Shown here piece by piece: positions 1 through 64,000 of a DNA stretch of 64,000 nt. Position numbers and translations under genes: made by a program. How positions within the stretch are numbered: the stretch's first letter is position 1; every line of letters starts with the position of its first letter. The notes below the pieces were generated by a model. The model made no database searches, was not told where the DNA came from, and worked only from the letters and a program-made list of their open reading frames with translations. Source of the DNA: Bacteroidaceae bacterium (GTDB lineage Bacteria > Bacteroidota > Bacteroidia > Bacteroidales > Bacteroidaceae); NCBI GenBank assembly GCA_017427065.1, contig JAFRTL010000010.1, forward strand, positions 62,001 through 126,000. Reading direction: 5' to 3'.

Positions 1-1157
1 AAACCATCCACACCTCTATCTACCCAACCCTCTGCAGCGCTGAGCATGGCCTTGTAAGTGGCATTGCTGCGCACATCACTTACCTTACCATAATCCAAGT
101 CGGGCATGTCAGTGTAGAACATGGCATGATAGTACCAGGCATCCATGAAGTCGAACTTGATGTCGGAAGCAGTGTTGCTATCGAGTTTGAAGGCCTTTCC
201 TAAGGTTACCTTCGAGGAAGAAGAGGATGCGCCGAACTTGGTGCCGCTGTCCCAAGAGGTATTGGAGGTTCGGATCAGAAAACCCCATGTGGTATTCAGG
301 TTTACAGTGAGTTCATAGGTATCGTTGCCCTTATCGTAAAACTTCTTGCAAACGCCGTCTCCGTAATAGAGGTATTTGGCATTCGAAGTGCTTTGATCAG
401 GGTTGTCAGAATCGGCCTTGCTGGCTTTCGTCACAGTGATGGTCTTATCTTTCCAGTTCAAAACAAACTTATAGATGCCACTCACAGCCTCAGCATTCCC
501 CACGGTATACCATTCTCCACTGTTATAACCATCTACGGCAGGGAACTTGCCTGCCTTGATGTCACCTTCTGGATCCTGTGAGAAGGTGTAGTAGCTGCGG
601 TAAGGACTATTTACGTCGCTAGAGGCACTCTTGAACCACTCATGATTCTTGCCCGTATGGTTCATTACATAGTCCAGATAGATCTTAATGCCAGCAGCAT
701 GTGCTTTGCTCACCAGATTGTCGAAATCGGCCTCTGTGCCATACTGCGGATTCACTTTGGTATAATCCGTCACATCGTAGCCATGATAGCTCATGGCAGG
801 ATGAATCGGTGAAAGCCAAAGCGCGCTCACACCGAGGCTCTTCAGATAATCCAACTTAGAGGTGATGCCATTAAAGTCGCCAATACCATTTCCATCACTG
901 TCGGCAAATGAATATACCAACAGCTGATACGTGATATCAGCCCGTGTCTGTCCGTCCCAAGCATCAGGCTGGGCAGTCACTGCTGTCCAATCCGCAGTAG
1001 GTGTAGGGGTTGGAGTTGGTGTGGGCGTTGGAGTCGGTGTAGGCGTAGGTTCTGGTGTAGGACCATCATCGCCACCACAGGAGGTCATCACAAGCACAGT
1101 GGTGAGGCAAGCCATTGCCAGCAGCCACATATTCTGGAATATACTCTTCGCTTTCAT
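1..1157 (-). CDS. SusG-like GH13 alpha-amylase lipoprotein, C-terminal part beyond left edge
   Basis: Outer-surface alpha-glucan hydrolase; the first 385 residues are visible and the gene runs off the left edge. It starts with a lipoprotein signal whose lipobox ends at Cys27, then an acidic patch and a (Pro-Thr)9 linker at residues 37-54. The GH13 barrel follows: catalytic-core region I is DYVMNH (162-167), and the sequence leaves the window at GVDGF, the start of region II, whose nucleophile Asp lies outside. About 210 residues separate regions I and II, far more than in plain GH13 enzymes. This indicates an inserted module at about 190-345, as in B. thetaiotaomicron SusG, which carries CBM58 there. 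The start at 1157 is the only ATG before the signal peptide. It follows SusF in the same direction but is separated from it by the peptide cassette. Starch specificity is inferred from family and neighbours. Confidence 0.9.
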   Translation of the reverse strand, partial: MKAKSIFQNMWLLAMACLTTVLVMTSCGGDDGPTPEPTPTPTPTPTPTPTPTPTADWTAVTAQPDAWDGQTRADITYQLLVYSFADSDGNGIGDFNGITSKLDYLKSLGVSALWLSPIHPAMSYHGYDVTDYTKVNPQYGTEADFDNLVSKAHAAGIKIYLDYVMNHTGKNHEWFKSASSDVNSPYRSYYTFSQDPEGDIKAGKFPAVDGYNSGEWYTVGNAEAVSGIYKFVLNWKDKTITVTKASKADSDNPDQSTSNAKYLYYGDGVCKKFYDKGNDTYELTVNLNTTWGFLIRTSNTSWDSGTKFGASSSSSKVTLGKAFKLDSNTASDIKFDFMDAWYYHAMFYTDMPDLDYGKVSDVRSNATYKAMLSAAEGWVDRGVDG

Positions 1158-1184
1158 ATCCTTAAAGTTTACATTATCTGAGGG

Positions 1185-1192
1185 CAAATATA
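1185..1192 (-). promoter_or_regulatory. -7 promoter element of the GH13 amylase
   Basis: The minus strand reads TATATTTG, matching the Bacteroidetes -7 consensus TAnnTTTG, 28 bases upstream of the amylase ATG. I see no good -33 TTTG at the expected distance, so activation may be needed. It shows that the amylase has its own promoter rather than relying on the sus operon. Confidence 0.4.
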
Positions 1193-1261
1193 TAAAAAAA
1201 ATGGGAAAAAAGCACTTTATGGAAGATATGAAGGATAAATATGTTTTTCCAAATAGAATAA

Positions 1262-1316
1262 AGCCTACAAACGAAGAGTTTAGAGCCTACAAACGAAGAG
1301 TTTGGAGCCTACAAAC
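1262..1316. repeat. 22-bp tandem direct repeat, 2.5 copies
   Basis: The unit AGCCTACAAACGAAGAGTTT plus two bases (AG or GG) occurs at 1262-1283 and 1284-1305, and its first 11 bases recur at 1306-1316. It lies between the amylase promoter and the end of the peptide cassette. Two turns of helix per unit would suit a regulator site upstream of the amylase, but no binding protein can be assigned. The rest of the 1193-1385 gap is AT-rich with nothing else recognisable. Confidence 0.6.
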
Positions 1317-1385
1317 TAAATGCGTTAAAGCACAAAGAAAACTTATTGAATTATTTACATTTTTTATTTAATCTCGCTAAAGCTT

Positions 1386-1547
1386 TTATAACGGTAAAAA
1401 TAAATAAACCACAACTGCAATAACAAATAATACCATAGCTATGATGCTGATACCATGTCTTACCCAAAAAGGAGGTTCGGAACTGATGATGTTCCTTACT
1501 TTCTCACTTCGTAATTCTATTTTTGACAATTGTCCTTCCATATTCAT
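1386..1547 (-). CDS. 53-aa membrane stub resembling the N-terminus of a HlyD-type adaptor
   Basis: Small protein encoded 14 bases after the exporter gene. Its first part (SKIELRSEKVRNIISSEPP) and single membrane segment (about residues 31-53) look like the N-terminal anchor of Bacteroidetes HlyD/membrane-fusion proteins that accompany C39 ABC exporters. It then stops, with no periplasmic coiled-coil or barrel domain. The downstream 220 bases contain no continuation in any frame. The start at 1547 is chosen because it follows the exporter stop; an earlier in-frame ATG at 1601 would overlap the exporter by 40 bases. It could be a truncated remnant of an adaptor or a genuine minimal subunit. The family resemblance is by eye. 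Confidence 0.6.
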   Translation of the reverse strand: MNMEGQLSKIELRSEKVRNIISSEPPFWVRHGISIIAMVLFVIAVVVYLFLPL

Positions 1548-1561
1548 CTTAACTACGATTA

Positions 1562-3748
1562 TTAATTCCCTATCTCCAATTGATTCTTTACCAACTTCCA
1601 ATATGCACCTTTTCGGCCAATGAGATATTCATGATTTCCTGTTTCTATAACCTTTCCTTGTTCTATTACCACTATCTGGTCAGCGCTTTTTACCGTACTG
1701 AGTCTGTGAGCAACTACTATGACGGTTTTGCCTCGATAGAAAGAGCTGAGATTCTCCACTATTGCACGTTCGTTGTTGGCATCCAATGAGTTGGTGGCTT
1801 CGTCCAACATAATAAAGTCAGGATTCTTATAGATAGCCCTTGCTATCAAGATGCGTTGTTTCTGACCTTGGCTTAATCCTACACCATCTTGTCCTATTTT
1901 CGTGTTATATTTCAGGGGTAGCCCCATAATGAAGTCATGGATACAAGCTATTTCTGCAGCCTGACGCAGGCGGTTAATATCTATCTCCCCATCACTCACG
2001 GCAATATTCCGTGCGATGCTTTCTGAGAATATCACTCCATCTTGCATCACCACACCACACTGCCGTCTCCACCATTTCATATTATACTTACGAAGTTCAG
2101 TGTTCCCAACACTTATAATGCCATTCATTGGAGGATAGTAGCCTAGCAACAGCTTGATGAGAGTAGTTTTTCCGCTACCGCTGGTTCCCACGATAGCAGT
2201 GACTTTTCCTTCAGGAATTGTGAAAGTCACTTCTTCAAGTACCTTTTGAGGGTTGTGAGGGTTATATTTAAAATCCACCTGCTTTAGATATAAGCTCTTA
2301 TCTACTTCTTGATAAGTAATGTGTGCTTCCTTGTCTGTTTCTTCATTCTCTTTCTCGTGTATCTCATTAATGCGCTCTAAGCTAATTTTCACGTCTTGAA
2401 GTGAATAGAGGAATCCCATCAACTGTTCTATCGGAGCGTTCAGTTGTCCGATGATGTACTGCACGGCCAGCATCATGCCAAGGGTCATCTGTCCATTAAT
2501 AACAGCTGTAGCAGCAACAACGGTTATGATGATATTCTTCACTTCATTGATAAAGATACCTCCTGCCTCTTGTGTCTGTTGTAAACGCAATGACTTACCA
2601 TTCACATCAAAAAGTTCTGCTTGTATATCTTCCCACTCATATCGACGACGCATCTCACAATCTTGCAACTTTATTTCCTGCATGGAACTAATAAACTGAT
2701 AAGTTCGATTGTTATTAATGGCCTGCTTCTCAAAAAGCATGTAATCAAGTACTTTTCTGCGTTGCAGAAAAAATAATATCCACACTGCATATATGACGCT
2801 ACATGTAAGGAAGATAAAGAAAATCAGCAAATTATAATTCAATAGCACAATACCGAATACGATAAAGCTCAGGAGTGAAAATGCTACATTTATCATCTGA
2901 GTCGTCAGAAAGCGTTCTACACGATTATGATCTCCCATACGCTGAAGCAAATCCCCCAATAACTTAGTGTCAAAGAATCCCATCGGCAACTTCAATAACT
3001 TGATAAAGAAGTCAGATACCAATGATATATTGATGCGCATACCAATGTGCAACAATATCCATCGGCGTATGAAATCCACACTTGTACGGCTAATAGTCAG
3101 CATCAATTGCCCCAACAGTATCAGGTAGATTATGTTCAGCCGCTTCTGCTCAATACCAACATCCACTATAGCTTGAGTAAGGAAAGGTAATATCAACTGC
3201 AACAAGCTTCCTAATAGTGCCCCCAGTACTATCTGCCCAAAGTATCGCTTGTATTGCTTCACATAACCCATTAAGAAGCTGAATGATCGCTTTTCACCCA
3301 TTCCGTCATCATTCTTTTCATAAAAGGCAGGTGTGGGTTCCAGAAACATGGCTATGCCTTTCTCCTCATTATTTGAACAAGTACTTATCCAGTGGGAAGC
3401 AAAATCTTCTGTTCTGTAAGTCACCAGCCCTTTTCCTGGGTCTGCTACAAAGAACTTCCTGCCTTTCTTCACCCTATAAAGCACCACGAAATGGTTTTGA
3501 TTCCAATGCAGTATGCAGGGAAGTGGGGCAGCAGCAAGTTGTTCCATCGACACCCTGCCCGAGACGGTATGAAGTCCCAATCTTTCTGCCGCTTGCGAGA
3601 TGCCAAGCATAGAAACTCCTTCTGTGGTAGCAACACATAGCTCAGAGAGACTATCGGAGGAATAGTCTCTTCCGTAATGTTTGCAAATCATTTGCAAGCA
3701 TGCAATGCCACATTGCATGCTGTCATGCTGCCGTACAAGTTTAAACAT
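1562..3748 (-). CDS. C39 peptidase-containing ABC exporter (PCAT)
   Basis: Inner-membrane ATP-driven exporter that should cut double-glycine leaders and export the mature peptide. The N-terminal C39 cysteine protease shows Gln7, catalytic Cys13 (in QHDSMQCGIACL), His86 (HWNQNHFVVLY) and Asp103 (VADPGKG). A six-helix ABC transmembrane domain spans about 160-440. The C-terminal ATPase has Walker A GTSGSGKTT, signature LSQGQKQR, Walker B IMLDEATNSLD and the H-loop AHRLS. At 728 aa it is full length for the family. It begins two bases after the stop of the outer membrane receptor gene and precedes the HlyD-like stub, so one leftward operon with the precursor and maturase is likely. The two double-glycine peptides at 7459-7875 are the obvious substrates. 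Confidence 0.93.
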   Translation of the reverse strand: MFKLVRQHDSMQCGIACLQMICKHYGRDYSSDSLSELCVATTEGVSMLGISQAAERLGLHTVSGRVSMEQLAAAPLPCILHWNQNHFVVLYRVKKGRKFFVADPGKGLVTYRTEDFASHWISTCSNNEEKGIAMFLEPTPAFYEKNDDGMGEKRSFSFLMGYVKQYKRYFGQIVLGALLGSLLQLILPFLTQAIVDVGIEQKRLNIIYLILLGQLMLTISRTSVDFIRRWILLHIGMRINISLVSDFFIKLLKLPMGFFDTKLLGDLLQRMGDHNRVERFLTTQMINVAFSLLSFIVFGIVLLNYNLLIFFIFLTCSVIYAVWILFFLQRRKVLDYMLFEKQAINNNRTYQFISSMQEIKLQDCEMRRRYEWEDIQAELFDVNGKSLRLQQTQEAGGIFINEVKNIIITVVAATAVINGQMTLGMMLAVQYIIGQLNAPIEQLMGFLYSLQDVKISLERINEIHEKENEETDKEAHITYQEVDKSLYLKQVDFKYNPHNPQKVLEEVTFTIPEGKVTAIVGTSGSGKTTLIKLLLGYYPPMNGIISVGNTELRKYNMKWWRRQCGVVMQDGVIFSESIARNIAVSDGEIDINRLRQAAEIACIHDFIMGLPLKYNTKIGQDGVGLSQGQKQRILIARAIYKNPDFIMLDEATNSLDANNERAIVENLSSFYRGKTVIVVAHRLSTVKSADQIVVIEQGKVIETGNHEYLIGRKGAYWKLVKNQLEIGN

Positions 3749-3750
3749 CG

Positions 3751-6027
3751 CTACAAACTAATACCCGATTCAGTACTGTTAAGATATTTCGTTTGCCTAT
3801 TTGGTGCCCTACGCTTACGGAAGCTATAAGAAATACCTATTAAAACCTTATAGCGCCTGTCTTTACTGTCCATGAAGAATTGTGAATGATAAGTATCCTC
3901 ATCTGTATATACTCTTGACTTTAACATACCTAAGAAATAGCGCATACCCGCGTTGAGTGCCCATTGGTCATTTAGGCTGTAAGTCAGAGTAAACTCAGAT
4001 TCTGCTCCCCTACTGATGGTTTTACTGTGAATACCATATTGTTTAGGGAAATAGGAGAGATTGCCGTTCCACGACCACCTCTTCTGATAGCCATAGAAAT
4101 TCAACATATATTGGAATTGGTTTTTAGCAGACTGGTGTTCAAAGTAATTAGTTAGGTTTGCGATCGTAAGATTAATGCCACCCCATTTATAATTCTGATA
4201 ACCTGCAGTGACTTGGGCTGTCAGTCGGCTAAAATGCCCATAGTTCTCATAAGTTTGGGTGTAGATATGGCTCTGTGGGTCTGTATAACCAATGTTATTA
4301 ATCTCATCAGTTACCAACTGATAGGCCAATGATGGCATAAGGCTGAATCCTTTTTTGCTGAAGCTATAGCGCATCTGCCAGTTGTAAATGCGTTGTGGTA
4401 ACAGGTAAGGATTTCCACTCACTACTCTCAGGGAGTCTGTGGAAGTGTTATATGGATTAAGCTGTCCCACTTGTGGGGCACTATTGGTCAGACTATGCGA
4501 AAAGGTTATAGCGTGCCCACTATTAATCCGATAGCTCAGAGAAACAGATTCTACAGGACGGAAATAATTATAACGGATATTGTCTGCTTTGCGTGAAATA
4601 TAGTTCATGCCAGCAGATAGGGAATAAGAAAGATTCTTACTTAGATTTCCACTAAGCCCTGCATAGAAGTATTCGTTGGTATTTTGATGACGGAAGGTTG
4701 GATAACCAGCTTTTTCCTGCTTCAATTTGTCGTTGAGGTAAGAGAGTTCATTACCTAACTCCAATTGTTGTTTTCCAAGCGAAGTGACAAAATGGGTCTC
4801 TAATCCACCAGAATAGCGGAAATTGTCATAATCATAAAGATTGTGATACTGCCAATCAGCGTAGTTCTCTTCACGCTCTCCTTGCGTCTGGTTGCCATTG
4901 AGATTGAAACGCAAAGTATTTTCCAGATAGACATTATCCTTGAAGGTATGTCTATAATAGAGGTTATTAGAGTTGACAAAATAATTCACCTTGTCATCAT
5001 ACCAGGTGGTGAATGCTTTAGAGGCATCGGTGGCATCTTTCAACAACCCCTGTCCTGTGGAGGCATATTTGCTGGGATTGTCAATTAAAGAGGAGTTAAA
5101 TACCAAATAGTCTTTATCTGAGGCAAACCAGTCAAGGTTGAGTTGTGCATAGATGTTTTGACCATTCCATTGGCGTGTGCCTTCACTATTCTTTAGATAG
5201 CCAATGTTCTGTTGAGCACTGCTCCATTCACTGTCGTCATGATGAAAGTACCAATGCTGCCCTGTGAGGCTAAGCTGCATCTTTTGATTGCCTATGCGGT
5301 AACTGGCGCTGCTATTGCCATATAAAACAGGTAGGGAGTGGCGAGTAGAAAAATCGAATGCTTGATAAGTGGTTGGTGTTCTCTTGGTTTTGATATTCAA
5401 TAAAGCGACATATCCTGAATTAAGATAGCGTACAGAAGGAGACTCTATCACTTCCACGTCTTCCACCAAACTGGGGTCTATACTATCTATACCTCCATTG
5501 TAACGCACTCCGTTGATAAGGATGAGTGGCTTAGTACCATCAGTCATTGTGACTGTTTTATCTGTTGGATTCACCACGAGTTTTGGTATTTCCTGCAGAG
5601 CTTGGTAAGGATTCTTCATGGCTTTGGCTTGTTGTGAAAGAAAGTATGTTGTACCTGTGGCATTAGTCTGTGTCAGTTGGCTACGATCAGCAGTCACAGT
5701 GACTTCGCTAATTTGTCCTTCTGCCAAAAGTTCTAATGTATAATTACGTCTGAGGTTGCCATTGATAGAAATTTGTTGGCTGATCGTTTCGTAGCCATAG
5801 CAACTCATAGTAATGATATAGTTACCATTCTGAATGCCAGAAATGACGTATTCTCCTTTTGCGTTGCTCACAGTAGCCCCCACAAAGGTTGTGTCTTGAC
5901 GTAATTCCAATACCACCCCAACAATAGGGCTTTTACTCTCATTCCTTATGACACCATTCAGTCGATATTGAGCATATAGGTTCGCCACCAGCAAGATATA
6001 TAGTAGGAAGAAGGATAGTCTTTTCAT
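3751..6027 (-). CDS. TonB-dependent-receptor-like outer membrane protein of the peptide cluster
   Basis: 758-aa outer membrane protein with a signal peptide ending at about residue 19 (NLYA/Q). It has a carboxypeptidase-regulatory-like beta-sandwich at about 21-105 that begins YRLNGVIRNES, a plug-like domain at about 115-215 with LILINGVRYNGG, and a long beta-barrel to the C-terminus. Proteins of this kind are commonly encoded beside Bacteroidetes peptide exporters; whether they release the product, take it up or sense it is not established. It lies between the radical SAM maturase (stop at 6094) and the exporter (start at 3748) on the same strand. With the HlyD adaptor reduced to a stub, this is the only full-size envelope protein besides the exporter that could take part in crossing the outer membrane; that is an inference. 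Confidence 0.8.
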   Translation of the reverse strand: MKRLSFFLLYILLVANLYAQYRLNGVIRNESKSPIVGVVLELRQDTTFVGATVSNAKGEYVISGIQNGNYIITMSCYGYETISQQISINGNLRRNYTLELLAEGQISEVTVTADRSQLTQTNATGTTYFLSQQAKAMKNPYQALQEIPKLVVNPTDKTVTMTDGTKPLILINGVRYNGGIDSIDPSLVEDVEVIESPSVRYLNSGYVALLNIKTKRTPTTYQAFDFSTRHSLPVLYGNSSASYRIGNQKMQLSLTGQHWYFHHDDSEWSSAQQNIGYLKNSEGTRQWNGQNIYAQLNLDWFASDKDYLVFNSSLIDNPSKYASTGQGLLKDATDASKAFTTWYDDKVNYFVNSNNLYYRHTFKDNVYLENTLRFNLNGNQTQGEREENYADWQYHNLYDYDNFRYSGGLETHFVTSLGKQQLELGNELSYLNDKLKQEKAGYPTFRHQNTNEYFYAGLSGNLSKNLSYSLSAGMNYISRKADNIRYNYFRPVESVSLSYRINSGHAITFSHSLTNSAPQVGQLNPYNTSTDSLRVVSGNPYLLPQRIYNWQMRYSFSKKGFSLMPSLAYQLVTDEINNIGYTDPQSHIYTQTYENYGHFSRLTAQVTAGYQNYKWGGINLTIANLTNYFEHQSAKNQFQYMLNFYGYQKRWSWNGNLSYFPKQYGIHSKTISRGAESEFTLTYSLNDQWALNAGMRYFLGMLKSRVYTDEDTYHSQFFMDSKDRRYKVLIGISYSFRKRRAPNRQTKYLNSTESGISL

Positions 6028-6093
6028 ACTTCTAGTTTGTTATATTTTTTAGTTACAACATGACAAAGATAGTGTTTATCTAATAACAACATT

Positions 6094-7407
6094 CTATTTC
6101 TGTTGGTTTTCAAATAATTTATTATGAATGTATCGGTTGTTAAACTCAAAATACAAGTAATCATCAAGTGATATTTCCATATTTCTTTTTTGACAATAAC
6201 GCTTAACTTCATTCGGAGTTTCAAGAAGTTTTTGATTACAGGGACCCCAACAAAGCGGAAGCAGCTTACATGATTCGCATTCTTTGTTATCAAAAGTTCT
6301 TATGTTTAATCTTTTATTTAGTTTCACCTCATTCCATTGAATCTCGCCTTTAGGAATAAGTATTCCTTCTTGTAAGTCATCAGAAAAATCTCTTCCTGAA
6401 CATTTGTAAACTTTGCCATCGTATGAAATCACTGCCTGATTATTCTTACTGGCTTTGCACGAAATGCTTTTCCTATGCAGATTCATATAAGAAACAGTGA
6501 ATCCATTCCCTTGTATTAATCTGATAGTGTCTTTCAGCATTGCATTGCTATTATTATCGCTTTTAGTTTGCCATACTCTTTCTAAGTGGACACCTATTTT
6601 CCTGCGATCTATATCTGAAATATCTTCTATTAATTCTGGTATGTGTTTCAGGGTTTCATTATCATAATTAATTCTTAAATTGATATAGCATTTGTCATAA
6701 TAATCACATAACAGATGTATCATTCTAAATACCTTTTCATAGGTTGGCTCTTTAGAATCTAAGTCACGCTTTACTTTATTGTGCTTCTCTTTGTAACCAT
6801 CAATAGATATTTGAAATTTAGCTTCAAGTTCAGCGAACATTGGAATCATATCTTCAGTGATTTTTGTCGCATTTGTGACAAAGAAAAAAGATACACCTTT
6901 TTCTTTTTGCATAACAGTTTCTTTAATTTTAATAAGCAAAGGAAAAACTTCTTCTTTAAAATAAAGCAATGGCTCTCCACCAAATAACTCTACCTCAATG
7001 AACTTTATGCATTCTTGATTCAAGACATGGTTAACATGATTTAGAATAGCCTCTTGATTAGGTACTTCAAAGTGGCTGCCTTTAAGATGACTTTCAAAAC
7101 AATACCAGCAACGAAGATTGCAATCTAAAGTTGGTAATAAAGTAAGACTATAGGTCTCGTTTTCTGAAGATATTACATTTTTATACTCTTCTTCCAACAA
7201 TTGGTATTCAGAAATGCTATCATCCTCTATGATAAAGCCATTCGTTTTTAGATCTTCAATGATAGAGTTGGGAATAGATTCTATAGTATTATTAATTAAA
7301 TACTCATATACTGCTGTAGGAAGAATAGCAAATGTGTCATATCTTGTATTATAGCCAATAACATACTTTGGCAACTTTGTAAATAAATTATAGAAACTTG
7401 CTTTCAT
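6094..7407 (-). CDS. Radical SAM/SPASM peptide maturase
   Basis: Predicted to modify the neighbouring precursor peptide(s) using S-adenosylmethionine and Fe-S clusters. The start at 7407 (MKASFYNLF) is preferred to an ATG 36 bases upstream because it matches the usual beginning of this enzyme class; the product is 437 aa. Residues 1-90 look like the peptide-recognition region common in SPASM maturases. The radical SAM motif CNLRCWYC gives Cys96, Cys100 and Cys103. The C-terminal SPASM domain is complete: G-x4-C (GKVYKC), then C-x2-C-x5-C-x3-C (CESCKLLPLCWGPC) and a final Cys (RYC). The gene is markedly AT-rich. It is separated from the 12-Cys precursor by a 13-bp-arm hairpin. Likely chemistry is thioether or another cross-link at or near Cys residues, inferred from substrate composition only. 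It resembles the GG-Bacteroidales maturase group as I recall it. Confidence 0.9.
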   Translation of the reverse strand: MKASFYNLFTKLPKYVIGYNTRYDTFAILPTAVYEYLINNTIESIPNSIIEDLKTNGFIIEDDSISEYQLLEEEYKNVISSENETYSLTLLPTLDCNLRCWYCFESHLKGSHFEVPNQEAILNHVNHVLNQECIKFIEVELFGGEPLLYFKEEVFPLLIKIKETVMQKEKGVSFFFVTNATKITEDMIPMFAELEAKFQISIDGYKEKHNKVKRDLDSKEPTYEKVFRMIHLLCDYYDKCYINLRINYDNETLKHIPELIEDISDIDRRKIGVHLERVWQTKSDNNSNAMLKDTIRLIQGNGFTVSYMNLHRKSISCKASKNNQAVISYDGKVYKCSGRDFSDDLQEGILIPKGEIQWNEVKLNKRLNIRTFDNKECESCKLLPLCWGPCNQKLLETPNEVKRYCQKRNMEISLDDYLYFEFNNRYIHNKLFENQQK

Positions 7408-7422
7408 TGTTATTAAGTTTAA

Positions 7423-7449
7423 GAGAGTGTGCTTCAGAAGCACACTCTC
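7423..7449 (-). terminator. Intercistronic hairpin between precursor and maturase
   Basis: Perfect 13-bp inverted repeat: arms 7423-7435 and 7437-7449 around one central base, folding as a 10-11 bp stem with a small loop. It begins 10 bases after the 12-Cys precursor stop and ends 16 bases before the maturase ATG. No T-run follows on the minus strand, so it is more likely an attenuator or RNA stabiliser that keeps precursor mRNA in excess over maturase mRNA. Function is inferred. Confidence 0.6.
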
Positions 7450-7458
7450 AATAATTAA

Positions 7459-7704
7459 TCATTCAAATGGTGGAGGAGTGATTCCACATTCACAACCACA
7501 ACCACAGCCAGTGCCAGTTCCATTACCGCATCCGCAACCACAACCACAGCCCTTTCCTAATGAGCATTCGCATCCACAACCGCATCCTGCGCCTGTGCCA
7601 TCCATGGTCGCTCCACCAGTAATGAACAATAGTTCATCGTCTTTAAGTTCAATCTCATCCAAAGGGAGAGAGACTCTTTCTAAAGTTACAAATTTTTTAC
7701 TCAT
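7459..7704 (-). CDS. RiPP precursor, double-glycine leader and 12-Cys core
   Basis: 81-aa precursor. The leader (1-31) is acidic and hydrophobic and ends DELLFITGG, a classic double-glycine site for a C39 protease. The predicted 50-aa core (32-81) has 12 cysteines, all alternating with Gly or Glu, in three blocks: CGCGCEC (41-47), CGCGCGC (53-59) and CGCGCEC (67-73). The blocks are linked by SLGKG and GNGTGTG, and the tail is GITPPPFE. The core coding DNA is far more GC-rich than its surroundings. The gene directly precedes the SPASM maturase, and the exporter with matching protease is downstream. Leader style fits the GG-Bacteroidales natural-product precursors; the threefold C-x-C-x-C-x-C core is not one I recognise. 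Product activity is unknown. Confidence 0.88.
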   Translation of the reverse strand: MSKKFVTLERVSLPLDEIELKDDELLFITGGATMDGTGAGCGCGCECSLGKGCGCGCGCGNGTGTGCGCGCECGITPPPFE

Positions 7705-7758
7705 AATAGAATTTATTAAAGATTAAACATCGTGAGTATTTTCCACATAAATTGTCAT

Positions 7759-7875
7759 TTATGGTTCAAAAGGTTGTTTGCCTTCATCAATCCAAATCCA
7801 ACCATGTTCAGTCCATACCCACTTGCCACCATAAACAATCAGCATTTCCCCAAAAGTTAAAATTTCAATTTTCAT
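7759..7875 (-). CDS. Second putative RiPP precursor, Trp-rich, 38 aa
   Basis: Short ORF first in the leftward peptide operon, 54 bases upstream of the 12-Cys precursor. The leader MKIEILTFGEMLIVYGG ends with E-M-L-I-V-Y-G-G, closely paralleling E-L-L-F-I-T-G-G of the neighbour, so the same C39 protease could cut it after Gly17. The 21-residue core is Lys followed by two copies of a heptapeptide, WVWTEHG and WIWIDEG, then KQPFEP. Four Trp occur as two W-x-W pairs (19/21 and 26/28). The tail recalls the PPPFE end of the other core. It is supported by position, leader match and internal repeat. It is too short for statistical coding support, and no homologue comes to mind. Confidence 0.68.
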   Translation of the reverse strand: MKIEILTFGEMLIVYGGKWVWTEHGWIWIDEGKQPFEP

Positions 7876-7932
7876 GATTTCTATATTTATTGTTTATTTG
7901 GCGAAATTTACGATGAAAAATCGAAACTATTT

Positions 7933-7960
7933 GTAATCAAAACGTAATCTTTTGGTAATC
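7933..7960. promoter_or_regulatory. Three GTAATC sites phased at 11 bp (putative OmpR-type operator)
   Basis: GTAATC occurs at 7933-7938, 7944-7949 and 7955-7960, i.e. exactly one helical turn apart, in the divergent intergenic region between the peptide operon and the kinase gene. OmpR/PhoB-family regulators bind direct repeats with this spacing, and the regulator encoded at 9409-10059 belongs to that family. The sites lie 58-85 bases upstream of the first peptide ATG, just above a near-consensus -7 element on the minus strand (TAAATTTC, 7903-7910), a position fitting activation. Confidence 0.6.
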
Positions 7961-7990
7961 AAATTAATTATTTAAATTACGCCTGACATC

Positions 7991-8019
7991 TATTTGTAGA
8001 TTTTATCTATATTTGTAGA
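7991..8019 (+). promoter_or_regulatory. Kinase promoter with a 10-bp direct repeat
   Basis: TATATTTG at 8008-8015 matches the -7 consensus TAnnTTTG and would start transcription about 15 bases before the kinase ATG at 8037. TATTTGTAGA is repeated at 7991-8000 and 8010-8019, 19 bp apart, so the -7 element overlaps the second copy. The repeat may be a regulator site or simply promoter-derived. No clear -33 element is seen. Confidence 0.4.
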
Positions 8020-8036
8020 AATAATTATAATGAGAA

Positions 8037-9401
8037 ATGAGAAAAGCTATTGTTATATCTATATTTGCCACATTTGTGTTACTTTTTCTACAATTTTTGT
8101 GGATAGGCAATGCTTATCATAATTACACTCTGCGAATGGTGAAAACATTAGAAGACATTACCTCTGACGGCATTCAGAAAGAACTATCAACTCGCTCATA
8201 TTCTCCTCCTAAAGATCCCAATAAACCTAAGTTTATTTATAAAAAAGCCAGCGAAATGACACCAGAAGAGAGGGAAAGTTTAAAGGGAGATACTTTAGAC
8301 ATGGTTTCTTTAAAAAAGAACAATATTGGTATGAATATGACTGATTTGATAAACCAATTAGAGCAAGATAATTTCATAGCAGATGGCAACTTCCTTAACC
8401 TTGAAAAGTTGGACAGCATCTTTCAAGTATTGCTAAGTGAAGCAGAGCTGAACACCAGATATCGCATATACTTCTACAATCGTGATACATTGGAGATGGA
8501 CAATAGGGGTAATCTGCCTAAGACAAAGAGCAAGGTCTATGAGACGAGGCTCTTCCCCATCGGACTGAAAGCTACACAGTTCATACAAGTGAAGACAGAC
8601 TTGCCGTTCTCCACTTTCTTGCGCGAGATGACTGAAATATTGGGCTCCTCCATATTAATGGTACTGATAGTGGCTGGCTGCGTGGTATGGCTGTTCATCA
8701 CCATTAAGCATAAGGACAAGCTATTCAAACAACGTGAGGCAAGCGTGAATGGCACGGTACATGATCTGAAGGCTCCACTGAACAGCATTATTTTACTTAT
8801 GGGCCTCCTGAAACAGAAACTACCCGATGAAGACAGTAAGTCCCTGACGGAAGTCACACTAAAGCAAAGTAAGAACATGGTAAATGACATTGAGGCTCTG
8901 CTGCTTACAGCACGCCATGACCGTCAACAAGTAATGCTGAAGAAGGAACTCACGGACTTAGTGGCATTGACACAACAAGCCACAGAAAGCATCTCGCCAC
9001 AATATACAGCCAAGACGCATCAATTGGACATCGAAGCAGAAGCTCCACAGCTGATGGTAAATGGAGACCGCATGTATCTGACAAATGTTATTCGCAATCT
9101 GATAGAGAATGCGTTGAAGTATTCGGACGATGGCGTAAAGGTCTGCATCAGAATAAGGCAAGAAGGCCAGATGGCAGTAGTGGAGGTAGAAGACAACGGT
9201 TGGGGTATCCCACAAAAGTACCAGAAAAAGATTTTCAATCAGTTCTTCCAGGTGCCTCGTGGAGAAGGGAGACATCAGCGTGGCTATGGTGTGGGCTTGG
9301 CATTCTCTAAGTATGTGATGGAGGCTCATGGAGGTGTGATAAACGTAAGGAGTGAGGAAGGAGAAGGCAGTACCTTCACCTGTATATTCCCCATAAACTG
9401 A
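8037..9401 (+). CDS. Sensor histidine kinase
   Basis: 454-aa membrane kinase. A first membrane segment (about 5-23), a periplasmic sensor region (about 28-200) of no recognised type and a second membrane segment (about 203-222) are followed directly by the kinase core without an obvious HAMP domain. The H-box VHDLKAPLNS places the phosphorylated His at 242. The ATPase domain has the N-box NLIEN (354-358), G1 DNGWGIP (386-392) and G2 GYGVGLA (416-422). The response regulator starts 7 bases after its stop. It is transcribed divergently from the peptide operon, and the shared intergenic region carries phased operator-like repeats, so control of the peptide cluster, perhaps in response to the peptide or to envelope stress, is the simplest inference. 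Confidence 0.92.
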   Translation: MRKAIVISIFATFVLLFLQFLWIGNAYHNYTLRMVKTLEDITSDGIQKELSTRSYSPPKDPNKPKFIYKKASEMTPEERESLKGDTLDMVSLKKNNIGMNMTDLINQLEQDNFIADGNFLNLEKLDSIFQVLLSEAELNTRYRIYFYNRDTLEMDNRGNLPKTKSKVYETRLFPIGLKATQFIQVKTDLPFSTFLREMTEILGSSILMVLIVAGCVVWLFITIKHKDKLFKQREASVNGTVHDLKAPLNSIILLMGLLKQKLPDEDSKSLTEVTLKQSKNMVNDIEALLLTARHDRQQVMLKKELTDLVALTQQATESISPQYTAKTHQLDIEAEAPQLMVNGDRMYLTNVIRNLIENALKYSDDGVKVCIRIRQEGQMAVVEVEDNGWGIPQKYQKKIFNQFFQVPRGEGRHQRGYGVGLAFSKYVMEAHGGVINVRSEEGEGSTFTCIFPIN

Positions 9402-9408
9402 ATAGGAT

Positions 9409-10059
9409 ATGATAAAAGTTTTATTGATAGATGATGATGTGGTATTCAGTCAAATAGCGACGACTGTCTTGAAGGAGCATGGGATGGATGTGCATTATCA
9501 AAATGCACTGACAGCGGTTACTGATGTAGTGAAAGCCTATCAACCAAGTGTCATCTTACTTGATATAGAGATAGGTAACGATGATGGCATCAATATCATT
9601 CCACAAATACGGGCAGCCTCATCTGTAGTACCTATTATTGTGATTTCCTCACATACGGAACTCGCAGAGGTAGAACGCGCATTAAATCAAGGTGCTGTGA
9701 ACTATCTGAAAAAGCCTTTCGATATGGAAGAAATGGCAGCCTTCGTCAGACGCTATGCAGTGCCACATGCATCCTTCATTTCGATAGGTACCCTGAAGCT
9801 GAATCTTGAAAGCAAGGAACTAAGCAAGGGGGAAATGCGACTAAAAAAACTCACCCCCTTAGAATTCGAACTGCTTACACGTCTCTACCTTGACATGGGG
9901 AATGTGGTAAGTAAGGAAAAGTTGCTAAAGCACGAAAATAGAGACTTAGACATACACACCTTATATAATTACATTCGTAAACTCAATAACTTACTTCAAG
10001 CAGACAAGAAACTTGCAATCTACAAAGAAGGAAATGGATATGTGCTTAAAAAACTATAG
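9409..10059 (+). CDS. OmpR-family response regulator
   Basis: 216-aa DNA-binding partner of the kinase just upstream. The receiver domain shows the acidic triad DDD at 8-10, phospho-acceptor Asp52 (ILLDIEIG) and the conserved Lys in YLKKPFD near 104. A winged-helix output domain follows from about 125 (LTPLEFELLTRL). Such domains bind tandem direct repeats spaced by 11 bp, as found at 7933-7960. No gene lies between 10060 and 10262; that gap holds only AT-rich sequence and the terminator of the facing sus operon. Confidence 0.92.
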   Translation: MIKVLLIDDDVVFSQIATTVLKEHGMDVHYQNALTAVTDVVKAYQPSVILLDIEIGNDDGINIIPQIRAASSVVPIIVISSHTELAEVERALNQGAVNYLKKPFDMEEMAAFVRRYAVPHASFISIGTLKLNLESKELSKGEMRLKKLTPLEFELLTRLYLDMGNVVSKEKLLKHENRDLDIHTLYNYIRKLNNLLQADKKLAIYKEGNGYVLKKL

Positions 10060-10200
10060 AAACGCAGGCAATTATTAAGAAAATGTCCAGTGTTATCGTA
10101 AAAATACTTCAATAATACATGTTGTAATACTTGATATTTCTGTAGAAAGACCTTGTATTTCTGATAAAGGGATTAACTTCTGGTAAAAAAAGACTTTATA

Positions 10201-10243
10201 GAGAATAAAAATAGGTGCTGCACCAAAAAGCACAGCACCTATT
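10201..10243 (-). terminator. Rho-independent terminator of the sus operon
   Basis: Inverted repeat AATAGGTGCTG (10210-10220) and CAGCACCTATT (10233-10243), 11-bp arms and a 12-base loop. On the minus strand it is followed by TTTATTCTC, a T-rich tail. It lies 20 bases after the SusF stop codon and separates the sus operon from the two-component genes. Confidence 0.8.
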
Positions 10244-10262
10244 CTATAATCAGTAAACCTTA

Positions 10263-12038
10263 TTACTTCTTCTCAATAGAGTACATGGCCATACCTGTGA
10301 TGCCTTCGAAATAGAAGCGGATGAGGTATGTACCTGCAGCCACAGGGATATTTGGACCATCTTGCCAGAGGTTGTCTGGCTCACCACCCCAGTTCATGCT
10401 CCAATCATGGTTGGCGCGGAACTTGAATTCACCATCGTTAAGAGTAGTGGTTACCTCGAAGCAACCTTCTTCTGGATTGTATGTGAGGTCGGTATCGGTA
10501 TCCCAAGCGCCGTTGGCAGAGCCGATGATGCTCACAACGAACGGCGTAGTCTCAAAGGTCATCTCGGTGAGGTCAACCTGAATCTTATAGAATCCAGGCT
10601 CAACAGCAGGCATGTTAGGACCACCAGTATCTACCAGCTTATTATCGCCAGCATATTCCCAGTCGCCATCCCAATTATCCTCGTTTGGCTTGAACTTATA
10701 CTCACCATCCAGCCAATAGTAACCCACGTACTTACCATCATAGTTGGCAGAACGCAACGGATGAGATTCACTCCATCCACCTTCGTTACCAATCTCGTAG
10801 ATGTACTCAGCAAATGCCATTGGAGTGAACTCCCAAGTACCAGCAAGCACATTGATGGCGAGGCGGTAATAGGTAGCACCATCAGAAGCTGGCTGGTTGA
10901 ATGCACCACCATTGCCAATCATATATTCACCCTTTAGAGAGGTGTCACCATCGTTGACAGCACAGATAAGGTTATCCCAGAAAGCGCCACTCTCATAGGC
11001 TGTTCCCGGAGCGATCTTAAACCAGTTGTCCACGCGGTTACCGTCACCATCCACAGGAGCAGGGATTACGGTGTAGAAGATTGGATCGATGTAAGCACTC
11101 TCACCACTACTGTTGTAGAGCGGATAACTCTGATCGGAATCGCTCCAGCCATTGAGCTGACCTACATAGAAGTACTCGTCGCAGAGGTCTTCTACATAAG
11201 GCGTAAACTCATAGGTACCAGACATCATGTCGAGCTTGAGGACATACATCTTGGCTTCATCGCTGGCTGGCAAGCACCATGCCTGAGCATCCTTGGTCAC
11301 GAAACGACCCTGCAGTGCGCTCTCACCATCGGTAGCAGCACCCAGCAAACCACCCCAGAAGTCTTCAGACTCATAGGCAGATTCTGGAGCAATCTTGAAC
11401 CAGTTGTCAGCACGGCTGCCATCCTCATTGGTAGGACCAGGAACCACACCCACGAAGATAGGATCTTCATAGACATCGGCACCGCTGTTTCTGAGAGGAT
11501 AGCTCATGTCTGAATCACTCCAACCATTGGAAGCACCTACATAATAGTAATTCTCTTCAATCACAGGAGCAGCAGCGATGGCTTTCAGTTCTATGGTACC
11601 ACCCGTTGCTACCACAGCCTGACCACCATCCATATAGTCGGCAGTAAGCTCAGCACTGAAGGTACGGGTATCAGGACGCAAGCCATACTCCGCATTGATA
11701 ACCTCCTGTAAATCGGCTACAGCCACCTTACCGGTAGGACCAGCATTAATGGTATAAGTATTGGAAGAACCTTCGGGAGTCAATACCAACTGCAAGTTTG
11801 CCAAATTTACGCCATAAGGCAAGCCCTTTGGCAAAGATATGTCAAGTGCAGCAATAGAATCTCCCGTTGCTTCGCCCAGATTAACGGTACCTAAAGGCTT
11901 AGCAGTAAAACCTGCAACCTTAATGGCCTCTACCTGATCCCAGCCTTGTGGAGCAGCTACGTCTTCATTAAAATCCTCGTTGCAGGCACCCATGAAGGTC
12001 AGGGCGCCCAGCAACATATATAATGATAACTTTTTCAT
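10263..12038 (-). CDS. SusF-like outer membrane glycan-binding lipoprotein with four modules
   Basis: 591-aa surface lipoprotein (lipobox ending at Cys19, MGACNED). An N-terminal SusE/F-type Ig-like domain (about 40-165) is followed by four modules starting with the Y-x-x-G-x-x-x-G-W type motif. Two are near-duplicates (about 173-290 and 291-410, each with NGWSDSD and NWFKIAP) and two are shorter (about 411-500 and 501-591, with EYKFKPNEDNW and EFKFRANHDW). B. thetaiotaomicron SusF has three starch-binding modules, so this is an expanded version. It is last in the SusC-D-E-F operon, 24 bases after SusE, and is followed by a terminator. Binding of alpha-glucan is inferred from the family and the SusG-like amylase beyond the cassette. 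Confidence 0.85.
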   Translation of the reverse strand: MKKLSLYMLLGALTFMGACNEDFNEDVAAPQGWDQVEAIKVAGFTAKPLGTVNLGEATGDSIAALDISLPKGLPYGVNLANLQLVLTPEGSSNTYTINAGPTGKVAVADLQEVINAEYGLRPDTRTFSAELTADYMDGGQAVVATGGTIELKAIAAAPVIEENYYYVGASNGWSDSDMSYPLRNSGADVYEDPIFVGVVPGPTNEDGSRADNWFKIAPESAYESEDFWGGLLGAATDGESALQGRFVTKDAQAWCLPASDEAKMYVLKLDMMSGTYEFTPYVEDLCDEYFYVGQLNGWSDSDQSYPLYNSSGESAYIDPIFYTVIPAPVDGDGNRVDNWFKIAPGTAYESGAFWDNLICAVNDGDTSLKGEYMIGNGGAFNQPASDGATYYRLAINVLAGTWEFTPMAFAEYIYEIGNEGGWSESHPLRSANYDGKYVGYYWLDGEYKFKPNEDNWDGDWEYAGDNKLVDTGGPNMPAVEPGFYKIQVDLTEMTFETTPFVVSIIGSANGAWDTDTDLTYNPEEGCFEVTTTLNDGEFKFRANHDWSMNWGGEPDNLWQDGPNIPVAAGTYLIRFYFEGITGMAMYSIEKK

Positions 12039-12062
12039 AATTCTATCAGTGTATTAGATTAG

Positions 12063-13217
12063 TTACTCAATTCTACCAGTATCGTTCGTGAAGTTCAGGT
12101 AGAGCTTCTGTCCCTGATTACCAGCTACACGCTCCTGATCACCACCATCGGCACGGTACTTAATCTTACCATCGAAGATCATGAACTCTGACTTCCACCA
12201 GTCGTATCCTGGAACCTTCACGTATGCACGCACACCCTGTGGGTCGCTGGCAGGTGAAACGCCATCTACCGTAGCTACGAAGGCAGGAGAAACAAACTCA
12301 CCATCCTGAGTGGTAGGTGTAGTGAACTTACCTGCAGGTGCCAGTTCATCCCAACCACCGAGGGTATTACCAATCAGCCATACGACACCTTCCTCGAAGT
12401 CAACCTCGAAGGTAATGTCGCGACCAGCCACTGCGGTCTTCACTACCAACAGGTACCAACCAGGATTACCTACGCCGATGTTACCACCGTCATCGTAAAC
12501 ATTGGCATTAGCATTATCTACAATGGTTACCTGGCTGAAGCCCTTCTCACCACCGTTCCAAGAGGTAGCGGTATTGATCTTGAAGCCACCATCGAGCCAA
12601 ACCATGCGCCACATCACGTTTGGAGCACCATTCACCACAACCATCTCTGGAGCAGTGTCCCAACTCCATCCATTGAAACTGCCAATGACATAAACATGCT
12701 CTGGCAACTCTACTGGAGGTAATGCATAGTGCAGTTTCACATGAGGCAGGGTAATCACATTAGAAATGATGTCACCACTCTTAGCCTGAGCACCTGAAGC
12801 ATTAGGCAGGTAGGCGCGAAGGCGGAGATAGATAGGAATATCCAATGGGAACTGATCGCCATCGTAGCCAGCCTCCATAGCCATGGTTGTAGCAGCAACG
12901 GCCAGTTCTGATACATCTACATTCATCAAAGCCGTAGAATATTGGGTGGTCAGCTCCGTGAAGTTGCTGAAGCTCTGAGAAAGCGACACCTGCACAGCAT
13001 ACATGGTAGCAGCCGTATAACCATAGTTAGGCTGCGTGCAGGTAAGTTGCAAGGTGGTGGAGTTCTCCAAATCATAGGTGCCATTGACGAATGCTGGTGT
13101 ATTGAGCATGAACACCGATGGCTCCTGATATACAGGATTGGAATCACGGTCGCTGCTACAAGCAGTGGCAAGTACCAGTCCTGCGAATAATGAAGCTAAT
13201 ATATGTAACTTTTTCAT
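12063..13217 (-). CDS. SusE-like outer membrane glycan-binding lipoprotein
   Basis: 384-aa lipoprotein (lipobox LATAC, Cys20). The N-terminal SusE domain (about 35-165) is followed by two carbohydrate-binding-like modules beginning VYVIGSFNGW and VWLIGNTLGGW. It would sit on the cell surface with SusD and SusF and hold glycan near the SusC channel. It is encoded 46 bases after SusD; this gap contains a heptamer repeat array that overlaps the SusD stop codon. Confidence 0.85.
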   Translation of the reverse strand: MKKLHILASLFAGLVLATACSSDRDSNPVYQEPSVFMLNTPAFVNGTYDLENSTTLQLTCTQPNYGYTAATMYAVQVSLSQSFSNFTELTTQYSTALMNVDVSELAVAATTMAMEAGYDGDQFPLDIPIYLRLRAYLPNASGAQAKSGDIISNVITLPHVKLHYALPPVELPEHVYVIGSFNGWSWDTAPEMVVVNGAPNVMWRMVWLDGGFKINTATSWNGGEKGFSQVTIVDNANANVYDDGGNIGVGNPGWYLLVVKTAVAGRDITFEVDFEEGVVWLIGNTLGGWDELAPAGKFTTPTTQDGEFVSPAFVATVDGVSPASDPQGVRAYVKVPGYDWWKSEFMIFDGKIKYRADGGDQERVAGNQGQKLYLNFTNDTGRIE

Positions 13218-13233
13218 AATGCTTTCTTTATAT

Positions 13234-13268
13234 AATTGTCAATTATGAATTGTCAATTGTAAATTAAT
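13234..13268. repeat. Heptamer repeat array overlapping the SusD stop codon
   Basis: Five tandem 7-mers: AATTGTC, AATTATG, AATTGTC, AATTGTA, AATTAAT. The TAA stop of SusD lies inside the array. It belongs to the dispersed 7-bp repeat family seen elsewhere in the window. Confidence 0.75.
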
Positions 13269-14838
13269 AACCAGGGTTCTGTACCAGGTTAGAGTTGGCC
13301 ACGATGTCCTTGGTAGGCAAGCCGAATACATTGCGCTGGGCACTGAAATTGGAACCATTGCGGGCACCGCCCTTCCATTCCCAAACATAGTCGGAATTAC
13401 CACCAAAACGACCAAAGCGAACCAAATCCATACGGCGGCGGCCCTCGAACATGAACTCACGTGCCCACTCATCACAGATGTCATCCAGTGAGTAAACGCC
13501 CTGCTTAGAAGCAGAAGCATGTGCACGGTCTTTCAGAGCATCCACAGCTACCTTAGCCTCAGCGGTGTTACCCAGACGGGTCTGTGCCTCTGCATAAGTC
13601 AGATAAGCCTCAGCAGCACGCAGGAAAGGAACATCGGTATCCACGAACTTAGAGTCGTGCGGATTGGCACCATTAGAATAGCTGTTGGTAAACTTACCTA
13701 CAGAGAAACCATCGGTGAAATTAGCAGTCTCCTCAACACTGAGGTTACGGTCGATGCTGAAGAACATGGCACGATCGTCACCAGCGGCTGCGATCATACC
13801 AGCCACATCCAGACCCGTAGGAGGCTCGCTGTTAGGGAAGAATTTCTCTACCAACTGCTTGCGTGCACGGTTACCTGCCCAAGACTCGCTGGTGCCATGA
13901 TCACCCATATCGTCCTTGTTAGTAGAAGCGATGAGGAACAAAGCGCCACCATAGTTCTGGGTAGCGATACCATCTTGCAGGATAGGCAGGATAATCTCAT
14001 TCTGAGCACCATTGCTGTTGTTGTCACCCATGAACAGATAGCTGAAGTTAGGAGTCAACGTGTAAGCAGAATCCATCACCTTCTTGGCATACTCGGCAGC
14101 CTTTGCCCACTGAGGAGTACCAGTATAAACCTGTGCATTCAGGTAGAGGCGTGAAAGGAGCAACCAAGCAGCTGCCTTATCAGCACGTCCGTAAGTATTA
14201 CCCTTTGGCTCTGCCATATCGTTGACACAGTCGGACAACTCACTCTCAATAAAGCTGAACACCTCTGCACGACTGGCCTGTGGTGCATTCTCAGAAGAAA
14301 CGGTAGTCACGAAAGGAACATTGCCAAAGAAGTCGATGGCATAATAATAGAAGAGAGCACGCAGGAAACGTACTTCTGCACGCATCTTCACCGTCTCGCT
14401 ATCAGTATCTTCGGCTGTCTGTGCCAAGAAAGAGTTGGCCATTGTGATACCGAAAAGCAAGCGATAGTACTCGCAAGTAATCATACCATGAGAAGCATCC
14501 CAAGTATTGAAGTTGTACTCAGGGATACCAGGGTCACCCCAGCTACAGATAGCTTCATCAGTCGTCAGCTCATTCATGTTCCAGATCTGACGGAAGAAAT
14601 CAGAAGTACCTTCATCGATGTCGGCGATATCCTGATCGCCTGCAGGACCATTCTGACCCGTAAGTGCCATGTTGCCATAAATCTTATTGAACACAGCATC
14701 ACGGTCGAACTCCATAGAAGTACTCTTATCAATGGTGGGATCTACATCCAGATCGCCCACGCATGAAGTCATTCCCAATGTCAGGGAAAGCGCTGCCACA
14801 GGCAGCAGTGTCTTCGTATATTTAGTTAGAATATTCAT
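13264..14838 (-). CDS. susD: SusD/RagB-family glycan-binding lipoprotein
   Basis: 524-aa surface lipoprotein, the lid of the SusC channel. The signal ends at Cys26 (GMTSCVGDLDVDP). The TPR-like alpha-helical fold typical of SusD is shown by segments such as EVRFLRALFYYYAIDFFG and the C-terminal EFMFEGRRRMDLVRFG, both diagnostic for the family. It starts 21 bases after the SusC stop and forms the obligate partner pair. The C-terminal codons run into a heptamer array. Confidence 0.95.
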   Translation of the reverse strand: MNILTKYTKTLLPVAALSLTLGMTSCVGDLDVDPTIDKSTSMEFDRDAVFNKIYGNMALTGQNGPAGDQDIADIDEGTSDFFRQIWNMNELTTDEAICSWGDPGIPEYNFNTWDASHGMITCEYYRLLFGITMANSFLAQTAEDTDSETVKMRAEVRFLRALFYYYAIDFFGNVPFVTTVSSENAPQASRAEVFSFIESELSDCVNDMAEPKGNTYGRADKAAAWLLLSRLYLNAQVYTGTPQWAKAAEYAKKVMDSAYTLTPNFSYLFMGDNNSNGAQNEIILPILQDGIATQNYGGALFLIASTNKDDMGDHGTSESWAGNRARKQLVEKFFPNSEPPTGLDVAGMIAAAGDDRAMFFSIDRNLSVEETANFTDGFSVGKFTNSYSNGANPHDSKFVDTDVPFLRAAEAYLTYAEAQTRLGNTAEAKVAVDALKDRAHASASKQGVYSLDDICDEWAREFMFEGRRRMDLVRFGRFGGNSDYVWEWKGGARNGSNFSAQRNVFGLPTKDIVANSNLVQNPGY

Positions 14839-14859
14839 ATCTTCAATGTCTTTATAGGG

Positions 14860-17800
14860 TTAGAAATTAAGGCTAAGTCCCAGCATTGACACCAATGGAC
14901 GTGGATAGAAGTTGTTATCTATACCACCACCCACTTCTGGGTCAAGACCCTTGTACTTAGTAATAGTCAGCACATTCTGCAATGTAGCATATACACGACC
15001 GTTAATGCCACGCTTGAACAGATTGTCGAAGCTGTAACCCAGAGTCACGTTGTCAACCTTCAAGAATGAAGCATTCTGTACGAACATGTCGCTCATGAAA
15101 TAGTTGCCCACGCCCTGGAAACCCTTGTCGAGGTGACGGGTCACGAAGTTGCTGAAGAAACCACTTTGTGCATAAACAGCGGCCTTACCCTGATTAGAGT
15201 TGTTGCTCTCTACGTTGTTGAATACATAGTTATTCAGACTAGCACGTACGGAGAAGCTGAAGTCCCAGTTCTTCCAAATCATCTTAGAAGACAGACCCAT
15301 CAGCACATCAGCAGCTGGCTTCTTGTAGTAGTAGCGGTCCAAGTCGCTGATGATACCATCACCGTTACGGTCCACATACTCATTCTCAATGGCCTTGCCG
15401 TTCTCGTCATATACCTGCTGGTAAACCAGGAAGCTATAAGCTGGATGACCTACGGCCTGTGCTTGAACCGTGTTACCTGTACCACCAGCGATACCACCCG
15501 TAGGCAGATAATAACCAGGAGCAGCATCACCAACTGTCATTGCGGTAATCTTATTCTTATTCCAAGTCACGTTGTACTGCACATCCCACATGAAGTCGCG
15601 AGCCTGAATCACCTTACCACCGATAGAGAATTCCAAACCTGTATTCTCCAGTTTACCTACGTTGGCCATCACAGTGTTCTTGAAGTTAGAACCAGCAGCC
15701 ACAGGAACGGATTGCAACAGGTCTTTGGTATTACGATGATAGAAGTCGAGAGCAGCAGTGAAGCGACCATTCAGGATACCGAAGTCCATACCGGCATTCC
15801 AAGTCGTGGTCTTTTCCCAAGTCAGTTTGTCATTATAAGCATTCGGACGAGAGGTGATACCTTCACCAGTTACTGGATAGAACGCATGCTCACGATTAGC
15901 CACGTAAGAAGCGAAGTAGCTATACTCACCGATACCTTCCTGCTGACCAGTCAAACCATAGCCCAGACGGAGTTTCCAATCGCTGATCCAGTCGATATCC
16001 TTTACAAAACCTTCTTCATTGATCTTCCATGCCAGTGCCACTGATGGGAAATAACCCCAGCGGTTGTCCTTGTTGAACTTAGAAGAACCATCAGCTCGGA
16101 AGGTAGCAGTCAGCATATAGCGCTGCAACAGAGTGTAATTCAAGCGGCTATAGAAAGAAACCAAGTAGCTTTCATTAGCCCATTCACGATTTACCTCGTT
16201 GTACTTGGTGTTCTGCAAAGCAGGATCGCTGTTTGTACCAGGGATCCATCCCCAACCTTGATTGGTACCTTTACGATGGAAGTGCTGCCACTCATAACCA
16301 GCCATGATGTCGAAGTTGTGATTCTCAGTGAACTCCTTCGCATACTGCAGGTAAGAGCTGAACAGCAAGTTGTACTTATCAGTCTTATCTACGCCTGTGT
16401 AACCATAGTAGTTGTTGCTGGCACTTCGAGGATCGATATCGTTGTTCTGCTTACCAGTGGAGAGGTCCATACCACCATTGGCATGGAAGCGCAGGTCTTC
16501 GAAGCCATGGAACTTATAGTCCAACTCAATGTTACCAATGAGTGACTTAGATGTAGCACGGTTGTTCTGGAACTCCAAAGTAGCTACAGGGTTCTGCTGA
16601 GCCAGTGAGTTGAATGCCAAAGGCCATGTAGGATCGCCAAAGGCATTGGTGCTGGTCCACTGCTGATAACCACCGAAAGAGGTCACATAGTTAGGATCAT
16701 TGTTGTAGATAGGTTGTGTAGGATCATAAGTCAACGCTGCACCTACCACGCCACCGTCAGCATAACGGTTCTTAGCCACCATACCCTTGGCATTGATATT
16801 GAAGGTCAGATGGTCTTCCAGCATAGACGGTGAGAAGTTCACAGAAGCTGTGTAACGCTCAAAGTCGGAAGTTTTGATGATACCTTTTTGGTTAGTGTAA
16901 CCTACAGATGCACGGAATGGCATACCGGCGATATTACCCGTAGCAGTAAGGTTGTGATCGGTACTGATAGCCGTACGGTAAATCTGGTCTTGCCAATCAG
17001 TATTAGCAGTACCCAGATGTGAAGCCTGATCGCTGCCCTCTCCATAGAGGTTGTTTACAAAATGACGGAACTCATTGCCATCCATCACTTCCAGACGGTT
17101 CTTAATGGTGCTGGCAGATACGTTGCCGTTGTATGCCAAACGGATCTTACCACTCTTTGAACCCTTCTTGGTGGTAATGATAATCACACCATTAGAAGCA
17201 CGAGAACCATAGATGGCAGTTGCAGAGGCATCCTTCAGCACGGTGAAGCTTTCGATATCGTTCGGGTTCACCATTGCCAGTGGGTTACTCAAGCCCTGCA
17301 CACCATTGTTATCCATAGCCAGACCATCGATCACGATCAGAGGGTCGTTTGATGCACTCAGAGAGGCACCACCACGGATACGGATAGTTGAACCACCACC
17401 AGGAGTACCACCATCAGAAGTGACATTTACACCGGCAATCTTACCGGCCATCATGTCTTGTGCATTGGTTACCAGACCACGGTTCATTTCATCAGGCTTG
17501 ATAGCCGTCACAGAACCAGTCAAGTCATTTTTCTTGGCAGTACCATAACCGATGACAATCACCTGCTCCAACATCTGAGAGTCATCCTGTAAGGTCACCA
17601 CCACTTCAGGAGCGGCCGACACCTCTTGTGTCACATAGCCAATAAAAGAAATGGAGAGCGTCGCACCGGCAGGAACTGTCAGTGTAAAGTTACCATCCAG
17701 ATCAGTAACCACACCATTGGTTGGATTACCTTTCTCCACGACGTTTGCACCTATCACTTCAAAGCCTGCTGTGTCTTTCACGTGGCCTTTCACGGTGATG

Positions 17801-17886
17801 TTTTGTGCATAAACGCCTACAGTCAGAATCAACCCTAGGAATAGGGTCAGGAACCTACGAAAGGTTCCAAACTTAACTTCATTCAT
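14860..17886 (-). CDS. susC: SusC-family TonB-linked outer membrane transporter
   Basis: 1008-aa oligosaccharide importer energised by TonB. It has a signal peptide (1-27), a carboxypeptidase-regulatory-like domain (about 30-105, ending VTVTLQDD-like), a TonB-dependent plug (about 115-235) containing DPLIVIDGL and the SusC signature ASATAIYGSRASNGVI, then the barrel ending in LGLSLNF with a terminal aromatic. It is first gene of the SusC-D-E-F operon, driven by the promoter at 17966-17997. Its starch specificity is inferred from the SusE/F modules, but the GH53 gene upstream leaves galactan possible. Confidence 0.95.
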   Translation of the reverse strand: MNEVKFGTFRRFLTLFLGLILTVGVYAQNITVKGHVKDTAGFEVIGANVVEKGNPTNGVVTDLDGNFTLTVPAGATLSISFIGYVTQEVSAAPEVVVTLQDDSQMLEQVIVIGYGTAKKNDLTGSVTAIKPDEMNRGLVTNAQDMMAGKIAGVNVTSDGGTPGGGSTIRIRGGASLSASNDPLIVIDGLAMDNNGVQGLSNPLAMVNPNDIESFTVLKDASATAIYGSRASNGVIIITTKKGSKSGKIRLAYNGNVSASTIKNRLEVMDGNEFRHFVNNLYGEGSDQASHLGTANTDWQDQIYRTAISTDHNLTATGNIAGMPFRASVGYTNQKGIIKTSDFERYTASVNFSPSMLEDHLTFNINAKGMVAKNRYADGGVVGAALTYDPTQPIYNNDPNYVTSFGGYQQWTSTNAFGDPTWPLAFNSLAQQNPVATLEFQNNRATSKSLIGNIELDYKFHGFEDLRFHANGGMDLSTGKQNNDIDPRSASNNYYGYTGVDKTDKYNLLFSSYLQYAKEFTENHNFDIMAGYEWQHFHRKGTNQGWGWIPGTNSDPALQNTKYNEVNREWANESYLVSFYSRLNYTLLQRYMLTATFRADGSSKFNKDNRWGYFPSVALAWKINEEGFVKDIDWISDWKLRLGYGLTGQQEGIGEYSYFASYVANREHAFYPVTGEGITSRPNAYNDKLTWEKTTTWNAGMDFGILNGRFTAALDFYHRNTKDLLQSVPVAAGSNFKNTVMANVGKLENTGLEFSIGGKVIQARDFMWDVQYNVTWNKNKITAMTVGDAAPGYYLPTGGIAGGTGNTVQAQAVGHPAYSFLVYQQVYDENGKAIENEYVDRNGDGIISDLDRYYYKKPAADVLMGLSSKMIWKNWDFSFSVRASLNNYVFNNVESNNSNQGKAAVYAQSGFFSNFVTRHLDKGFQGVGNYFMSDMFVQNASFLKVDNVTLGYSFDNLFKRGINGRVYATLQNVLTITKYKGLDPEVGGGIDNNFYPRPLVSMLGLSLNF

Positions 17887-17965
17887 GCATTTATCAGATT
17901 TAATGTTCGTTAAATGTTTCTCTTCGTTTTATGCTAACAAGTATTGCTATTTCGTCATTTTGCTC

Positions 17966-17997
17966 CAAAAGTACAGGTTGTTTACCTATCTCGCAAA
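17966..17997 (-). promoter_or_regulatory. Promoter of the SusC-D-E-F operon
   Basis: On the minus strand -33 TTTG (17994-17997) is followed after 20 bases by -7 TACTTTTG (17966-17973), a full match to the Bacteroidetes consensus. It predicts a leader of about 70 bases before SusC. Confidence 0.7.
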
Positions 17998-18025
17998 TGT
18001 TTTCCCTCAAAACACGTCATTTTTT

Positions 18026-18045
18026 TTTTGCAATCGATTGCAAAA
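18026..18045. promoter_or_regulatory. Perfect palindrome upstream of SusC, LacI-operator-like
   Basis: TTGCAATCGATTGCAA flanked by two further paired T/A bases on each side gives a perfect 20-bp palindrome. It sits about 75 bases upstream of the predicted SusC start of transcription and 9 bases beyond the GH53 stop codon. CpG-centred palindromes of this type are typical of LacI-family sites; no such regulator is encoded in this window. Confidence 0.5.
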
Positions 18046-18053
18046 TGACAGTT

Positions 18054-19196
18054 TTATTTAAAAGCATCCAAGCATTTCGCTGGCTTTCCATCACTGGTAA
18101 ATGCCCCTTGGTCATAGCTTCCCCACCCTACAGTCTTATAATAGCCAGGGAGCCATCCACCATATATTTGAGGTTCCCAATAGAAAGCCCCAACACACTG
18201 TTCTATCTTCTTTGCTTCAGTCAGAAAGGCTGTCAGGGCCTTAGCAGCTTCCGCTTCATCAGCACTTTTCACACCAACTTCTGTTACCATTACTGGGACC
18301 TTATACTTATTAATAAGAAGTTTGATTTGCGCCAAAGCTTCGCTGTTAACCTGTGCCCATGTCTTATTGGCTTCTGTCTGCGGATAGTGCGAAAGACCTA
18401 TCATGTCCATCTTTCCCCCTAACTCCTTATATTTGGCAAACCACCAATCACAATCTTGCCATGCATTGTTCAAATGAACGATGACGATGGCATCGCTGAA
18501 CACCTGTTTCACTGCATCAAAGCCAACATTGGTCAATGCCACATAGTTTTTCCAACCGTTAGGCGTATCTCCACTATCTGTCCAAAGCTGTCCCGTTGGC
18601 CACATCATCCCATTGCGGGTTTCGTTGCCTACCTGCACCCACTTAGGGGTTATGCCTGCACTCTTCAGTGCGCCAAGCACATCTTTGGTATGCTCAGCCA
18701 CTTTTGTCTTTAATTGTTCTAAATCAAGTCCCTGCCATGCCTTTGGAGTCTCTTGTCGTCCAGGATCTGCAAAGAAGTCGCTGTAATGGAAATCAATCAT
18801 GACATCCAATCCGGCATTCTTGGCACGCTGGGCTTTCTTCACTACATCGGCCTTGTCGCACCACGCGCCATAACCATAAGCCACAGGATCTACCCACACA
18901 CGCAGACGGATGGCATCCATACCTATTTCTTTCATTAGGGCAAAACAGTCACGTTCCTGGCCTGCTGTATTTAAGAACTTCACGCCATCGGCCTCTTGTT
19001 CGGTTACCCAACTGATGTCTGCCCCAGAGACAAATGATTTGGTATCCGTACCAGGCTGAGGATCAGGATTGGTCGGAGTAGTAGGTGTACTGGGTGTATT
19101 TGAGGGGGTATTTGAAGGGGAATCATTCTCTCCACCACACGCATTTAATGTCACAGCCAGCAGACCTCCTAATAAAAAACGGATTAAATTCTTCAT
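18054..19196 (-). CDS. GH53 endo-beta-1,4-galactanase lipoprotein
   Basis: 380-aa secreted enzyme that cuts beta-1,4-galactan (type I arabinogalactan side chains). The start at 19196 (MKNLIRFLLGG) gives a proper lipoprotein signal with Cys20 (LNACGG); an upstream ATG adds a non-signal extension. A Ser/Thr/Pro-rich linker (about 28-50) precedes the (beta/alpha)8 barrel. GH53 hallmarks are GADISWV at the start, RLRVWVDP, the acid/base Glu in WVQVGNE and the nucleophile Glu in PVMVTEVG. It is transcribed from its own promoter and followed by the SusC operator and promoter. A galactanase beside starch-type SusE/F modules is an unusual pairing. Confidence 0.92.
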   Translation of the reverse strand: MKNLIRFLLGGLLAVTLNACGGENDSPSNTPSNTPSTPTTPTNPDPQPGTDTKSFVSGADISWVTEQEADGVKFLNTAGQERDCFALMKEIGMDAIRLRVWVDPVAYGYGAWCDKADVVKKAQRAKNAGLDVMIDFHYSDFFADPGRQETPKAWQGLDLEQLKTKVAEHTKDVLGALKSAGITPKWVQVGNETRNGMMWPTGQLWTDSGDTPNGWKNYVALTNVGFDAVKQVFSDAIVIVHLNNAWQDCDWWFAKYKELGGKMDMIGLSHYPQTEANKTWAQVNSEALAQIKLLINKYKVPVMVTEVGVKSADEAEAAKALTAFLTEAKKIEQCVGAFYWEPQIYGGWLPGYYKTVGWGSYDQGAFTSDGKPAKCLDAFK

Positions 19197-19226
19197 AGTA
19201 AAATCTTTTTTCGGCTTTCTCACCTC

Positions 19227-19257
19227 CAAAATTACAACCTTATTTTTTTTATGCAAA
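19227..19257 (-). promoter_or_regulatory. Promoter of the GH53 gene
   Basis: Minus-strand -33 TTTG (19254-19257), 19-base spacer, -7 TAATTTTG (19227-19234). It begins transcription about 25 bases before the ATG at 19196, supporting that start over the upstream one at 19256, which would lie within the -33 element. Confidence 0.65.
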
Positions 19258-19310
19258 TAGTTAGGCGAGAAAAATTGTCTAAAGTTTGTGTTAAATTTTT
19301 ATTTCAGAAA

Positions 19311-19339
19311 CAAAAAAAGCACATCAACCAGTGATGTGC
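19311..19339 (-). terminator. Terminator of tmRNA
   Basis: GCACATCA (19319-19326) pairs with TGATGTGC (19332-19339); on the minus strand the stem is followed by seven T residues. It lies 9 bases beyond the tmRNA 3' end. Confidence 0.85.
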
Positions 19340-19348
19340 CCTTTATCG

Positions 19349-19746
19349 TGGAGCTGGCGGGAGTCGAACCCGCGTCCAAACGAGGAACAAATGTGCTTTC
19401 TACATGCTTAGCCTTGACTTGTTTTTCGTGCGGAGGCAGACCCAAGGCTGCCAACCTACGCCTTATCCTCTAAAATTTCATCCACACGTCGAGGCCCATG
19501 AAGACTATCCCCGATATGACCGCACCACTAAACCAGGTTACTTCGGAGCAAGAGTTCCTGAGTGATGTCTCGTCCCAGCACCTTGTGCCAGGATTAAGCC
19601 CGATTTACTGAACTTCGATCAGGCAGCAAGAGCGTAATTATTAGATTCGCCAGATAAATTTTGAGGACTGAGATTTAAGTGCCAATCACCCGACGCACTG
19701 CATGCTTACACATCCCTTCTACCCGCTGTCAAAACCAAACAACCCC
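19349..19746 (-). ncRNA. ssrA: tmRNA (ssrA)
   Basis: Transfer-messenger RNA for ribosome rescue. The 5' GGGGTTG and 3' CAGCTCC(A) form the acceptor stem, and the T-arm GGGTTCGACTCCC is present; CCA is not encoded. The tag frame (19622-19651) reads G-E-S-N-N-Y-A-L-A-A and ends in TGA at 19619-19621, a Bacteroidetes-type tag. A near-consensus -7 element (TATCTTCG) lies at 19769-19776. Confidence 0.96.
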
Positions 19747-19797
19747 AGTAGAAATAGATTTTCTGCGGCGAAGATACTACTTTTTCAATAAATAATG

Positions 19798-19805
19798 TAT
19801 CTTTG
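19798..19805 (+). promoter_or_regulatory. -7 element of the threonine aldolase gene
   Basis: TATCTTTG matches TAnnTTTG and lies 27 bases before the ATG at 19833. A clear -33 element is lacking. Confidence 0.5.
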
Positions 19806-19832
19806 CGTGGTGAAAAAATATAAAAATTAACT

Positions 19833-20870
19833 ATGTACGCCTTTATAAACGACTATTCAGTCATTGCGCATCCTAATATCATGAAGCGCATGTCAGAAAT
19901 TAACCTTGACCAACACATTGGCTATGGATTTGATGAGATTTGTAAAAGTGCCCGCCATTTGCTCCGCATCAAGATAGGCAATCCGTGGGCGCGAATATTC
20001 TTTGTGGTAGGTGGCACCCAAGCCAACATGAGCGTTATCAGCTCATTGCTGAAATCTGCCGAAGCGGCCATCTGTACTAACACAGGACACATCTTCGTGC
20101 ATGAGACAGGGGCCATTGAGGCTACAGGACATCGTGTAATTACCATCGACACTCCCGATGGGAAACTAACCCCTGCACACATCGAAAAGGTGTTGATGCA
20201 ATATATGGAACGCCCACATGTGGTAAAACCTAAGTTGGTTTACATTTCCGACTCTACCGAAATAGGCACTTTCTACACCAAGGCTGAATTGAAAGCGCTA
20301 CACGACTACTGCAAGTCGCACAACCTCTATTTCTTCTGCGATGGTGCCCGCATGGGCAGTGCCCTCACGGCAGAAGGGAATGATTTGACACTGCATGATT
20401 TTGCAGAGTTGACTGACGTATTCTACATCGGTGGTACCAAGAACGGAGCGCTGATGGGTGAGGCTGTGATCTTCAATGATCCGAAACTGGGTGAGGATTA
20501 TGACATGGTGATGAAGCAACGCGGGGCATTGCTGGCTAAGGGTTGGATTCTCGGCCTGCAATTCTATGAGTTGTTTAAGAACGACCTCTATTGGGACTTG
20601 GCTCGTCATGCCAATGCCATGGCGAAGAAGATCGCTACGGCGTTCAAGGAGAATGGATTCCCAATGCTGACGGATTCTCATACCAATCAGGTATTCCCTA
20701 TCCTTACCAAAGACCAGCGGGATACACTGAATCAGAATTGGGGTTTTGAATATTGGGGTCCTGTGGATGAGGAAAAGGATGCATTCCGCTTCGTTTGTGC
20801 GTGGAATACCGACGAGGAGAAAGTGGATGAACTTTGTGAGGACATTATAAAATTGAGAATTGAGAATTAA
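19833..20870 (+). CDS. Low-specificity L-threonine aldolase family PLP enzyme
   Basis: 345-aa cytoplasmic enzyme of the beta-eliminating lyase fold, expected to split threonine or allo-threonine into glycine and acetaldehyde. It has the substrate/PLP region FVVGGTQANMSV, the PLP-pyridine Asp in FFCDGARMGSAL and the Schiff-base Lys in FYIGGTKNGAL. The final residues (KLRIEN) are encoded by a heptamer array that also supplies the stop codon, so the natural C-terminus has probably been altered. The next gene begins 3 bases later. Confidence 0.88.
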   Translation: MYAFINDYSVIAHPNIMKRMSEINLDQHIGYGFDEICKSARHLLRIKIGNPWARIFFVVGGTQANMSVISSLLKSAEAAICTNTGHIFVHETGAIEATGHRVITIDTPDGKLTPAHIEKVLMQYMERPHVVKPKLVYISDSTEIGTFYTKAELKALHDYCKSHNLYFFCDGARMGSALTAEGNDLTLHDFAELTDVFYIGGTKNGALMGEAVIFNDPKLGEDYDMVMKQRGALLAKGWILGLQFYELFKNDLYWDLARHANAMAKKIATAFKENGFPMLTDSHTNQVFPILTKDQRDTLNQNWGFEYWGPVDEEKDAFRFVCAWNTDEEKVDELCEDIIKLRIEN

Positions 20871-20871
20871 G
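20851..20871. repeat. Heptamer array at the 3' end of the aldolase gene
   Basis: AATTGAG, AATTGAG, AATTAAG in tandem. The array encodes the last residues and the TAA stop of the threonine aldolase. Confidence 0.75.
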
Positions 20872-20873
20872 CA

Positions 20874-21977
20874 ATGAAGAGAAAACTTCTTTTTACAGCT
20901 ATAGTAGGAATGTGCATGATGGCTTGCCAGTCCAAAAGCAGTGAGCCTGATGAGTTGGCTATGCTGGTAGGCACTTATACGAACAAGGGCAGTGAAGGTA
21001 TCTATACTTTCCGTTTCGACCAAGCTAACGGTAAGGCTACCCTACTCGACTCTGCCAAAGTGGTGAATCCTTCATATGTTATTCCTTCGGCAGATGGGAA
21101 GTATGTCTATGCAGTGACAGAAACTTCAGACAGCACTGCTGCCCTGAATGCCTATGCCTTTGATAATGCAACTGGTAAGCTGACTTATATCAACACTGAA
21201 CTGACATTTGGCGAAGACCCCTGTTATGTGGCTACCAATGGAAAGATTGCGGTAACTGCCAACTACAGTGGTGGCTCCATGACCGTTTTCCCTCTGCGCA
21301 GCGATGGTGGAATCCAGCGCATGGATACGGTTTTCTGCGGCACCATTGGAGGGCCAGACCTCAATCGCCAAAGGTCGCCTCATGTACATTGTACCTATTT
21401 CAGTCCTGACGGAAGATATATCTTCGCCACCGATTTCAGTGCAGATCGTATCATACGCTTTGATATTTCCAATAATGCCATTCGGCCTTTAGAGAGTCAG
21501 GTGGTGACCAATCTGAATGCCGACTATGGTCCTCGTCACATAGAGTTCAGTGCCGATGGTTCCCACGCCTATGTTGTGGGCGAACTTTCTGACGATATCA
21601 CTGTGATGGACCATGCCAACGGAGTACTGACTCCTAAGCAAGTGATAAACGGCAGTGATGCTGGAGCACGAGGGGGTGCTGATATCCACCTCAGTCCCAA
21701 CGGCAAGTTCCTCTATACCAGCCATCGTTTGAAGGAAGACGGCATCTCCATCTTCTCCGTAGCTGCCGATGGTACTCTCACCAAGGTGGGCTACCAGCTT
21801 ACAGGCATTCATCCCCGCAACTTCAACATCACCCCTAATGGCAAGTACCTGCTTTGTGCCTGCCGTGACAGTGACGTGATACAAGTATATGAAATCAATC
21901 CAAAAACAGGACTTCTAAAAGACACCGAGCAAGACATCCACGTCTGTCAGGCGGTATGTGTGAAGTTCGTGGAATAA
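20874..21977 (+). CDS. Lactonase-fold (6-phosphogluconolactonase/YbhE-like) lipoprotein
   Basis: 367-aa seven-bladed beta-propeller protein with a lipoprotein signal (Cys18, CMMACQSK). The motifs MLVGTYTNKGSEGIY near the start, RSPHVHCTYFSPDGRY in the middle and GIHPRNFNITPNGKYLL near the end are typical of the lactonase family. Cytoplasmic YbhE acts on 6-phosphogluconolactone; this copy is exported, so its substrate is probably a different sugar lactone or unknown. It follows the aldolase gene by 3 bases and precedes the DUF4831-type gene. Confidence 0.85.
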   Translation: MKRKLLFTAIVGMCMMACQSKSSEPDELAMLVGTYTNKGSEGIYTFRFDQANGKATLLDSAKVVNPSYVIPSADGKYVYAVTETSDSTAALNAYAFDNATGKLTYINTELTFGEDPCYVATNGKIAVTANYSGGSMTVFPLRSDGGIQRMDTVFCGTIGGPDLNRQRSPHVHCTYFSPDGRYIFATDFSADRIIRFDISNNAIRPLESQVVTNLNADYGPRHIEFSADGSHAYVVGELSDDITVMDHANGVLTPKQVINGSDAGARGGADIHLSPNGKFLYTSHRLKEDGISIFSVAADGTLTKVGYQLTGIHPRNFNITPNGKYLLCACRDSDVIQVYEINPKTGLLKDTEQDIHVCQAVCVKFVE

Positions 21978-21998
21978 CACCATAGAAAATTATTCGCT

Positions 21999-23069
21999 AT
22001 GAAGATAAAAAGACTACTTATCACCGCATTGGGCTGTCTGCTGATGGTTCCCTTGATGCAGGCACAGACGGCAGTTACTGCTGGCATGATGTATGGCAAA
22101 AAGTATGGAGTGACCTACATGCTCCCTAAGTCGCAACTTGAAGTTCAGGTTTTTGCCACAAAGCATACTTTCCAACCTGGAGAGTTCTGTAAATATGCCG
22201 ACCTCTACCTGCACTTAGGCGACACTCAGACGCAAGCGCAAGAATACTGGACCCTTGATGAAGCAGTAGTGCGCAGCATTGGTGTGGCAGATAAGGAGAA
22301 GATTTACTTCGTAGAGCTGAAAGACAAAACTGCTGCCCCACTGATGGAGCTTACAAAGGAGGGAACAATCTATTCCATCAATCTGCCTATCAGTGGCAGA
22401 AAAGCTGAGAGTACTCCACAAACTGCATCGTCTCAGAAATCGAAACCCGACCCTCGCTCTTTCTTTACGGAAGAGATCTTGTCTGCCAGTTCCACCGCTA
22501 AGATGGCTGAATTGGTGGCACAGGAAATCTATAACATCCGCGACAGCAAGAATGCTTTGGTGCGTGGGGAAGCCGACAATACGCCTAAAGATGGGGCACA
22601 GTTGCAGATTATGCTCGACCAGTTGAATCTGCAGGAAGAAGTATTGACGGAAATGTTCACTGGTGTAACCACAGAAGAAAGTCAGACATTTAAGTTCTAC
22701 ATTGACCCTGAAATGGCAACGAATTTGGTAGCTTTCCGTTTCTCACAAAAGGTTGGAATATTGGAGAGTGATGACCTTACTGGCGAACCTGCCTACCTCA
22801 CTGTGGCCAATCAAGGACTGATAACCCCTCAGCCTGCAGAAGAAGCTGCAAAGAACAAGAAAGAACTGACTGGTGTGGCTTACAATGTGCCTGGCAAAGC
22901 ATTGGTAACGCTTACTTTCAAGCAGCAGCAACTTTTTAGGGAGGAACTCCCCATTACCCAATTGGGCAGTGTAGAATACCTTGCCGCCAATCTTTTCAAC
23001 AAGAATTATACCATTACCGTGCAGTTTGATGCAGAGACAGGGGCTTTGGTTAAAGTGGATCGGGAATGA
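21999..23069 (+). CDS. DUF4831-type periplasmic protein
   Basis: 356-aa protein with a cleavable signal peptide (MKIKRLLITALGCLLMVPLMQA). The region AGMMYGKKYGVTYMLPKS and the following FQPGEFCKYADLYLHL fit the Bacteroidetes DUF4831 family as I recall it. Function unknown. It starts 21 bases after the lactonase-like gene, probably the same operon, and converges on the PqqD-like gene, with a heptamer array at the junction. Confidence 0.7.
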   Translation: MKIKRLLITALGCLLMVPLMQAQTAVTAGMMYGKKYGVTYMLPKSQLEVQVFATKHTFQPGEFCKYADLYLHLGDTQTQAQEYWTLDEAVVRSIGVADKEKIYFVELKDKTAAPLMELTKEGTIYSINLPISGRKAESTPQTASSQKSKPDPRSFFTEEILSASSTAKMAELVAQEIYNIRDSKNALVRGEADNTPKDGAQLQIMLDQLNLQEEVLTEMFTGVTTEESQTFKFYIDPEMATNLVAFRFSQKVGILESDDLTGEPAYLTVANQGLITPQPAEEAAKNKKELTGVAYNVPGKALVTLTFKQQQLFREELPITQLGSVEYLAANLFNKNYTITVQFDAETGALVKVDRE

Positions 23070-23073
23070 TTGG

Positions 23074-23101
23074 TTTAGAGTTTAGAGTTTAGAGTTTTAA
23101 G
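23074..23101. repeat. Heptamer array (TTTAGAG type) at the PqqD-like 3' end
   Basis: TTTAGAG three times, then TTTTAAG. It encodes the last residues (KTLNSKL) and stop codon of the PqqD-like protein. An inverted array of the same unit lies at 23428-23462 on the other side of the gene. Confidence 0.75.
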
Positions 23102-23422
23102 CCAAATCAATTTATCGTGGTGCAGTTGCTGGATATAGGCAACTGCCCTATTTTTTATATCCTTTTCGTCTGGGAAAAGTGAAGCGATGCATACTGCAAT
23201 CTCTTCCACAGAACGCTGCCCGTCAATCTGTTTCCAAATCTCTGACCCATATTTCTCTAACGGTACGTGGATGAGGGTAGATAACATAGGAAACAGTTTG
23301 TTGAGCCAACGATATGGAAAACGAGGATAGGCCAAAACCAGGCATCCGTCCTCTCCCTGTTCTGTCACAATGTGTGAACGGTGTACAGGGATTGTTTCTC
23401 TTATATCTATTTTCACCTTCAT
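23075..23422 (-). CDS. Orphan PqqD-family protein
   Basis: 115-aa protein of the PqqD fold, the small winged-helix domain that binds leader peptides in RiPP pathways. The region LEKYGSEIWKQIDGQRSVEEI is the family hallmark. No PQQ genes, precursor or radical SAM gene adjoins it; neighbours are a DUF4831-type protein and an MFS transporter. It is flanked by inverted heptamer arrays, and the C-terminal tail is repeat-encoded. It might act on another substrate class or with the peptide cluster 15 kb away; neither is shown. Confidence 0.75.
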   Translation of the reverse strand: MKVKIDIRETIPVHRSHIVTEQGEDGCLVLAYPRFPYRWLNKLFPMLSTLIHVPLEKYGSEIWKQIDGQRSVEEIAVCIASLFPDEKDIKNRAVAYIQQLHHDKLIWLKTLNSKL

Positions 23423-23427
23423 AAAAA

Positions 23428-23462
23428 CTCTAAACTCTAAACCCTAAACTCTTAGCTCTAAA
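23428..23462. repeat. Heptamer array (CTCTAAA type) upstream of the PqqD-like gene
   Basis: CTCTAAA, CTCTAAA, CCCTAAA, CTCTTAG, CTCTAAA. It fills the gap between the MFS stop codon (23463) and the PqqD-like ATG and is the reverse complement of the array at 23074. Confidence 0.75.
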
Positions 23463-24845
23463 CTAATCCTTAATATTCGGTTTCTCCAATCCGTAACCTT
23501 TCTTCTTATCTAGATAGAGCATGGCCACTGCCACAAGAATGCCTGCCAATCCTGTGCAGGCAAAAATCAGCATACCAGACGTATAGGTAGGATCGGTTTC
23601 ATTGGCTCTGCCCACGAACATCGGGATTATAGCACGTCCGAAATTCTGGATAAAGAAAATCAAAGAATAGGCGGTACCTAAGCACTTCAAAGGAATAATC
23701 TTAGGCACAATAGGCCAAAGGGCTGCAGGCGTAAGCGAATAGCCTACACTGAGCACCACCATCAGGAAGATGGCAAAGGCACTGGCATGTATTGGCAAAG
23801 AGAAGCCAAAGTGTACGAACGTCAGCATGGCTGTACCAATAATAATCAATGTCACACCACGACCGTACTTGTCGTACAGGCTGCCAAAGAGCGGCGTCAT
23901 CAGCATGGTGCCAAACGGAGCGATACTGGTAAAGAAACCTGCAATATCGGGAGCTACGCTGTATTTCTCTATCATCAACTTAGTGGCGAACTTGAGGAAC
24001 GGACTCACTGCCGAATAGAACAGCACCACAAAGAGCGTGATGAGCCAGAAACCAGGGTTCTTCAATATCAAGCCTATGTCGCTCAAACGGAAACTGTCAT
24101 CATCCGAATTGAGAATTGAGGATTGAGCATTGAGAATTATCTCGTCCTTATCCAGACGAATATCGAGTACACAGAAGACGAGGAAAGACACCAGTCCGAT
24201 AAGCAGGCAGATGAGTCCCACCAGCAAAGGGGTGGAGAGGGTGAAATGACGAGCCAATGGAGCACTTACACTGAGTGCCATAGCCGTACCTAAACGAGCC
24301 ATAGCCAACTGAATACCCATCGCCAATGCCAACTCATGTCCCGTGAACCAACGTACCATCGCCTTGCTCACCGTGATGCCACACATCTCATAGCCCACAC
24401 CAAAGATAGAGAAGCCCAGACTGGCCACTGCTGCCGACATGGGGAGGGTGAGGTCCACATTGAACATTGAGAATTGAACATTGAACATTTGCCCAGCCAG
24501 AGCAGGGCTGGTCACCGCATAGTATTTAATGCCTACGCCAATGAGCATCAATGAGCAAGACAACACGCCCGTGAAGCGGACTCCCATCTTATCGAGGATG
24601 AGTCCGCTGAAGAAAAGCATCAGCAAGAAGACATTGATAAAGCCCCCTGCCCCTGAGAAGAAGCCATAATCCGTACTGCTCCATCCCAGTCCACCCTGCT
24701 CCACAGGCAGCTCCAGCAGCGTTTCCAACGGTGACATGATATCATTGAGCAGGTAGCCCATCATCATGGCCGTAGCCACAATGACCAGCACCGTCCAACG
24801 TGCCACTGGCTTATCGTTTATCTTACGTCTTATTACTTCTGTCAT
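23463..24845 (-). CDS. MFS transporter (copy 1), with two repeat-encoded inserts
   Basis: 460-aa, about 12 membrane segments, major facilitator superfamily. The A-motif-like region GLILDKMGVRFTGVL and the second-half GSLYDKYGRGVTL are seen. It is a paralogue of the next gene upstream (shared ILDKMGVRFT, EKPNI or EEPNI C-terminus). Two heptamer arrays lie in frame: one encodes MFNVQFSMFNV in the loop before segment 4, the other ILNAQSSILNS in the central cytoplasmic loop. The paralogue lacks both. Substrate unknown. Confidence 0.88.
   Translation of the reverse strand: MTEVIRRKINDKPVARWTVLVIVATAMMMGYLLNDIMSPLETLLELPVEQGGLGWSSTDYGFFSGAGGFINVFLLMLFFSGLILDKMGVRFTGVLSCSLMLIGVGIKYYAVTSPALAGQMFNVQFSMFNVDLTLPMSAAVASLGFSIFGVGYEMCGITVSKAMVRWFTGHELALAMGIQLAMARLGTAMALSVSAPLARHFTLSTPLLVGLICLLIGLVSFLVFCVLDIRLDKDEIILNAQSSILNSDDDSFRLSDIGLILKNPGFWLITLFVVLFYSAVSPFLKFATKLMIEKYSVAPDIAGFFTSIAPFGTMLMTPLFGSLYDKYGRGVTLIIIGTAMLTFVHFGFSLPIHASAFAIFLMVVLSVGYSLTPAALWPIVPKIIPLKCLGTAYSLIFFIQNFGRAIIPMFVGRANETDPTYTSGMLIFACTGLAGILVAVAMLYLDKKKGYGLEKPNIKD
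24107..24141. repeat. In-frame heptamer array inside MFS copy 1 (central loop)
   Basis: AATTGAG, AATTGAG, GATTGAG, CATTGAG, AATTATC. It is read in frame as part of the loop between the two halves of the transporter. Confidence 0.75.
24458..24485. repeat. In-frame heptamer array inside MFS copy 1 (loop before segment 4)
   Basis: CATTGAA, CATTGAG, AATTGAA, CATTGAA. It is read in frame as MFNVQFSMFN-like residues. Confidence 0.75.
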
Positions 24846-24855
24846 AACTAAAAAT

Positions 24856-24938
24856 TATTGAGAATTGAGGATTGAGGATTATGGCTACGCCATGTTTCCA
24901 TCCAGATGGTAATTCTCAATTCTCAATTCTCAATTTTA
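24856..24938. repeat. Inverted pair of heptamer arrays between the two MFS genes
   Basis: Left arm 24856-24883 (TATTGAG, AATTGAG, GATTGAG, GATTATG) and right arm 24911-24938 (AATTCTC three times, then AATTTTA) are near-reverse complements around a 27-base spacer. The whole intergenic gap can fold into one long hairpin. The right arm overlaps the stop codon of MFS copy 2. Confidence 0.7.
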
Positions 24939-26543
24939 CTTAATGTTCGGCTCCTCCAATCCTAAGCCCTTGCGCTTATCCACCACCTTCAGCAGTAAGC
25001 CAAGCAGCAGGGCAGCTACGCCAAGACAAGCCAGCATCACCAGCGGAGCAGTATAGTCGAACTGCGTAGGATCTGTCACACCTGGGTTGGTCTTGTCCAG
25101 CACCTTACCAATAAGCAGTGGGAACAGCCAGAGGCCAATGTTCTGAATCCAGAAGATCAGAGCGTAGGCAGAACCTATCACCTTGGCATCCACCAACTTT
25201 GGCACGCTTGGCCACAGGGAGGCTGGTACCAATGAGAATGAAGCACCCAGCACCAGAATAGTAGCGTATGCAATTGCCACACCACCCACGGCATTGCCCT
25301 TGAAGGCAGGCAGCACGAAAGCGAAAGTAAGGTGGCAGGCGATGAGCAGCAATGAGCCCAGCACCAACATAGAAGCAGCCTTGCCCTTATGATCCACATA
25401 GCTACCAAGAATAGGCGTAATCAGCACGGCCAGCAGTGGGAACACTGCGAAGATACTCTCAGCCGACTGGCGCATATAGCCCATGTAGCAGTAAGTAATC
25501 AATGCCAGCACAGAGATGCCCAGCAGCAGATACTGACGGAACTTTGTCTTCTGGAAGTTGCTCATAAAACCCGTAGCAGCCACCACCAACATGATAATAT
25601 ATTGCACGATGGTCACAGAGCTGCTTGCCCAATAGGAATCGGCAGAAGGCTCCACCAACGTCAGGTTGCACTGCAGCATGTTCACAGCATACTTCTGGAA
25701 TGGGAAGATAGCAGAGTAATAGAGCACACAGAGCAGTGCCACAATCCAGAAACCACTGTCCGTAAGAATCTTACCGATATCTGATACCTTGAATGGATCA
25801 TCCTTCTCCTCAGCCTCACCCGTCTGGGCATCCAGCTTCTTATCCATGAAGAAATAGACGATGGTCATTATCAAGGCAATGCACATCAGCACCACGCCAA
25901 AGGCCACAGAACGAGACACGCTCACATGGCCGCCAAGCTTAGCGAAGAACGGTGAGAAAATCATACATGTAGCCACGCCCAGACGTGCCAAAGCCATCTC
26001 AGAGCCCATGGCTAATGCCATTTCGCGGCCCTTGAACCACTTCACGATACCACGGCTCACCGTGATACCAGCCATCTCGCAGCCACATCCGAAGATCATA
26101 AAACCACAGGCAGCCAACTTAGCCGAAGCAGGCATGCCCTCATAGAATGGCGACACGCCAAGTTCCTCGAACACAGGGATATAGTTCAGATGTGTATTGA
26201 ACCACAGTTCCAAGCCCGTACCCATGAACGCCTCTGATACCGCATACCACTTGATGATGGCACCCACCAGCATCACTGCACCCGAGAGCACTGCCGTGAA
26301 GCGCACCCCCATCTTGTCGAGGATGATACCTGCGAAAATCAGGAAGAATACGAATACGTTGAGGAACACCTCAGAGCCCTGCATGGTGCCAAAAGCGGTG
26401 CTATCCCATCCGCGTGTTTCCTGCATCAAGTCCTTGATAGGTGAGAGAATGTCCATGAAAATGTAGGCACAGAACATGGCCAGTGCCAAGAGCAGCAGCG
26501 CGGTCCAGCGCATGGCTGCAGAGTCTCTAAGAGTCTTTTCCAT
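24936..26543 (-). CDS. MFS transporter (copy 2)
   Basis: 535-aa major facilitator protein with about 12 membrane segments, the intact paralogue of the gene downstream. It has GIILDKMGVRFTAVL after segment 2, a longer periplasmic loop (about 120-150) and a charged central loop (about 235-255, GEAEEKDDPFKVSDIG). The strong promoter at 26588-26619 would drive both copies. Substrate not recognisable from sequence. Confidence 0.88.
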   Translation of the reverse strand: MEKTLRDSAAMRWTALLLLALAMFCAYIFMDILSPIKDLMQETRGWDSTAFGTMQGSEVFLNVFVFFLIFAGIILDKMGVRFTAVLSGAVMLVGAIIKWYAVSEAFMGTGLELWFNTHLNYIPVFEELGVSPFYEGMPASAKLAACGFMIFGCGCEMAGITVSRGIVKWFKGREMALAMGSEMALARLGVATCMIFSPFFAKLGGHVSVSRSVAFGVVLMCIALIMTIVYFFMDKKLDAQTGEAEEKDDPFKVSDIGKILTDSGFWIVALLCVLYYSAIFPFQKYAVNMLQCNLTLVEPSADSYWASSSVTIVQYIIMLVVAATGFMSNFQKTKFRQYLLLGISVLALITYCYMGYMRQSAESIFAVFPLLAVLITPILGSYVDHKGKAASMLVLGSLLLIACHLTFAFVLPAFKGNAVGGVAIAYATILVLGASFSLVPASLWPSVPKLVDAKVIGSAYALIFWIQNIGLWLFPLLIGKVLDKTNPGVTDPTQFDYTAPLVMLACLGVAALLLGLLLKVVDKRKGLGLEEPNIK

Positions 26544-26587
26544 AATGATGATTATCTATTTATTATTATCTGCTAACAAAATTGCAG

Positions 26588-26619
26588 CAAAATTACACTT
26601 TTCTTAGCAGAAAGACAAA
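26588..26619 (-). promoter_or_regulatory. Promoter of the MFS pair
   Basis: Minus-strand -33 TTTG (26616-26619), 20-base spacer, -7 TAATTTTG (26588-26595), 45 bases before the ATG. Confidence 0.65.
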
Positions 26620-26714
26620 CAATTAGCGGAAGAAAACAGGATGTATAATTAATCACATGTCCACCATCCACATTTGCGCGTAACACACCTAAAATATTTC
26701 CAGTGCACAGGAAA

Positions 26715-26750
26715 AAAGTAAGGCATACCTATGAAAAACATAGGTATGCC
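26715..26750 (-). terminator. Terminator of the DUF4837-pdxA-lptE-secG operon
   Basis: GGCATACCTATG (26722-26733) pairs with CATAGGTATGCC (26739-26750) around a 5-base loop; the minus strand continues with a T-rich tail (TTACTTTTTTCC). Confidence 0.85.
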
Positions 26751-26785
26751 CCACTCTATCTCTCTCCTAATGTCAGTGCCTTGAA

Positions 26786-27154
26786 TTACTCGGCTGGAGT
26801 AGCTGCATCTGCAGGAGTGGCAGGAGTAGCTGCCTCGGCTGGTGCAGTGGTTCCAACTGGCATGTTATATGGGTTGGTGCTCTGCTGCTCTACAGCCTGC
26901 TGCATGATGGCATCATTTCCTGAGCCACCACCATAAGTCAGTGCATAAGCTGAGAGGATGCTGCACACTACCATAGTGCCAGCCAAAGTCCAAGTAGCCT
27001 TCTCCAAGAAATCGGTGGTCTTACGAACACCCATGATGGCGTTTGAAGAAGAAAAACCTGATGCCAGGCCACCACCTTTGGAATTTTGAATCAATACAAT
27101 GCCACACATCAAAATAGATGCAATCAACATTAAAATTACTAAAAGCAAATACAT
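26786..27154 (-). CDS. secG: Preprotein translocase subunit SecG
   Basis: 122-aa inner-membrane subunit of the Sec translocon. Two membrane segments (about 1-22 and 55-75) flank the conserved loop LIQNSKGGGLASGF and the GVRKTTDFLEKATW motif. After residue 75 a low-complexity tail rich in Ala, Pro, Thr and Gln extends to the end, a feature of Bacteroidetes SecG. It is the last gene of the operon, 4 bases after the TPR-like gene. Confidence 0.92.
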   Translation of the reverse strand: MYLLLVILMLIASILMCGIVLIQNSKGGGLASGFSSSNAIMGVRKTTDFLEKATWTLAGTMVVCSILSAYALTYGGGSGNDAIMQQAVEQQSTNPYNMPVGTTAPAEAATPATPADAATPAE

Positions 27155-27158
27155 TTTA

Positions 27159-27845
27159 TTACTTATTTGATTTATCGTTAATAATCAGTTTCTCTAAGAA
27201 CCGTATTTGGTCTGCAAAGTAAGCACTTTTTTTTGGATATTTCAAATTTAATTTCCTAATTATTTCAAGTGCCTTCTCATATCTTTGCTGACGGATATAG
27301 ATTTTTGCCAAGGTTTCTGTGAAATAACTGTCGTCCAAATCCTCTGGAACAGACGCAGGGGATGCGTCTTCTGCAGGCGTATCTGACACTTCCAAAGATG
27401 TGGAAGGTTGGGATGCCTGGGGCGTTTCTTCTGCCAACATATAAGCCGCATAGTCGGTAGAATAATCCAACTGCTGCAATGGGGTAACCTTCTCATCGGA
27501 AGGAAGAGTTTGCAGGAAGTGGTTTATCAAGACCAGTGTACGGTCTTCTACTGGCTGTACGGGCTCTTCCACTTCTGCTTCCACCACATGCTGAGGAGCA
27601 ATCACAGGGGATTCTCCTTCAATCAGACGGAATAATTGTTCCCGATCGGTAATATAAGGAATGGCCTTTCGAAGTTCTGCCCCAAAGCTAGCATCGTACA
27701 GCAGATAGAGGTTCTGCAAATAGAGCAGACGCAAGGTCTGGAAATAGGGATAACGAGGAATAAGGGTACGAAGTTCATAAAGCGTCTCAGTATTGAGGCG
27801 TTCAGGGTGCTTCGTCAATTCCAATATGTCCGTATTCGTCATCAT
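27159..27845 (-). CDS. Conserved Bacteroidetes protein with a TPR-like C-terminus
   Basis: 228-aa cytoplasmic protein. Residues 1-70 are helical (YELRTLIPRYPYFQTLRLLYLQNLY); an acidic, Ser/Pro-rich middle (about 80-170) leads to a C-terminal TPR-like helix pair, TLAKIYIRQQRYEKALEIIR. It is conserved between lptE and secG in this phylum to my recollection. Start and lptE stop share a base (TAATG). Function unknown. Confidence 0.75.
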   Translation of the reverse strand: MMTNTDILELTKHPERLNTETLYELRTLIPRYPYFQTLRLLYLQNLYLLYDASFGAELRKAIPYITDREQLFRLIEGESPVIAPQHVVEAEVEEPVQPVEDRTLVLINHFLQTLPSDEKVTPLQQLDYSTDYAAYMLAEETPQASQPSTSLEVSDTPAEDASPASVPEDLDDSYFTETLAKIYIRQQRYEKALEIIRKLNLKYPKKSAYFADQIRFLEKLIINDKSNK

Positions 27846-28375
27846 TACCAGTTGGCCACGGTAGAGTTATAAATCTGTTCTGCAATATCCTTCACGAGGA
27901 TGGTTATCAGTTCATCCTGCACATCCGTAAGCAAGCGTGATGAATCATAGGTCTGGAAAGCCGTAAACGTGCGATTAGAGAAGTTTTCCTCCTCATTGGT
28001 GGTATTCTGATAATTCACACTTACCGTGAGCGTCAACTTCACCTTGGAAGAATAACCACTGGCATCTATCGCCTCATTGTACTGGTTGTACCCTGTTATT
28101 TCTCCATCTATGATCAAATCACCCCCAGTATTGACCAACTGAAGACGAGTCTGCTGGATAAAGAGATCTTTCATCTTGTCATTGAAAGTGGTAGCAAGCG
28201 GACCATAGACGTACTCTGCATGATTGGCAAAGTCGTCAATCTGGATGGTCTTTACACGGTTATAGTCGATGGAACTGATAGGTGCCAAGCCAAAACCAGA
28301 AACGGTGCAAGAAACCATCAGGAACAGCAGACTACATAGCAGCGTCGTTTTTATTGTTGCCTTTATCCAATCCAT
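27845..28375 (-). CDS. lptE: LptE-family LPS-assembly lipoprotein
   Basis: 176-aa lipoprotein (MVSC, Cys23) of the Bacteroidetes LptE type, expected to plug the LptD barrel in the outer membrane. Family traits are VSGFGLAPISSIDY near the start and the region TQLQLVNTGGDLIIDGEITGY-like (here RLQLVNTGGDLIIDG). Its start overlaps the end of the sigma-54 activator by 44 bases; no later Met precedes the signal peptide, so the overlap seems real. Confidence 0.82.
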   Translation of the reverse strand: MDWIKATIKTTLLCSLLFLMVSCTVSGFGLAPISSIDYNRVKTIQIDDFANHAEYVYGPLATTFNDKMKDLFIQQTRLQLVNTGGDLIIDGEITGYNQYNEAIDASGYSSKVKLTLTVSVNYQNTTNEEENFSNRTFTAFQTYDSSRLLTDVQDELITILVKDIAEQIYNSTVANW

Positions 28376-29615
28376 AATCTTTGATCTTTCTATATAGGGT
28401 TCGTTCTGATATGCCCAATTCTGCAGCTGCGTTCTTACGCCTTCCGTGGTGCTTCTCCAGAGCTTTTATTATCTTTTCCTTCAGGGCATCAGAGAGAGAA
28501 AGATTCTCTTCTTCCAGTACCTCTGTATCTTGAATGTCATCGTCATCATCCACCGCTTTTACAGAAGGAGCAGGCTTATAATATGTCGCAATCTGTGGTG
28601 AAACACCCATAGACTGCGAAGGATGTATCAACGTCATAGAAGGTTGATCGGCCACGGGTTGCTGCATAAGCAACTGCTGTTTCTGCTGCAAATCTTCCAG
28701 TTGCTTTTTCAGGTCTTGTATCTCCTGACGCATACCTAAGAGTGCCTGAACCAAGAATTCACGCTCGTTCTCGAAGTTCTTCTCCCCTGCCCCAAGCAAT
28801 ACAGGAAGCTGAGGTCCGCGCGACTGCTCCTTAAGGTAGCGGCGCAACATCTCTGCATCTACATCGCGATTCTCTTCCAAGATAGAAATGCGCTCTACCA
28901 CATTCTTCAGCTCGCGGATATTTCCAGGCCATGAATAAGCCATCACCGACTGTTTGCCATCTTCTGTCAGACGGATGGCTGGCATACGGTATTTCTCAGC
29001 AAAGTCGGCAGCAAACTTGCGGAAAAGCAACAGCACATCATTGCCACGCTCACGAAGCGGAGGAAGCATGATAGGCACTACACTGAGACGATAGAACAGG
29101 TCCTTACGGAAACGGCCATCAGCGATGGCTTGTGCCATATTCAGATTGGTAGCTGCCACAATGCGTACGTTGGTCTTCTCTACCTTCGAAGATCCCACCT
29201 TAATATATTCACCACTCTCCAGCACACGCAGAAGACGGGCTTGGGTAGAAAGAGGGAGTTCACCAACTTCATCAAGGAATATGGTGCCCCCATTCGCCTC
29301 ACCAAAATAACCTTTACGCTCATCAATGGCACCCGTGAAAGCACCTTTTACATGCCCGAAAAGCTCAGAGTCAATCGTACCTTCTGGAATGGCTCCGCAG
29401 TTCACGGCAATGTAGCTTTCGTGCTTACGGGGACTATAGGCATGGATAATCTTAGGAAAACTTTCCTTTCCTACACCACTTTCTCCTGTAATCAGCACAG
29501 AAGCATCGGTAGAGGCTACTTGCAATGCAGCATCAATACCATGCAACAATGCCTCATTGTTGCCAATGATGCCGAAATGCAGTTTGACTTGTTGTATAAT
29601 TTCAGGCCTGATCAT
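28332..29615 (-). CDS. Sigma-54-dependent transcriptional activator without receiver domain
   Basis: 427-aa AAA+ enhancer-binding protein. The central domain starts almost at residue 10 and has Walker A GESGVGKE, the sigma-54 contact loop GAFTGA, Walker B GGTIFLDE and the arginine-finger region FRKDLFYRLSV. A Gln-rich coiled linker (about 290-330) and acidic stretch (DDDDD near 355) precede a Fis-type helix-turn-helix (AAAELGISERTLYRKIKDYGL). There is no N-terminal sensory domain, so activity must be controlled otherwise. It lies inside an operon of LPS-transport and vitamin genes. Confidence 0.92.
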   Translation of the reverse strand: MIRPEIIQQVKLHFGIIGNNEALLHGIDAALQVASTDASVLITGESGVGKESFPKIIHAYSPRKHESYIAVNCGAIPEGTIDSELFGHVKGAFTGAIDERKGYFGEANGGTIFLDEVGELPLSTQARLLRVLESGEYIKVGSSKVEKTNVRIVAATNLNMAQAIADGRFRKDLFYRLSVVPIMLPPLRERGNDVLLLFRKFAADFAEKYRMPAIRLTEDGKQSVMAYSWPGNIRELKNVVERISILEENRDVDAEMLRRYLKEQSRGPQLPVLLGAGEKNFENEREFLVQALLGMRQEIQDLKKQLEDLQQKQQLLMQQPVADQPSMTLIHPSQSMGVSPQIATYYKPAPSVKAVDDDDDIQDTEVLEEENLSLSDALKEKIIKALEKHHGRRKNAAAELGISERTLYRKIKDYGLDKGNNKNDAAM

Positions 29616-29622
29616 AGTTGGT

Positions 29623-30726
29623 TTATAATTCGTCCTCAGGATTGGTATCCATCTGTTTCAGCTTATCGCTGTCGTCACGCTTGTCATAATACTGTTTACG
29701 CAGAGGATTGGCATGCGCTTCACGTTCACGTTCACGCTGACGGAAGATATCCAGTGCCAGATATATGGCTTGACGGAAAGAGTTCTCATCCATCACGCCT
29801 TTTCCCACCACATCATACTTGACGCTATAAACTGGCGCAGTGCGAACCAAGGGGAGACCAGCGGTATAAACCACGCCCTCTTCCTGAGAAAGGGTATTGA
29901 AGACTGCCAGTGCCTGATCATGATACATGGCCAAGACACCATCATAGTGTATATACTCTTCTTTCCCCATGAACTCATCAACAGCAAAAGGTCCGAAACA
30001 AAGCAGACCGTTGTGCGACATCTCAGTGACCACTGGAATTATGCAGTTTTCTTCCTCTGAGCCGAAACTGTTGGTTGCCGTATTACGAGGATTAAGGGAA
30101 AGTACAGCAATGCGTGGAGCATCGATGCCAAAATCTGTAATCAGAGAAGCAGCAAACGCTTCCAGACGTTCTTGCAACAAGTCCTGAGTAAGAGCTGCAG
30201 GTACGTCACGCAATGGGATATTGGAAGTTACTGAGGCTATGCGGAAGTGATCCTTCACATAGATAGACAATGAGCGACACCCCTCCCCTATGGCTTGTTC
30301 CAAGTAGGCATGTTGTGTCTTGAAAGGGAACAGCTCTGAAGAAAGGATTTGGTGATTCACAGGAGCTGTTACTAGTACATCCACCAAGTAGTCGTGATAC
30401 TCCTCCACAACCTTCTGCAAAGCATCTGCAGCAGCCTTACCGGCTTCTGCATCAGCCTTAGCAAAATCGACCTTGACTTCATCATCAGTACAACTGACGA
30501 TATTCAGTCTATCCTCTACAGCATCAGCAGCAGAATTGACGATAGTGAAATTGGTGGAAAGTTCTAACGACTTGCGATGATAGGCTGCCACCTTGGGTGA
30601 CCCATAAATCACAGGGGTACAGAGTTCCAACATCGTGGAATTATCGAAAGTCTTCAAAATGACTTCATAACCCACACCATTTATATCTCCTTGAGTAATA
30701 GCTACTCTAATTTTACGATCTTCCAT
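29623..30726 (-). CDS. pdxA: 4-hydroxythreonine-4-phosphate dehydrogenase
   Basis: 367-aa cytoplasmic enzyme of pyridoxal phosphate synthesis (DXP-dependent route). It has the N-terminal ITQGDINGVGYEV, the metal/substrate region VTAPVNHQ and FPFKTQHAYLEQ, and a C-terminal AMYHDQALAVFNTL with metal-binding His and Asp. It has a slightly long, charged C-terminal tail. It starts 18 bases after the DUF4837-type gene and is followed 7 bases later by the sigma-54 activator. Confidence 0.92.
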   Translation of the reverse strand: MEDRKIRVAITQGDINGVGYEVILKTFDNSTMLELCTPVIYGSPKVAAYHRKSLELSTNFTIVNSAADAVEDRLNIVSCTDDEVKVDFAKADAEAGKAAADALQKVVEEYHDYLVDVLVTAPVNHQILSSELFPFKTQHAYLEQAIGEGCRSLSIYVKDHFRIASVTSNIPLRDVPAALTQDLLQERLEAFAASLITDFGIDAPRIAVLSLNPRNTATNSFGSEEENCIIPVVTEMSHNGLLCFGPFAVDEFMGKEEYIHYDGVLAMYHDQALAVFNTLSQEEGVVYTAGLPLVRTAPVYSVKYDVVGKGVMDENSFRQAIYLALDIFRQREREREAHANPLRKQYYDKRDDSDKLKQMDTNPEDEL

Positions 30727-30744
30727 GTAAAGTTGAATATTTAC

Positions 30745-31809
30745 TTATTCTGAAGCAGAATCTTCCATCCCAATAGGAATTTCCCCAGTCTCGTTCTTAC
30801 TGTTTGGCAAGCGCAAGGTATAAAGCGAAGCTTCCATACCCTTAACCAGGTTACGTTTGTTCTTATCAGGTGCATATACAAAAATCTCTTCTACTATCAC
30901 ACGTTGGTTGGCTTGATCCACACGAGCCTGAGATACGAATGGACCACCCATGAAGTCGCCCTTCATGCGCCACAAACCACGAGCCTCGAAAATATATTCC
31001 CCATTTAGATTATAAGCAGTCACGTTGGTCATCAGTGAATCAGTGGACATGTAACTGTTTTCCTTAGCTCCAGGAATATTTTCCTTCATCACAGAGTCGC
31101 GCTTGTTGACGAAGAATTCCTTGGTAAACGTACGTGTGTCTTTATAAGGATAGGAATAAATCACATAGTTACGGTCGTTGGTTGCCGTATTGGTTCCTGC
31201 CCAGAAGAAATCCTGTCCCTGTTTGGTGGAACGTAGCTCGCCAGACACCCATACATCACAGTCAAACATGCTCTTTACCTGTGTAGCAATATAATCACTG
31301 TGTTCATAACGCAGCACATCAATCTGACGGTTCATCTCTGCATGGTTGAAAAGGTCAAGGATGACTTGCTTGTTGGCTTTGACAAATTCTTCAAAGGTTT
31401 CCTCGTCAGGAGCCTGGATATTCAGAATAGCCTGTGGATAGGCATACATATCCTTGGAATATCTGAACTTTCCTTGAGTGTAGGTATTCTTGATATCTAC
31501 TACCACGATATTGCGTACCAACTTCATGGTTGCATCATAATTACGTGGTGCGGTATGCATGATGCGGAATGAGCGCTCTGGCTGAGGAAGACCTGGCACG
31601 TCAGAATCGAGTACGTCGAAAAGAGCACGACCAGCAGGGCGCTCCCACAGATCGTCATCAACGACAACCAACATCTCATAGGCACTACCACTGGATGTAG
31701 GGGTCAATATACTCACGCCTCCCCTTCTTGGCCTACCACCTCTGCTACAAGCCGAAACGGCCAGCAGAACCAGCATCATTATACTGAAATAATAGAGATA
31801 TCGTTTCAT
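30745..31809 (-). CDS. DUF4837-type lipoprotein
   Basis: 354-aa lipoprotein (Cys21, VSACSRGG). The segments YEMLVVVDDDLWERPAGRAL and LVRNIVVVDIKN and the late RGLWRMKGDFMGGPFVSQAR fit the Bacteroidetes DUF4837 family as I recall. Function unknown. It is first in the six-gene operon ending with secG, and the promoter lies at 31838-31869. Confidence 0.7.
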   Translation of the reverse strand: MKRYLYYFSIMMLVLLAVSACSRGGRPRRGGVSILTPTSSGSAYEMLVVVDDDLWERPAGRALFDVLDSDVPGLPQPERSFRIMHTAPRNYDATMKLVRNIVVVDIKNTYTQGKFRYSKDMYAYPQAILNIQAPDEETFEEFVKANKQVILDLFNHAEMNRQIDVLRYEHSDYIATQVKSMFDCDVWVSGELRSTKQGQDFFWAGTNTATNDRNYVIYSYPYKDTRTFTKEFFVNKRDSVMKENIPGAKENSYMSTDSLMTNVTAYNLNGEYIFEARGLWRMKGDFMGGPFVSQARVDQANQRVIVEEIFVYAPDKNKRNLVKGMEASLYTLRLPNSKNETGEIPIGMEDSASE

Positions 31810-31837
31810 AATTCCTTATATTATTAATAATGTGCAA

Positions 31838-31869
31838 CAAATCTACAAAGAATTGATACGAAGCACAAA
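31838..31869 (-). promoter_or_regulatory. Promoter of the DUF4837-to-secG operon
   Basis: Minus-strand -33 TTTG (31866-31869), 20-base spacer, -7 TAGATTTG (31838-31845), 28 bases before the ATG at 31809. Confidence 0.65.
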
Positions 31870-31874
31870 TGTTT

Positions 31875-32924
31875 CTATGTTAAATCTTCGTTAAATCCCT
31901 CTTGCTTAGCTGTGGAGAGCATTCCACAGGCAGCAAAGATGTCCTCACCACGAGAAGCCCTGATGGTAGAAAACAATCCGTGCGAAGTGAGATAATCACG
32001 GAACTTGACAATGTCTTCCATCGCAGTACCTTCCAAATCAACGCCTGGGATGGCATGGAAACGTATCAGATTAATGCGACAATCGAGTCCACGGAGCAAC
32101 TTCAACAATTCCTTGGCATAGAGCTCTGAATCATTGACTCCCTTGAAAAGGATATACTCAAAAGAAAGACGACGCTGCTTACTGAAATCATAATCTCGCA
32201 ATATCTTCACCACCTCTCTGATAGAGAGGGCTTTTTCTGCAGGCATCAGTTCCTTGCGTTGCTGAGGAATAGGCGAATGCAGACTTATAGCCAAATGGCA
32301 TTCTGACTCGTCCAAGAATCGCTTAAGTCCCTTTGCCAAGCCTACTGATGAAAGCGTGATGCGCTTCGGGCTCCAGGCATATCCCCAAGGGGCAGTCATG
32401 ATTTCCAGGGCTTTCAGGACCTCATCCACATTGTCGAGCGGCTCTCCCATACCCATCATTACCACATTGGTAAGCGTGTCATACTCGGGCAGGGAATTAA
32501 TTTGATTAATAATCTGCGCTGCACTAAGATTTGCCTTAAAACCTTGCTTGCCTGTCATACAGAACTTACAATTCATTTTACAGCCTACCTGAGAAGACAC
32601 GCAGATGGTTGCCCTATCCTCTTCTGGAATATACACCGTTTCCACAAAGTGTTCCTTCCCAGCTCCATAGAGGTATTTCACCGTTCCATCTACAGAACGC
32701 ATGGCATCCACGGGATCTGAAGCACCTACCTCATAAGAAGCACTTAGCAATTGACGGTTCTTCAAGGACAAGTTGGTCATTTCATCGATGGAATGCACAC
32801 GCTTGCTATAAAGCCAAGACGCAATCTGCTTGGCAGTAAAAGCAGGCATGTCGAGTACCTTTACAATACCCTGCAGTTCCTCCAACGTCTTTCCCAACAA
32901 TGGTTCTTTCGACAGAAGTTCCAT
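31875..32924 (-). CDS. rlmN: 23S rRNA/tRNA adenine-C2 methyltransferase RlmN
   Basis: 349-aa radical SAM enzyme that methylates A2503 of 23S rRNA (and A37 of some tRNAs). It has the N-terminal helical domain with FTAKQIASWLYSKRV, the radical SAM motif CKMNCKFCMTG, the SAM-binding MGMGEPLDN and the C-terminal methyl-carrying Cys in FAACGML. It is a single gene between the PpiD terminator and the next promoter. Confidence 0.95.
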   Translation of the reverse strand: MELLSKEPLLGKTLEELQGIVKVLDMPAFTAKQIASWLYSKRVHSIDEMTNLSLKNRQLLSASYEVGASDPVDAMRSVDGTVKYLYGAGKEHFVETVYIPEEDRATICVSSQVGCKMNCKFCMTGKQGFKANLSAAQIINQINSLPEYDTLTNVVMMGMGEPLDNVDEVLKALEIMTAPWGYAWSPKRITLSSVGLAKGLKRFLDESECHLAISLHSPIPQQRKELMPAEKALSIREVVKILRDYDFSKQRRLSFEYILFKGVNDSELYAKELLKLLRGLDCRINLIRFHAIPGVDLEGTAMEDIVKFRDYLTSHGLFSTIRASRGEDIFAACGMLSTAKQEGFNEDLT

Positions 32925-32950
32925 GTTTAGTCTGAATATAACAGGTTTGA

Positions 32951-32985
32951 CAAAAAAGGCCGTCCGACTTTGCCTTCGGACGGCC
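32951..32985 (-). terminator. Terminator after the PpiD-like gene
   Basis: GGCCGTCCGA (32958-32967) pairs with TCGGACGGCC (32976-32985); the minus strand continues with six T residues. It lies just after the PpiD-like stop and before rlmN. Confidence 0.88.
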
Positions 32986-33005
32986 CTTCCGTTTGGTCTT
33001 ATAGT

Positions 33006-35144
33006 TTAGAAGTACAGATAACGGTTGTCTGTTACCTTAGCCTTCATATACAAGTCGGTTGTAAACTGTGAGCCTACCACATTGACGTTGGTATTCACTG
33101 TTCTTGACTCTTCTGTTGCAGCATCGAAAGTATCATTGATCTTGTTGGATGCATAAGGCTGCAGAACGATAATACCGCTCTGACCTTTCAGAGGAGCACT
33201 TACCTGACCTTGCTGACTAGCAGCTGCAAACGCACTAACTACAGGTTCTGTTGAACGAAGTGCAGTGATGTATGCAGGAGCAGAGAATGTAACGTGCTTT
33301 ACAGAATCATTCACAGCATTGGTCATATTCTTAATCTGGTCGATTGTAGTAGCACCAGCAGCCTTGATATCAGCCATGATCTTCTCAGCCTTCTTGTCAC
33401 GAAGTACCTCCTGACGGAGATCATCAGACACCAGTGCCAATGGACGATAACCTTCCTTAATGATACCAGACACAGCCACCATCATCAGGTGATCGCTCTC
33501 TCCACACTCATAAAGGCCAGAAGCTTCGCCACCCTTAGCACCGAAAGCCCATTTCAATGCCTCTCTAGTGCCCTTGATACCACCGATATTATGATCGTAG
33601 TTGTACACATCGTTAGCGGTATAGAGACGATAACCAGCATCCTCAGCATTGGCAACCATCTTTTCCAATGTATTGTTAGTAGCTACGAACTGACTAAAAT
33701 CGTTGTATGCCTTGGTATAGGTATCCTTACTGAATTCGATTGGGCGCTTTACAACAGCAACTTTATACTTGGTATCTACAGCCTTGCGGTCGGTCACTTC
33801 CAAGATAATGTTTGCCTGATTCAAAGCCAGATTAACCAACTGGTTCTTTGGCTGAGAAACGATAGCCTTAATGTACTTCAGGTTGTCATTGTCGATCTGT
33901 GCACCTTCATAATTAGCAGAACTGATCCAAGAGGTTTCACCTGTCTGACCATACTTCTGTGCGATTTCAGCAAAGTCTGCGCCACCCTTCAGGGCGTTGA
34001 AGATACTATCAGCCAACTCAGTAGTACGCTGCTTGGTATTGGCAGTTACCTGAATCTGACGGAACTGGATAGAATCTGGCTCTGCTGATACAGCCAATTT
34101 CTTGAAAGAAGTCAGCGAATTGTCAGAAGCATTATAATAAGGACCATAAGCCTCACCTAAAGCAACAGAGTCCAAGCGTGCTACAACGTCAGAAGGCAAT
34201 GCATTAGTCGTATAGAACAAATCAACATAAGGTACTTCAGAATCAGTAGAACGGATGAAAGAAGTATAATCTTCTACCTCACCACCCAACTGCTCGGTAT
34301 ATTCCATCATCTCTCTTTGAAGAGCGGCTCTGTCCTCGTCGCTAGCAACTACCTGAACATCGATATAGCGCAGGTTACGAGTCTCTGTCAACTGGCGAAG
34401 CTGCTCTTTCTTCTCATTGTAAGCAGCCTGAATGTCTGCATCTGTAACGGTTACGTCATCATCACTCACGGAAGAATAAGGAATAGCGGCCATCAGCATG
34501 TCAGTTTCATTGATACGGGCATCATAAGCTGCCTGAGCCTCTACAGGATTAGAGAACATAGATTTGGCAATCAATGCCTGATACTTTTCTGCCAGACGAT
34601 TCTGACGCATATTCTTCTCTATGAACTTCCAGTAATTGTAAACCTGCTCATAATAGCTTCTGGTAGAAGCATCAGTCTGGGCATTCATCTGAGAATACTG
34701 CACCAAGAACATGTTCAGCATATCCTTGTCGAACAAACCAGTCTGCTGGTTACGGAAAGGAGAGTTGGTCAGCAAAGGATAAGTACCAGTATTGATGATG
34801 TCTTGTACTTCCTCATCGGTAACAACCAAGCCCAACTTATTAGCTTCCTTCTCTAACAACTTATTGTTCACAAATGTATTCCAAACCTGATCCTTTACGG
34901 CATCAGTCTGATCTTCTGTAAGCGCATTCAGTCCCTGAGCAAATTTCACTGCATCAGTATACTCCTCTACCATTTGCTGGTATTCTTGCGCTGTAATTGA
35001 CTCACCATTTACTTCCCCCACATTCTGAGTCTGATGTGGAGCTATCACTTTCCAGGCGTCACCTGCAATAAAGGCGAACAAGCCAAGGCCAATAGTGGCC
35101 ACCAACAGGGGTCCTTTGGACCTAATTGATTGTAATGCTGCCAT
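33006..35144 (-). CDS. PpiD/SurA-like membrane-anchored peptidyl-prolyl isomerase
   Basis: 712-aa periplasmic foldase anchored by an N-terminal membrane segment (LLVATIGLGLFAFIAGDAW, about 12-30). A SurA-type chaperone region (about 40-200) with the EYQQMVEEY and NNKLLEKEANKLGLVVTDEE motifs is followed by a parvulin domain at about 350-440 (SIFNALKGGADFAEIAQKYG) and a long C-terminal region. The start matches the usual MAxLQxIRSKGP beginning. It is last of the lptC gene set but has its own -7 element. Confidence 0.88.
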   Translation of the reverse strand: MAALQSIRSKGPLLVATIGLGLFAFIAGDAWKVIAPHQTQNVGEVNGESITAQEYQQMVEEYTDAVKFAQGLNALTEDQTDAVKDQVWNTFVNNKLLEKEANKLGLVVTDEEVQDIINTGTYPLLTNSPFRNQQTGLFDKDMLNMFLVQYSQMNAQTDASTRSYYEQVYNYWKFIEKNMRQNRLAEKYQALIAKSMFSNPVEAQAAYDARINETDMLMAAIPYSSVSDDDVTVTDADIQAAYNEKKEQLRQLTETRNLRYIDVQVVASDEDRAALQREMMEYTEQLGGEVEDYTSFIRSTDSEVPYVDLFYTTNALPSDVVARLDSVALGEAYGPYYNASDNSLTSFKKLAVSAEPDSIQFRQIQVTANTKQRTTELADSIFNALKGGADFAEIAQKYGQTGETSWISSANYEGAQIDNDNLKYIKAIVSQPKNQLVNLALNQANIILEVTDRKAVDTKYKVAVVKRPIEFSKDTYTKAYNDFSQFVATNNTLEKMVANAEDAGYRLYTANDVYNYDHNIGGIKGTREALKWAFGAKGGEASGLYECGESDHLMMVAVSGIIKEGYRPLALVSDDLRQEVLRDKKAEKIMADIKAAGATTIDQIKNMTNAVNDSVKHVTFSAPAYITALRSTEPVVSAFAAASQQGQVSAPLKGQSGIIVLQPYASNKINDTFDAATEESRTVNTNVNVVGSQFTTDLYMKAKVTDNRYLYF

Positions 35145-35185
35145 TTTCTATTATAGTTTTATTCTTATTTCTCAAAATTAGCGCA

Positions 35186-35193
35186 CAAAGGTA
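35186..35193 (-). promoter_or_regulatory. -7 element of the PpiD-like gene
   Basis: TACCTTTG on the minus strand, 41 bases before the ATG. No clear -33 TTTG at 19-21 bases. Confidence 0.45.
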
Positions 35194-35236
35194 CAAAAAA
35201 TGTCAATAAACCTCTAATAATTTACGAAAAATTTAC

Positions 35237-36505
35237 TTATTCTGCATTTTCATTCACTTTTAAACGTACGATTTCTATCTTTGTGGCTGTCATTTTTATC
35301 ATTTTGAACTCATATTTGCCTATGGTTACTACATCATGAAGTTTAGGGAAACTCTGATAAACATCCAGAATCAATCCGGCCACAGTGAGGTAATCATCTG
35401 ATTCTGGTAAATCCAAATCTAAGGTCTCATTGACTTTCTCTATCTCCATACGTCCGGAGAGCAGGTATTCATTTTCTCCCACTTGCTTGCAGATGTAGGA
35501 AGTATTGTCATGCTCATCTTCTATATCTCCAAAGATTTCCTCAACAAGGTCTTCCAAAGACACAATACCTGACGTACCTCCAAATTCATCCACGACCACA
35601 GCTATGGACTTTTTCTCCTGCATGAAGATAGACATCAGTTTATGAGCAGACATGGTTTCTGGCACAATAGGAATCTTCTTTATGCTCTTATGCCAGTCCG
35701 TAGGATTACGGAACATCTCAGAAGAATGGATGTATCCCACGATATTATCAATATTCCCATCGTAGACAATGACCTTAGATATTCCAGACTCTATGAACTC
35801 ATTCATCAATTTACTCATAGGGTCGGCCACATCAACAGCCACAATCTCAGTACGAGGTACGATGCAATCCCTGATTTTCACTGATGAGAAATCCATCGCA
35901 TTATGGAAGATCTTCACCTCGGTATCCAGTTCATCCTCATTTTCAGCATTTTCTATACTCGACGTCACGAAATAGTCAAGATCTACTCGTCCGAAAGCTT
36001 TATCAGACACATCCTTATTTAAATCCATACCAAACAAGCGAAGGAATATATAAGAAAGTCCTGAAGAAAACTTAGAGATAGGATATAGAATGATATAGAA
36101 AAGATACAGTGGAACGGCAAAGACCTTCATCATCAGGTTTGGGTTAATCTTAAACAAGGTCTTGGGCAGAAATTCTCCGACTACTAATATAATTAAGGTG
36201 GAAATAACCGTTTCAATCAGCAACAAGGCAAATTGATTCATCGGAATCCCAGCCAACCAATGCGTCTCAATAATCTGCGCCATGAGCATACCATAGACCA
36301 CAAGCACGATGTTGTTACCTACCAACATGGTGGAAATGAAGTTATTGGAGTGGTGGAAGAAATAGGAAAGGATGGAAGAAATGATTCCAGGTTTCTTCTC
36401 CATTTCGAAACGTAACTTGTCAACTGACACGAAAGCGATCTCCATACCCGAGAAAAAGGCGGAAAGAGCCATCGCGATAAGCAGATATATGATGATCTGA
36501 GTCAT
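35237..36505 (-). CDS. CNNM/CorC-type CBS-domain membrane protein
   Basis: 422-aa inner-membrane protein of the hemolysin-C/CorC family. A DUF21/CNNM membrane domain (about 1-190) with SAFFSGMEIAFVSVDKLR is followed by a CBS pair (about 205-330; IRDCIVPRTEIVAVD, AVVVDEFGGTSGIVSLEDLVEEIFGDIEDEHD) and a CorC C-terminal domain. A role in Mg2+ or cation efflux is likely from the family. Encoded 2 bases after lptC. Confidence 0.87.
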   Translation of the reverse strand: MTQIIIYLLIAMALSAFFSGMEIAFVSVDKLRFEMEKKPGIISSILSYFFHHSNNFISTMLVGNNIVLVVYGMLMAQIIETHWLAGIPMNQFALLLIETVISTLIILVVGEFLPKTLFKINPNLMMKVFAVPLYLFYIILYPISKFSSGLSYIFLRLFGMDLNKDVSDKAFGRVDLDYFVTSSIENAENEDELDTEVKIFHNAMDFSSVKIRDCIVPRTEIVAVDVADPMSKLMNEFIESGISKVIVYDGNIDNIVGYIHSSEMFRNPTDWHKSIKKIPIVPETMSAHKLMSIFMQEKKSIAVVVDEFGGTSGIVSLEDLVEEIFGDIEDEHDNTSYICKQVGENEYLLSGRMEIEKVNETLDLDLPESDDYLTVAGLILDVYQSFPKLHDVVTIGKYEFKMIKMTATKIEIVRLKVNENAE

Positions 36506-36507
36506 AG

Positions 36508-37155
36508 TTATTCTTCTTCTAACGTGTCGGTTGTCAAGCTATCAACAGCAGTACTGTCTGCTTGCATTTCAGTTGTATCATTAATATAAAACACTCCACC
36601 TGGCTTAAAAATGGTATAATCGGTCATTTGCTGATTAGACTCAAAGCCCTCACCAGTCACAATTTTATCTTCTTGTTCTATGCGAATAAACTTGTCAGAA
36701 TAGACCTTCTGAGTCTTTTCATCCCAAAAAAGCAATTCGGTGTTGAAACGTTCACCCTTAAGGTTTTTAATGGCCACGTCGCCCCTCAGCTCCCACAATC
36801 GATCCTTATCATAGTAATAAGCAGTGTCGGCCTTGATATCTGCATCTACCACGAAATCCTGGTCGAATTTCTCCAGATAGACTCCTTTCTCAAAAGCCCA
36901 ATAGGAAGGATCTTTCCTGTCATAAACCAGCCATTCAGCTGCTTCAATCCTATAACGAATAAGTCCGGAATCCGAAATTAAGGTATTAACATCGTAGGTG
37001 GCAAGCACTGGCAACGAATCTCTTTCCGTGACGGCTTCGCCAAATACTTTGCCTTTATTGGAGCATGAGGTAAATAAAAGAAGCATAACCACTGCACAGA
37101 ATGCAATGGTTATGCTAGAAACACTATTTAAAACGACTTTAGCCGATTTAATCAT
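36508..37155 (-). CDS. lptC: LPS export periplasmic protein LptC
   Basis: 215-aa lipoprotein-like protein (N-terminal hydrophobic segment ending LLFTSCSNKG) of the LptC family, part of the bridge that moves LPS to the outer membrane. Repeated beta-strand signatures: YRIEAAEWLVYDRK, FVVDADIKADTAYYY, WELRGDVAIKNLKGERFNTE, IVTGEGFESNQQM. It lies 2 bases after the TPR gene. A short acidic C-terminal tail ends the protein. Confidence 0.88.
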   Translation of the reverse strand: MIKSAKVVLNSVSSITIAFCAVVMLLLFTSCSNKGKVFGEAVTERDSLPVLATYDVNTLISDSGLIRYRIEAAEWLVYDRKDPSYWAFEKGVYLEKFDQDFVVDADIKADTAYYYDKDRLWELRGDVAIKNLKGERFNTELLFWDEKTQKVYSDKFIRIEQEDKIVTGEGFESNQQMTDYTIFKPGGVFYINDTTEMQADSTAVDSLTTDTLEEE

Positions 37156-37157
37156 AG

Positions 37158-38477
37158 TTATCTTGTACGTACAGTTGTTGACTCACCGATCCAACCACCG
37201 ATAGTAACACGCTCGCCAGCCTTCACGCCCTGCATGAACAGGTCTTCAGAAGATGGCAGATAGCCAGAGTACTGACGGATGAGCTGACGTGCCTGCTCCT
37301 CGCAGCTTGGGTCAACAGCGATTGCACGCTGCAACTTGTCGATGCAAAGAGAATAAGTCAGACGGTTCATAGCGCCATCATCAGTCCAGTTAGGACTCTG
37401 AGCATAAGCCATAGCAATCAGAATGTAAGGCTGACCGAAGTCGCTCTTGAAGTTGATAGCACGGTTGCAATAGTTACGAGCCTGGGCCAACTTCTTGCCA
37501 TTCAGCAAAGCAGCAGCAGCAGCGTAAGCCATTTCAGCCTTCTTAGCGTCATCTTCTTCCATACCGATAGCCTCATCGAAATACTTCACAGCCTCATCGT
37601 AGTCACCATTCTTATAATAACGGTAAGCCACACCTACAGCAGCCTCAGCAGTTGGCTCGATCTGATACATGTAGAAAGAAGCATCAGTGTAAACCTGGCT
37701 CTCACGGCAACCCATCATACTCAGAATAGAAATGGTGTTTACCAAGAACTCACGGTTGTTCTTGTTATCCTCTACACGTGGACCATAGATGTTCTGCAAA
37801 GACTCGCAGTCAGCTACACCACTGTTGATGAACTCAGCTACGAGGTTCTCCTTCACAGCATCCCAGTTCTTCTTAGCCTCATCATCTGCAGCATTGTTAG
37901 CAGCCTCTTCTGCCAACTTAGTAGCAGCCAAATAATCAGCGAAGAAAGTGTCAGCAAAGTTCTTGTCGGCCTTAACAAGCTCCTTAGACATCTGCACATA
38001 AGCCAAGATGGCAGTTGCGCGAGAGTTGGTCTTCTCAGCCTCTACAGACTCCTTATACCACTGGTAAGCCTGCTTAATATCTGGGTTCTTAGCGAACTGC
38101 AGATAGTCACCAGCCTTCTCAGCCAGCAGACGAGCAGGAGTAGGAACGCCACGCTGTCTGGTAGCAAATTCAGGGGCATACTTCATCTGAGCATCGCGCA
38201 GATCCATCAACTCCTTGAAATACTTATCATAGTCGGCAGAGTTCTTGTCAGTCAGGAAAGACTTCAAGATCTTGATACCGTCAGTGTAATGATAATATCT
38301 CAGAGTAGGGCAGTCTCTCAGTACGGTCATGTTTGGTTCATAAGCGTCCTGATAGTTGCCAGAATTAGCAGCAGCGCGTGCGATGCTACTATTAGTGTTG
38401 CACTGATCGCTCTGTGCGAAAGCACCAGTCACCCCTGCAGTGAGGAGCAAACCGAGTAAAAGATTTCTCATTTTCAT
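37158..38477 (-). CDS. Periplasmic TPR protein
   Basis: 439-aa protein; the start at 38477 (MKMRNLLLGLLLTAGVTGAFAQ) gives a clean signal peptide, while an upstream ATG adds an Asn-rich non-signal stretch. Several helical TPR-like repeats occupy the mature protein, notably VAYRYYKNGDYDEAVKYFDE near 280-300. Role unknown; a position between an outer membrane barrel and LptC suggests an envelope function. Confidence 0.78.
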   Translation of the reverse strand: MKMRNLLLGLLLTAGVTGAFAQSDQCNTNSSIARAAANSGNYQDAYEPNMTVLRDCPTLRYYHYTDGIKILKSFLTDKNSADYDKYFKELMDLRDAQMKYAPEFATRQRGVPTPARLLAEKAGDYLQFAKNPDIKQAYQWYKESVEAEKTNSRATAILAYVQMSKELVKADKNFADTFFADYLAATKLAEEAANNAADDEAKKNWDAVKENLVAEFINSGVADCESLQNIYGPRVEDNKNNREFLVNTISILSMMGCRESQVYTDASFYMYQIEPTAEAAVGVAYRYYKNGDYDEAVKYFDEAIGMEEDDAKKAEMAYAAAAALLNGKKLAQARNYCNRAINFKSDFGQPYILIAMAYAQSPNWTDDGAMNRLTYSLCIDKLQRAIAVDPSCEEQARQLIRQYSGYLPSSEDLFMQGVKAGERVTIGGWIGESTTVRTR

Positions 38478-38543
38478 TGTATTCAATTTTAAGTTATTGT
38501 TATTATTGTTTCTCTCAAAATATGTATAGTTCATACACTCTCA

Positions 38544-39812
38544 TTAGTTAATTCTCCGTTTGAAGAACCAAGTCTCGTTGAACGTCAGTCCTACAGTCAC
38601 CTGGAAGATATTCTCATCCAATCTGGAGGCGCCTATGCCTTGCAAATGGGCGAATTGTCCAGAGACATTGATGATGGAATTTGAACGTGGCACTGGCAAT
38701 CCGAAGCCGATGCTCGCGCCATATTCCCTGGCAGCTCGTTTTCCATCCAACTTGTAATAAGGCAAGGAGTAATATGCTCCAGCCCTATATTTCACAAGCT
38801 TCAGGAAGTTGTTTCCGTAGAGTGCTGGCATGTATTCTACACCAGCCGAAACCTTCATTCTATCGCAGAAGAGGTCTTTTCCATTCATGAACTTGACCTT
38901 GCTCCACTGCTGATAGAGGACGTCCATACCTACGGTCCACCTTTGGTCGTAAACATACGAGAAACCTAAACCATAAGAATTAGGTATCTCGCAAGTCACT
39001 ATCGTATCATTTACGGTCGATACTTCTGTATAAGATCCCGACACGCCAAGTGCCGTCGTCAGAGAAGCATCGTTGCTCAACTTCTGCTTTGGTGTGTATA
39101 CAGCACCGATCACCAGTGTATTCCTGCTGTTGATACGATGCACATATTGCATGCCAAAGTCGAACTTGAAGCTACGAACATCCACATTTTCAAGGTTTGT
39201 CACTCCCAATGCCGAAGGGTTCCTTGGGAATGTCTGCACCGCTCTATGTGTAATGTCGCCCCAAATATACGAAAAATTTGCACCAATTGACAGATTTTTG
39301 ATAAAATTAATCGCTATACCGCCATAAAGTTGGTGCAATCCGCCGTCTCCATAGAAATTCAAAGAACTATAATTGTCAGCTGATGTAGGATCATCGTAAG
39401 TCTGACTTAGATTGTATCCCACAAATGAGAATGGGGTTAATCCCAAACTCATGGCAGCTTTCTTATTCAGTCTGAACTGCATGGCAAAGTAATTCACGCT
39501 GGTATTCTTTGCATTCAGCTTATACGTTCCGTCACTGAAATTAGTATTCTGCAACGTCACTCCTCCATCAAAGAGGAAAGTCAGGGAATCCATCGCCGTA
39601 TAGCTGGCAGGATTGGAGATGTTCACGTGCAGACGGTCTCTCAGTCCGATGCCCATGCCACCCATCGCCCTGCTGTTCGACGAGATAGGATCAGCCAACG
39701 CTCCATATCCGTAACGGGTGTAAGGAGAATTGGTGTTGTTCTGTGCGCTCAATGCATCAGAAAATATTACCAGCAAAAGTAGCCATAATATTTGTCTGAA
39801 TCTTGTCTTCAT
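38544..39812 (-). CDS. Putative outer membrane beta-barrel protein
   Basis: 422-aa protein; the start at 39812 (MKTRFRQILWLLLLVIFSDALSA) gives a standard signal peptide. The mature part starts with NSPYTRYGYGALADP and has alternating amphipathic strands through to the terminal TVGLTFNETWFFKRRIN. The N-terminal RAMGGMGIGLRDRLHVNISNPASY is of the FadL/PorV-like type that holds the barrel plug. Substrate and role unknown. It is first of the leftward envelope operon; a degenerate -7 (CATCTTTG) lies in the 39813-40000 gap. Confidence 0.78.
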   Translation of the reverse strand: MKTRFRQILWLLLLVIFSDALSAQNNTNSPYTRYGYGALADPISSNSRAMGGMGIGLRDRLHVNISNPASYTAMDSLTFLFDGGVTLQNTNFSDGTYKLNAKNTSVNYFAMQFRLNKKAAMSLGLTPFSFVGYNLSQTYDDPTSADNYSSLNFYGDGGLHQLYGGIAINFIKNLSIGANFSYIWGDITHRAVQTFPRNPSALGVTNLENVDVRSFKFDFGMQYVHRINSRNTLVIGAVYTPKQKLSNDASLTTALGVSGSYTEVSTVNDTIVTCEIPNSYGLGFSYVYDQRWTVGMDVLYQQWSKVKFMNGKDLFCDRMKVSAGVEYMPALYGNNFLKLVKYRAGAYYSLPYYKLDGKRAAREYGASIGFGLPVPRSNSIINVSGQFAHLQGIGASRLDENIFQVTVGLTFNETWFFKRRIN

Positions 39813-39999
39813 TTTCACATTAGATAAAATATGAGTGCAAAGATGCAACTTTTTCGCCACCTATCAAAAAGTTTTTCCCTTTCTTGCCGTTAAATTATTC
39901 AAAATGTCATAAATCGAACCCTTTTCTACTATGTGAATGCCGTTTTGCACCCATTTACTGCACTTTTATTTGTTAAAAAACATTTCATATCCGTTCTTG

Positions 40000-40055
40000 C
40001 TAGTTAGGAAAATTTTTCTCTCTAACTAGGAAAAAATATTTTCGCAGTTGCGCAA
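40000..40055. repeat. CTAGTTAG palindromic element, copy 1
   Basis: CTAGTTAG (40000-40007) and CTAACTAG (40022-40029) form an inverted repeat with a 14-base AT-rich spacer, followed by TGCGCAA at 40049-40055. The same composite recurs at 48370-48443. Here it lies directly upstream of the DUF4105 promoter. Confidence 0.65.
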
Positions 40056-40074
40056 TTATATGGCGGGGGTTTCT

Positions 40075-40082
40075 TATCTTTG
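40075..40082 (+). promoter_or_regulatory. -7 element of the DUF4105 gene, near-leaderless
   Basis: TATCTTTG matches TAnnTTTG and lies only 8 bases before the ATG at 40090, so the transcript should be leaderless or nearly so. It decides the start: an upstream in-frame start at 40048 would precede the promoter. Confidence 0.6.
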
Positions 40083-40089
40083 CACCTTG

Positions 40090-41268
40090 ATGAAAAGATT
40101 TCTTTACATATTTATTACTTTCTTCTCTGTCTTGAGCCTAAAAGCACAGACAGATAGTCTAACGGTGAGCCTGCTGACATGCGGTCCTGGACAGGAGGTG
40201 TATAACCTCTTCGGACATTCGGCCATCCGCGTGAAAAATGAGGCAACAGGGGTGGATTATGTGTTCAATTACGGCATCTTCAGCTTCAATACGCCCAACT
40301 TTGTGCTGCGCTTCACTTTGGGACAGACGGATTATCAGTTGGGGGTGCAGTATTATGACGATTTCGTTTACAACTATGAAATGCAAGGGCGTTTCGTACA
40401 TGAGCAACTGCTGAATCTCACACCCGCAGAGCGTTTGCAGCTTGCCGTACTGCTGGAAGAGAATTACAAGCCAGAGAACCGCGTGTATCGCTATAACTAC
40501 TTCTACGACAACTGCTCTACCCGTCCGCGTGACATGATAGAGAGGGCCATCAACGGACAGGTAATCTATCAGGAAGATATGGATACACCACAGAAGAGCC
40601 TCACTTATCGTGGATTGGTACACAACTATACCAAACGGAATGCCTGGTCGCGCTTTGGCATCGACTTACTGCTTGGCAGTGAGGCCGATAAGCCTATCAG
40701 CCGAAGGGCTTCCATGTTCATTCCTTTCCTCTTGGAACAATACTTCGGCACGGCACAACGAACTGACTTACAAGGGAAAAGCAGTGGACTTATCACAGAG
40801 CAACGCACCATCATCGAACAGGACGAGAGCGACTGGCCCTCTCCCACTCCCTTTACTCCCATGCGCCTGTTTCTGCTGCTCTTCATCGTAGTGGCAGCCC
40901 TTACCATTTGGGGCATCAGAAAACAGAAAAGTCTGTGGGGATTGGATTTAGTGCTTTTTGCCGCTGCAGGTATCGCGGGATGCATCATCGCCTTTATGGT
41001 GGCATTCTCAGAGCATCCGGCAGTCAGTCCAAACTACCTGCTTTTCGTCTTCCATCCACTGCACTTATTCTGTCTTCCTTGGATACTTAGAAAGGTGAAA
41101 AAGCTACAAAGAAGTCGTTATATGGGGTTAAATGCAGTGATTTTAACGCTCTTTATCATCTTTTGGGTACTGATTCCGCAAAAATTCCCAATAGAAGTAT
41201 TACCTTTGGCCTCAGTTTTGTTGGTAAGGTCTATCAGCAACATTATCTTGAGTTATCGCAAAGCATGA
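40090..41268 (+). CDS. DUF4105 (Lnb N-terminal-type) membrane protein
   Basis: 392-aa protein with a signal peptide (MKRFLYIFITFFSVLSLKAQ), an N-terminal periplasmic DUF4105 domain (about 25-170) with GPGQEVYNLFGHSAIRV, a His/Asn/Cys-bearing region NYFYDNCSTRPRDMI, and four C-terminal membrane segments (about 270-390). The conserved His and Cys suggest a NlpC/P60-like hydrolase fold, by inference. The TGA stop overlaps the ATG of the next gene (ATGA). Confidence 0.8.
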   Translation: MKRFLYIFITFFSVLSLKAQTDSLTVSLLTCGPGQEVYNLFGHSAIRVKNEATGVDYVFNYGIFSFNTPNFVLRFTLGQTDYQLGVQYYDDFVYNYEMQGRFVHEQLLNLTPAERLQLAVLLEENYKPENRVYRYNYFYDNCSTRPRDMIERAINGQVIYQEDMDTPQKSLTYRGLVHNYTKRNAWSRFGIDLLLGSEADKPISRRASMFIPFLLEQYFGTAQRTDLQGKSSGLITEQRTIIEQDESDWPSPTPFTPMRLFLLLFIVVAALTIWGIRKQKSLWGLDLVLFAAAGIAGCIIAFMVAFSEHPAVSPNYLLFVFHPLHLFCLPWILRKVKKLQRSRYMGLNAVILTLFIIFWVLIPQKFPIEVLPLASVLLVRSISNIILSYRKA

Positions 41269-42830
41269 AGAAAGGACTGCTGACATACATCCTGCTGCTG
41301 ACGTTGAGTGGACTGCAAGCGCAGACTCCAACGCCCAGACTGGTGGTCTCTCTTACCATAGACCAACTGCGTTCTGACTATCTGGAGAATTTTGCAGCAC
41401 TCTATGGCGAGCAAGGCTTCAAGCGCTTGATGCGTGATGGCAGGTTCTATACTCAGACACAGTTTGATTTTAACCAACCCGACCGCGCTTCTGCGATGGC
41501 CTCTGTCTATACTGGAGCTACCCCTTCTGTTCACGGTATCATCGGAGGAAAATGGCTGGATACATCGACACTGAACGTGAAGAGTTGTGTGGATGATGCC
41601 AACTACATCGGTAATTACACCAATGAGAGCAGTTCTGCCATGCAGATGCTCACCACCACCGTTACAGATGAACTAAAGATACAGACAGGTGGAAAGGCTT
41701 TGGTTTATGCTATTGCGCCCTTCAGAGATGCTGCCATTCTTTCAGCTGGTCATGCGGCCGATTGTGCCCTCTGGCTGAACGAAAGTACTGGTAAATGGTG
41801 CAGTACCACCTACTATAGCGAATTCCCTGCATGGCTTAGTCAGTACAACGAGCAACGCTCACCTGCTTACACGCTGAAGAACCAGTCGTGGACCCCAACC
41901 CTTACCCCTGGACAGTATGTCTATCTCTCTAATACCCAAGAAGCTGCATTCAAGTACACTCCTAGTGAAGACAAGGTCAATCTATACCGCTTGTATTGCA
42001 CCACACCCCTTGTTAATGATGAGATCAACAAGCTGACGGAGGAGTTGCTGAACAACCATCCGATTGGTTATGACCTTACCCCTGATTTTCTGTCGCTTAC
42101 GTACTATGCAGGAGGCTACAACCATCAAGCAGGTACCGACCATGCAATAGAGATTCAAGATGCCTATCTGCGTTTAGACCAAAGCATAGCCCAATTACTC
42201 AGCCTGTTGGACCGCAAAGTTGGTATGCAGAACATCTTGTTCTGCGTTTCTTCTACTGGTTATAACGACTTAGATGCCTTAGAGCCAAAGAGATACCGCA
42301 TTCCATCAGGAGAGTTCTATTTGAACCGCTGTGCTGCTCTGCTCAACGTCTATCTGATGGCTACCTATGGCGAAGGACAATATATTGAGGCCTACAACGA
42401 CCAGCAAATCTACCTGAACCACAAGCTCATCGAAGAAAAGCAGATTAGCCTCTCGGACATTGAGGAAAAAGCCTCCGAGTTTTTGGCACAATTCAGTGGT
42501 GTACAGCAAGTATTCACTGCCAATAAACTTTTGATTGGCGCAGGAAATACTTCTTGGGAGCGTACCCGCAATGGTTTCTATGCAGAACGTTCTGGAGACT
42601 TGCTTTTAGATATTCTGCCAGGATGGACGATTGTCGATGAAAAAGATGCTACTAAAAATACAGTTGTCAACAAGGCCCAAGTGCCAACACCTTATATAAT
42701 TTTGGGCACAGGTATCAAACCTGCCATTGTGCGCACTCCAGTTTCTGCTAAATGCATTGCCCCAACCTTGGCAGGCGCTCTTCACATCCGTGCCCCAAAT
42801 GCATCTGAGGCATTTTCTTTAGATTTTTAA
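41265..42830 (+). CDS. Alkaline phosphatase/phosphodiesterase superfamily exported protein
   Basis: 521-aa protein; the start at 41265 overlaps the previous stop and gives a signal peptide MKKGLLTYILLLTLSGLQA. The alkaline-phosphatase-like fold is shown by LVVSLTIDQLRSDYLENF (metal Asp), the nucleophile region ASAMASVYTGATPSVHGI (Ser or Thr near AxxASVYTGATPS) and GTDHAIEIQD. In several Bacteroidetes relatives (PafA type) the protein dephosphorylates a broad range of substrates. The Asp-His metal site in the late region is less clear, so activity is not certain. Confidence 0.8.
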   Translation: MKKGLLTYILLLTLSGLQAQTPTPRLVVSLTIDQLRSDYLENFAALYGEQGFKRLMRDGRFYTQTQFDFNQPDRASAMASVYTGATPSVHGIIGGKWLDTSTLNVKSCVDDANYIGNYTNESSSAMQMLTTTVTDELKIQTGGKALVYAIAPFRDAAILSAGHAADCALWLNESTGKWCSTTYYSEFPAWLSQYNEQRSPAYTLKNQSWTPTLTPGQYVYLSNTQEAAFKYTPSEDKVNLYRLYCTTPLVNDEINKLTEELLNNHPIGYDLTPDFLSLTYYAGGYNHQAGTDHAIEIQDAYLRLDQSIAQLLSLLDRKVGMQNILFCVSSTGYNDLDALEPKRYRIPSGEFYLNRCAALLNVYLMATYGEGQYIEAYNDQQIYLNHKLIEEKQISLSDIEEKASEFLAQFSGVQQVFTANKLLIGAGNTSWERTRNGFYAERSGDLLLDILPGWTIVDEKDATKNTVVNKAQVPTPYIILGTGIKPAIVRTPVSAKCIAPTLAGALHIRAPNASEAFSLDF

Positions 42831-42939
42831 GCATATCTTGCAAAGGAGTTGGCATCTCAGCTTAGTAAAACTGCAGTTGCTTTCATTCTGAAAAGAAAAG
42901 AAAAACAAGTTTTCCTTTTACATTTCACTCGTTTTTGCG

Positions 42940-42947
42940 TAACTTTG
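42940..42947 (+). promoter_or_regulatory. -7 element of secA
   Basis: TAACTTTG matches TAnnTTTG, 42 bases before the secA ATG. A -33 element is not convincing. Confidence 0.5.
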
Positions 42948-42988
42948 CAGGGTAATAATCGTAAACTATATAAAACATATATATAAAC

Positions 42989-45900
42989 ATGGGATTTAAT
43001 GAATTTTTAAGTAAGATTTTCGGTAATAAATCTTCTCGAGACATGAAGGAGATTTCTCCATGGGTAGAAAAGATTAAAGCAGCATATCCTGCCATACAGC
43101 AACTGGATAACGACGCCTTGCGTGCCAAGACTCAGGAACTGAAGGCAAAGGTGCAGAACTCTGCACAGGCTGAAAAAGCCAAGATTCAAGAACTAAAAGA
43201 CAGTATCGAGCAAACAGAGCTGGAAGATCGCGAGGCTATCTTCAACCAGATAGACAAACTAGAGAAGGAGGTTCTTGAGATTTATGAGAAGGCCTTGGAC
43301 GAAGTATTGCCTGAGGTTTTCGCCATCGTAAAGGAGACGGCTCGTCGTTTCACTGAAAATGAAGAAACGGTGGTGACTGCCAACGATTTCGACCGCGACC
43401 TGGCTGCTTCACACGACTTTGTGCGCATCGAAGGCGACAAGGCCATCTATGTAAATCACTGGATGGCTGGTGGTAGTGAAATCACATGGAATATGGTACA
43501 CTATGATGTGCAGCTCTTCGGTGGTGTGGTACTTCATAAAGGTAAGATTGCAGAAATGGCCACTGGTGAAGGAAAAACCTTGGTGGCTACCCTCCCCGTC
43601 TTCCTGAACGCACTGACTGGCAATGGTGTACATGTGGTGACTGTGAATGATTACCTCTCCAAGCGTGACTCTGAATGGATGGGACCACTCTATATGTTCC
43701 ATGGTCTGAGTGTGGATTGCATCGATAAGCATCAGCCTAATTCTGAGGCTCGTCGCAAGGCTTATCTGGCAGATATCACCTTTGGTACCAACAATGAGTT
43801 TGGTTTCGACTACCTGCGTGACAATATGGCCATGCGCCCACAAGATTTGGTGCAGCGCCAACACAACTATGCCATCGTGGATGAGGTGGACTCTGTGCTG
43901 ATCGATGATGCCCGTACCCCTCTGATTATCTCTGGTCCTATTCCTCGTGGCGATGTGGAACAACTCTTTGAGCAGTTCCGTCCGATGGTGGAAAAATTAG
44001 TAGCCAAGCAGAAAGAACTGGCTACCAAATACCTGGCAGATGCTAAGCGTATGGTTTACTCTGACGACCAGAAAGAAGTGGAGGCTGGTTTCCTCTCCCT
44101 CTATCGTAGCCACAAGGCATTGCCAAAGAACCAACCGCTGATCAAGTTCCTCAGCGAGCAGGGCATCAAGGCCGGCATGCTCAAGACCGAGGAAATCTAT
44201 ATGGAGCAGAACAACCGTCGTATGCATGAGGTGACAGAACCTCTGTACTTCGTGATCGACGAGAAGTTGAAGAGCGTGGATTTGACTGACAAGGGTTTTG
44301 ATGAAATCAGTGGTTATACCTCAGATCCTACGTTCTTTGTGTTACCTGATATCGCTACCGAACTTTCACAACTGGAAGCGCGTACCGACCTTACAGATGA
44401 GGAACGCCTGCAGAAGAAAGACGAGATGCTGACCGACTATTCCATTAAATCGGAACGTGTACACACCCTTTTGCAGTTGCTCAAGGCCTACACCATGTTT
44501 ACTAAGGATGTGGACTACGTACTGATCAATGACCAGGTGAAGATTGTGGACGAGCAGACTGGTCGTATCATGGAAGGTCGCCGTTGGAGCGATGGCCTGC
44601 ATCAGGCTGTTGAATCCAAGGAGCGCGTGAAAGTGGAAGCTGCCACGCAGACCTTTGCTACCATCACCCTGCAGAACTATTTCCGTATGTATCACAAGTT
44701 GGCAGGTATGACAGGTACGGCAGAAACAGAAGCAGGTGAGTTCTGGGATATCTATAAGTTGGATGTAGTGGTTATCCCTACCAACCGTCCAATTGCTCGT
44801 AACGATATGAACGACCGCGTTTACAAGACAAAACGCGAAAAGTATAAAGCCGTCATTGCTGAGATAGAGAAGCTGCGCAATGCAGGCCGTCCAGTCTTGG
44901 TAGGTACTACTTCCGTGGAAATCTCAGAGACCTTAAGCCGTATGCTCGACATGCGTAAGATTCAGCATAACGTGTTGAATGCGAAGTTGCACCAACGTGA
45001 GGCTGAAGTTGTGGCACTGGCAGGTCAGAGCCATTTGGGCAAAATCATGGTGCCTGATAAAGATGGCAACATGCATGAGGAAGAGCGCATGTTGGGTGCT
45101 GTAACCATTGCCACCAACATGGCAGGTCGTGGTACCGATATCAAACTGACGCCAGAAGTGCGTGAGGCAGGTGGTTTGGCCATCGTAGGTACAGAACGCC
45201 ATGAATCCCGTCGTGTGGACCGCCAGTTACGTGGACGTTCTGGTCGTCAAGGTGATCCAGGTTCATCCGTTTTCTTCGTTTCTTTGGAAGACGACCTGAT
45301 GCGTCTGTTCTCTTCTGACCGCATTGCCAGCGTGATGGACAAGTTGGGCTACAAGGAAGGCGACATGTTGGAGCACAAAATGATCTCACAGAGCATCGAG
45401 CGCGCCCAGAAGAAGGTGGAGGAAAACAACTTCGGTATTCGTAAGCATCTGTTGGAATACGATGACGTGATGAACAAGCAGCGTACAGTGATCTACACCA
45501 AGCGTCGCCATGCTTTGATCGGTGAGCGCATCGGTATGGACATCGTGAACATGATTTGGGAGCGTTGCGAAAAGGCCGTTGGTGCGCCCGACTATGAGAA
45601 CTGCAAGATGGACATTCTGCAGACACTGGCTATGGAGCCTCCTTTCACTGAGCAAGAGTTTCTGGATAAGGGCAAACAAGCACTCACCGAGCAGGTATTT
45701 GATGCTGCGATGGCCATGTTCAAGCGCAGAACAGAACACTTGGCAGAGGTGGCCAACCCTGTCATCAAGATGGTTTACGAGAATCAGGGACAGATGTACG
45801 AGAACATCCTCATCCCTATCACCGATGGCAAGAAGGTCTATAACATCTCCGTCAATCTGAAGGAAGCCTATGAGACTGAATGTAAGTCGGTTGTGAAGGG

Positions 45901-46360
45901 TTTCGAAAAGTCCATCCTGCTGCACGTGATCGATGAAGCCTGGAAGGAGAACCTTCGCGAGCTCGATGAGTTGCGCCATTCTGTGCAGAATGCCAGCTAC
46001 GAGCAGAAAGACCCATTGCTCATATACAAGTTGGAGTCTGTCACCCTCTTCGATCAGATGGTGGAGCAGATCAACAGCGAGACAGTGGCTATCTTGATGC
46101 GTGGCCAGATTCCTCTACAGGAGCAACAGCCAAATCAGGTACGTGCTGCAGCCCCTGAACAGAAGCAAGACATGAGCAAATATCGTGAGCAGAAAGAAGA
46201 CCTCAACGATCCTGCCCAGGATGCCGCTGCCCGTCAGGATACGCGCCAACAGCCAAAGAACCAGCCATTCGTGGCTCCAAAGAAGATTGGTCGTAACGAC
46301 CCATGTCCTTGCGGCAGTGGCAAGAAGTACAAGAACTGTCACGGCAAGGGGATTGCGTGA
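42989..46360 (+). CDS. secA: Preprotein translocase ATPase SecA
   Basis: 1123-aa motor of protein export, at the usual large size for Bacteroidetes. It has Walker [22 protein letters not shown]-like [17 protein letters not shown], the preprotein cross-linking region, the motif [23 protein letters not shown], helicase motif [14 protein letters not shown] and [16 protein letters not shown]. The C-terminal linker is rich in Gln and Ala, and the tail carries the SEC-C zinc motif [16 protein letters not shown]. Long relative to E. coli because of insertions in the first third. Followed by a heptamer array. Confidence 0.97.
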
Positions 46361-46362
46361 GA

Positions 46363-46390
46363 AATTGAGAATTGAGGATTGAGGATTAAA
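46363..46390. repeat. Heptamer array after secA
   Basis: AATTGAG, AATTGAG, GATTGAG, GATTAAA, starting 3 bases after the secA stop. It forms an inverted pair with the array at 46482-46516. Confidence 0.75.
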
Positions 46391-46412
46391 TTGTTTTATT
46401 CATTATAAAAAT

Positions 46413-47546
46413 ATGATGGAGAAGATTTGGTTATTTAGTACGGCAAAGTTACGTAATGCAAAAAAAGCACTACGCAGCTATCATTTTCAATTTTCAATTC
46501 TCAATTTTCAATTAATAGCAGTAGCCCTGCTTCTTCTATCCGGATGCCAAAGCATCGAGCAGCTTACCATCGACTACATGGAACCTGCCAAAGTCAGTTT
46601 CCCAGATGAGTTGAAGAAGGTGGGTATAGTGAACAATGTGCCTCAGGATCTGCCAAATCGCCTGTCCAGGTCATTTACAGATACACCAGATGTCGAATCG
46701 AATGGTTTGTCACATAAAACCTCCTACTACAACGGGTTGACATCCTATGCCATGGAGTCTTTAGCACATGCCATTGCCGATGAGGAATACTTCGAACAAG
46801 TAGTGATATGCGACTCCGTCCTTCGTGCCAACGACACACAACTTCAAGCAGGTGGACTCTCTATGGATGAAGTCAACTACCTGATCAACTACCTCGACGT
46901 CGATGTGCTGCTGTCTTTGGAATCCCTGCAGCTGCGTGAGGTGCGCGACTATCTCTATTCTCCCGACTTTGGCTTATACATTGGCACAGCCAACGTGGCA
47001 GTTCGTCCCATCCTCAATATCTACCTGCCTGGTCGCGAAACCCAAGTGGCCACTATCAATATGACCGACAGCATCTATTGGGACGAAGTAGGCAACTCTC
47101 TTACTTATGTAAAGAACCACCTCATCAGTCAGGAGGAGATGTTAAAGCAAGCCTCCGACTATGCTGGTGCCCTCCCTGTGAAAAATCTGCTTCCACACTG
47201 GGAGAGTGCCAACCGCTTCTTTTTCACAAACGGCAACCTGAAGGTGCGCGATGGCGTGGTTTATGCTCGTGAAAACGAGTGGGACAAGGCCGCCGAGCTT
47301 TGGGAACAAGCCTATGCAGGTACCAAGAATAAGAAGAAACAGTTCTATGCTGCCTACAACCTTGCCTTGGCTTACGAGATGATGGACGATATGGAAAAAG
47401 CCTATCAATGGATAAATACCGCCCTTGAAAAGTCGCAAGGCAACTCCACCAACCAGTTCCTTGCACAACAATACTACAAGGATTTGCAGAAACGGCATAG
47501 TAACATTGCTATTCTCGATGCACAATTGAACAGATTCAAAGAGTAA
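46413..47546 (+). CDS. DUF6340-type lipoprotein with repeat-encoded signal peptide
   Basis: 377-aa lipoprotein with lipobox LLLLSGC (Cys45). The signal is unusually long: a heptamer array encodes HFQFSILNFQL just before and within the hydrophobic stretch. The mature region has SIEQLTIDYMEPAKVSFPDELKKVGIVNN, typical of the Bacteroidetes DUF6340 family as I recall, and TPR-like helices near the C-terminus (KKKQFYAAYNLALAYEMMDDMEKAYQWI). Function unknown. Start at 46413; a second ATG follows immediately. Confidence 0.72.
   Translation: MMEKIWLFSTAKLRNAKKALRSYHFQFSILNFQLIAVALLLLSGCQSIEQLTIDYMEPAKVSFPDELKKVGIVNNVPQDLPNRLSRSFTDTPDVESNGLSHKTSYYNGLTSYAMESLAHAIADEEYFEQVVICDSVLRANDTQLQAGGLSMDEVNYLINYLDVDVLLSLESLQLREVRDYLYSPDFGLYIGTANVAVRPILNIYLPGRETQVATINMTDSIYWDEVGNSLTYVKNHLISQEEMLKQASDYAGALPVKNLLPHWESANRFFFTNGNLKVRDGVVYARENEWDKAAELWEQAYAGTKNKKKQFYAAYNLALAYEMMDDMEKAYQWINTALEKSQGNSTNQFLAQQYYKDLQKRHSNIAILDAQLNRFKE
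46482..46516. repeat. Heptamer array inside the DUF6340-type signal peptide
   Basis: CATTTTC, AATTTTC, AATTCTC, AATTTTC, AATTAAT. Read in frame as part of the signal peptide; inverted relative to the array at 46363. Confidence 0.75.
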
Positions 47547-47572
47547 TAAGTCATAAAGAAAGGAGAGAGAAT

Positions 47573-48019
47573 ATGAAACTCAGTGATGCTTCTAAGAAAA
47601 TCATCCGTGATGCCCTTTTGAAAGCCTTGACACATTTCAAGGCAGAGAGCGACATGGACACAGTGACTGACATCTATCTTCAGCCCAACCAAATTACAGC
47701 CATGTTGGTCATCTATGATGATGACGACCGCGAGTTGGCGCATACCAAGATTAACGAATGGGTGTCTTATGAAAGTGATGATTTCGACGAAGAGGTGCAG
47801 AAGCTACTCACTGCCATTCTGGGAGAGCTCAAGGCACAAGGAGCTCTCGACAACTTGCACATCCTTAAGCCCTTCTCCTTTGTACAAGTAGATGAACATA
47901 AGGAAACGGTAGCAGAGCTGTTGCTGGTAGATGATGACACTCTGCTGGTGAACGACGAGCTACTTAAAGGCCTGGACGATGAGCTGAATGCTTTCCTTAA
48001 AGATTTGTTAGAACTGTAA
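47573..48019 (+). CDS. Small acidic conserved-looking protein, function unknown
   Basis: 148-aa cytoplasmic protein rich in Asp, Glu and Leu, no signal peptide. I do not recognise the family. The N-terminal half is helix-strand (LSDASKKIIRDALLKALTHF, then ITAMLVIYDDDDREL) and the C-terminal half is helical and acidic (LLKGLDDELNAFLKDLLEL). It has an AAGGAGA sequence 8 bases before the ATG, a Shine-Dalgarno-like site unusual in this phylum. It is followed by a strong hairpin. Confidence 0.65.
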   Translation: MKLSDASKKIIRDALLKALTHFKAESDMDTVTDIYLQPNQITAMLVIYDDDDRELAHTKINEWVSYESDDFDEEVQKLLTAILGELKAQGALDNLHILKPFSFVQVDEHKETVAELLLVDDDTLLVNDELLKGLDDELNAFLKDLLEL

Positions 48020-48044
48020 TTTACCAAAAGCCAAACCTCTTTTC

Positions 48045-48084
48045 AGTAATGCTGGGTATTTCTGCAGAAATGTCCAGCATTACT
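48045..48084 (+). terminator. Long hairpin after the secA gene group
   Basis: AGTAATGCTGG (48045-48055) pairs with CCAGCATTACT (48074-48084), and the interior contains a second palindrome (ATTTCTG/CAGAAAT), giving a nearly continuous stem. It lies 26 bases after the small acidic gene. No strong T-run follows, so the terminator function is likely but not certain. Confidence 0.65.
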
Positions 48085-48130
48085 ATTTATAATAATGAAG
48101 CATTACAATGCTCATGTCTCTTATTTTCCC

Positions 48131-48335
48131 TTCACACTTCACAAATGGCATTTTACATACTGAATATTTGATGCTTACGAGCGTGAAGTGTGCTCAACAA
48201 CACTTCACAACACTTCACACAAACAACTTTAGAAGCAAGATAGTGTGAAGAGTGGTGAAGAGTGAAATGCAACACTTCACAGCAATTTCCTTATAATTTG
48301 CAAAAACTTATTGCCTGTCTGTGAAGTGTGAGGTG
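48131..48335. repeat. Cluster of CACTTCAC motifs in both orientations
   Basis: CACTTCAC at 48135, 48201, 48211 and near 48273, its complement GTGAAGTG at 48183 and 48321, and variants GTGAAGAG near 48245-48262. The 200-base gap holds no convincing ORF. It could be a repeated protein-binding site or a folded RNA; nothing in the sequence decides. Confidence 0.5.
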
Positions 48336-48369
48336 TAAAATCGAGACATAGAAGAGATATTTTATTTTC

Positions 48370-48443
48370 CTAGTTAGGAAAAAAAATTTCTCTAACTAGG
48401 AAAATTTATGTCCACACCTATGGACATTTGTGCGTGTGCGCAA
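48370..48443. repeat. CTAGTTAG palindromic element, copy 2
   Basis: CTAGTTAG (48370-48377) and CTAACTAG (48392-48399) with the same 14-base spacing as copy 1 at 40000, followed by TGCGCAA at 48437-48443. Between them is a small hairpin (ATGTCCA/TGGACAT). No gene starts directly after this copy. Confidence 0.65.
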
Positions 48444-48472
48444 GAAATATTGTTAGCATGTTGAAAATTTTA

Positions 48473-48488
48473 AGCCTCTTGTCGGATT
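48473..48488. repeat. 16-bp duplicate of the tRNA-Thr 3' end (possible attachment-site scar)
   Basis: AGCCTCTTGTCGGATT is identical to 48592-48607, the 3' end of the tRNA-Thr gene, in the same orientation 119 bp away. Direct repeats of a tRNA 3' end are the classic trace of site-specific integration. No integrase or element remains between them. Confidence 0.5.
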
Positions 48489-48528
48489 GGCTAACGCCCA
48501 TCCTTGAGCCTGCCGTGGGCAGGCTATC

Positions 48529-48590
48529 AAAACAAAATCTTCAGATGTCATCTGAGAACGGTTCTCAATTCCATCTGAAGATTTCGTTTT
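48529..48590 (-). terminator. Long hairpin after tRNA-Thr
   Basis: Arms 48529-48547 and 48572-48590 pair over 19 positions with one mismatch. It starts 2 bases after the tRNA 3' end on the minus strand and ends in TTTTG. A second GC-rich hairpin (GCCTGCC/GGCAGGC) lies at about 48508-48524. Confidence 0.7.
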
Positions 48591-48591
48591 G

Positions 48592-48665
48592 AGCCTCTTG
48601 TCGGATTCGAACCAACGACCCCGAGATTACAAATCACGTGCTCTGGCCAACTGAGCTAAAGAGGC
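48592..48665 (-). tRNA. tRNA-Thr (anticodon TGT)
   Basis: Cloverleaf on the minus strand: acceptor GCCTCTT/AAGAGGC, D-arm GCTC/GAGC, anticodon loop TTTGTAA with anticodon TGT, T-arm GTTGG-TTCGAAT-CCGAC. The anticodon stem has one T-T mismatch. CCA is not encoded. It lies 3 bases after the SRP RNA and is probably co-transcribed. Confidence 0.95.
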
Positions 48666-48668
48666 GGG

Positions 48669-48766
48669 TGGGTAAGCTTGCTATATCGCGCCGCTACAAC
48701 CTGCTACCTTTGCTGCGATCAAGCCCTGGAGGATTCACAGGGAGCTGGCCGTATAGGACTTACCCA
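48669..48766 (-). ncRNA. ffs: Signal recognition particle RNA (4.5S type)
   Basis: Minus-strand RNA of about 98 nt whose ends pair (TGGGTAAG with CTTACCCA). The domain IV core reads CCTCCAGGGC-TTGATC-GCAGCAAAGG, with the two internal loops that bind Ffh. The place usually held by C-GGAA-G reads TTGATC, so the apical tetraloop is non-canonical. The promoter -7 lies at 48784-48791. Boundaries are estimated from pairing. Confidence 0.8.
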
Positions 48767-48783
48767 TTTTGCTTTTGCGGGTG

Positions 48784-48791
48784 CAAAGGTA
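48784..48791 (-). promoter_or_regulatory. -7 element of the SRP RNA-tRNA-Thr unit
   Basis: TACCTTTG on the minus strand matches TAnnTTTG, about 18 bases before the SRP RNA 5' end. Confidence 0.55.
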
Positions 48792-48855
48792 AGGAAAATT
48801 CTTGAAGATACAACTTTTGCCGACTTCTTTTTTATCATAATAGTAAAAATAATGC

Positions 48856-48883
48856 TCAATGTTCAATGTTCAATGTTCAATAA
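48856..48883. repeat. Heptamer array (TCAATGT type) upstream of the DUF4199 gene
   Basis: TCAATGT three times, then TCAATAA. It lies immediately upstream of the promoter -7 element at 48888, occupying the -33 region. Confidence 0.75.
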
Positions 48884-48887
48884 TTAC

Positions 48888-48895
48888 TATCTTTG
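48888..48895 (+). promoter_or_regulatory. -7 element of the DUF4199 gene, near-leaderless
   Basis: TATCTTTG lies 5 bases before the ATG at 48901. It supports that ATG over an upstream in-frame one at 48859 inside the heptamer array. Confidence 0.6.
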
Positions 48896-48900
48896 TCGCC

Positions 48901-49449
48901 ATGAATGAAACAAGAGGATATTTAAATCAATTCGCCATGTTGCTGGGCACCTACATGGGGGTATTCTGGATAGCTAAGTTTTGCCTCGTTCCTATGGGAC
49001 TGACCCACACTTTCCTGATGCTGCTGTTCTTCGGACTGACCCTCTGTGTGCCGTTCATGGCATATTATTACACCAAGTTGTATCGCGACCGCGTGTTGGG
49101 CGGAGGCATTGGTTTGGGACATGCGTGGCTTTTCACCACCAGCATGTTTATCTATGCTTCTCTGCTCACGGCTGTGGCGCATTATGTTTACTTGGAATAC
49201 ATGGACAATGGATACATTCTGAATACTTACAACGGGATGCTCAACGAACTGAAGGCTGAGCAGATTCCGGGTACAGAGACTTATATCAATCAGATGCGCG
49301 AGGGCTTGAACCAACTGGCAGGTATGAGCTCGATAGAGCTGGTGGTGCAACAACTGTCGAACAATATTTTCTTCGGCATGGTGTGGGCCATCATCACAGC
49401 ACTGATGGTACGGAAGAATGTGCCTAATCAAGAGGAGGTAAAGCAATGA
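48901..49449 (+). CDS. DUF4199-type membrane protein
   Basis: 182-aa inner-membrane protein with four membrane segments (about 9-30, 34-55, 75-98, 150-175). The pattern fits the Bacteroidetes DUF4199 family. Function unknown. The TGA stop overlaps the ATG of the glycosyltransferase (ATGA), so translational coupling is likely. Confidence 0.78.
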   Translation: MNETRGYLNQFAMLLGTYMGVFWIAKFCLVPMGLTHTFLMLLFFGLTLCVPFMAYYYTKLYRDRVLGGGIGLGHAWLFTTSMFIYASLLTAVAHYVYLEYMDNGYILNTYNGMLNELKAEQIPGTETYINQMREGLNQLAGMSSIELVVQQLSNNIFFGMVWAIITALMVRKNVPNQEEVKQ

Positions 49450-50399
49450 TGGACATCTCGGTAATCGTTCCGCTCTATAACGAGGCAGAGTCACTGCCTG
49501 AACTGTATGACTGGATTGCTCGTGTGATGCAGCAGAATGGCTATAGCTATGAAGTGATCTTCGTGAACGATGGCAGCACGGATAATTCTTGGGAGGTAAT
49601 CGAGGGTTTGAATGCGCTGCACCCTGAAGTGCGTGGCATCAAGTTCCGTCGTAACTACGGCAAGTCGCCAGCCCTCTTCTGTGGTTTCAAAGAAGCCCAA
49701 GGCGAGGTGGTAATCACGATGGATGCCGACCTTCAAGATAGTCCGGACGAGATTCCTGAACTGCGACGGATGATTGTGGAAGATGGGTATGATTTAGTCA
49801 GTGGATGGAAGAAGAAACGCTACGACCCGCTGTCTAAGACCTTGCCAACGAAACTTTTCAACGCTACGGCACGCAAAGTCAGTGGCATACGCAATCTTCA
49901 CGACTTCAACTGCGGACTAAAGGCATATCGCAAGGATGTGGTGAAAACCATTGAGGTGTATGGGGAGATGCATCGCTACATCCCTTATCTGGCCAAGAAC
50001 GCAGGATTCAATAAGATAGGCGAAAAGGTGGTGCAGCATCAGGCGCGCAAATATGGCAAAACCAAGTTCGGCTTGAATCGCTTCATCAACGGTTACCTGG
50101 ATTTGCTCTCATTATGGTTCCTCAACACGTTTGGCGTGGAACCAATGCATTTCTTTGGAGCCTTAGGGTCACTGACTTTCCTCTTGGGCTTCATCGCGGT
50201 GGTGATTGTGGGTGCCAACAAGCTTTACTACTTGTTTAACCACATTCCTCATTCGTTAGTAACCGACTCACCTTACTTCTATCTGGCTCTCACAGCTATG
50301 ATCATCGGTGTGCAACTCTTTGTGGCAGGATTCTTGGGTGAACTTATCTCACGCAACTCCTCTGAACGCAATAAGTATCAAATAGAGAAAGAGATATGA
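49446..50399 (+). CDS. GT2-family polyprenyl-phosphate glycosyltransferase (DPM1/GtrB type)
   Basis: 317-aa membrane enzyme expected to load a sugar onto a polyprenyl phosphate. The catalytic domain opens with ISVIVPLYNEAESLPEL, has VNDGSTDNSW, the metal-binding MDADLQDSPDEIP and the HQARKYGKTKFGLNRF motif. Two C-terminal membrane segments (about 233-255 and 270-297) are typical of GtrB-like enzymes. Coupled by 4-base overlaps to both neighbours. Confidence 0.9.
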   Translation: MMDISVIVPLYNEAESLPELYDWIARVMQQNGYSYEVIFVNDGSTDNSWEVIEGLNALHPEVRGIKFRRNYGKSPALFCGFKEAQGEVVITMDADLQDSPDEIPELRRMIVEDGYDLVSGWKKKRYDPLSKTLPTKLFNATARKVSGIRNLHDFNCGLKAYRKDVVKTIEVYGEMHRYIPYLAKNAGFNKIGEKVVQHQARKYGKTKFGLNRFINGYLDLLSLWFLNTFGVEPMHFFGALGSLTFLLGFIAVVIVGANKLYYLFNHIPHSLVTDSPYFYLALTAMIIGVQLFVAGFLGELISRNSSERNKYQIEKEI

Positions 50400-50902
50400 G
50401 ACAGTTGTTGAGATGGATAGGGTTAGGATTGGTTTGCTGCATGGCGATGTCTGTAGGGATGGCTTGCACAGAGGAAGCAGACTGCACAGATGCCAACCGT
50501 CCTATGATGAATGCGGGCTTCTTCACTTACGTCAAGGACACCCTACCCGATGGCTATGTGCGTGATTCCTTGGTAGGTATTGCCTTCGATACGCTCACCG
50601 TGACAGCCTTTGGCACAGACTCCGTGATCATCAATAAGGACATTCACGTGTCAGCGGTCTCACTGCCCCTGCGCTATGCAGAGGAAACCACCATCTTTGT
50701 GCTCCACTACTCAGAGGACTATAAAGATACCGTCACGTTGTCACATCATAATACGCCCTATTTCATGAACATGGATTGCGGGTATCAAATGAAACAAGAG
50801 CTCATAGGTTGCACACATACGAGGCATCTGTTGGACTCTATCGTTATAAAAGACGCTAAATTAGGTGTTTATGGAACAAAGAATCTTGCCCTATATTATT
50901 AG
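50396..50902 (+). CDS. DUF6452-type lipoprotein
   Basis: 168-aa protein with a lipoprotein-like signal (MSVGMACTEEADC, Cys24). The region NRPMMNAGFFTYV and a C-terminal DCGYQMKQELIGCTHTRH with conserved Cys fit the DUF6452 family as recalled. Function unknown; overlaps the next gene by 32 bases and the two are normally paired. Confidence 0.72.
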   Translation: MRQLLRWIGLGLVCCMAMSVGMACTEEADCTDANRPMMNAGFFTYVKDTLPDGYVRDSLVGIAFDTLTVTAFGTDSVIINKDIHVSAVSLPLRYAEETTIFVLHYSEDYKDTVTLSHHNTPYFMNMDCGYQMKQELIGCTHTRHLLDSIVIKDAKLGVYGTKNLALYY

Positions 50903-51668
50903 CCTGCTGCTGGTTCTTTGCTCCGCCTTGCCATTACGAGGACAAGGCACGCTGAATGATCCACGAGGGGGAGAACGTATCTGGTCGGAAAAAGCCCAAG
51001 AGGCGCAGCGCAAGCAGAAGAAAGAACGTGAGCGCACACCTGCCGAGATAGAATATCCGCTTTTTAGCGGTATCTCTGTGGGCGTGGACTTAATTCAGCC
51101 ACTTAAGAAAGTGCTAGGAAGCGACTATTATGGCTTCGAGGCGCAAGGAACGATTAACCTAAAAGGACGCTTCTTCCCTACCCTCGAACTGGGGTATGGC
51201 AAGAGTGACATGGTAGATACCAACAAGGATATTATCTACAAAGCCAGTGCCCCATATACCCGTCTGGGTATTGATTATAACTTCCTCTATAAGAAAGCAC
51301 ATGGTAACCAGGTACTGGTGGGTCTGCGTTATGGATTCACGAGCATGACTTATGACATCATTGACCCTTATGAGGGAGGATTCTCTTGGCGTGCCAATAT
51401 TGAGGACAAGATTTGGGAAGAGCAACTGCCTTTCAGCCACACGGGTATGAAATCTACTATGCACTGGTTAGAGTTTACTGCTGGTATCCGTGCCAAGGTG
51501 TGGAGATCCATCCACATGGGATGGTCACTGCGCTTCCGCTATAAACTCTCTGCCTCCACTGGCGAGTTTGGTAATCCCTACTATGTTCCTGGCTATGGGA
51601 AATATGGAAACAACACCATAGGAGTCACCTACCATCTGATTTATTTATTGCCTTTCAAGAAGAAATGA
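50871..51668 (+). CDS. DUF6048-type outer membrane protein
   Basis: 265-aa protein; the ATG at 50871 gives the signal peptide MEQRILPYIISLLLVLCSALPLRG. A charged linker (about 35-60, EKAQEAQRKQKKERERTPAE) leads to a small beta-barrel with alternating strands (FPTLELGYGKSDMVD, VLVGLRYGFTSMTYD) ending HLIYLLPFKKK. It pairs with the DUF6452-type lipoprotein; function unknown. Stop overlaps mntP. Confidence 0.74.
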   Translation: MEQRILPYIISLLLVLCSALPLRGQGTLNDPRGGERIWSEKAQEAQRKQKKERERTPAEIEYPLFSGISVGVDLIQPLKKVLGSDYYGFEAQGTINLKGRFFPTLELGYGKSDMVDTNKDIIYKASAPYTRLGIDYNFLYKKAHGNQVLVGLRYGFTSMTYDIIDPYEGGFSWRANIEDKIWEEQLPFSHTGMKSTMHWLEFTAGIRAKVWRSIHMGWSLRFRYKLSASTGEFGNPYYVPGYGKYGNNTIGVTYHLIYLLPFKKK

Positions 51669-52246
51669 GCGAATTAGACCTCTGGTTACTGGCAGTTGGA
51701 TTGGCTATGGATTGCTTCACCGTTTCCATTGCCAGCGGCATCATCTTGAAGCGCATGGAGTGGAAGCCCATCCTGATACTGGCTTTCTTCTTCGGATTGT
51801 TCCAGGCCCTTATGCCCCTCATCAGCTGGAGTCTGTTCGTCCACGTGAGCGACTTAATTCAGCAGCTCGACCATTGGATTGCTTTTGCCATGCTTCTGTT
51901 CATTGGCGTAAGCATGATCCGAGAGGCTTTCAGCAAGGAAGAAGAACGGCATTTCGACCCACACAGGCTAGTTGTGGCTCTCACGCTGGCAGTGGCGACC
52001 AGCATCGATGCGTTGGCTGTAGGCATCTCCTTTGCCTTTACGGGCTATCATAGTCTGGCAACACTCACCTACCCGCTCTTCATCATCGGACTGGTTTCTT
52101 TTATCCTGTCGTTGGTGGGTGCATGGCTGGGTGTCTCGTTTGGGCACAGCATCACACGGAAGTTACGCCCTGAACTCTTGGGGGGCATCATCCTCATCGC
52201 CATTGGTAGCAAGATATTGATTCAACACTTATATTACGGACTCTAA
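51665..52246 (+). CDS. mntP: Manganese efflux pump MntP
   Basis: 193-aa inner-membrane protein with six segments in two related halves. Acidic residues within the membrane mark both halves: LAMDCFTVSIASG and ATSIDALAVGISF. It should export Mn2+. No manganese riboswitch is visible; it lies inside a translationally coupled operon. Confidence 0.9.
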   Translation: MSELDLWLLAVGLAMDCFTVSIASGIILKRMEWKPILILAFFFGLFQALMPLISWSLFVHVSDLIQQLDHWIAFAMLLFIGVSMIREAFSKEEERHFDPHRLVVALTLAVATSIDALAVGISFAFTGYHSLATLTYPLFIIGLVSFILSLVGAWLGVSFGHSITRKLRPELLGGIILIAIGSKILIQHLYYGL

Positions 52247-52252
52247 AGACTC

Positions 52253-53263
52253 ATGAAAAAAGCGAATTATATCTGGATTGCGCTACTGGTAGTTGGTACG
52301 GTGCTGATATTGCTTAGGCACAACAGGCCCACGCCTTTTCAGAAGGAAAGCGGACTGATTTTCGGCACTATCTATAATGTGACTTACCAGTATGATGGCA
52401 GTCTGAAGACGGAGATTGACGAGGCACTGCATCAGTTCGATGGTTCTCTGTCGATGTTCAACGACACCTCTACCATCTCGCGTATCAATCAGAACCTTGA
52501 CATTGTGCCCGACTCTTTCTTCCTACGCTGCTTCCAGCGTGCGATGGAAATCTCTGAGGAAACTGGTGGTGCGTTCGACATTACGGTGGCACCGTTGGTC
52601 AATGCCTGGGGCTTCGGCTTCAAGCAGGGCATCTATCCCGATTCCCTTCAAGTAGATAGCCTGCTACAACTCATTGGATATCAGAAGGTCAGCATAAGTG
52701 CAGAAGGAAAGATTGTGAAACAAGACCCACGCATCACATTGGATTGCAGCGCCATCGCCAAGGGCTATGCAGTGGATGTGGTGGCACAGTTGCTCGACAG
52801 AAAAGGGATTCAGAACTATATGGTTGACATTGGCGGTGAGGTGGATGTGCATGGGAAGAATCCCAACGGAGAGCTTTGGCGCATAGGCATCAACAAGCCT
52901 ACAGACGACTCGCTCTCTGTGAATCAGGACTTACAAACGGTGCTCAGCATCTCGGAAGTTGGCATCGCCACTTCAGGCAATTATCGCAACTATTATTATC
53001 GCGACGGGAAGAAATATGCGCATACCATAGAACCACGCACAGGCTATCCCGTACAGCACAGCATCCTCTCTGCCACTGTCGTTGCACGCGACTGTATGAG
53101 TGCCGATGCTTATGCTACCTCTTTCATGGTCATAGGACTCGATGAGGCAGAGAAGTTCATCCAGTTGCACCCCGATATTGAGGCTTACCTCATCTATGCC
53201 GATGAGAAGGGAGAATACCAAACCTATGTTTCTGAAGGAATGAAAGAGTTTATTGAACATTAA
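52253..53263 (+). CDS. apbE: FAD:protein FMN transferase ApbE
   Basis: 336-aa periplasmic enzyme that attaches FMN to Thr or Ser of target proteins such as Nqr and Rnf subunits. It is anchored by an N-terminal segment (about 5-23, no lipobox Cys). Family motifs are IFGTIYNVTYQYDG, GGAFDITVAPLVNAWGFGF, LDCSAIAKGYAVD, HTIEPRTGYPV and the metal-binding DCMSADAYATSFMV. The last codons and stop fall in a heptamer array. Confidence 0.92.
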   Translation: MKKANYIWIALLVVGTVLILLRHNRPTPFQKESGLIFGTIYNVTYQYDGSLKTEIDEALHQFDGSLSMFNDTSTISRINQNLDIVPDSFFLRCFQRAMEISEETGGAFDITVAPLVNAWGFGFKQGIYPDSLQVDSLLQLIGYQKVSISAEGKIVKQDPRITLDCSAIAKGYAVDVVAQLLDRKGIQNYMVDIGGEVDVHGKNPNGELWRIGINKPTDDSLSVNQDLQTVLSISEVGIATSGNYRNYYYRDGKKYAHTIEPRTGYPVQHSILSATVVARDCMSADAYATSFMVIGLDEAEKFIQLHPDIEAYLIYADEKGEYQTYVSEGMKEFIEH

Positions 53264-53285
53264 GTATTGAACATTATACATTTAG
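53251..53285. repeat. Heptamer array at the apbE 3' end
   Basis: TATTGAA, CATTAAG, TATTGAA, CATTATA, CATTTAG. It encodes the last residues of ApbE (FIEH) and its stop codon, and fills the gap to the next gene. Confidence 0.7.
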
Positions 53286-53294
53286 ATTAAGAAA

Positions 53295-53663
53295 ATGAAA
53301 TCTATCTATACGATCCTGTTGCTTATTATATCCAACATCTTCATGACCTTTGCCTGGTACGGACACTTGAAGTTGCAGGAGATGAAGATTACCACGAGTT
53401 GGCCCCTTATCGGCATCATTCTGTTGTCATGGGGCATCGCATTCTTTGAGTACTGTTTCCAAGTGCCAGCGAATCGTCTAGGGTTCCAAGAGAATGGAGG
53501 CCCCTTCTCTCTAGTGCAGCTCAAAGTCATTCAAGAATGTATCACGCTGGTGGTTTTCGGTATCTTCACCACCGTTTTGTTCCGCGGCGAATCCCTCCAT
53601 TGGAACCATTTCGCTGCTTTCATCTGCCTTGTTTTGGCCGTGTACTTCGTGTTTATGAAGTGA
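53295..53663 (+). CDS. DMT-family (DUF486) small membrane protein
   Basis: 122-aa protein with four membrane segments. The conserved EYCFQVPANRLGF and QLKVIQECITLVVF place it in the DUF486/DMT group. Substrate unknown. It ends the coupled set that begins at 48901. Confidence 0.85.
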   Translation: MKSIYTILLLIISNIFMTFAWYGHLKLQEMKITTSWPLIGIILLSWGIAFFEYCFQVPANRLGFQENGGPFSLVQLKVIQECITLVVFGIFTTVLFRGESLHWNHFAAFICLVLAVYFVFMK

Positions 53664-53739
53664 TGACACTTTTCAAAAAGAAAAGATAAGATTATTTAAA
53701 TTTTTCGCCCTTTATTGGGATAATTAGAAAATATTGTCG

Positions 53740-53747
53740 TAACTTTG
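53740..53747 (+). promoter_or_regulatory. -7 element of the TPR/PD40 gene
   Basis: TAACTTTG lies 9 bases before the ATG at 53757; an ATG at 53745 falls inside the element and cannot be used. Near-leaderless transcript predicted. Confidence 0.6.
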
Positions 53748-53756
53748 ACTTTCAAG

Positions 53757-55202
53757 ATGAAAGGGATAAGAGTTATGACAAAATATTTATGGACCATATT
53801 ACTGACTCTCTGCACACTAACGTTGCACGGCCAGACACAGGCACAGGCAAAGGCCCTTTATGATGAGGGGAAATTTGCTGAAGCGAAGCCTGCCCTGGAA
53901 AAACTGGTGAAGCAGCAGCCCAGCAACGGGAATCTGAACCTGTGGTATGGGGTGTGCTGTCTGAAGACAGGCGATGCGCAGCAAGCAGTGAAGTACTTGG
54001 AACAAGCTGTGAAGCGTCGTACACCAAGCGGGCAACTATATTTGGGTATGGCCTACAACGAGGTTTTCCGATTCGAAGATGCAGTAGAAACCTTGGAGGC
54101 TTATCGCAGTGACTTGGTAAAGCGCAAGCGTGACACGGCAGAGGCAGACGAGCTATTGCTACGCAGTAGGAACGGATTGCGACAACTGCGTGGTGTAGAA
54201 CGAGTGACGGTAGTGGACAGTATGGTGGTGGATAAGCCTGCATTTTTGAATTACTACAAATTGAGTCCGGAATCTGGAACGCTCTCTGCAGACAATGCGT
54301 TCTCTCCTAAAGCGAGTCTGGAGGGAGGTATCGTGTATTACAATGAATTAGGTAATATTGCTTATTATACAGATAAGCCAGACTCACTGCTGAGTATCTA
54401 CCGAGCTGTGCGACTGCTCGATGGTACCAGTGAGCGTACTCCTCTCAGCGATGAAATCAACAAAGGTCAGAATGCCAATTATCCATATGTGATGCCCGAT
54501 GGAAGCACCATTTACTATGCGGCCGATGGCGAGGAGTCGATGGGTGGTTATGATATCTTCGTGACACGCTACAACAGTACCAATGGTACGTATCTGCAGC
54601 CCGACAATGTGGGTATGCCTTTCAACTCGCCATACAACGACTATATGTTCGTGATCGATGAGTTCAGTAATCTAGGATGGTTTGCATCCGACCGCTATCA
54701 GCCCGAAGGAAAGGTATGCATCTATGTCTTCATACCCAACGAAACAAAAGAGGTGTACAACTATGAGAACACGGATCTTGATGAGTTGATAGGCCTCAGT
54801 CAGTTGCGTTGTATCCAGAATACCTGGACTGACGAGAGTGCTGTGAATGCAGCGAAGCTACGTCTGGAGGAGGTAAGCAATAAGATAGCGCAACTGAACA
54901 TCAAGAAGGACTTTGAGTTCGTGATAGACGATACACATACCTACTATGTGGCAAGTGACTTTAAGTCGGATGCTGCGAAGACAGCCTTCGCACAGTACCA
55001 GCAACTGGCTCAGAGCCTGGCGGAACTCGACATGCGTCTGACGCAGATGCGCGACCAATATGCTGAGGGAAGCGGCAGTGTGAAAACTCAGTTGACACCT
55101 GGCATTCTGGATCTGGAACAACGGGTACGACAGTTGCAGCAAGAGGTACGCAGTGCAGCCAACTGGGTACGTAGAGAAGAACAATCAACCTTAAAACAAT
55201 AG
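53757..55202 (+). CDS. Exported TPR protein with PD40-type propeller repeats
   Basis: 481-aa protein. The start at 53757 follows the promoter; a second ATG (MTKYLWTILLTLCTL) 18 bases on gives the core of the signal peptide. TPR-like repeats (about 30-140, LYDEGKFAEAKPALEKLV and NLWYGVCCLKTGDAQQAVKYLEQ) are followed by PD40-like blades (about 190-340, YPYVMPDGSTIYYAADGEESMGGYDIF split across strands) and a C-terminal coiled coil. It resembles the N-terminal part of PorE/OmpA-like envelope proteins but lacks an OmpA domain. Function unknown. Confidence 0.75.
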   Translation: MKGIRVMTKYLWTILLTLCTLTLHGQTQAQAKALYDEGKFAEAKPALEKLVKQQPSNGNLNLWYGVCCLKTGDAQQAVKYLEQAVKRRTPSGQLYLGMAYNEVFRFEDAVETLEAYRSDLVKRKRDTAEADELLLRSRNGLRQLRGVERVTVVDSMVVDKPAFLNYYKLSPESGTLSADNAFSPKASLEGGIVYYNELGNIAYYTDKPDSLLSIYRAVRLLDGTSERTPLSDEINKGQNANYPYVMPDGSTIYYAADGEESMGGYDIFVTRYNSTNGTYLQPDNVGMPFNSPYNDYMFVIDEFSNLGWFASDRYQPEGKVCIYVFIPNETKEVYNYENTDLDELIGLSQLRCIQNTWTDESAVNAAKLRLEEVSNKIAQLNIKKDFEFVIDDTHTYYVASDFKSDAAKTAFAQYQQLAQSLAELDMRLTQMRDQYAEGSGSVKTQLTPGILDLEQRVRQLQQEVRSAANWVRREEQSTLKQ

Positions 55203-55205
55203 CCT

Positions 55206-55670
55206 ATGGATTTATTGATTATCATTTTATTAGTCATAGCAGGAGTGGTCTTGTTGCTGATAGAGCTGTTCCTGATTCCTGGCACCAGTCTAGCAGCCTT
55301 CATCTCAGGAGCCTGCTTTATCTATGCAGTGTATCATGCCTTTACCTACATAGGTGCCGCTGCAGGTTTCCTCACTTTAGCCGTGTCTGCCATAGCAGGC
55401 ATCGCAGCTGTGGTGTGGTTCATGCGCTCGAAAACACTGGACAAGGTAGCTCTGAAAAAAGACATTGAAGGGAAGGTGGATCGCGATGCAGAGCATCGTG
55501 TAAAAGTGGGCGATCAAGGAGTGGCTGTGACACGTCTGGCACTTTTCGGACAGGCTGAGATCAATGGTGACCTGGTGGAAGTGAAGTCATGCGACGGTTT
55601 CCTAAATCCCAAGACGCCCATCAAGGTGGTGCGCATCAACGATGGCAACATTCTAGTAGAAAAATTATAA
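55206..55670 (+). CDS. NfeD-family membrane protein
   Basis: 154-aa protein with two to three membrane segments (about 3-25, 35-55, 58-78) and a C-terminal OB-fold domain (about 95-154, VGDQGVAVTRLALFGQAEINGDLVEV). It is the usual partner of the flotillin gene that follows 27 bases later. Confidence 0.88.
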   Translation: MDLLIIILLVIAGVVLLLIELFLIPGTSLAAFISGACFIYAVYHAFTYIGAAAGFLTLAVSAIAGIAAVVWFMRSKTLDKVALKKDIEGKVDRDAEHRVKVGDQGVAVTRLALFGQAEINGDLVEVKSCDGFLNPKTPIKVVRINDGNILVEKL

Positions 55671-55697
55671 TAATACAATACTAAAAGACTAAATAAT

Positions 55698-56690
55698 ATG
55701 AACGACCCTATTTTCTTTACCGCGTTTATCATTGTAGCCGCCATCATATTTCTGGCTATATTCTTTCACTATGTGCCGTTCTTCCTTTGGCTGTCGGCCA
55801 AGGTATCAGGCGTAAACATCTCTCTGGTGCAGCTTTTCTTGATGCGCATCCGTAACGTACCCCCTTATGTGATAGTACCTGCCCTCATCGAGGCGCATAA
55901 GGCTGGACTGAAAAACATCACGCGCGATGAACTGGAAGCGCACTATCTTGCTGGCGGACACGTAGAACGTGTGGTACATGCCCTGGTTTCTGCATCGAAG
56001 GCCAACATCGATCTGCCTTTCCAAATGGCTACAGCTATCGACTTGGCTGGTCGTGATGTGTTCGAAGCCGTACAGATGTCTGTTAATCCGAAGGTGATCG
56101 ACACCCCTCCTGTTTCAGCTGTGGCCAAGGATGGTATCCAGATGATAGCCAAGGCCCGTGTGACCGTACGTGCCAATATTCGTCAATTGGTGGGTGGTGC
56201 TGGCGAAGACACCGTATTGGCTCGTGTAGGTGAAGGTATTGTATCTTCCATTGGCTCTGCTACCAACCACAAATCGGTGTTGGAGAACCCTGATTCCATC
56301 TCTAAGTTGGTATTGAGCAAGGGTCTGGATGCAGGAACTGCTTTCGAGATTCTCTCCATTGATATCGCTGATATTGATATAGGTAAGAACATCGGCGCTA
56401 CCTTGCAAATGGATCAGGCTAATGCCGATAAGAACATCGCTCAGGCAAAGGCTGAGGAGCGTCGTGCAATGGCTGTAGCTCAAGAGCAGGAGATGAAGGC
56501 GAAGGCTCAGGAAGCTCGTGCTAAGGTAATCGAGGCAGAAGCTGAGGTGCCTAAGGCAATGGCGGAAGCCTTCCGTAATGGAAATCTGGGCATTATGGAC
56601 TACTATCGTATGAAGAACATCGAGGCTGATACGGGCATGCGCGATGCGATTGCCAAACCTGCTGGTGGGGCTCAGCATACGAATAAATAA
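55698..56690 (+). CDS. floA: Flotillin-like protein FloA
   Basis: 330-aa SPFH protein of membrane microdomains. An N-terminal membrane segment (about 5-27) is followed by an SPFH domain (about 60-240, with [17 protein letters not shown]) and a C-terminal Ala/Glu-rich coiled coil (about 245-300). Length and motifs fit the FloA/UPF0365 family closely. Paired with NfeD. Confidence 0.93.
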
Positions 56691-56703
56691 AAACAACTGC
56701 ACT

Positions 56704-57582
56704 ATGAAAAAATACTTTCCTCCTTCGGAACTGATCATCAACCAAGATGGCTCGGTATTTCACCTGCACGTCAAACCTGAATGGTTGGCTGACAAGATTA
56801 TTCTTGTGGGTGATCCTGAGCGTGTGGGACTGGTAGCCTCGCACTTCACGGACATAGAGTGTGATGTACAGAGCCGAGAGTTCCATACCATCACAGGCTG
56901 GTATGAAGGCAAACGCATCACGTGCATCAGTACGGGCATTGGATGTGACAACATCGACATTGTGATGAACGAGATTGATGCTCTAGCCAACATTGATTTT
57001 CAGACACGCGAGGAGAAAGATGTATTGCGTTCTTTAGAGATAGTGCGCATTGGCACCAGTGGTGGCTTGCAGTCCTATACTCCTGTGGGCGCCTTCGTCT
57101 GTGCGGCCAAATCCATCGGCTTTGACGGAGTGTTAAATTTCTATCAAGGACGGAACGAGGTGTGCGACATCAAAATGGAACAGGCGTTCCTAAACCACAT
57201 GGGATGGAAGGGTAATCAGTGTGCACCAGCTCCTTATGTCATCGACTGTCATGCAGAGTTGCTGGAACGCATTGCGGCAGACGACATGGTGCGTGGCATC
57301 ACCATTGCAGGAAACGGATTTTATGGTCCACAAGGGCGAAAATTACGTCTCCCTTTGGCAGACCCACAGCAAAACGAGAAAATCAGGCAGTTCGAGTATC
57401 AAGGTATGCACATCACCAATTACGAAATGGAAAGTAGCGCCCTCAGCGGACTTAGTCGACTGATGGGGCACAAGGCTACTACGGTATGCATGATTGTGGC
57501 CAACCGTCTGATTAAAGAAGTGAATACGGGCTATAAGAATACGATAGATACCCTAATAACAACTGTGCTCGACAGACTATGA
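56704..57582 (+). CDS. Nucleoside phosphorylase (NP-I family)
   Basis: 292-aa cytoplasmic enzyme that splits nucleosides with phosphate. The start at 56704 (MKKYFPPSELIINQDGS) is preferred to one inside floA. Diagnostic sites are KIILVGDPERV, STGIGCDNIDIV, RIGTSGG and the ribose-binding NYEMESSAL. Uridine or purine preference is not decided by eye. The stop overlaps the next ATG. Confidence 0.88.
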   Translation: MKKYFPPSELIINQDGSVFHLHVKPEWLADKIILVGDPERVGLVASHFTDIECDVQSREFHTITGWYEGKRITCISTGIGCDNIDIVMNEIDALANIDFQTREEKDVLRSLEIVRIGTSGGLQSYTPVGAFVCAAKSIGFDGVLNFYQGRNEVCDIKMEQAFLNHMGWKGNQCAPAPYVIDCHAELLERIAADDMVRGITIAGNGFYGPQGRKLRLPLADPQQNEKIRQFEYQGMHITNYEMESSALSGLSRLMGHKATTVCMIVANRLIKEVNTGYKNTIDTLITTVLDRL

Positions 57583-58067
57583 GTGAAGCGAACTTCTACA
57601 TCGAGAGTCAGGATAAGGCAGGAATTTATAAAGAGTTTCTGCCACAGTTTCGTGCCTTGCTTACAGGAGAGACGGAGGAAGTGAGTATCTTGGCCAATGC
57701 GGCAGCAGCTCTGCATCAAGTGTTCGACTTTTTCTGGGTGGGTTTCTATCTGGTGAAGGGTGATCGCTTAATCTTAGGGCCTTTTCAAGGTTCTGTGGCA
57801 TGCTCCATCATCAAGTTTGGCAAAGGCGTGTGTGGCACAGCTTGGAAAGAGAAGCAAACACAAGTGGTGCCAGATGTGGATCAATTCCCTGGACATATAG
57901 CTTGCAGTTCGCTGTCCCGCTCTGAGATCGTAGTTCCTCTGATTAAGGAGGGAGAGGTAAAGGCTGTGCTCGATGTAGATAGCAAGGAGTTGGCAGCTTT
58001 CGATGAAACAGACCGTCTCTATCTGGAACAAGTGACTGAGTTTCTGGCTAACCTACTTTACGTATGA
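57579..58067 (+). CDS. GAF-domain free methionine-R-sulfoxide reductase
   Basis: 162-aa cytoplasmic GAF protein. Three cysteines, Cys75, Cys85 and Cys109 (in VACSII, GVCGTAW and HIACSS), match the fRMsr arrangement, and FWVGFYLVKGDRLILGPFQG is typical. It reduces free methionine-(R)-sulfoxide. Overlaps neighbours by 4 bases on both sides. Confidence 0.9.
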   Translation: MSEANFYIESQDKAGIYKEFLPQFRALLTGETEEVSILANAAAALHQVFDFFWVGFYLVKGDRLILGPFQGSVACSIIKFGKGVCGTAWKEKQTQVVPDVDQFPGHIACSSLSRSEIVVPLIKEGEVKAVLDVDSKELAAFDETDRLYLEQVTEFLANLLYV

Positions 58068-59494
58068 ACATGACCCAAGATACCATCTGCGCCATTTCCA
58101 CTTCTTCTGGGGGAGCTATTGGACTAATACGTGTGAGCGGACCAGATGCCATCTTTGTCACCAGTAGCATCTTTCGTCCAGCAAAAGCAGGCAAAAAGTT
58201 GGAAGATACTAAGCCATATAGCCTTACCTACGGACAGATTCTTGATGGAGAGGAAATCATCGACGAGGTGTTGGTCAGTCTTTTCCGTGCGCCCCATTCC
58301 TATACGGGTGAAGACAGCACGGAAATAGCTTGCCATGGATCTTCGTATATCTTGCAGCGTATGTTGCAACTGCTTATTAAAAAAGGATGTCGATTGGCAC
58401 AACCTGGAGAATACACCCAACGGGCATATCTCAATGGCAAGATGGACCTGAGTCAGGCAGAAGCTGTAGCCGATCTTATTGCTTCCAATTCTGCGGCTTC
58501 TCATCGTTTAGCTATCAGTCAGATGCGTGGCGGATTCAGTAAGGAACTGGTTGCACTCCGTGATCAGTTACTCCATTTTACCTCACTTATCGAACTGGAA
58601 CTCGACTTCAGCGACCATGAAGATATCGAGTTTGCTGATCGAAGTGAATTGTTCCGCCTAGCTGACCATATCGAGGAGGTTATCACCCGCCTGAAGAATT
58701 CTTTCCGTCTAGGAAATGTGCTGAAACATGGTGTACCTGTCGCCATCGTGGGAAAGACCAATGTGGGTAAAAGTACCCTACTCAACCGCTTGTTGCACGA
58801 AGAACGTGCTATCGTGAGTGATATTCATGGCACTACGCGTGACGTCATAGAAGACACTATCGTTTTAGAAGGCATCACCTTTAGATTCATAGATACTGCA
58901 GGACTGCGCTCCACCACAGATGCCATTGAGCAGATAGGTATTCAGCGTGCTTATCAGAAACTGGAGGAGGCACAAATTGTGCTTTGGATAATAGACACTC
59001 CTCCTACCGAAGAAGAGTTACAAGACATGTCGCAACGCTGTGAGGGAAAGAAACTCATCATCGTGCGAAATAAATCAGATAAGCCAAGCGATGCAGACTT
59101 TACTTTTGTGAAATCACAGGCTGCCATCCATGATGCAGGCGCACAGCGCAGTTTGAATTTTCAATTCTCAATTATCAATTATCAATTTATCGAACTCTCT
59201 GCCAAGTTCGATCCCAACATCAACGCTTTGGAAAAGTTGTTGCTTCATGCCGCAGATATTCCAGAAATCTCAGGAGCAGATGTAATAGTGACCAATGCAC
59301 GTCACTACGAAGCTCTCACCCATGCACTGGACGCCATCCAACGTGTACAGCAAGGACTCCACGACGGTCTTTCTGGCGATTTCCTTTCACAGGATATTCG
59401 AGAATGCATCTACCACCTCAGTGACATCGTTGGTGAAGTCACTGCTGACGATGTGCTCCAGAATATCTTCAAGCATTTCTGCGTGGGAAAGTGA
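58064..59494 (+). CDS. mnmE: tRNA modification GTPase MnmE, with repeat-encoded insert
   Basis: 476-aa GTPase that with MnmG modifies U34 of tRNAs. It has the N-terminal folate-binding domain with TICAISTSSGGAIGLIRVSG, the helical domain, G1 GKTNVGKST, G2/G3 GTTRDV and DTAGLR, G4 NKSD, G5 SAK and the C-terminal catalytic FCVGK. Between G4 and G5 a heptamer array encodes LNFQFSIINYQF, giving a loop longer than usual. All catalytic motifs survive, so the enzyme is expected to work. Confidence 0.95.
   Translation: MNMTQDTICAISTSSGGAIGLIRVSGPDAIFVTSSIFRPAKAGKKLEDTKPYSLTYGQILDGEEIIDEVLVSLFRAPHSYTGEDSTEIACHGSSYILQRMLQLLIKKGCRLAQPGEYTQRAYLNGKMDLSQAEAVADLIASNSAASHRLAISQMRGGFSKELVALRDQLLHFTSLIELELDFSDHEDIEFADRSELFRLADHIEEVITRLKNSFRLGNVLKHGVPVAIVGKTNVGKSTLLNRLLHEERAIVSDIHGTTRDVIEDTIVLEGITFRFIDTAGLRSTTDAIEQIGIQRAYQKLEEAQIVLWIIDTPPTEEELQDMSQRCEGKKLIIVRNKSDKPSDADFTFVKSQAAIHDAGAQRSLNFQFSIINYQFIELSAKFDPNINALEKLLLHAADIPEISGADVIVTNARHYEALTHALDAIQRVQQGLHDGLSGDFLSQDIRECIYHLSDIVGEVTADDVLQNIFKHFCVGK
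59156..59190. repeat. In-frame heptamer array inside mnmE
   Basis: AATTTTC, AATTCTC, AATTATC, AATTATC, AATTTAT. Read in frame between the G4 and G5 motifs of the GTPase domain. Confidence 0.8.
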
Positions 59495-59569
59495 TTTTTT
59501 GCAAAGAAAAGCATACTATATGCAAATATGGCTCGTAAATCGCATAATTTCAAGCATTTAAAATTTCGT

Positions 59570-59710
59570 CTATTTTTGCAGATTTTTGAATTTTAACTTC
59601 GATATTTGCAGATTTTCGCCCACTTTGTCCCCCATCTGTCCCCCGAGATAGTCAAAAATAGCCGAGGGACAAAAGAAACCAACAGAGCAAAGATTTACGG
59701 AATCTGTCAT
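59570..59710 (-). other. 46-codon ORF with a 12-bp direct repeat, possible element remnant
   Basis: An open frame facing mnmE encodes 46 aa with DYLGGQMGDKVGENLQISK and ends NLQK. TTTGCAGATTTT is repeated at 59575-59586 and 59605-59616 (30-bp period), which makes NLQ recur in the protein. TGTCCCCC occurs twice near 59628-59645 with a partner GGGACA near 59664. It has the look of the edge of a former mobile element, but no homologue can be named and coding status is doubtful. Confidence 0.3.
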
Positions 59711-59757
59711 GACTAAGTCTACATGACATAGGTACAATATACAGGTACAACAAAAAG

Positions 59758-59800
59758 GCGACAGCAGCTACAGTCGAAATATGATTGTAGCTGCTGTTGC
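59758..59800 (-). terminator. Hairpin terminator downstream of the decayed ORF
   Basis: ACAGCAGCTACA (59761-59772) pairs with TGTAGCTGCTGT (59786-59797), extended by up to three further pairs. The minus strand continues with CCTTTTTG, so it works leftward. Confidence 0.7.
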
Positions 59801-60066
59801 TATAGTATATAGGTATTACTAGTAATGTCTATCACCATCAACTTGTTGTATTGCTGGTACATACTGCTGCGAAGCAGGTTCTTGAAGGTTGCGCAAAAAG
59901 TTACGGCGTGCAGGTTGTTCTTCACTTCGTCTGCCGCTTCTTTCTTACCCTATTCTTTCAGTTGGCGTATAGTCTTCACCTACTGCTCATAGAAAGAGTC
60001 ACAAATAGTGTCCAGTACTCGAACGATATTTGTAGCTCTTGGTTCAGCAAATGTCTTATGACGGTA
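59800..60066 (-). pseudogene. Decayed coding fragment with in-frame TAG codons
   Basis: One minus-strand frame reads protein-like sequence over about 80 codons (RHKTFAEPRATNIVRVLDT, then VKTIRQLKE, then KKEAADEVKNNLHAVTFC and NLLRSSMYQQYNKLMVIDIT), interrupted by three TAG stops. It ends at a TAG beside the terminator at 59758-59800. I do not recognise the family. It looks like the C-terminal remnant of a gene once in the same direction as the operon to its right. Confidence 0.45.
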
Positions 60067-60105
60067 GAACTATACGGAAATAATTACAATACTTCTTTGG
60101 TCATC

Positions 60106-61533
60106 CTATATCGAATACAAATCTCGTCCTATCAGAGTCCCCAATTGTTTCTCCAGCATCATCAGTAATGTTATGGAACGGTCAATCTCCTTCTGGGTAG
60201 AAAGCGGCATTGCTCCCGTTGCGTGCGACAGCGGATGCATTGATACCTTTTGATATACGGCAAGGTCACAAATGGTATCTCTTAACTTGGGCACCTCTGT
60301 ATCCGACACATATCGGTCTATAATATCCTGCAGTTTCGTTTTCAGAGGTGATCCCGCGTCTGCATCTATGATGGTTGTCAGTTCCTCAATCAAGTCAAAA
60401 ACTGTATTGGTTTTCTTGTTCGCAGCATCATACTCGTAATACAACTTCTTGGGCATATTAATGGCCTCAATCAGTTTTCCACTCTCTGCAATGCCACCCG
60501 TATAGAGCAGCTTCGATACCTCACATACAAGGAATTCAAATCGTTTACGTATCCTATTACCTATGTCACCTATCGGTTGACGGCGTTTATCCTTATTGAT
60601 GTTGGAGGCATAATCCTGAGAACTACGCTCTACAATTATTGAATTGCCCTCGTGCTCTACGACCTGATACTGCTTCCATTCATCCTTCCGCCGGTATGCA
60701 ATAGAGAAAGCATAGTCAGCCATATTGAAGAATGAAACACTATGTGTGAGGATAATCTTCTGATAGCCATCAAAATAGTCTTTCAGGAGCTCGACAAAGA
60801 ATGTCCTATTCACAGCATCCATACTTGAAATCACATCGTCCAGTACAAGAATCCTGTCATCCTTCCTATCTACAGCACCATTATAAAGAATCACCGTCAG
60901 CAGCAAAAGCAATTTGATGATATGCAATTTGGCCTCGTTGAAATACTCAGTCAGTTTCTCATTTCTTCCTCTGTTGTCCCTGCTACTATCCTTCACGGTC
61001 AGTAGCCAGCTGGGTCTGCTATAGGTCAATTCAACCGTCAATTTTTCCTCGTAGAAATACTCCTTCAGGAAAAGATTCAACAGGTCTTCAATAGTTTTCT
61101 TCTTTGCTGTAACAAACTTCTCCGGGTCTGCAATCCCGACAATACTCTTTTGCAACAGTTTCACCACATCAATCACATCCTCCGCAAGAATGTCATCACG
61201 TGAGATCATGCTTACATCAATCCCCGACGGGGTGTATGCCTTATAGTCAGTGTTGTCAATCTCCAGTGTAAAGTCCGTCAAGGGCGTTAACTGGTAGTTA
61301 TACTGCCCTAATACATCCTTTTCCGCATTACGCCTGTCCAGTGGGTCTGTCACCGTAGATGCTATCTGGGAATCAAAAATCCACTTCCTATGGAATATTA
61401 TCTTCAGCGCCTGATACAATGAACTCTTACCGGCTCCATTTTCACCATACACCAACACGTTCTTTCCATCAAGCACCAGCTCTGCCGGCTCACGGAATGC
61501 CTTGAAATGCTCCAACTTCAGATTATTAATCAT
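60106..61533 (-). CDS. RecF/ABC-like ATPase with short insert, third gene of the putative conflict operon
   Basis: 475-aa cytoplasmic ATPase. Walker A GENGAGKSS (30-38) follows the RecF-like start LKLEHFKAFREP. The two lobes are joined by only about 150 residues rather than a long coiled coil. A variant signature FNEAKL (198-203), Walker B ILVLDDV (228-234) with SSMD, and switch His264 (LTHS) are present. The C-terminal 200 residues are helical and unassigned. The ATG overlaps the end of the DUF262 gene by 8 bases, so the two products are probably partners. It resembles AAA15-type ATPases of defence systems in general outline. Confidence 0.85.
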   Translation of the reverse strand: MINNLKLEHFKAFREPAELVLDGKNVLVYGENGAGKSSLYQALKIIFHRKWIFDSQIASTVTDPLDRRNAEKDVLGQYNYQLTPLTDFTLEIDNTDYKAYTPSGIDVSMISRDDILAEDVIDVVKLLQKSIVGIADPEKFVTAKKKTIEDLLNLFLKEYFYEEKLTVELTYSRPSWLLTVKDSSRDNRGRNEKLTEYFNEAKLHIIKLLLLLTVILYNGAVDRKDDRILVLDDVISSMDAVNRTFFVELLKDYFDGYQKIILTHSVSFFNMADYAFSIAYRRKDEWKQYQVVEHEGNSIIVERSSQDYASNINKDKRRQPIGDIGNRIRKRFEFLVCEVSKLLYTGGIAESGKLIEAINMPKKLYYEYDAANKKTNTVFDLIEELTTIIDADAGSPLKTKLQDIIDRYVSDTEVPKLRDTICDLAVYQKVSMHPLSHATGAMPLSTQKEIDRSITLLMMLEKQLGTLIGRDLYSI

Positions 61534-63187
61534 TCTCTACGTTGTTTTCTGGTTTGTTAAAGAACTTTGCAAGCACTTTTTGCAAGTGACTGTTGCGATC
61601 CTTCCAGCTCTCATAACTGAAAGTAGGCGAAGAAAAGACGTTCTTCACATATTCGCTCTTCGAATGCCTATAGTAATCATACTTTTCCAGCACAGAATTA
61701 TACCGCTTAGGCAAGTCCGTCACCACTAGATTGCCTATTTTGTTACATATTTCACCAAGATCATGTCCAGACCAGTCCTCGCCCAACAGGTCTTCATCCC
61801 GCAGGTTCACTATCTTGTCAACCGTAAAACGTGTAGGGATAGCCTCTTTCGAATCCAAATAGTAGGCCAGCAAAGCAAAAGCGTTTTGCAGTCTTCCCAA
61901 ATGAGAGAAGTAGTCTGGTGCAACGTCAGTATAGTTAGCATCTATCTCGCCCTTGTTGGCTATCACCTTTATCATGTTATATATATTAAACTTCACCGAT
62001 GTCGTACTGCCCATATAAAAACAGTATCTAATCAGAGACTTCAGGAAACTGATAAACTTCTGTTTTTCGTCATCCGTATCCACATTGTTATAATAGAGAT
62101 ACACAATAAGCGCATAGGTTGGGTACTGGTTCGTATAGGCATTAATTATCTGTAGCCAGATACCTACCTCGTCGCTGTCACCCCGCTCCTTGTTCATATA
62201 CTTCAGGATACTCAGTATCTTGTTCAAGTCCTCCAGCACCTCTTTGTAATTCAGATTCTTCAGCGGTGAGAACGGCTCATTGCTAAAGAATTCTCTCAGC
62301 CTCTTTTCGTTCGAAGTGATACGCTGTCTGCCTCTAATGATGTGTGAATAATATCTGAATATATCGTCCACTGATTGTTTCAATTCATCACAGTCCGTCT
62401 TGAAATCCACCCACATAGCAATAAACTCCTCACGCTGCTCTTTGGTGTAGGCGCTGTCGTAAAGTCTGGCTTTAAAGATGTCTGCATCTTCCAAGTCCAT
62501 ACCTCGGTTGTTGATGGTCTCAAATATGGTCAAAGCCTTATTTTCTGCATCTTCTTGTCCGTCTGCACTCTGCACAATGGGGAGCATCGTTACTCTCCTC
62601 ATCAGGAACTGAGCAAAACCAGCCAGGTCAAAGTTGTCATCCTTCAAAGACACAAATTGCTGATAGAAATACAATAGGGCATATTCCACTTTCGATTCAC
62701 ATTTCCTCTCATTGATACCATCGCTGGTTGCCACCGCCTTGTAACGACTTTCTATCTTTTCCTTATCATACTTAAAGATAGCATCTATTGCATCATCGTC
62801 GTTATTCTCAAATATTTTCGATTCTATTTTTGGCAATTGATCCTTGCCAGACCAAGGCACTACGTAAAGTGCTCTTTGCAGCGAATTTATATCCGGCAGA
62901 TAGAGCGATAGAACTTTTATCAGCGTCCAGATGGTAATAATACGCTGTTGTCCGTCCACCACCGAACTCTTTCCATCGTTGCTAAAGTCTTTACTCCGTG
63001 CCAAAATGATATTACCAAGAAAGTAAGGCTCATCCTCATTGTAAGCACCCATCAGGTCCTTGTACAATTCATACAACTGGTCAAAGCCCCACGAGTATGG
63101 GCGCTGATACATCGGTATCACGTATGTTTCATTGGGAGATCCAAAAATACCCTCAATCGTTTTTTGTTCCGCTGTTAATGATATCAT
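61526..63187 (-). CDS. DUF262 (GmrS-like) protein with degenerate DUF1524-like C-terminus
   Basis: 553-aa protein. The N-terminal DUF262 domain has IPMYQRPYSW (24-33) and the DGQQR motif (78-82) used for nucleotide cleavage in GmrSD and ParB-like folds. The C-terminal part resembles DUF1524 (IGNLVVTDLPKRYNSV, then SYESWKDRNSHLQKV), but the expected HNH His motif (H-[IV]-x-P) is not seen; the equivalent place reads VDKIVNLRD. It may therefore not be a nuclease. It starts 17 bases after the coiled-coil ATPase gene and overlaps the next gene. A restriction or phage-defence role is inferred. Confidence 0.85.
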   Translation of the reverse strand: MISLTAEQKTIEGIFGSPNETYVIPMYQRPYSWGFDQLYELYKDLMGAYNEDEPYFLGNIILARSKDFSNDGKSSVVDGQQRIITIWTLIKVLSLYLPDINSLQRALYVVPWSGKDQLPKIESKIFENNDDDAIDAIFKYDKEKIESRYKAVATSDGINERKCESKVEYALLYFYQQFVSLKDDNFDLAGFAQFLMRRVTMLPIVQSADGQEDAENKALTIFETINNRGMDLEDADIFKARLYDSAYTKEQREEFIAMWVDFKTDCDELKQSVDDIFRYYSHIIRGRQRITSNEKRLREFFSNEPFSPLKNLNYKEVLEDLNKILSILKYMNKERGDSDEVGIWLQIINAYTNQYPTYALIVYLYYNNVDTDDEKQKFISFLKSLIRYCFYMGSTTSVKFNIYNMIKVIANKGEIDANYTDVAPDYFSHLGRLQNAFALLAYYLDSKEAIPTRFTVDKIVNLRDEDLLGEDWSGHDLGEICNKIGNLVVTDLPKRYNSVLEKYDYYRHSKSEYVKNVFSSPTFSYESWKDRNSHLQKVLAKFFNKPENNVEND

Positions 63188-63203
63188 ATAAAATTCCTAT
63201 TCT

Positions 63204-64000
63204 TTATTCTGATTGAGCTAATTCTTCTATTCGGAACAGTTTACTGTCTTGCGATAGCCTTACAACAACGTGTTCGTCTTTCCTTAGCACCGGTGGCAAC
63301 TTGTCATAAAGCATCGAACAAACAAACTGCACATTGTACTTATTGACTGCTTCAGTAAATTTGTTCAACTGATTACCATGCACAAGTTCCTTTTTATCAT
63401 TAAGGATAAAGTGCAAGCAAGGAATACCTTCTTGATCGGCAAATACCGTGTAGGCAATGTCAAAGCAAGATATCTCACCCTGTTTCTTTCCCGAACTGAA
63501 GTTGGCCACATCTGTGATATGGAACTTATACAATTGCTTCCCTTTCTGGGTATCAACCTCATAGCTGATAATGTACTGCTCGTCGTATATCTCATGAGAC
63601 ACTTCAGAGAAAATCTTGTTAAACTTATCTCTTTGAGCCTCCAGTCGCTGTGTGAAATCTTCAGTGAACAAGCCGTCATCTATCTTCTTCATCTCTTCAT
63701 ACTTCTCCTTAATCGCCTTTTCTGCCGACTCTATTTGGGATATATACGATTCAAACTCACCTTTTCTGCGTGACAATTCCGACAACTGCACAATGATACC
63801 TTCCAACTCTTCGTAAGTGTCAGATTTCAACACTTTCTCAGCCATCACGGTTTCTTTTTCTTTCAATCTCTCCAACTCGACTGAGAGAGATTCTATTTCT
63901 TCCTGTATTGATGGGAGTTCCTGAGCCACAAATGCCTTCTTGTTCTCAAGCATCGTATTATGGAAATCCACAAGTTCCTTGAAAGTTCGCTGCATCTTGG
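63204..64000 (-). CDS. DUF2326-type coiled-coil ATPase, N-terminal part beyond right edge
   Basis: The last 260 or so residues are visible; the frame is open to the right edge, so the Met at 63995 is probably internal. A long coiled coil (about 25-130 of the visible part) is followed by a DUF2326-like domain with YDEQYIISYEVDTQKGKQLYKF, SSGKKQGEISCFDIAYTVFAD (Walker-B-like DIAYTVF) and HFILNDKKELVHGNQL. Members of this group usually have an N-terminal RecN-like Walker A lobe, which would lie outside. Recalled literature places DUF2326 ATPases in three-component ABC conflict systems. First visible gene of the operon. Confidence 0.78.
   Translation of the reverse strand, partial: KMQRTFKELVDFHNTMLENKKAFVAQELPSIQEEIESLSVELERLKEKETVMAEKVLKSDTYEELEGIIVQLSELSRRKGEFESYISQIESAEKAIKEKYEEMKKIDDGLFTEDFTQRLEAQRDKFNKIFSEVSHEIYDEQYIISYEVDTQKGKQLYKFHITDVANFSSGKKQGEISCFDIAYTVFADQEGIPCLHFILNDKKELVHGNQLNKFTEAVNKYNVQFVCSMLYDKLPPVLRKDEHVVVRLSQDSKLFRIEELAQSE

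Follow-up and report, generated by a model that had tools for sequence, protein, structure and literature searches.

A putative tryptophan-zipper-like peptide signal linked to a divergent histidine kinase in a RiPP locus of a Bacteroidaceae bacterium

The window analysed here, a stretch of 64,000 nt from Bacteroidaceae bacterium (GCA_017427065.1, contig JAFRTL010000010.1, positions 62,001-126,000 of the forward strand), probably encodes a C39-exported hairpin autoinducer that, with a histidine kinase (HK) and an OmpR-type response regulator (RR), would control a RiPP operon with a single product (Table 1). The operon carries two double-glycine precursors, a Cys-rich peptide (CxC) that is the probable product and a Trp-containing peptide (WxW) that is the probable signal. 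All features listed in a first-pass annotation were present at the positions given there, and its reading of the locus as a RiPP cluster under a dedicated two-component switch, which proved to be conserved elsewhere, was borne out; its idea of a two-peptide product of one maturase was not. Its further guess, kinase sensing of "the peptide", is supported as a prediction, ligand binding and induction being inferred.

Table 1. Features of the RiPP and two-component locus in the window.
Feature	Position	Strand	Remark
Double-glycine precursor WxW (38 aa; core after leader ...MLIVYGG)	7759..7875	-	proposed exported signal
Candidate response-regulator operator, GATTAC x3, 11-bp spacing	7933..7960	-	58 bp upstream of WxW start codon
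RiPP precursor CysP, Cys-rich and double-glycine, with three CxCxCxC blocks	7459..7704	-	proposed product
Radical SAM/SPASM peptide maturase	6094..7407	-	motifs + relatives
Outer-membrane beta-barrel protein (OMP), CarboxypepD_reg + plug domains (PF14905)	3751..6027	-	proposed outer-membrane step
C39-peptidase ABC exporter (PCAT), catalytic residues intact	1562..3748	-	
HlyD N-terminus-only protein, 53 aa from ATG	1386..1547	-	recurring stub type
Sensor HK, H242 in HDLKAP	8037..9401	+	divergent from operon
OmpR-type RR, receiver + winged helix	9409..10059	+	divergent from operon

The order WxW-CysP-SPASM-OMP-C39 with divergent HK and RR genes is kept in the relative G006 (locus L026), at identities to the window of 33% (WxW), 38% (RR), 48% (HK), 50% (OMP), 57% (maturase) and 65% (exporter); the G006 Cys precursor is visible as an ORF and gave no BLAST match. 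This shared gene order argues for conservation of the locus above chance. The Cys blocks of the window precursor read exactly CGCGCEC / CGCGCGC / CGCGCEC, with 12 Cys in a 50-residue core after the GG, and the precursor scored 18.4 bits against TIGR04149 (rSAM-modified RiPP precursor), below the cut-off of 25. As in a ranthipeptide-like radical SAM/SPASM RiPP, the maturase has a CxxxCxxC motif (CNLRCWYC at residue 96) and further cysteines at 317-405, in what we take to be the SPASM region, and remained below the NCBIfam cut-offs for CefB (131.7 of 600 bits), TIGR04463 (125.8 of 525) and PapB (97.1 of 340). Residues Q7, C13, H86 and D103 and the Walker A and B motifs of the exporter are all present.

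The WxW peptide goes with the divergent HK/RR pair rather than with the SPASM maturase. The kinase set comprised 31 long matches to the window HK sensor in the genus (E<=6.4e-37), a 32nd match with an in-frame stop (G076:C34) being left out. A WxW peptide adjoins 14 of the 31, ten of the double-glycine type and four membrane-anchored (the one in G168a 981 bp from its kinase), and G023 retains a truncated remnant. At the other 16 no WxW peptide was seen within about 1 kb, so the sensor is evidently able to sense something else. When 158 genus genomes were searched with a WxW profile, the 11 strongest matches (E<=3.1e-15) all fell in loci with family kinases; ten of them had built the profile, and the informative part is therefore that there was no strong match elsewhere. 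One weak match (G086:C20, E 6.3e-4, ..YGG-AYKWVLVNGEWIMV) lies away from family kinases, 131 bp from and divergent to a kinase of a wider class (see below) with a broken ORF. From the 8743 short ORFs in the loci fetched, an out-of-sample HMM made from 5 peptides recovered those of G166, G014, G065 (two) and G029, at 4.6e-14 to 3.4e-7. Decayed WxW fragments occur at G006:C83, with no kinase in the 3 kb of sequence there. On an HK tree in which 54 of 58 kinases were placed, the character WxW_GG requires 6 changes, indicating that the link to the kinase is not strictly vertical; the membrane-anchored peptides, of which three of the four were placed, track one HK clade (support 100/95).

The WxW precursor consists of the leader MKIEILTFGEMLIVYGG and the core KWVWTEHGWIWIDEGKQPFEP, and matched no Pfam or NCBIfam family. 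Nine other aligned double-glycine WxW peptides are 30-48% identical to it, with fixed Trp spacing. By sequence register, the window and G006 peptides read W-x-W-x4-W-x-W, which provides two cross-strand Trp pairs in the arrangement of designed tryptophan zippers (trpzips); other loci keep the x4 register with Tyr, Leu or Glu replacing one or two of the four Trp residues, and G065 and G029 have W-x-W-x6-W-x-W. An AlphaFold2 model built on 10 alignment rows placed strands at 17-22 and 25-30, implying the pairs W19-W28 and W21-W26, with a pLDDT of 84 for block 21-30 and a mean of 69 for the whole. By this model, of moderate confidence, the core would be a tryptophan-zipper-like beta-hairpin. A Foldseek search of the PDB with this model returned nothing at E<=1e-3. 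By itself, the Trp register does not single out WxW peptides: a relaxed pattern matched 25 of 11480 short ORFs, 9 of which were judged unrelated by reading.

The sensor was modelled as two long terminal helices, taken as TM-bearing, and a mixed domain, with about 170 aa between the helices; against the PDB, Foldseek gave nothing at E<=1e-3 (best E 0.05). Between the WxW and kinase genes lies a triple 11-bp repeat, (GATTAY-N5)x3, which scores 18/18 in the window and whose exact form occurs once in the 2.5 Mb genome. By a motif and weights set by eye after inspection of the sequences, it recurs in 9 of the 33 intergenic regions from related loci, at p<=0.004 in every one and with an optimum at 11 bp. 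It is weaker at G006, the closest full relative (p 0.024), and at G062 (p 0.048), and was absent by the same test at G077, G014 and G189 (p 0.21-0.69); three family kinases without a WxW peptide (G163, G190 and G082) also have it. Four sites with a WxW peptide (G029a, G065, G155a and G168a) and the remnant-bearing G023 were tagged 'noW' in this test and measured over a fixed 170 bp. We propose that the 7933-7960 repeat is a putative RR operator.

In the mechanism that we favour, the operon WxW - CysP - SPASM - OMP - C39 - HlyD stub would yield one modified peptide (CxC) and one signal (WxW), both double-glycine leaders being cut off by the C39 exporter. With no more than a cytoplasmic/TM stub as its membrane-fusion partner, the exporter would probably release the peptides to the periplasm, and the CxC product may exit by way of the outer-membrane barrel protein. 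Folded as a tryptophan-zipper hairpin, the WxW core would bind the divergent kinase at its periplasmic domain, and the OmpR-type RR, once phosphorylated, would bind (GATTAY-N5)x3 and activate the operon, a positive feedback set by export, cell density, or both. If this is true, silent RiPP clusters might be switched on directly by a short synthetic peptide. The prediction is cheap to check: the peptides have 21 residues, and the kinases and the operator are specified. A WxW peptide released outside the cell would face the difficulty of re-crossing the outer membrane.

By inspection, the HlyD-like stub consists of a cytoplasmic segment and one TM helix, without the full periplasmic adaptor domain; a 71-aa frame for it starts at an upstream TTG. 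We rejected an accidental truncation of HlyD, as the relatives L024, L027, L029 and L031 carry stubs of 50-70 aa; none was found in L026 or L028. Among 130 listed HlyD N-terminal matches in 158 genomes, the open frame had <=100 codons in 15, 101-250 in 26 and more in 89, these lengths being upper bounds (in G033, a frame of 181 holds an ATG ORF of 68 aa); of the 15 short frames, one is at the edge of a contig and another contains a TGA. To judge from these sequences, the 53-aa stub is a recurring type of protein and not a broken gene.

A lesser possibility, still to be taken seriously, is that the WxW hairpin serves its own cell privately, either by reporting a working exporter to that cell's kinase from the periplasm or, in the anchored form, by regulating the kinase directly, as MgrB regulates PhoQ. 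The reduction of HlyD to a stub, which suggests periplasmic release, points this way, as do four loci where the WxW core sits on a K-rich and hydrophobic membrane anchor without a double glycine. Beside these four, neither a C39 exporter nor any close relative of the maturase was found; one of them, L065, spans only 4.6 kb, and in another, L106, a distant rSAM ORF (23% over part) lies some 9.5 kb off. Set against such a private role, ten loci have kept the double-glycine leader, and the sequence is compatible with outside release. The two readings differ in range only.

The assignment of an exported signal and a separate product is drawn from the way the two peptides part company across loci. 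Conservation of the precursor with the maturase, a test set beforehand, held for the CxC peptide, which lies upstream in 5 of 9 maturase relatives of at least 47% identity; another has a Cys-rich precursor, in one none was found, one runs into a contig edge, and the last fell outside the comparison. No Cys-rich precursor was found in locus L024. Four maturase relatives with sufficient flank (L022, L024, G076 and G033) lack the WxW peptide and kinase. Conversely, cargo and maturase differ across loci while WxW, HK and RR persist: CxC with SPASM in the window and G006, two CC-type precursors with a 24% SPASM protein in G077, Cys-rich peptides with 31-32% SPASM proteins in G086 and G083, CCxCxC-type clusters in G065, G029 and G014, and poly-Thr in G166. 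In the 19.5 kb fetched for G166, neither a maturase match nor a CxxxCxxC-type ORF was found, although the WxW peptide and kinase are present. The occurrence of WxW without the maturase clade, and of the maturase without WxW and kinase, separates a product from a probable signal.

These distributions make it unlikely that WxW is instead a second RiPP product, an antimicrobial partner of CxC that is either Trp-crosslinked by the SPASM enzyme or left unmodified and handled by the exporter alone, with the kinase sensing damage or something else. Such a partner would fit the operon and double-glycine exporter that WxW shares with CxC, and Trp cross-linking by radical SAM enzymes has precedent; the references of PMC10352776 include a title on an isoleucine-tryptophan crosslink. 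Yet WxW persists in G166 and, in its anchored form, where no exporter was found, maturases occur without it, and its gene adjoins the kinase with the operator-like repeat between. In a still less probable reading, the mature CxC product or its target is what the kinase responds to, and the WxW ORF is a minor or non-coding neighbour. In its favour, CxC presumably leaves through the transporter that would also serve WxW, and the kinase pair belongs to this locus; against it, cargo changes completely among loci of one kinase family while WxW stays, and the nine other WxW peptides keep their identity and Trp spacing.

Association of a double-glycine peptide with this kind of kinase extends beyond the WxW clade. 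A divergent leader-type ORF was present within 600 bp of 22 of 57 related HKs, versus 1 of the 218 other genes of those loci, 2 of 11400 shuffles and 0 of 20 other classical HKs, these last hand-picked for short reading frames among the matches listed; the leader regex was written after many of the peptides had been inspected, site G043 was dropped for having only 64 bp of upstream sequence, and near-duplicates (G163b/G064, G026/G158, G060/G188 and G014/G155a) were counted separately. The sole positive among the 218 is a WxW copy. WxW as a chance ORF was rejected on its conservation in relatives and on these kinase, gene and shuffle controls. Of 24 "distant" kinases, the 19 fetched blind had a divergent double-glycine peptide in 9 cases (0 of 20 for other kinases), as did 4 of 5 loaded earlier, some of which had been noticed through their peptides' HMM matches. 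An order-wide search gave, in its best 30 loci, 28 with an identifiable HK and 4 with a leader-type divergent peptide, two by relaxed pattern only and two already encountered in the analysis; the second wider-class kinase of the window's own genome (L218) had no such peptide. Ten other HK-linked peptides gave leader-level or chance-level family matches only, three of them above cut-off: TIGR01847 (L149 and L100) and Pfam ComC (L100, whose leader scored 21.9 bits, cut-off 20.4). We tentatively suggest a Bacteroidales-specific peptide-signalling class, in which double-glycine hairpin cores (strand - N/D/E-G turn - strand) are each divergent from, and sensed by, a dedicated periplasmic-domain HK, with varied RiPP or bacteriocin cargoes behind the switch; the WxW clade would be its natural tryptophan zippers, sometimes membrane-anchored.

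In Gram-positive induction of the ComC-ComDE, BlpC-BlpHR and plantaricin type, a double-glycine pheromone acts with an HK and an RR, and the norm is a polytopic HPK10-type kinase with a LytTR regulator. The window likewise has a short double-glycine precursor beside HK and RR genes and a C39 exporter in the locus, as well as candidate promoter repeats and a bacteriocin/RiPP operon as putative target. It differs in its Gram-negative host, Trp-zipper-like peptide, 11-bp triple repeat and membrane-anchored variants; in place of HPK10 and LytTR it has a kinase whose sensor is modelled as a mixed domain flanked by two long helices, and an OmpR-type RR. It would thus work like the ComDE/BlpHR family without being a member. 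If so, Gram-negative Bacteroidales would gain a peptide-pheromone-like switch comparable to the Gram-positive ones. Dirix et al. 2004 reportedly described double-glycine signal peptides in Gram-negatives.

Bacteroidales RiPP clusters were described by Fernandez-Cantos et al. 2023 (PMC10352776), who found an HK/RR in BGC5 and suggested a possible signalling role for mature peptides. Those clusters share rSAM, double-glycine precursors, PCAT and an outer-membrane protein with the window, and the available passages of that paper describe no WxW or hairpin peptide, specific peptide-kinase pairing or operator. BGC6-9 are given there as having PCAT and OMP with no membrane-fusion protein (MFP) found; the HlyD stub is a possible answer, and, if the proposed reading is true, exporters thought to lack this partner may use a 50-70-aa stub overlooked by annotation. 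Bacteroidetocins, antibacterial, class-IIa-like Bacteroidales peptides with double-glycine leaders and disulfides (PMC6671954), have PCAT in their clusters (PMC10352776); the main text of PMC6671954 contains no occurrence of histidine kinase, two-component, response regulator or pheromone. According to the passages seen, Bacteroidetes hold all but two Nis-pathway proteins (PMC8895600), Bacteroides clusters combine rSAM, C39, HlyD and double-glycine genes (PMC4573289), and no peptide-kinase pairing in Bacteroidota appears in those of PMC13289728 and PMC8939145. Neither a WxW/kinase system nor a natural tryptophan zipper surfaced in the open-access PMC literature, which leaves most subscription journals outside.

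The designed peptides trpzip2 (SWTWENGKWTWK) and trpzip4 (GEWTWDDATKTWTWTE), as given in excerpts of PMC2705519 and PMC2427033, have the Trp spacings of the WxW cores, x4 in the window and G006 and x6 in G065 and G029. Unlike them, the WxW peptides occur in nature, carry a leader and show genetic linkage to a kinase, with a fold that is modelled only; if that fold is right they would be natural counterparts of designed tryptophan zippers. Of 16 positions, the G065 peptide GKWVWDEETHSWVWVE shares 10 with TrpZip9, a listed variant, by a hand count that includes the second leader G.

The first-pass annotation had described two double-glycine precursors, a SPASM maturase, a C39 exporter, an HlyD stub and a divergent histidine kinase/response regulator (HK/RR) pair, and all of these are present (see table). 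In family-profile searches the maturase was similar to CefB, TIGR04463 and PapB at scores far under their cut-offs, the Cys-rich precursor scored 18.4 bits against TIGR04149 (cut-off 25 bits), and the WxW peptide, which has a W-x-W core, had no NCBIfam or Pfam match. As judged from reading translations, starch-utilisation-type genes flank the cluster on both sides, with an amylase-like fragment on the left (1-1160) and proteins resembling SusE/F and SusD on the right (10263-14838).

Features of the window cluster, in transcription order for the minus strand, and of related peptides in fetched loci (L numbers, with their own coordinates)
Feature	Coordinates	Strand	Remark
WxW precursor	7759-7875	-	first gene
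Cys-rich precursor	7459-7704	-	second gene
Radical SAM/SPASM maturase	6094-7407	-	third gene
Outer-membrane barrel protein with plug	3751-6027	-	fourth gene
C39-ABC exporter with Q7/C13/H86/D103	1562-3748	-	fifth gene
HlyD-like stub, 53 aa	1386-1547	-	last gene
Kinase	8037-9401	+	divergent from minus-strand genes
OmpR-type regulator	9409-10059	+	divergent from minus-strand genes, after kinase
WxW core on K-rich + hydrophobic membrane anchor	L062:4066-4170		no double glycine; C39 exporter not found
WxW core on K-rich + hydrophobic membrane anchor	L065:54-188		no double glycine; C39 exporter not found
WxW core on K-rich + hydrophobic membrane anchor	L106:4656-4769		no double glycine; C39 exporter not found
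WxW core on K-rich + hydrophobic membrane anchor	L118:8343-8447		no double glycine; C39 exporter not found
Divergent double-glycine peptide, hairpin-like core	L095:2327-2464		
Divergent double-glycine peptide, hairpin-like core	L096:2304-2435		
Divergent double-glycine peptide, hairpin-like core	L100:1109-1225		
Divergent double-glycine peptide, hairpin-like core	L145:2748-2876		
Divergent double-glycine peptide, hairpin-like core	L146:1587-1703		
Divergent double-glycine peptide, hairpin-like core	L148:2749-2874		
Divergent double-glycine peptide, hairpin-like core	L149:2561-2671		
Divergent double-glycine peptide, hairpin-like core	L151:3132-3248		
Divergent double-glycine peptide, hairpin-like core	L156:3167-3301		
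Divergent double-glycine peptide, hairpin-like core	L160:2252-2374		
Divergent double-glycine peptide, hairpin-like core	L161:3025-3162		

Maturase matches at E<=1e-30 occurred in 18 of 148 genomes, our own counted, and relatives also lie on 4 named contigs (3 labelled Muribaculaceae, 1 Bacteroidales). Among nine relatives of at least 47% identity, five (genomes G006 and G076, loci L022, L023 and L025) carry a CxC precursor directly upstream and G033 a Cys-rich one; no Cys precursor was found in L024, G056 is cut by a contig edge, and the partial G029:C37 lay outside the precursor inspection. In the synteny check proposed for both precursors and the maturase, the Cys precursor was borne out by these arrangements. 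The G006 array is that of the window minus the stub, which was looked for in that locus and not found (identities: WxW 33%, HK 48%, RR 38%, maturase 57%, outer-membrane protein 50%, exporter 65%). Among relatives with enough flank inspected, WxW and kinase were seen beside the maturase in G006 only, and neither was found in L022, L024, G076 or G033, for all of which 6 kb or more of upstream sequence was available. The earlier proposal that both precursors are tied to the maturase is thus not supported for WxW, and the product genes and the WxW/kinase pair are separable. Further upstream of its maturase, L022 has a second Cys-rich double-glycine precursor (4977-5294) with a C-terminal WKWV.

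Gene neighbourhood pairs the WxW peptide with the kinase. Across 158 genomes of the genus, a kinase-sensor profile gave 31 long matches (E<=6.4e-37), a set that leaves out G076:C34, which has an in-frame stop, and weaker partial matches; order-wide, 6 of 393 evenly drawn genomes, our own among them, matched at E<=1e-12. A double-glycine WxW peptide lies beside 10 of the 31 kinases (window, G006, G077, G083, G086, G166, G014, G155a, G065, G029a), and at four (G062, G019, G189, G168a) the same core follows a Lys-rich hydrophobic segment with no double glycine. G023, with HK and RR 94% and 96% identical to those of the window, retains a truncated remnant, and 16 kinases have no WxW peptide within about 1 kb. 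Eleven of the 14 peptides are divergent from the kinase at about 80-235 bp; the regulator gene separates the two in G065 and G029a, and in G168a the distance is 981 bp. The genes behind WxW vary: CxC and SPASM in the window and G006, two CC-type peptides and a 24% SPASM in G077, other Cys-rich peptides and a 31-32% SPASM in G086 and G083, a poly-Thr double-glycine peptide in G166 (radical SAM not found across 19.5 kb), and CCxCxC-type clusters in G065, G029 and G014, whose other genes are LanC-like or glycosyltransferase-like by eye only. The G166 locus (L102) combines the WxW/kinase module with a C39 exporter and a mini-HlyD, no radical SAM enzyme being found in the stretch; its peptide, like L141:1396-1569, has two poly-Thr runs. 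In G023 the WxW leader stops after YWI and continues into an outer-membrane-protein ORF (L059:10170-12491), with no CxC/SPASM/C39 genes of the window type alongside. The membrane-anchored G189 peptide adjoins genes that are serpin-like by eye.

By a leader regex, 9 of 33 window-family kinases (8 of the 9 being WxW) and 13 of 24 more distant kinases have a short ORF running divergently no more than 600 bp away. In controls the regex matched at one of 218 other genes from those loci (a second WxW copy) and in 2 of 11400 shuffles, and none of 20 classical kinases of other types, drawn from four genomes, had such an ORF. The regex is strict, and misses membrane-anchored and more remote peptides. 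An HMM built from 5 peptides, run on 8743 short ORFs from the fetched loci, recovered out of sample those of G166, G014, G065 (two) and G029. When the genus was searched with a WxW profile, all 11 hits at E<=3.1e-15, 10 of which had themselves built the profile, lay in loci with window-family kinases; they include the second G065 copy, 6.6 kb from the kinase. A weaker hit fetched by peptide alone (G086:C20:6718, ..YGG-AYKWVLVNGEWIMV, E 6.3e-4) is divergent from, and 131 bp away from, a more distant kinase with a broken reading frame; this second WxW-like double-glycine peptide (L140:1453-1599) and the WxW-type kinase of its genome are 50 kb apart. Decayed WxW copies with in-frame stops or a split frame occur in CCxCxC-type clusters of G029 (L107:6344-6469) and G006:C83 (L139/L142), the latter with no kinase in the 3 kb of sequence covered.

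Between the WxW and kinase genes, GATTAC occurs three times at exact 11-bp spacing (7933-7960), oriented toward the WxW operon and 58 bp from the WxW start codon. We scored (GATTAY-N5)x3 in 33 intergenic regions against 500 shuffles, with weights fixed after inspecting the sequences. Nine regions reached p<=0.004 (window, G023, G166, G086, G083, G019, G163, G190, G082), all oriented toward the divergent gene and with an optimum of 11 bp among periods 8-15; three of them (G163, G190, G082) have no WxW peptide. Scores were weaker in G006 (p 0.024), G080 (p 0.028) and G062 (p 0.048), and the shuffle test gave no convincing site in G077, G014 or G189. The 2.5-Mb genome (83% complete) has a single exact match to the pattern and just one other match, with 2 mismatches. 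The putative operator fits an OmpR-type regulator that is local and dedicated and acts on the divergent operon.

Compared with trpzip sequences as excerpted from PMC2705519 and PMC2427033, the window and G006 cores have the W-x-W-x4-W-x-W spacing of trpzip2, which recurs in G077, G083, G086, G166, G014, G019, G189 and G168a, where Tyr, Leu or Glu takes one or two of the Trp positions. G065 (twice) and G029a have the W-x-W-x6-W-x-W spacing of trpzip4, and the G062 core has a five-residue loop. By itself the register is weak evidence: a relaxed pattern also fits 9 short ORFs among 11480, judged unrelated by reading. AlphaFold2, with a 10-row alignment, predicted a leader helix (8-15) and strands at 17-22 and 25-30 (block 21-30 pLDDT 84, mean 69); these strand positions, rather than pairs read off the model, would imply W19-W28 and W21-W26 pairing. 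In the model of the kinase sensor (mean pLDDT 80.4), two long, presumably TM-bearing helices (2-54 and 191-236) enclose a mixed alpha/beta part; it had no relative among solved structures at E<=1e-3. In the HK tree, one clade (support 100/95) holds three of the four membrane-anchored peptides, the fourth being unplaced, and another (100/100) holds window, G023, G006 and G077; WxW_GG as a whole requires 6 changes.

The HlyD stub belongs to a type that recurs, comprising the N-terminal segment and TM helix only. Stubs of 50-70 aa occur in L024, L027, L029 and L031 and 'mini' forms of 153-166 aa in L032, L041, L044, L060 and L102, and 15 of the 130 HlyD N-terminal matches listed for 158 genomes have an open frame of <=100 codons. 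For clusters combining a C39-peptidase ABC exporter with an outer-membrane protein, the relevant passages of Fernandez-Cantos et al. (PMC10352776) report no membrane-fusion protein and pose the export route as a question; the stub is a candidate answer. With HlyD reduced to a stub, peptide release may be into the periplasm, the compartment in which the kinase domain is also expected.

Our best reading of the observed parts, linkage, repeat and Trp register is a signalling circuit controlling a RiPP operon. A Trp-hairpin peptide, exported or membrane-anchored, would be bound and sensed by the periplasmic kinase, and the OmpR-type regulator would act at the triple 11-bp operator and activate the RiPP operon. 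Gram-positive pheromone/HK/RR switches work in the same manner, but their kinase and regulator types are unlike those of the window, which places the window system outside that family. No published description of a WxW/kinase system surfaced in searches of open-access PMC.

More distant kinases related to that of the window are accompanied by divergent double-glycine peptides that follow the same strand - N/D/E-G turn - strand layout, with cores such as VKHYVCINGEYFYYEE (L100), EVVLVGWKEVNGVWVAVYRDE (L146) and RVVYEIININGKDILIVKNIPE (L160). Such a peptide accompanied 9 of 19 blindly fetched distant kinases and, among the best 30 loci of an order-wide search, 4 of 28 kinases (two by a relaxed pattern only, two seen before); none was found at the other such kinase of our own genome. 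NCBIfam and Pfam gave leader-level or chance-level hits only for these peptides, three of them above cut-off. By eye, some of these Bacteroidales kinase/peptide loci adjoin radical SAM or HlyD genes.
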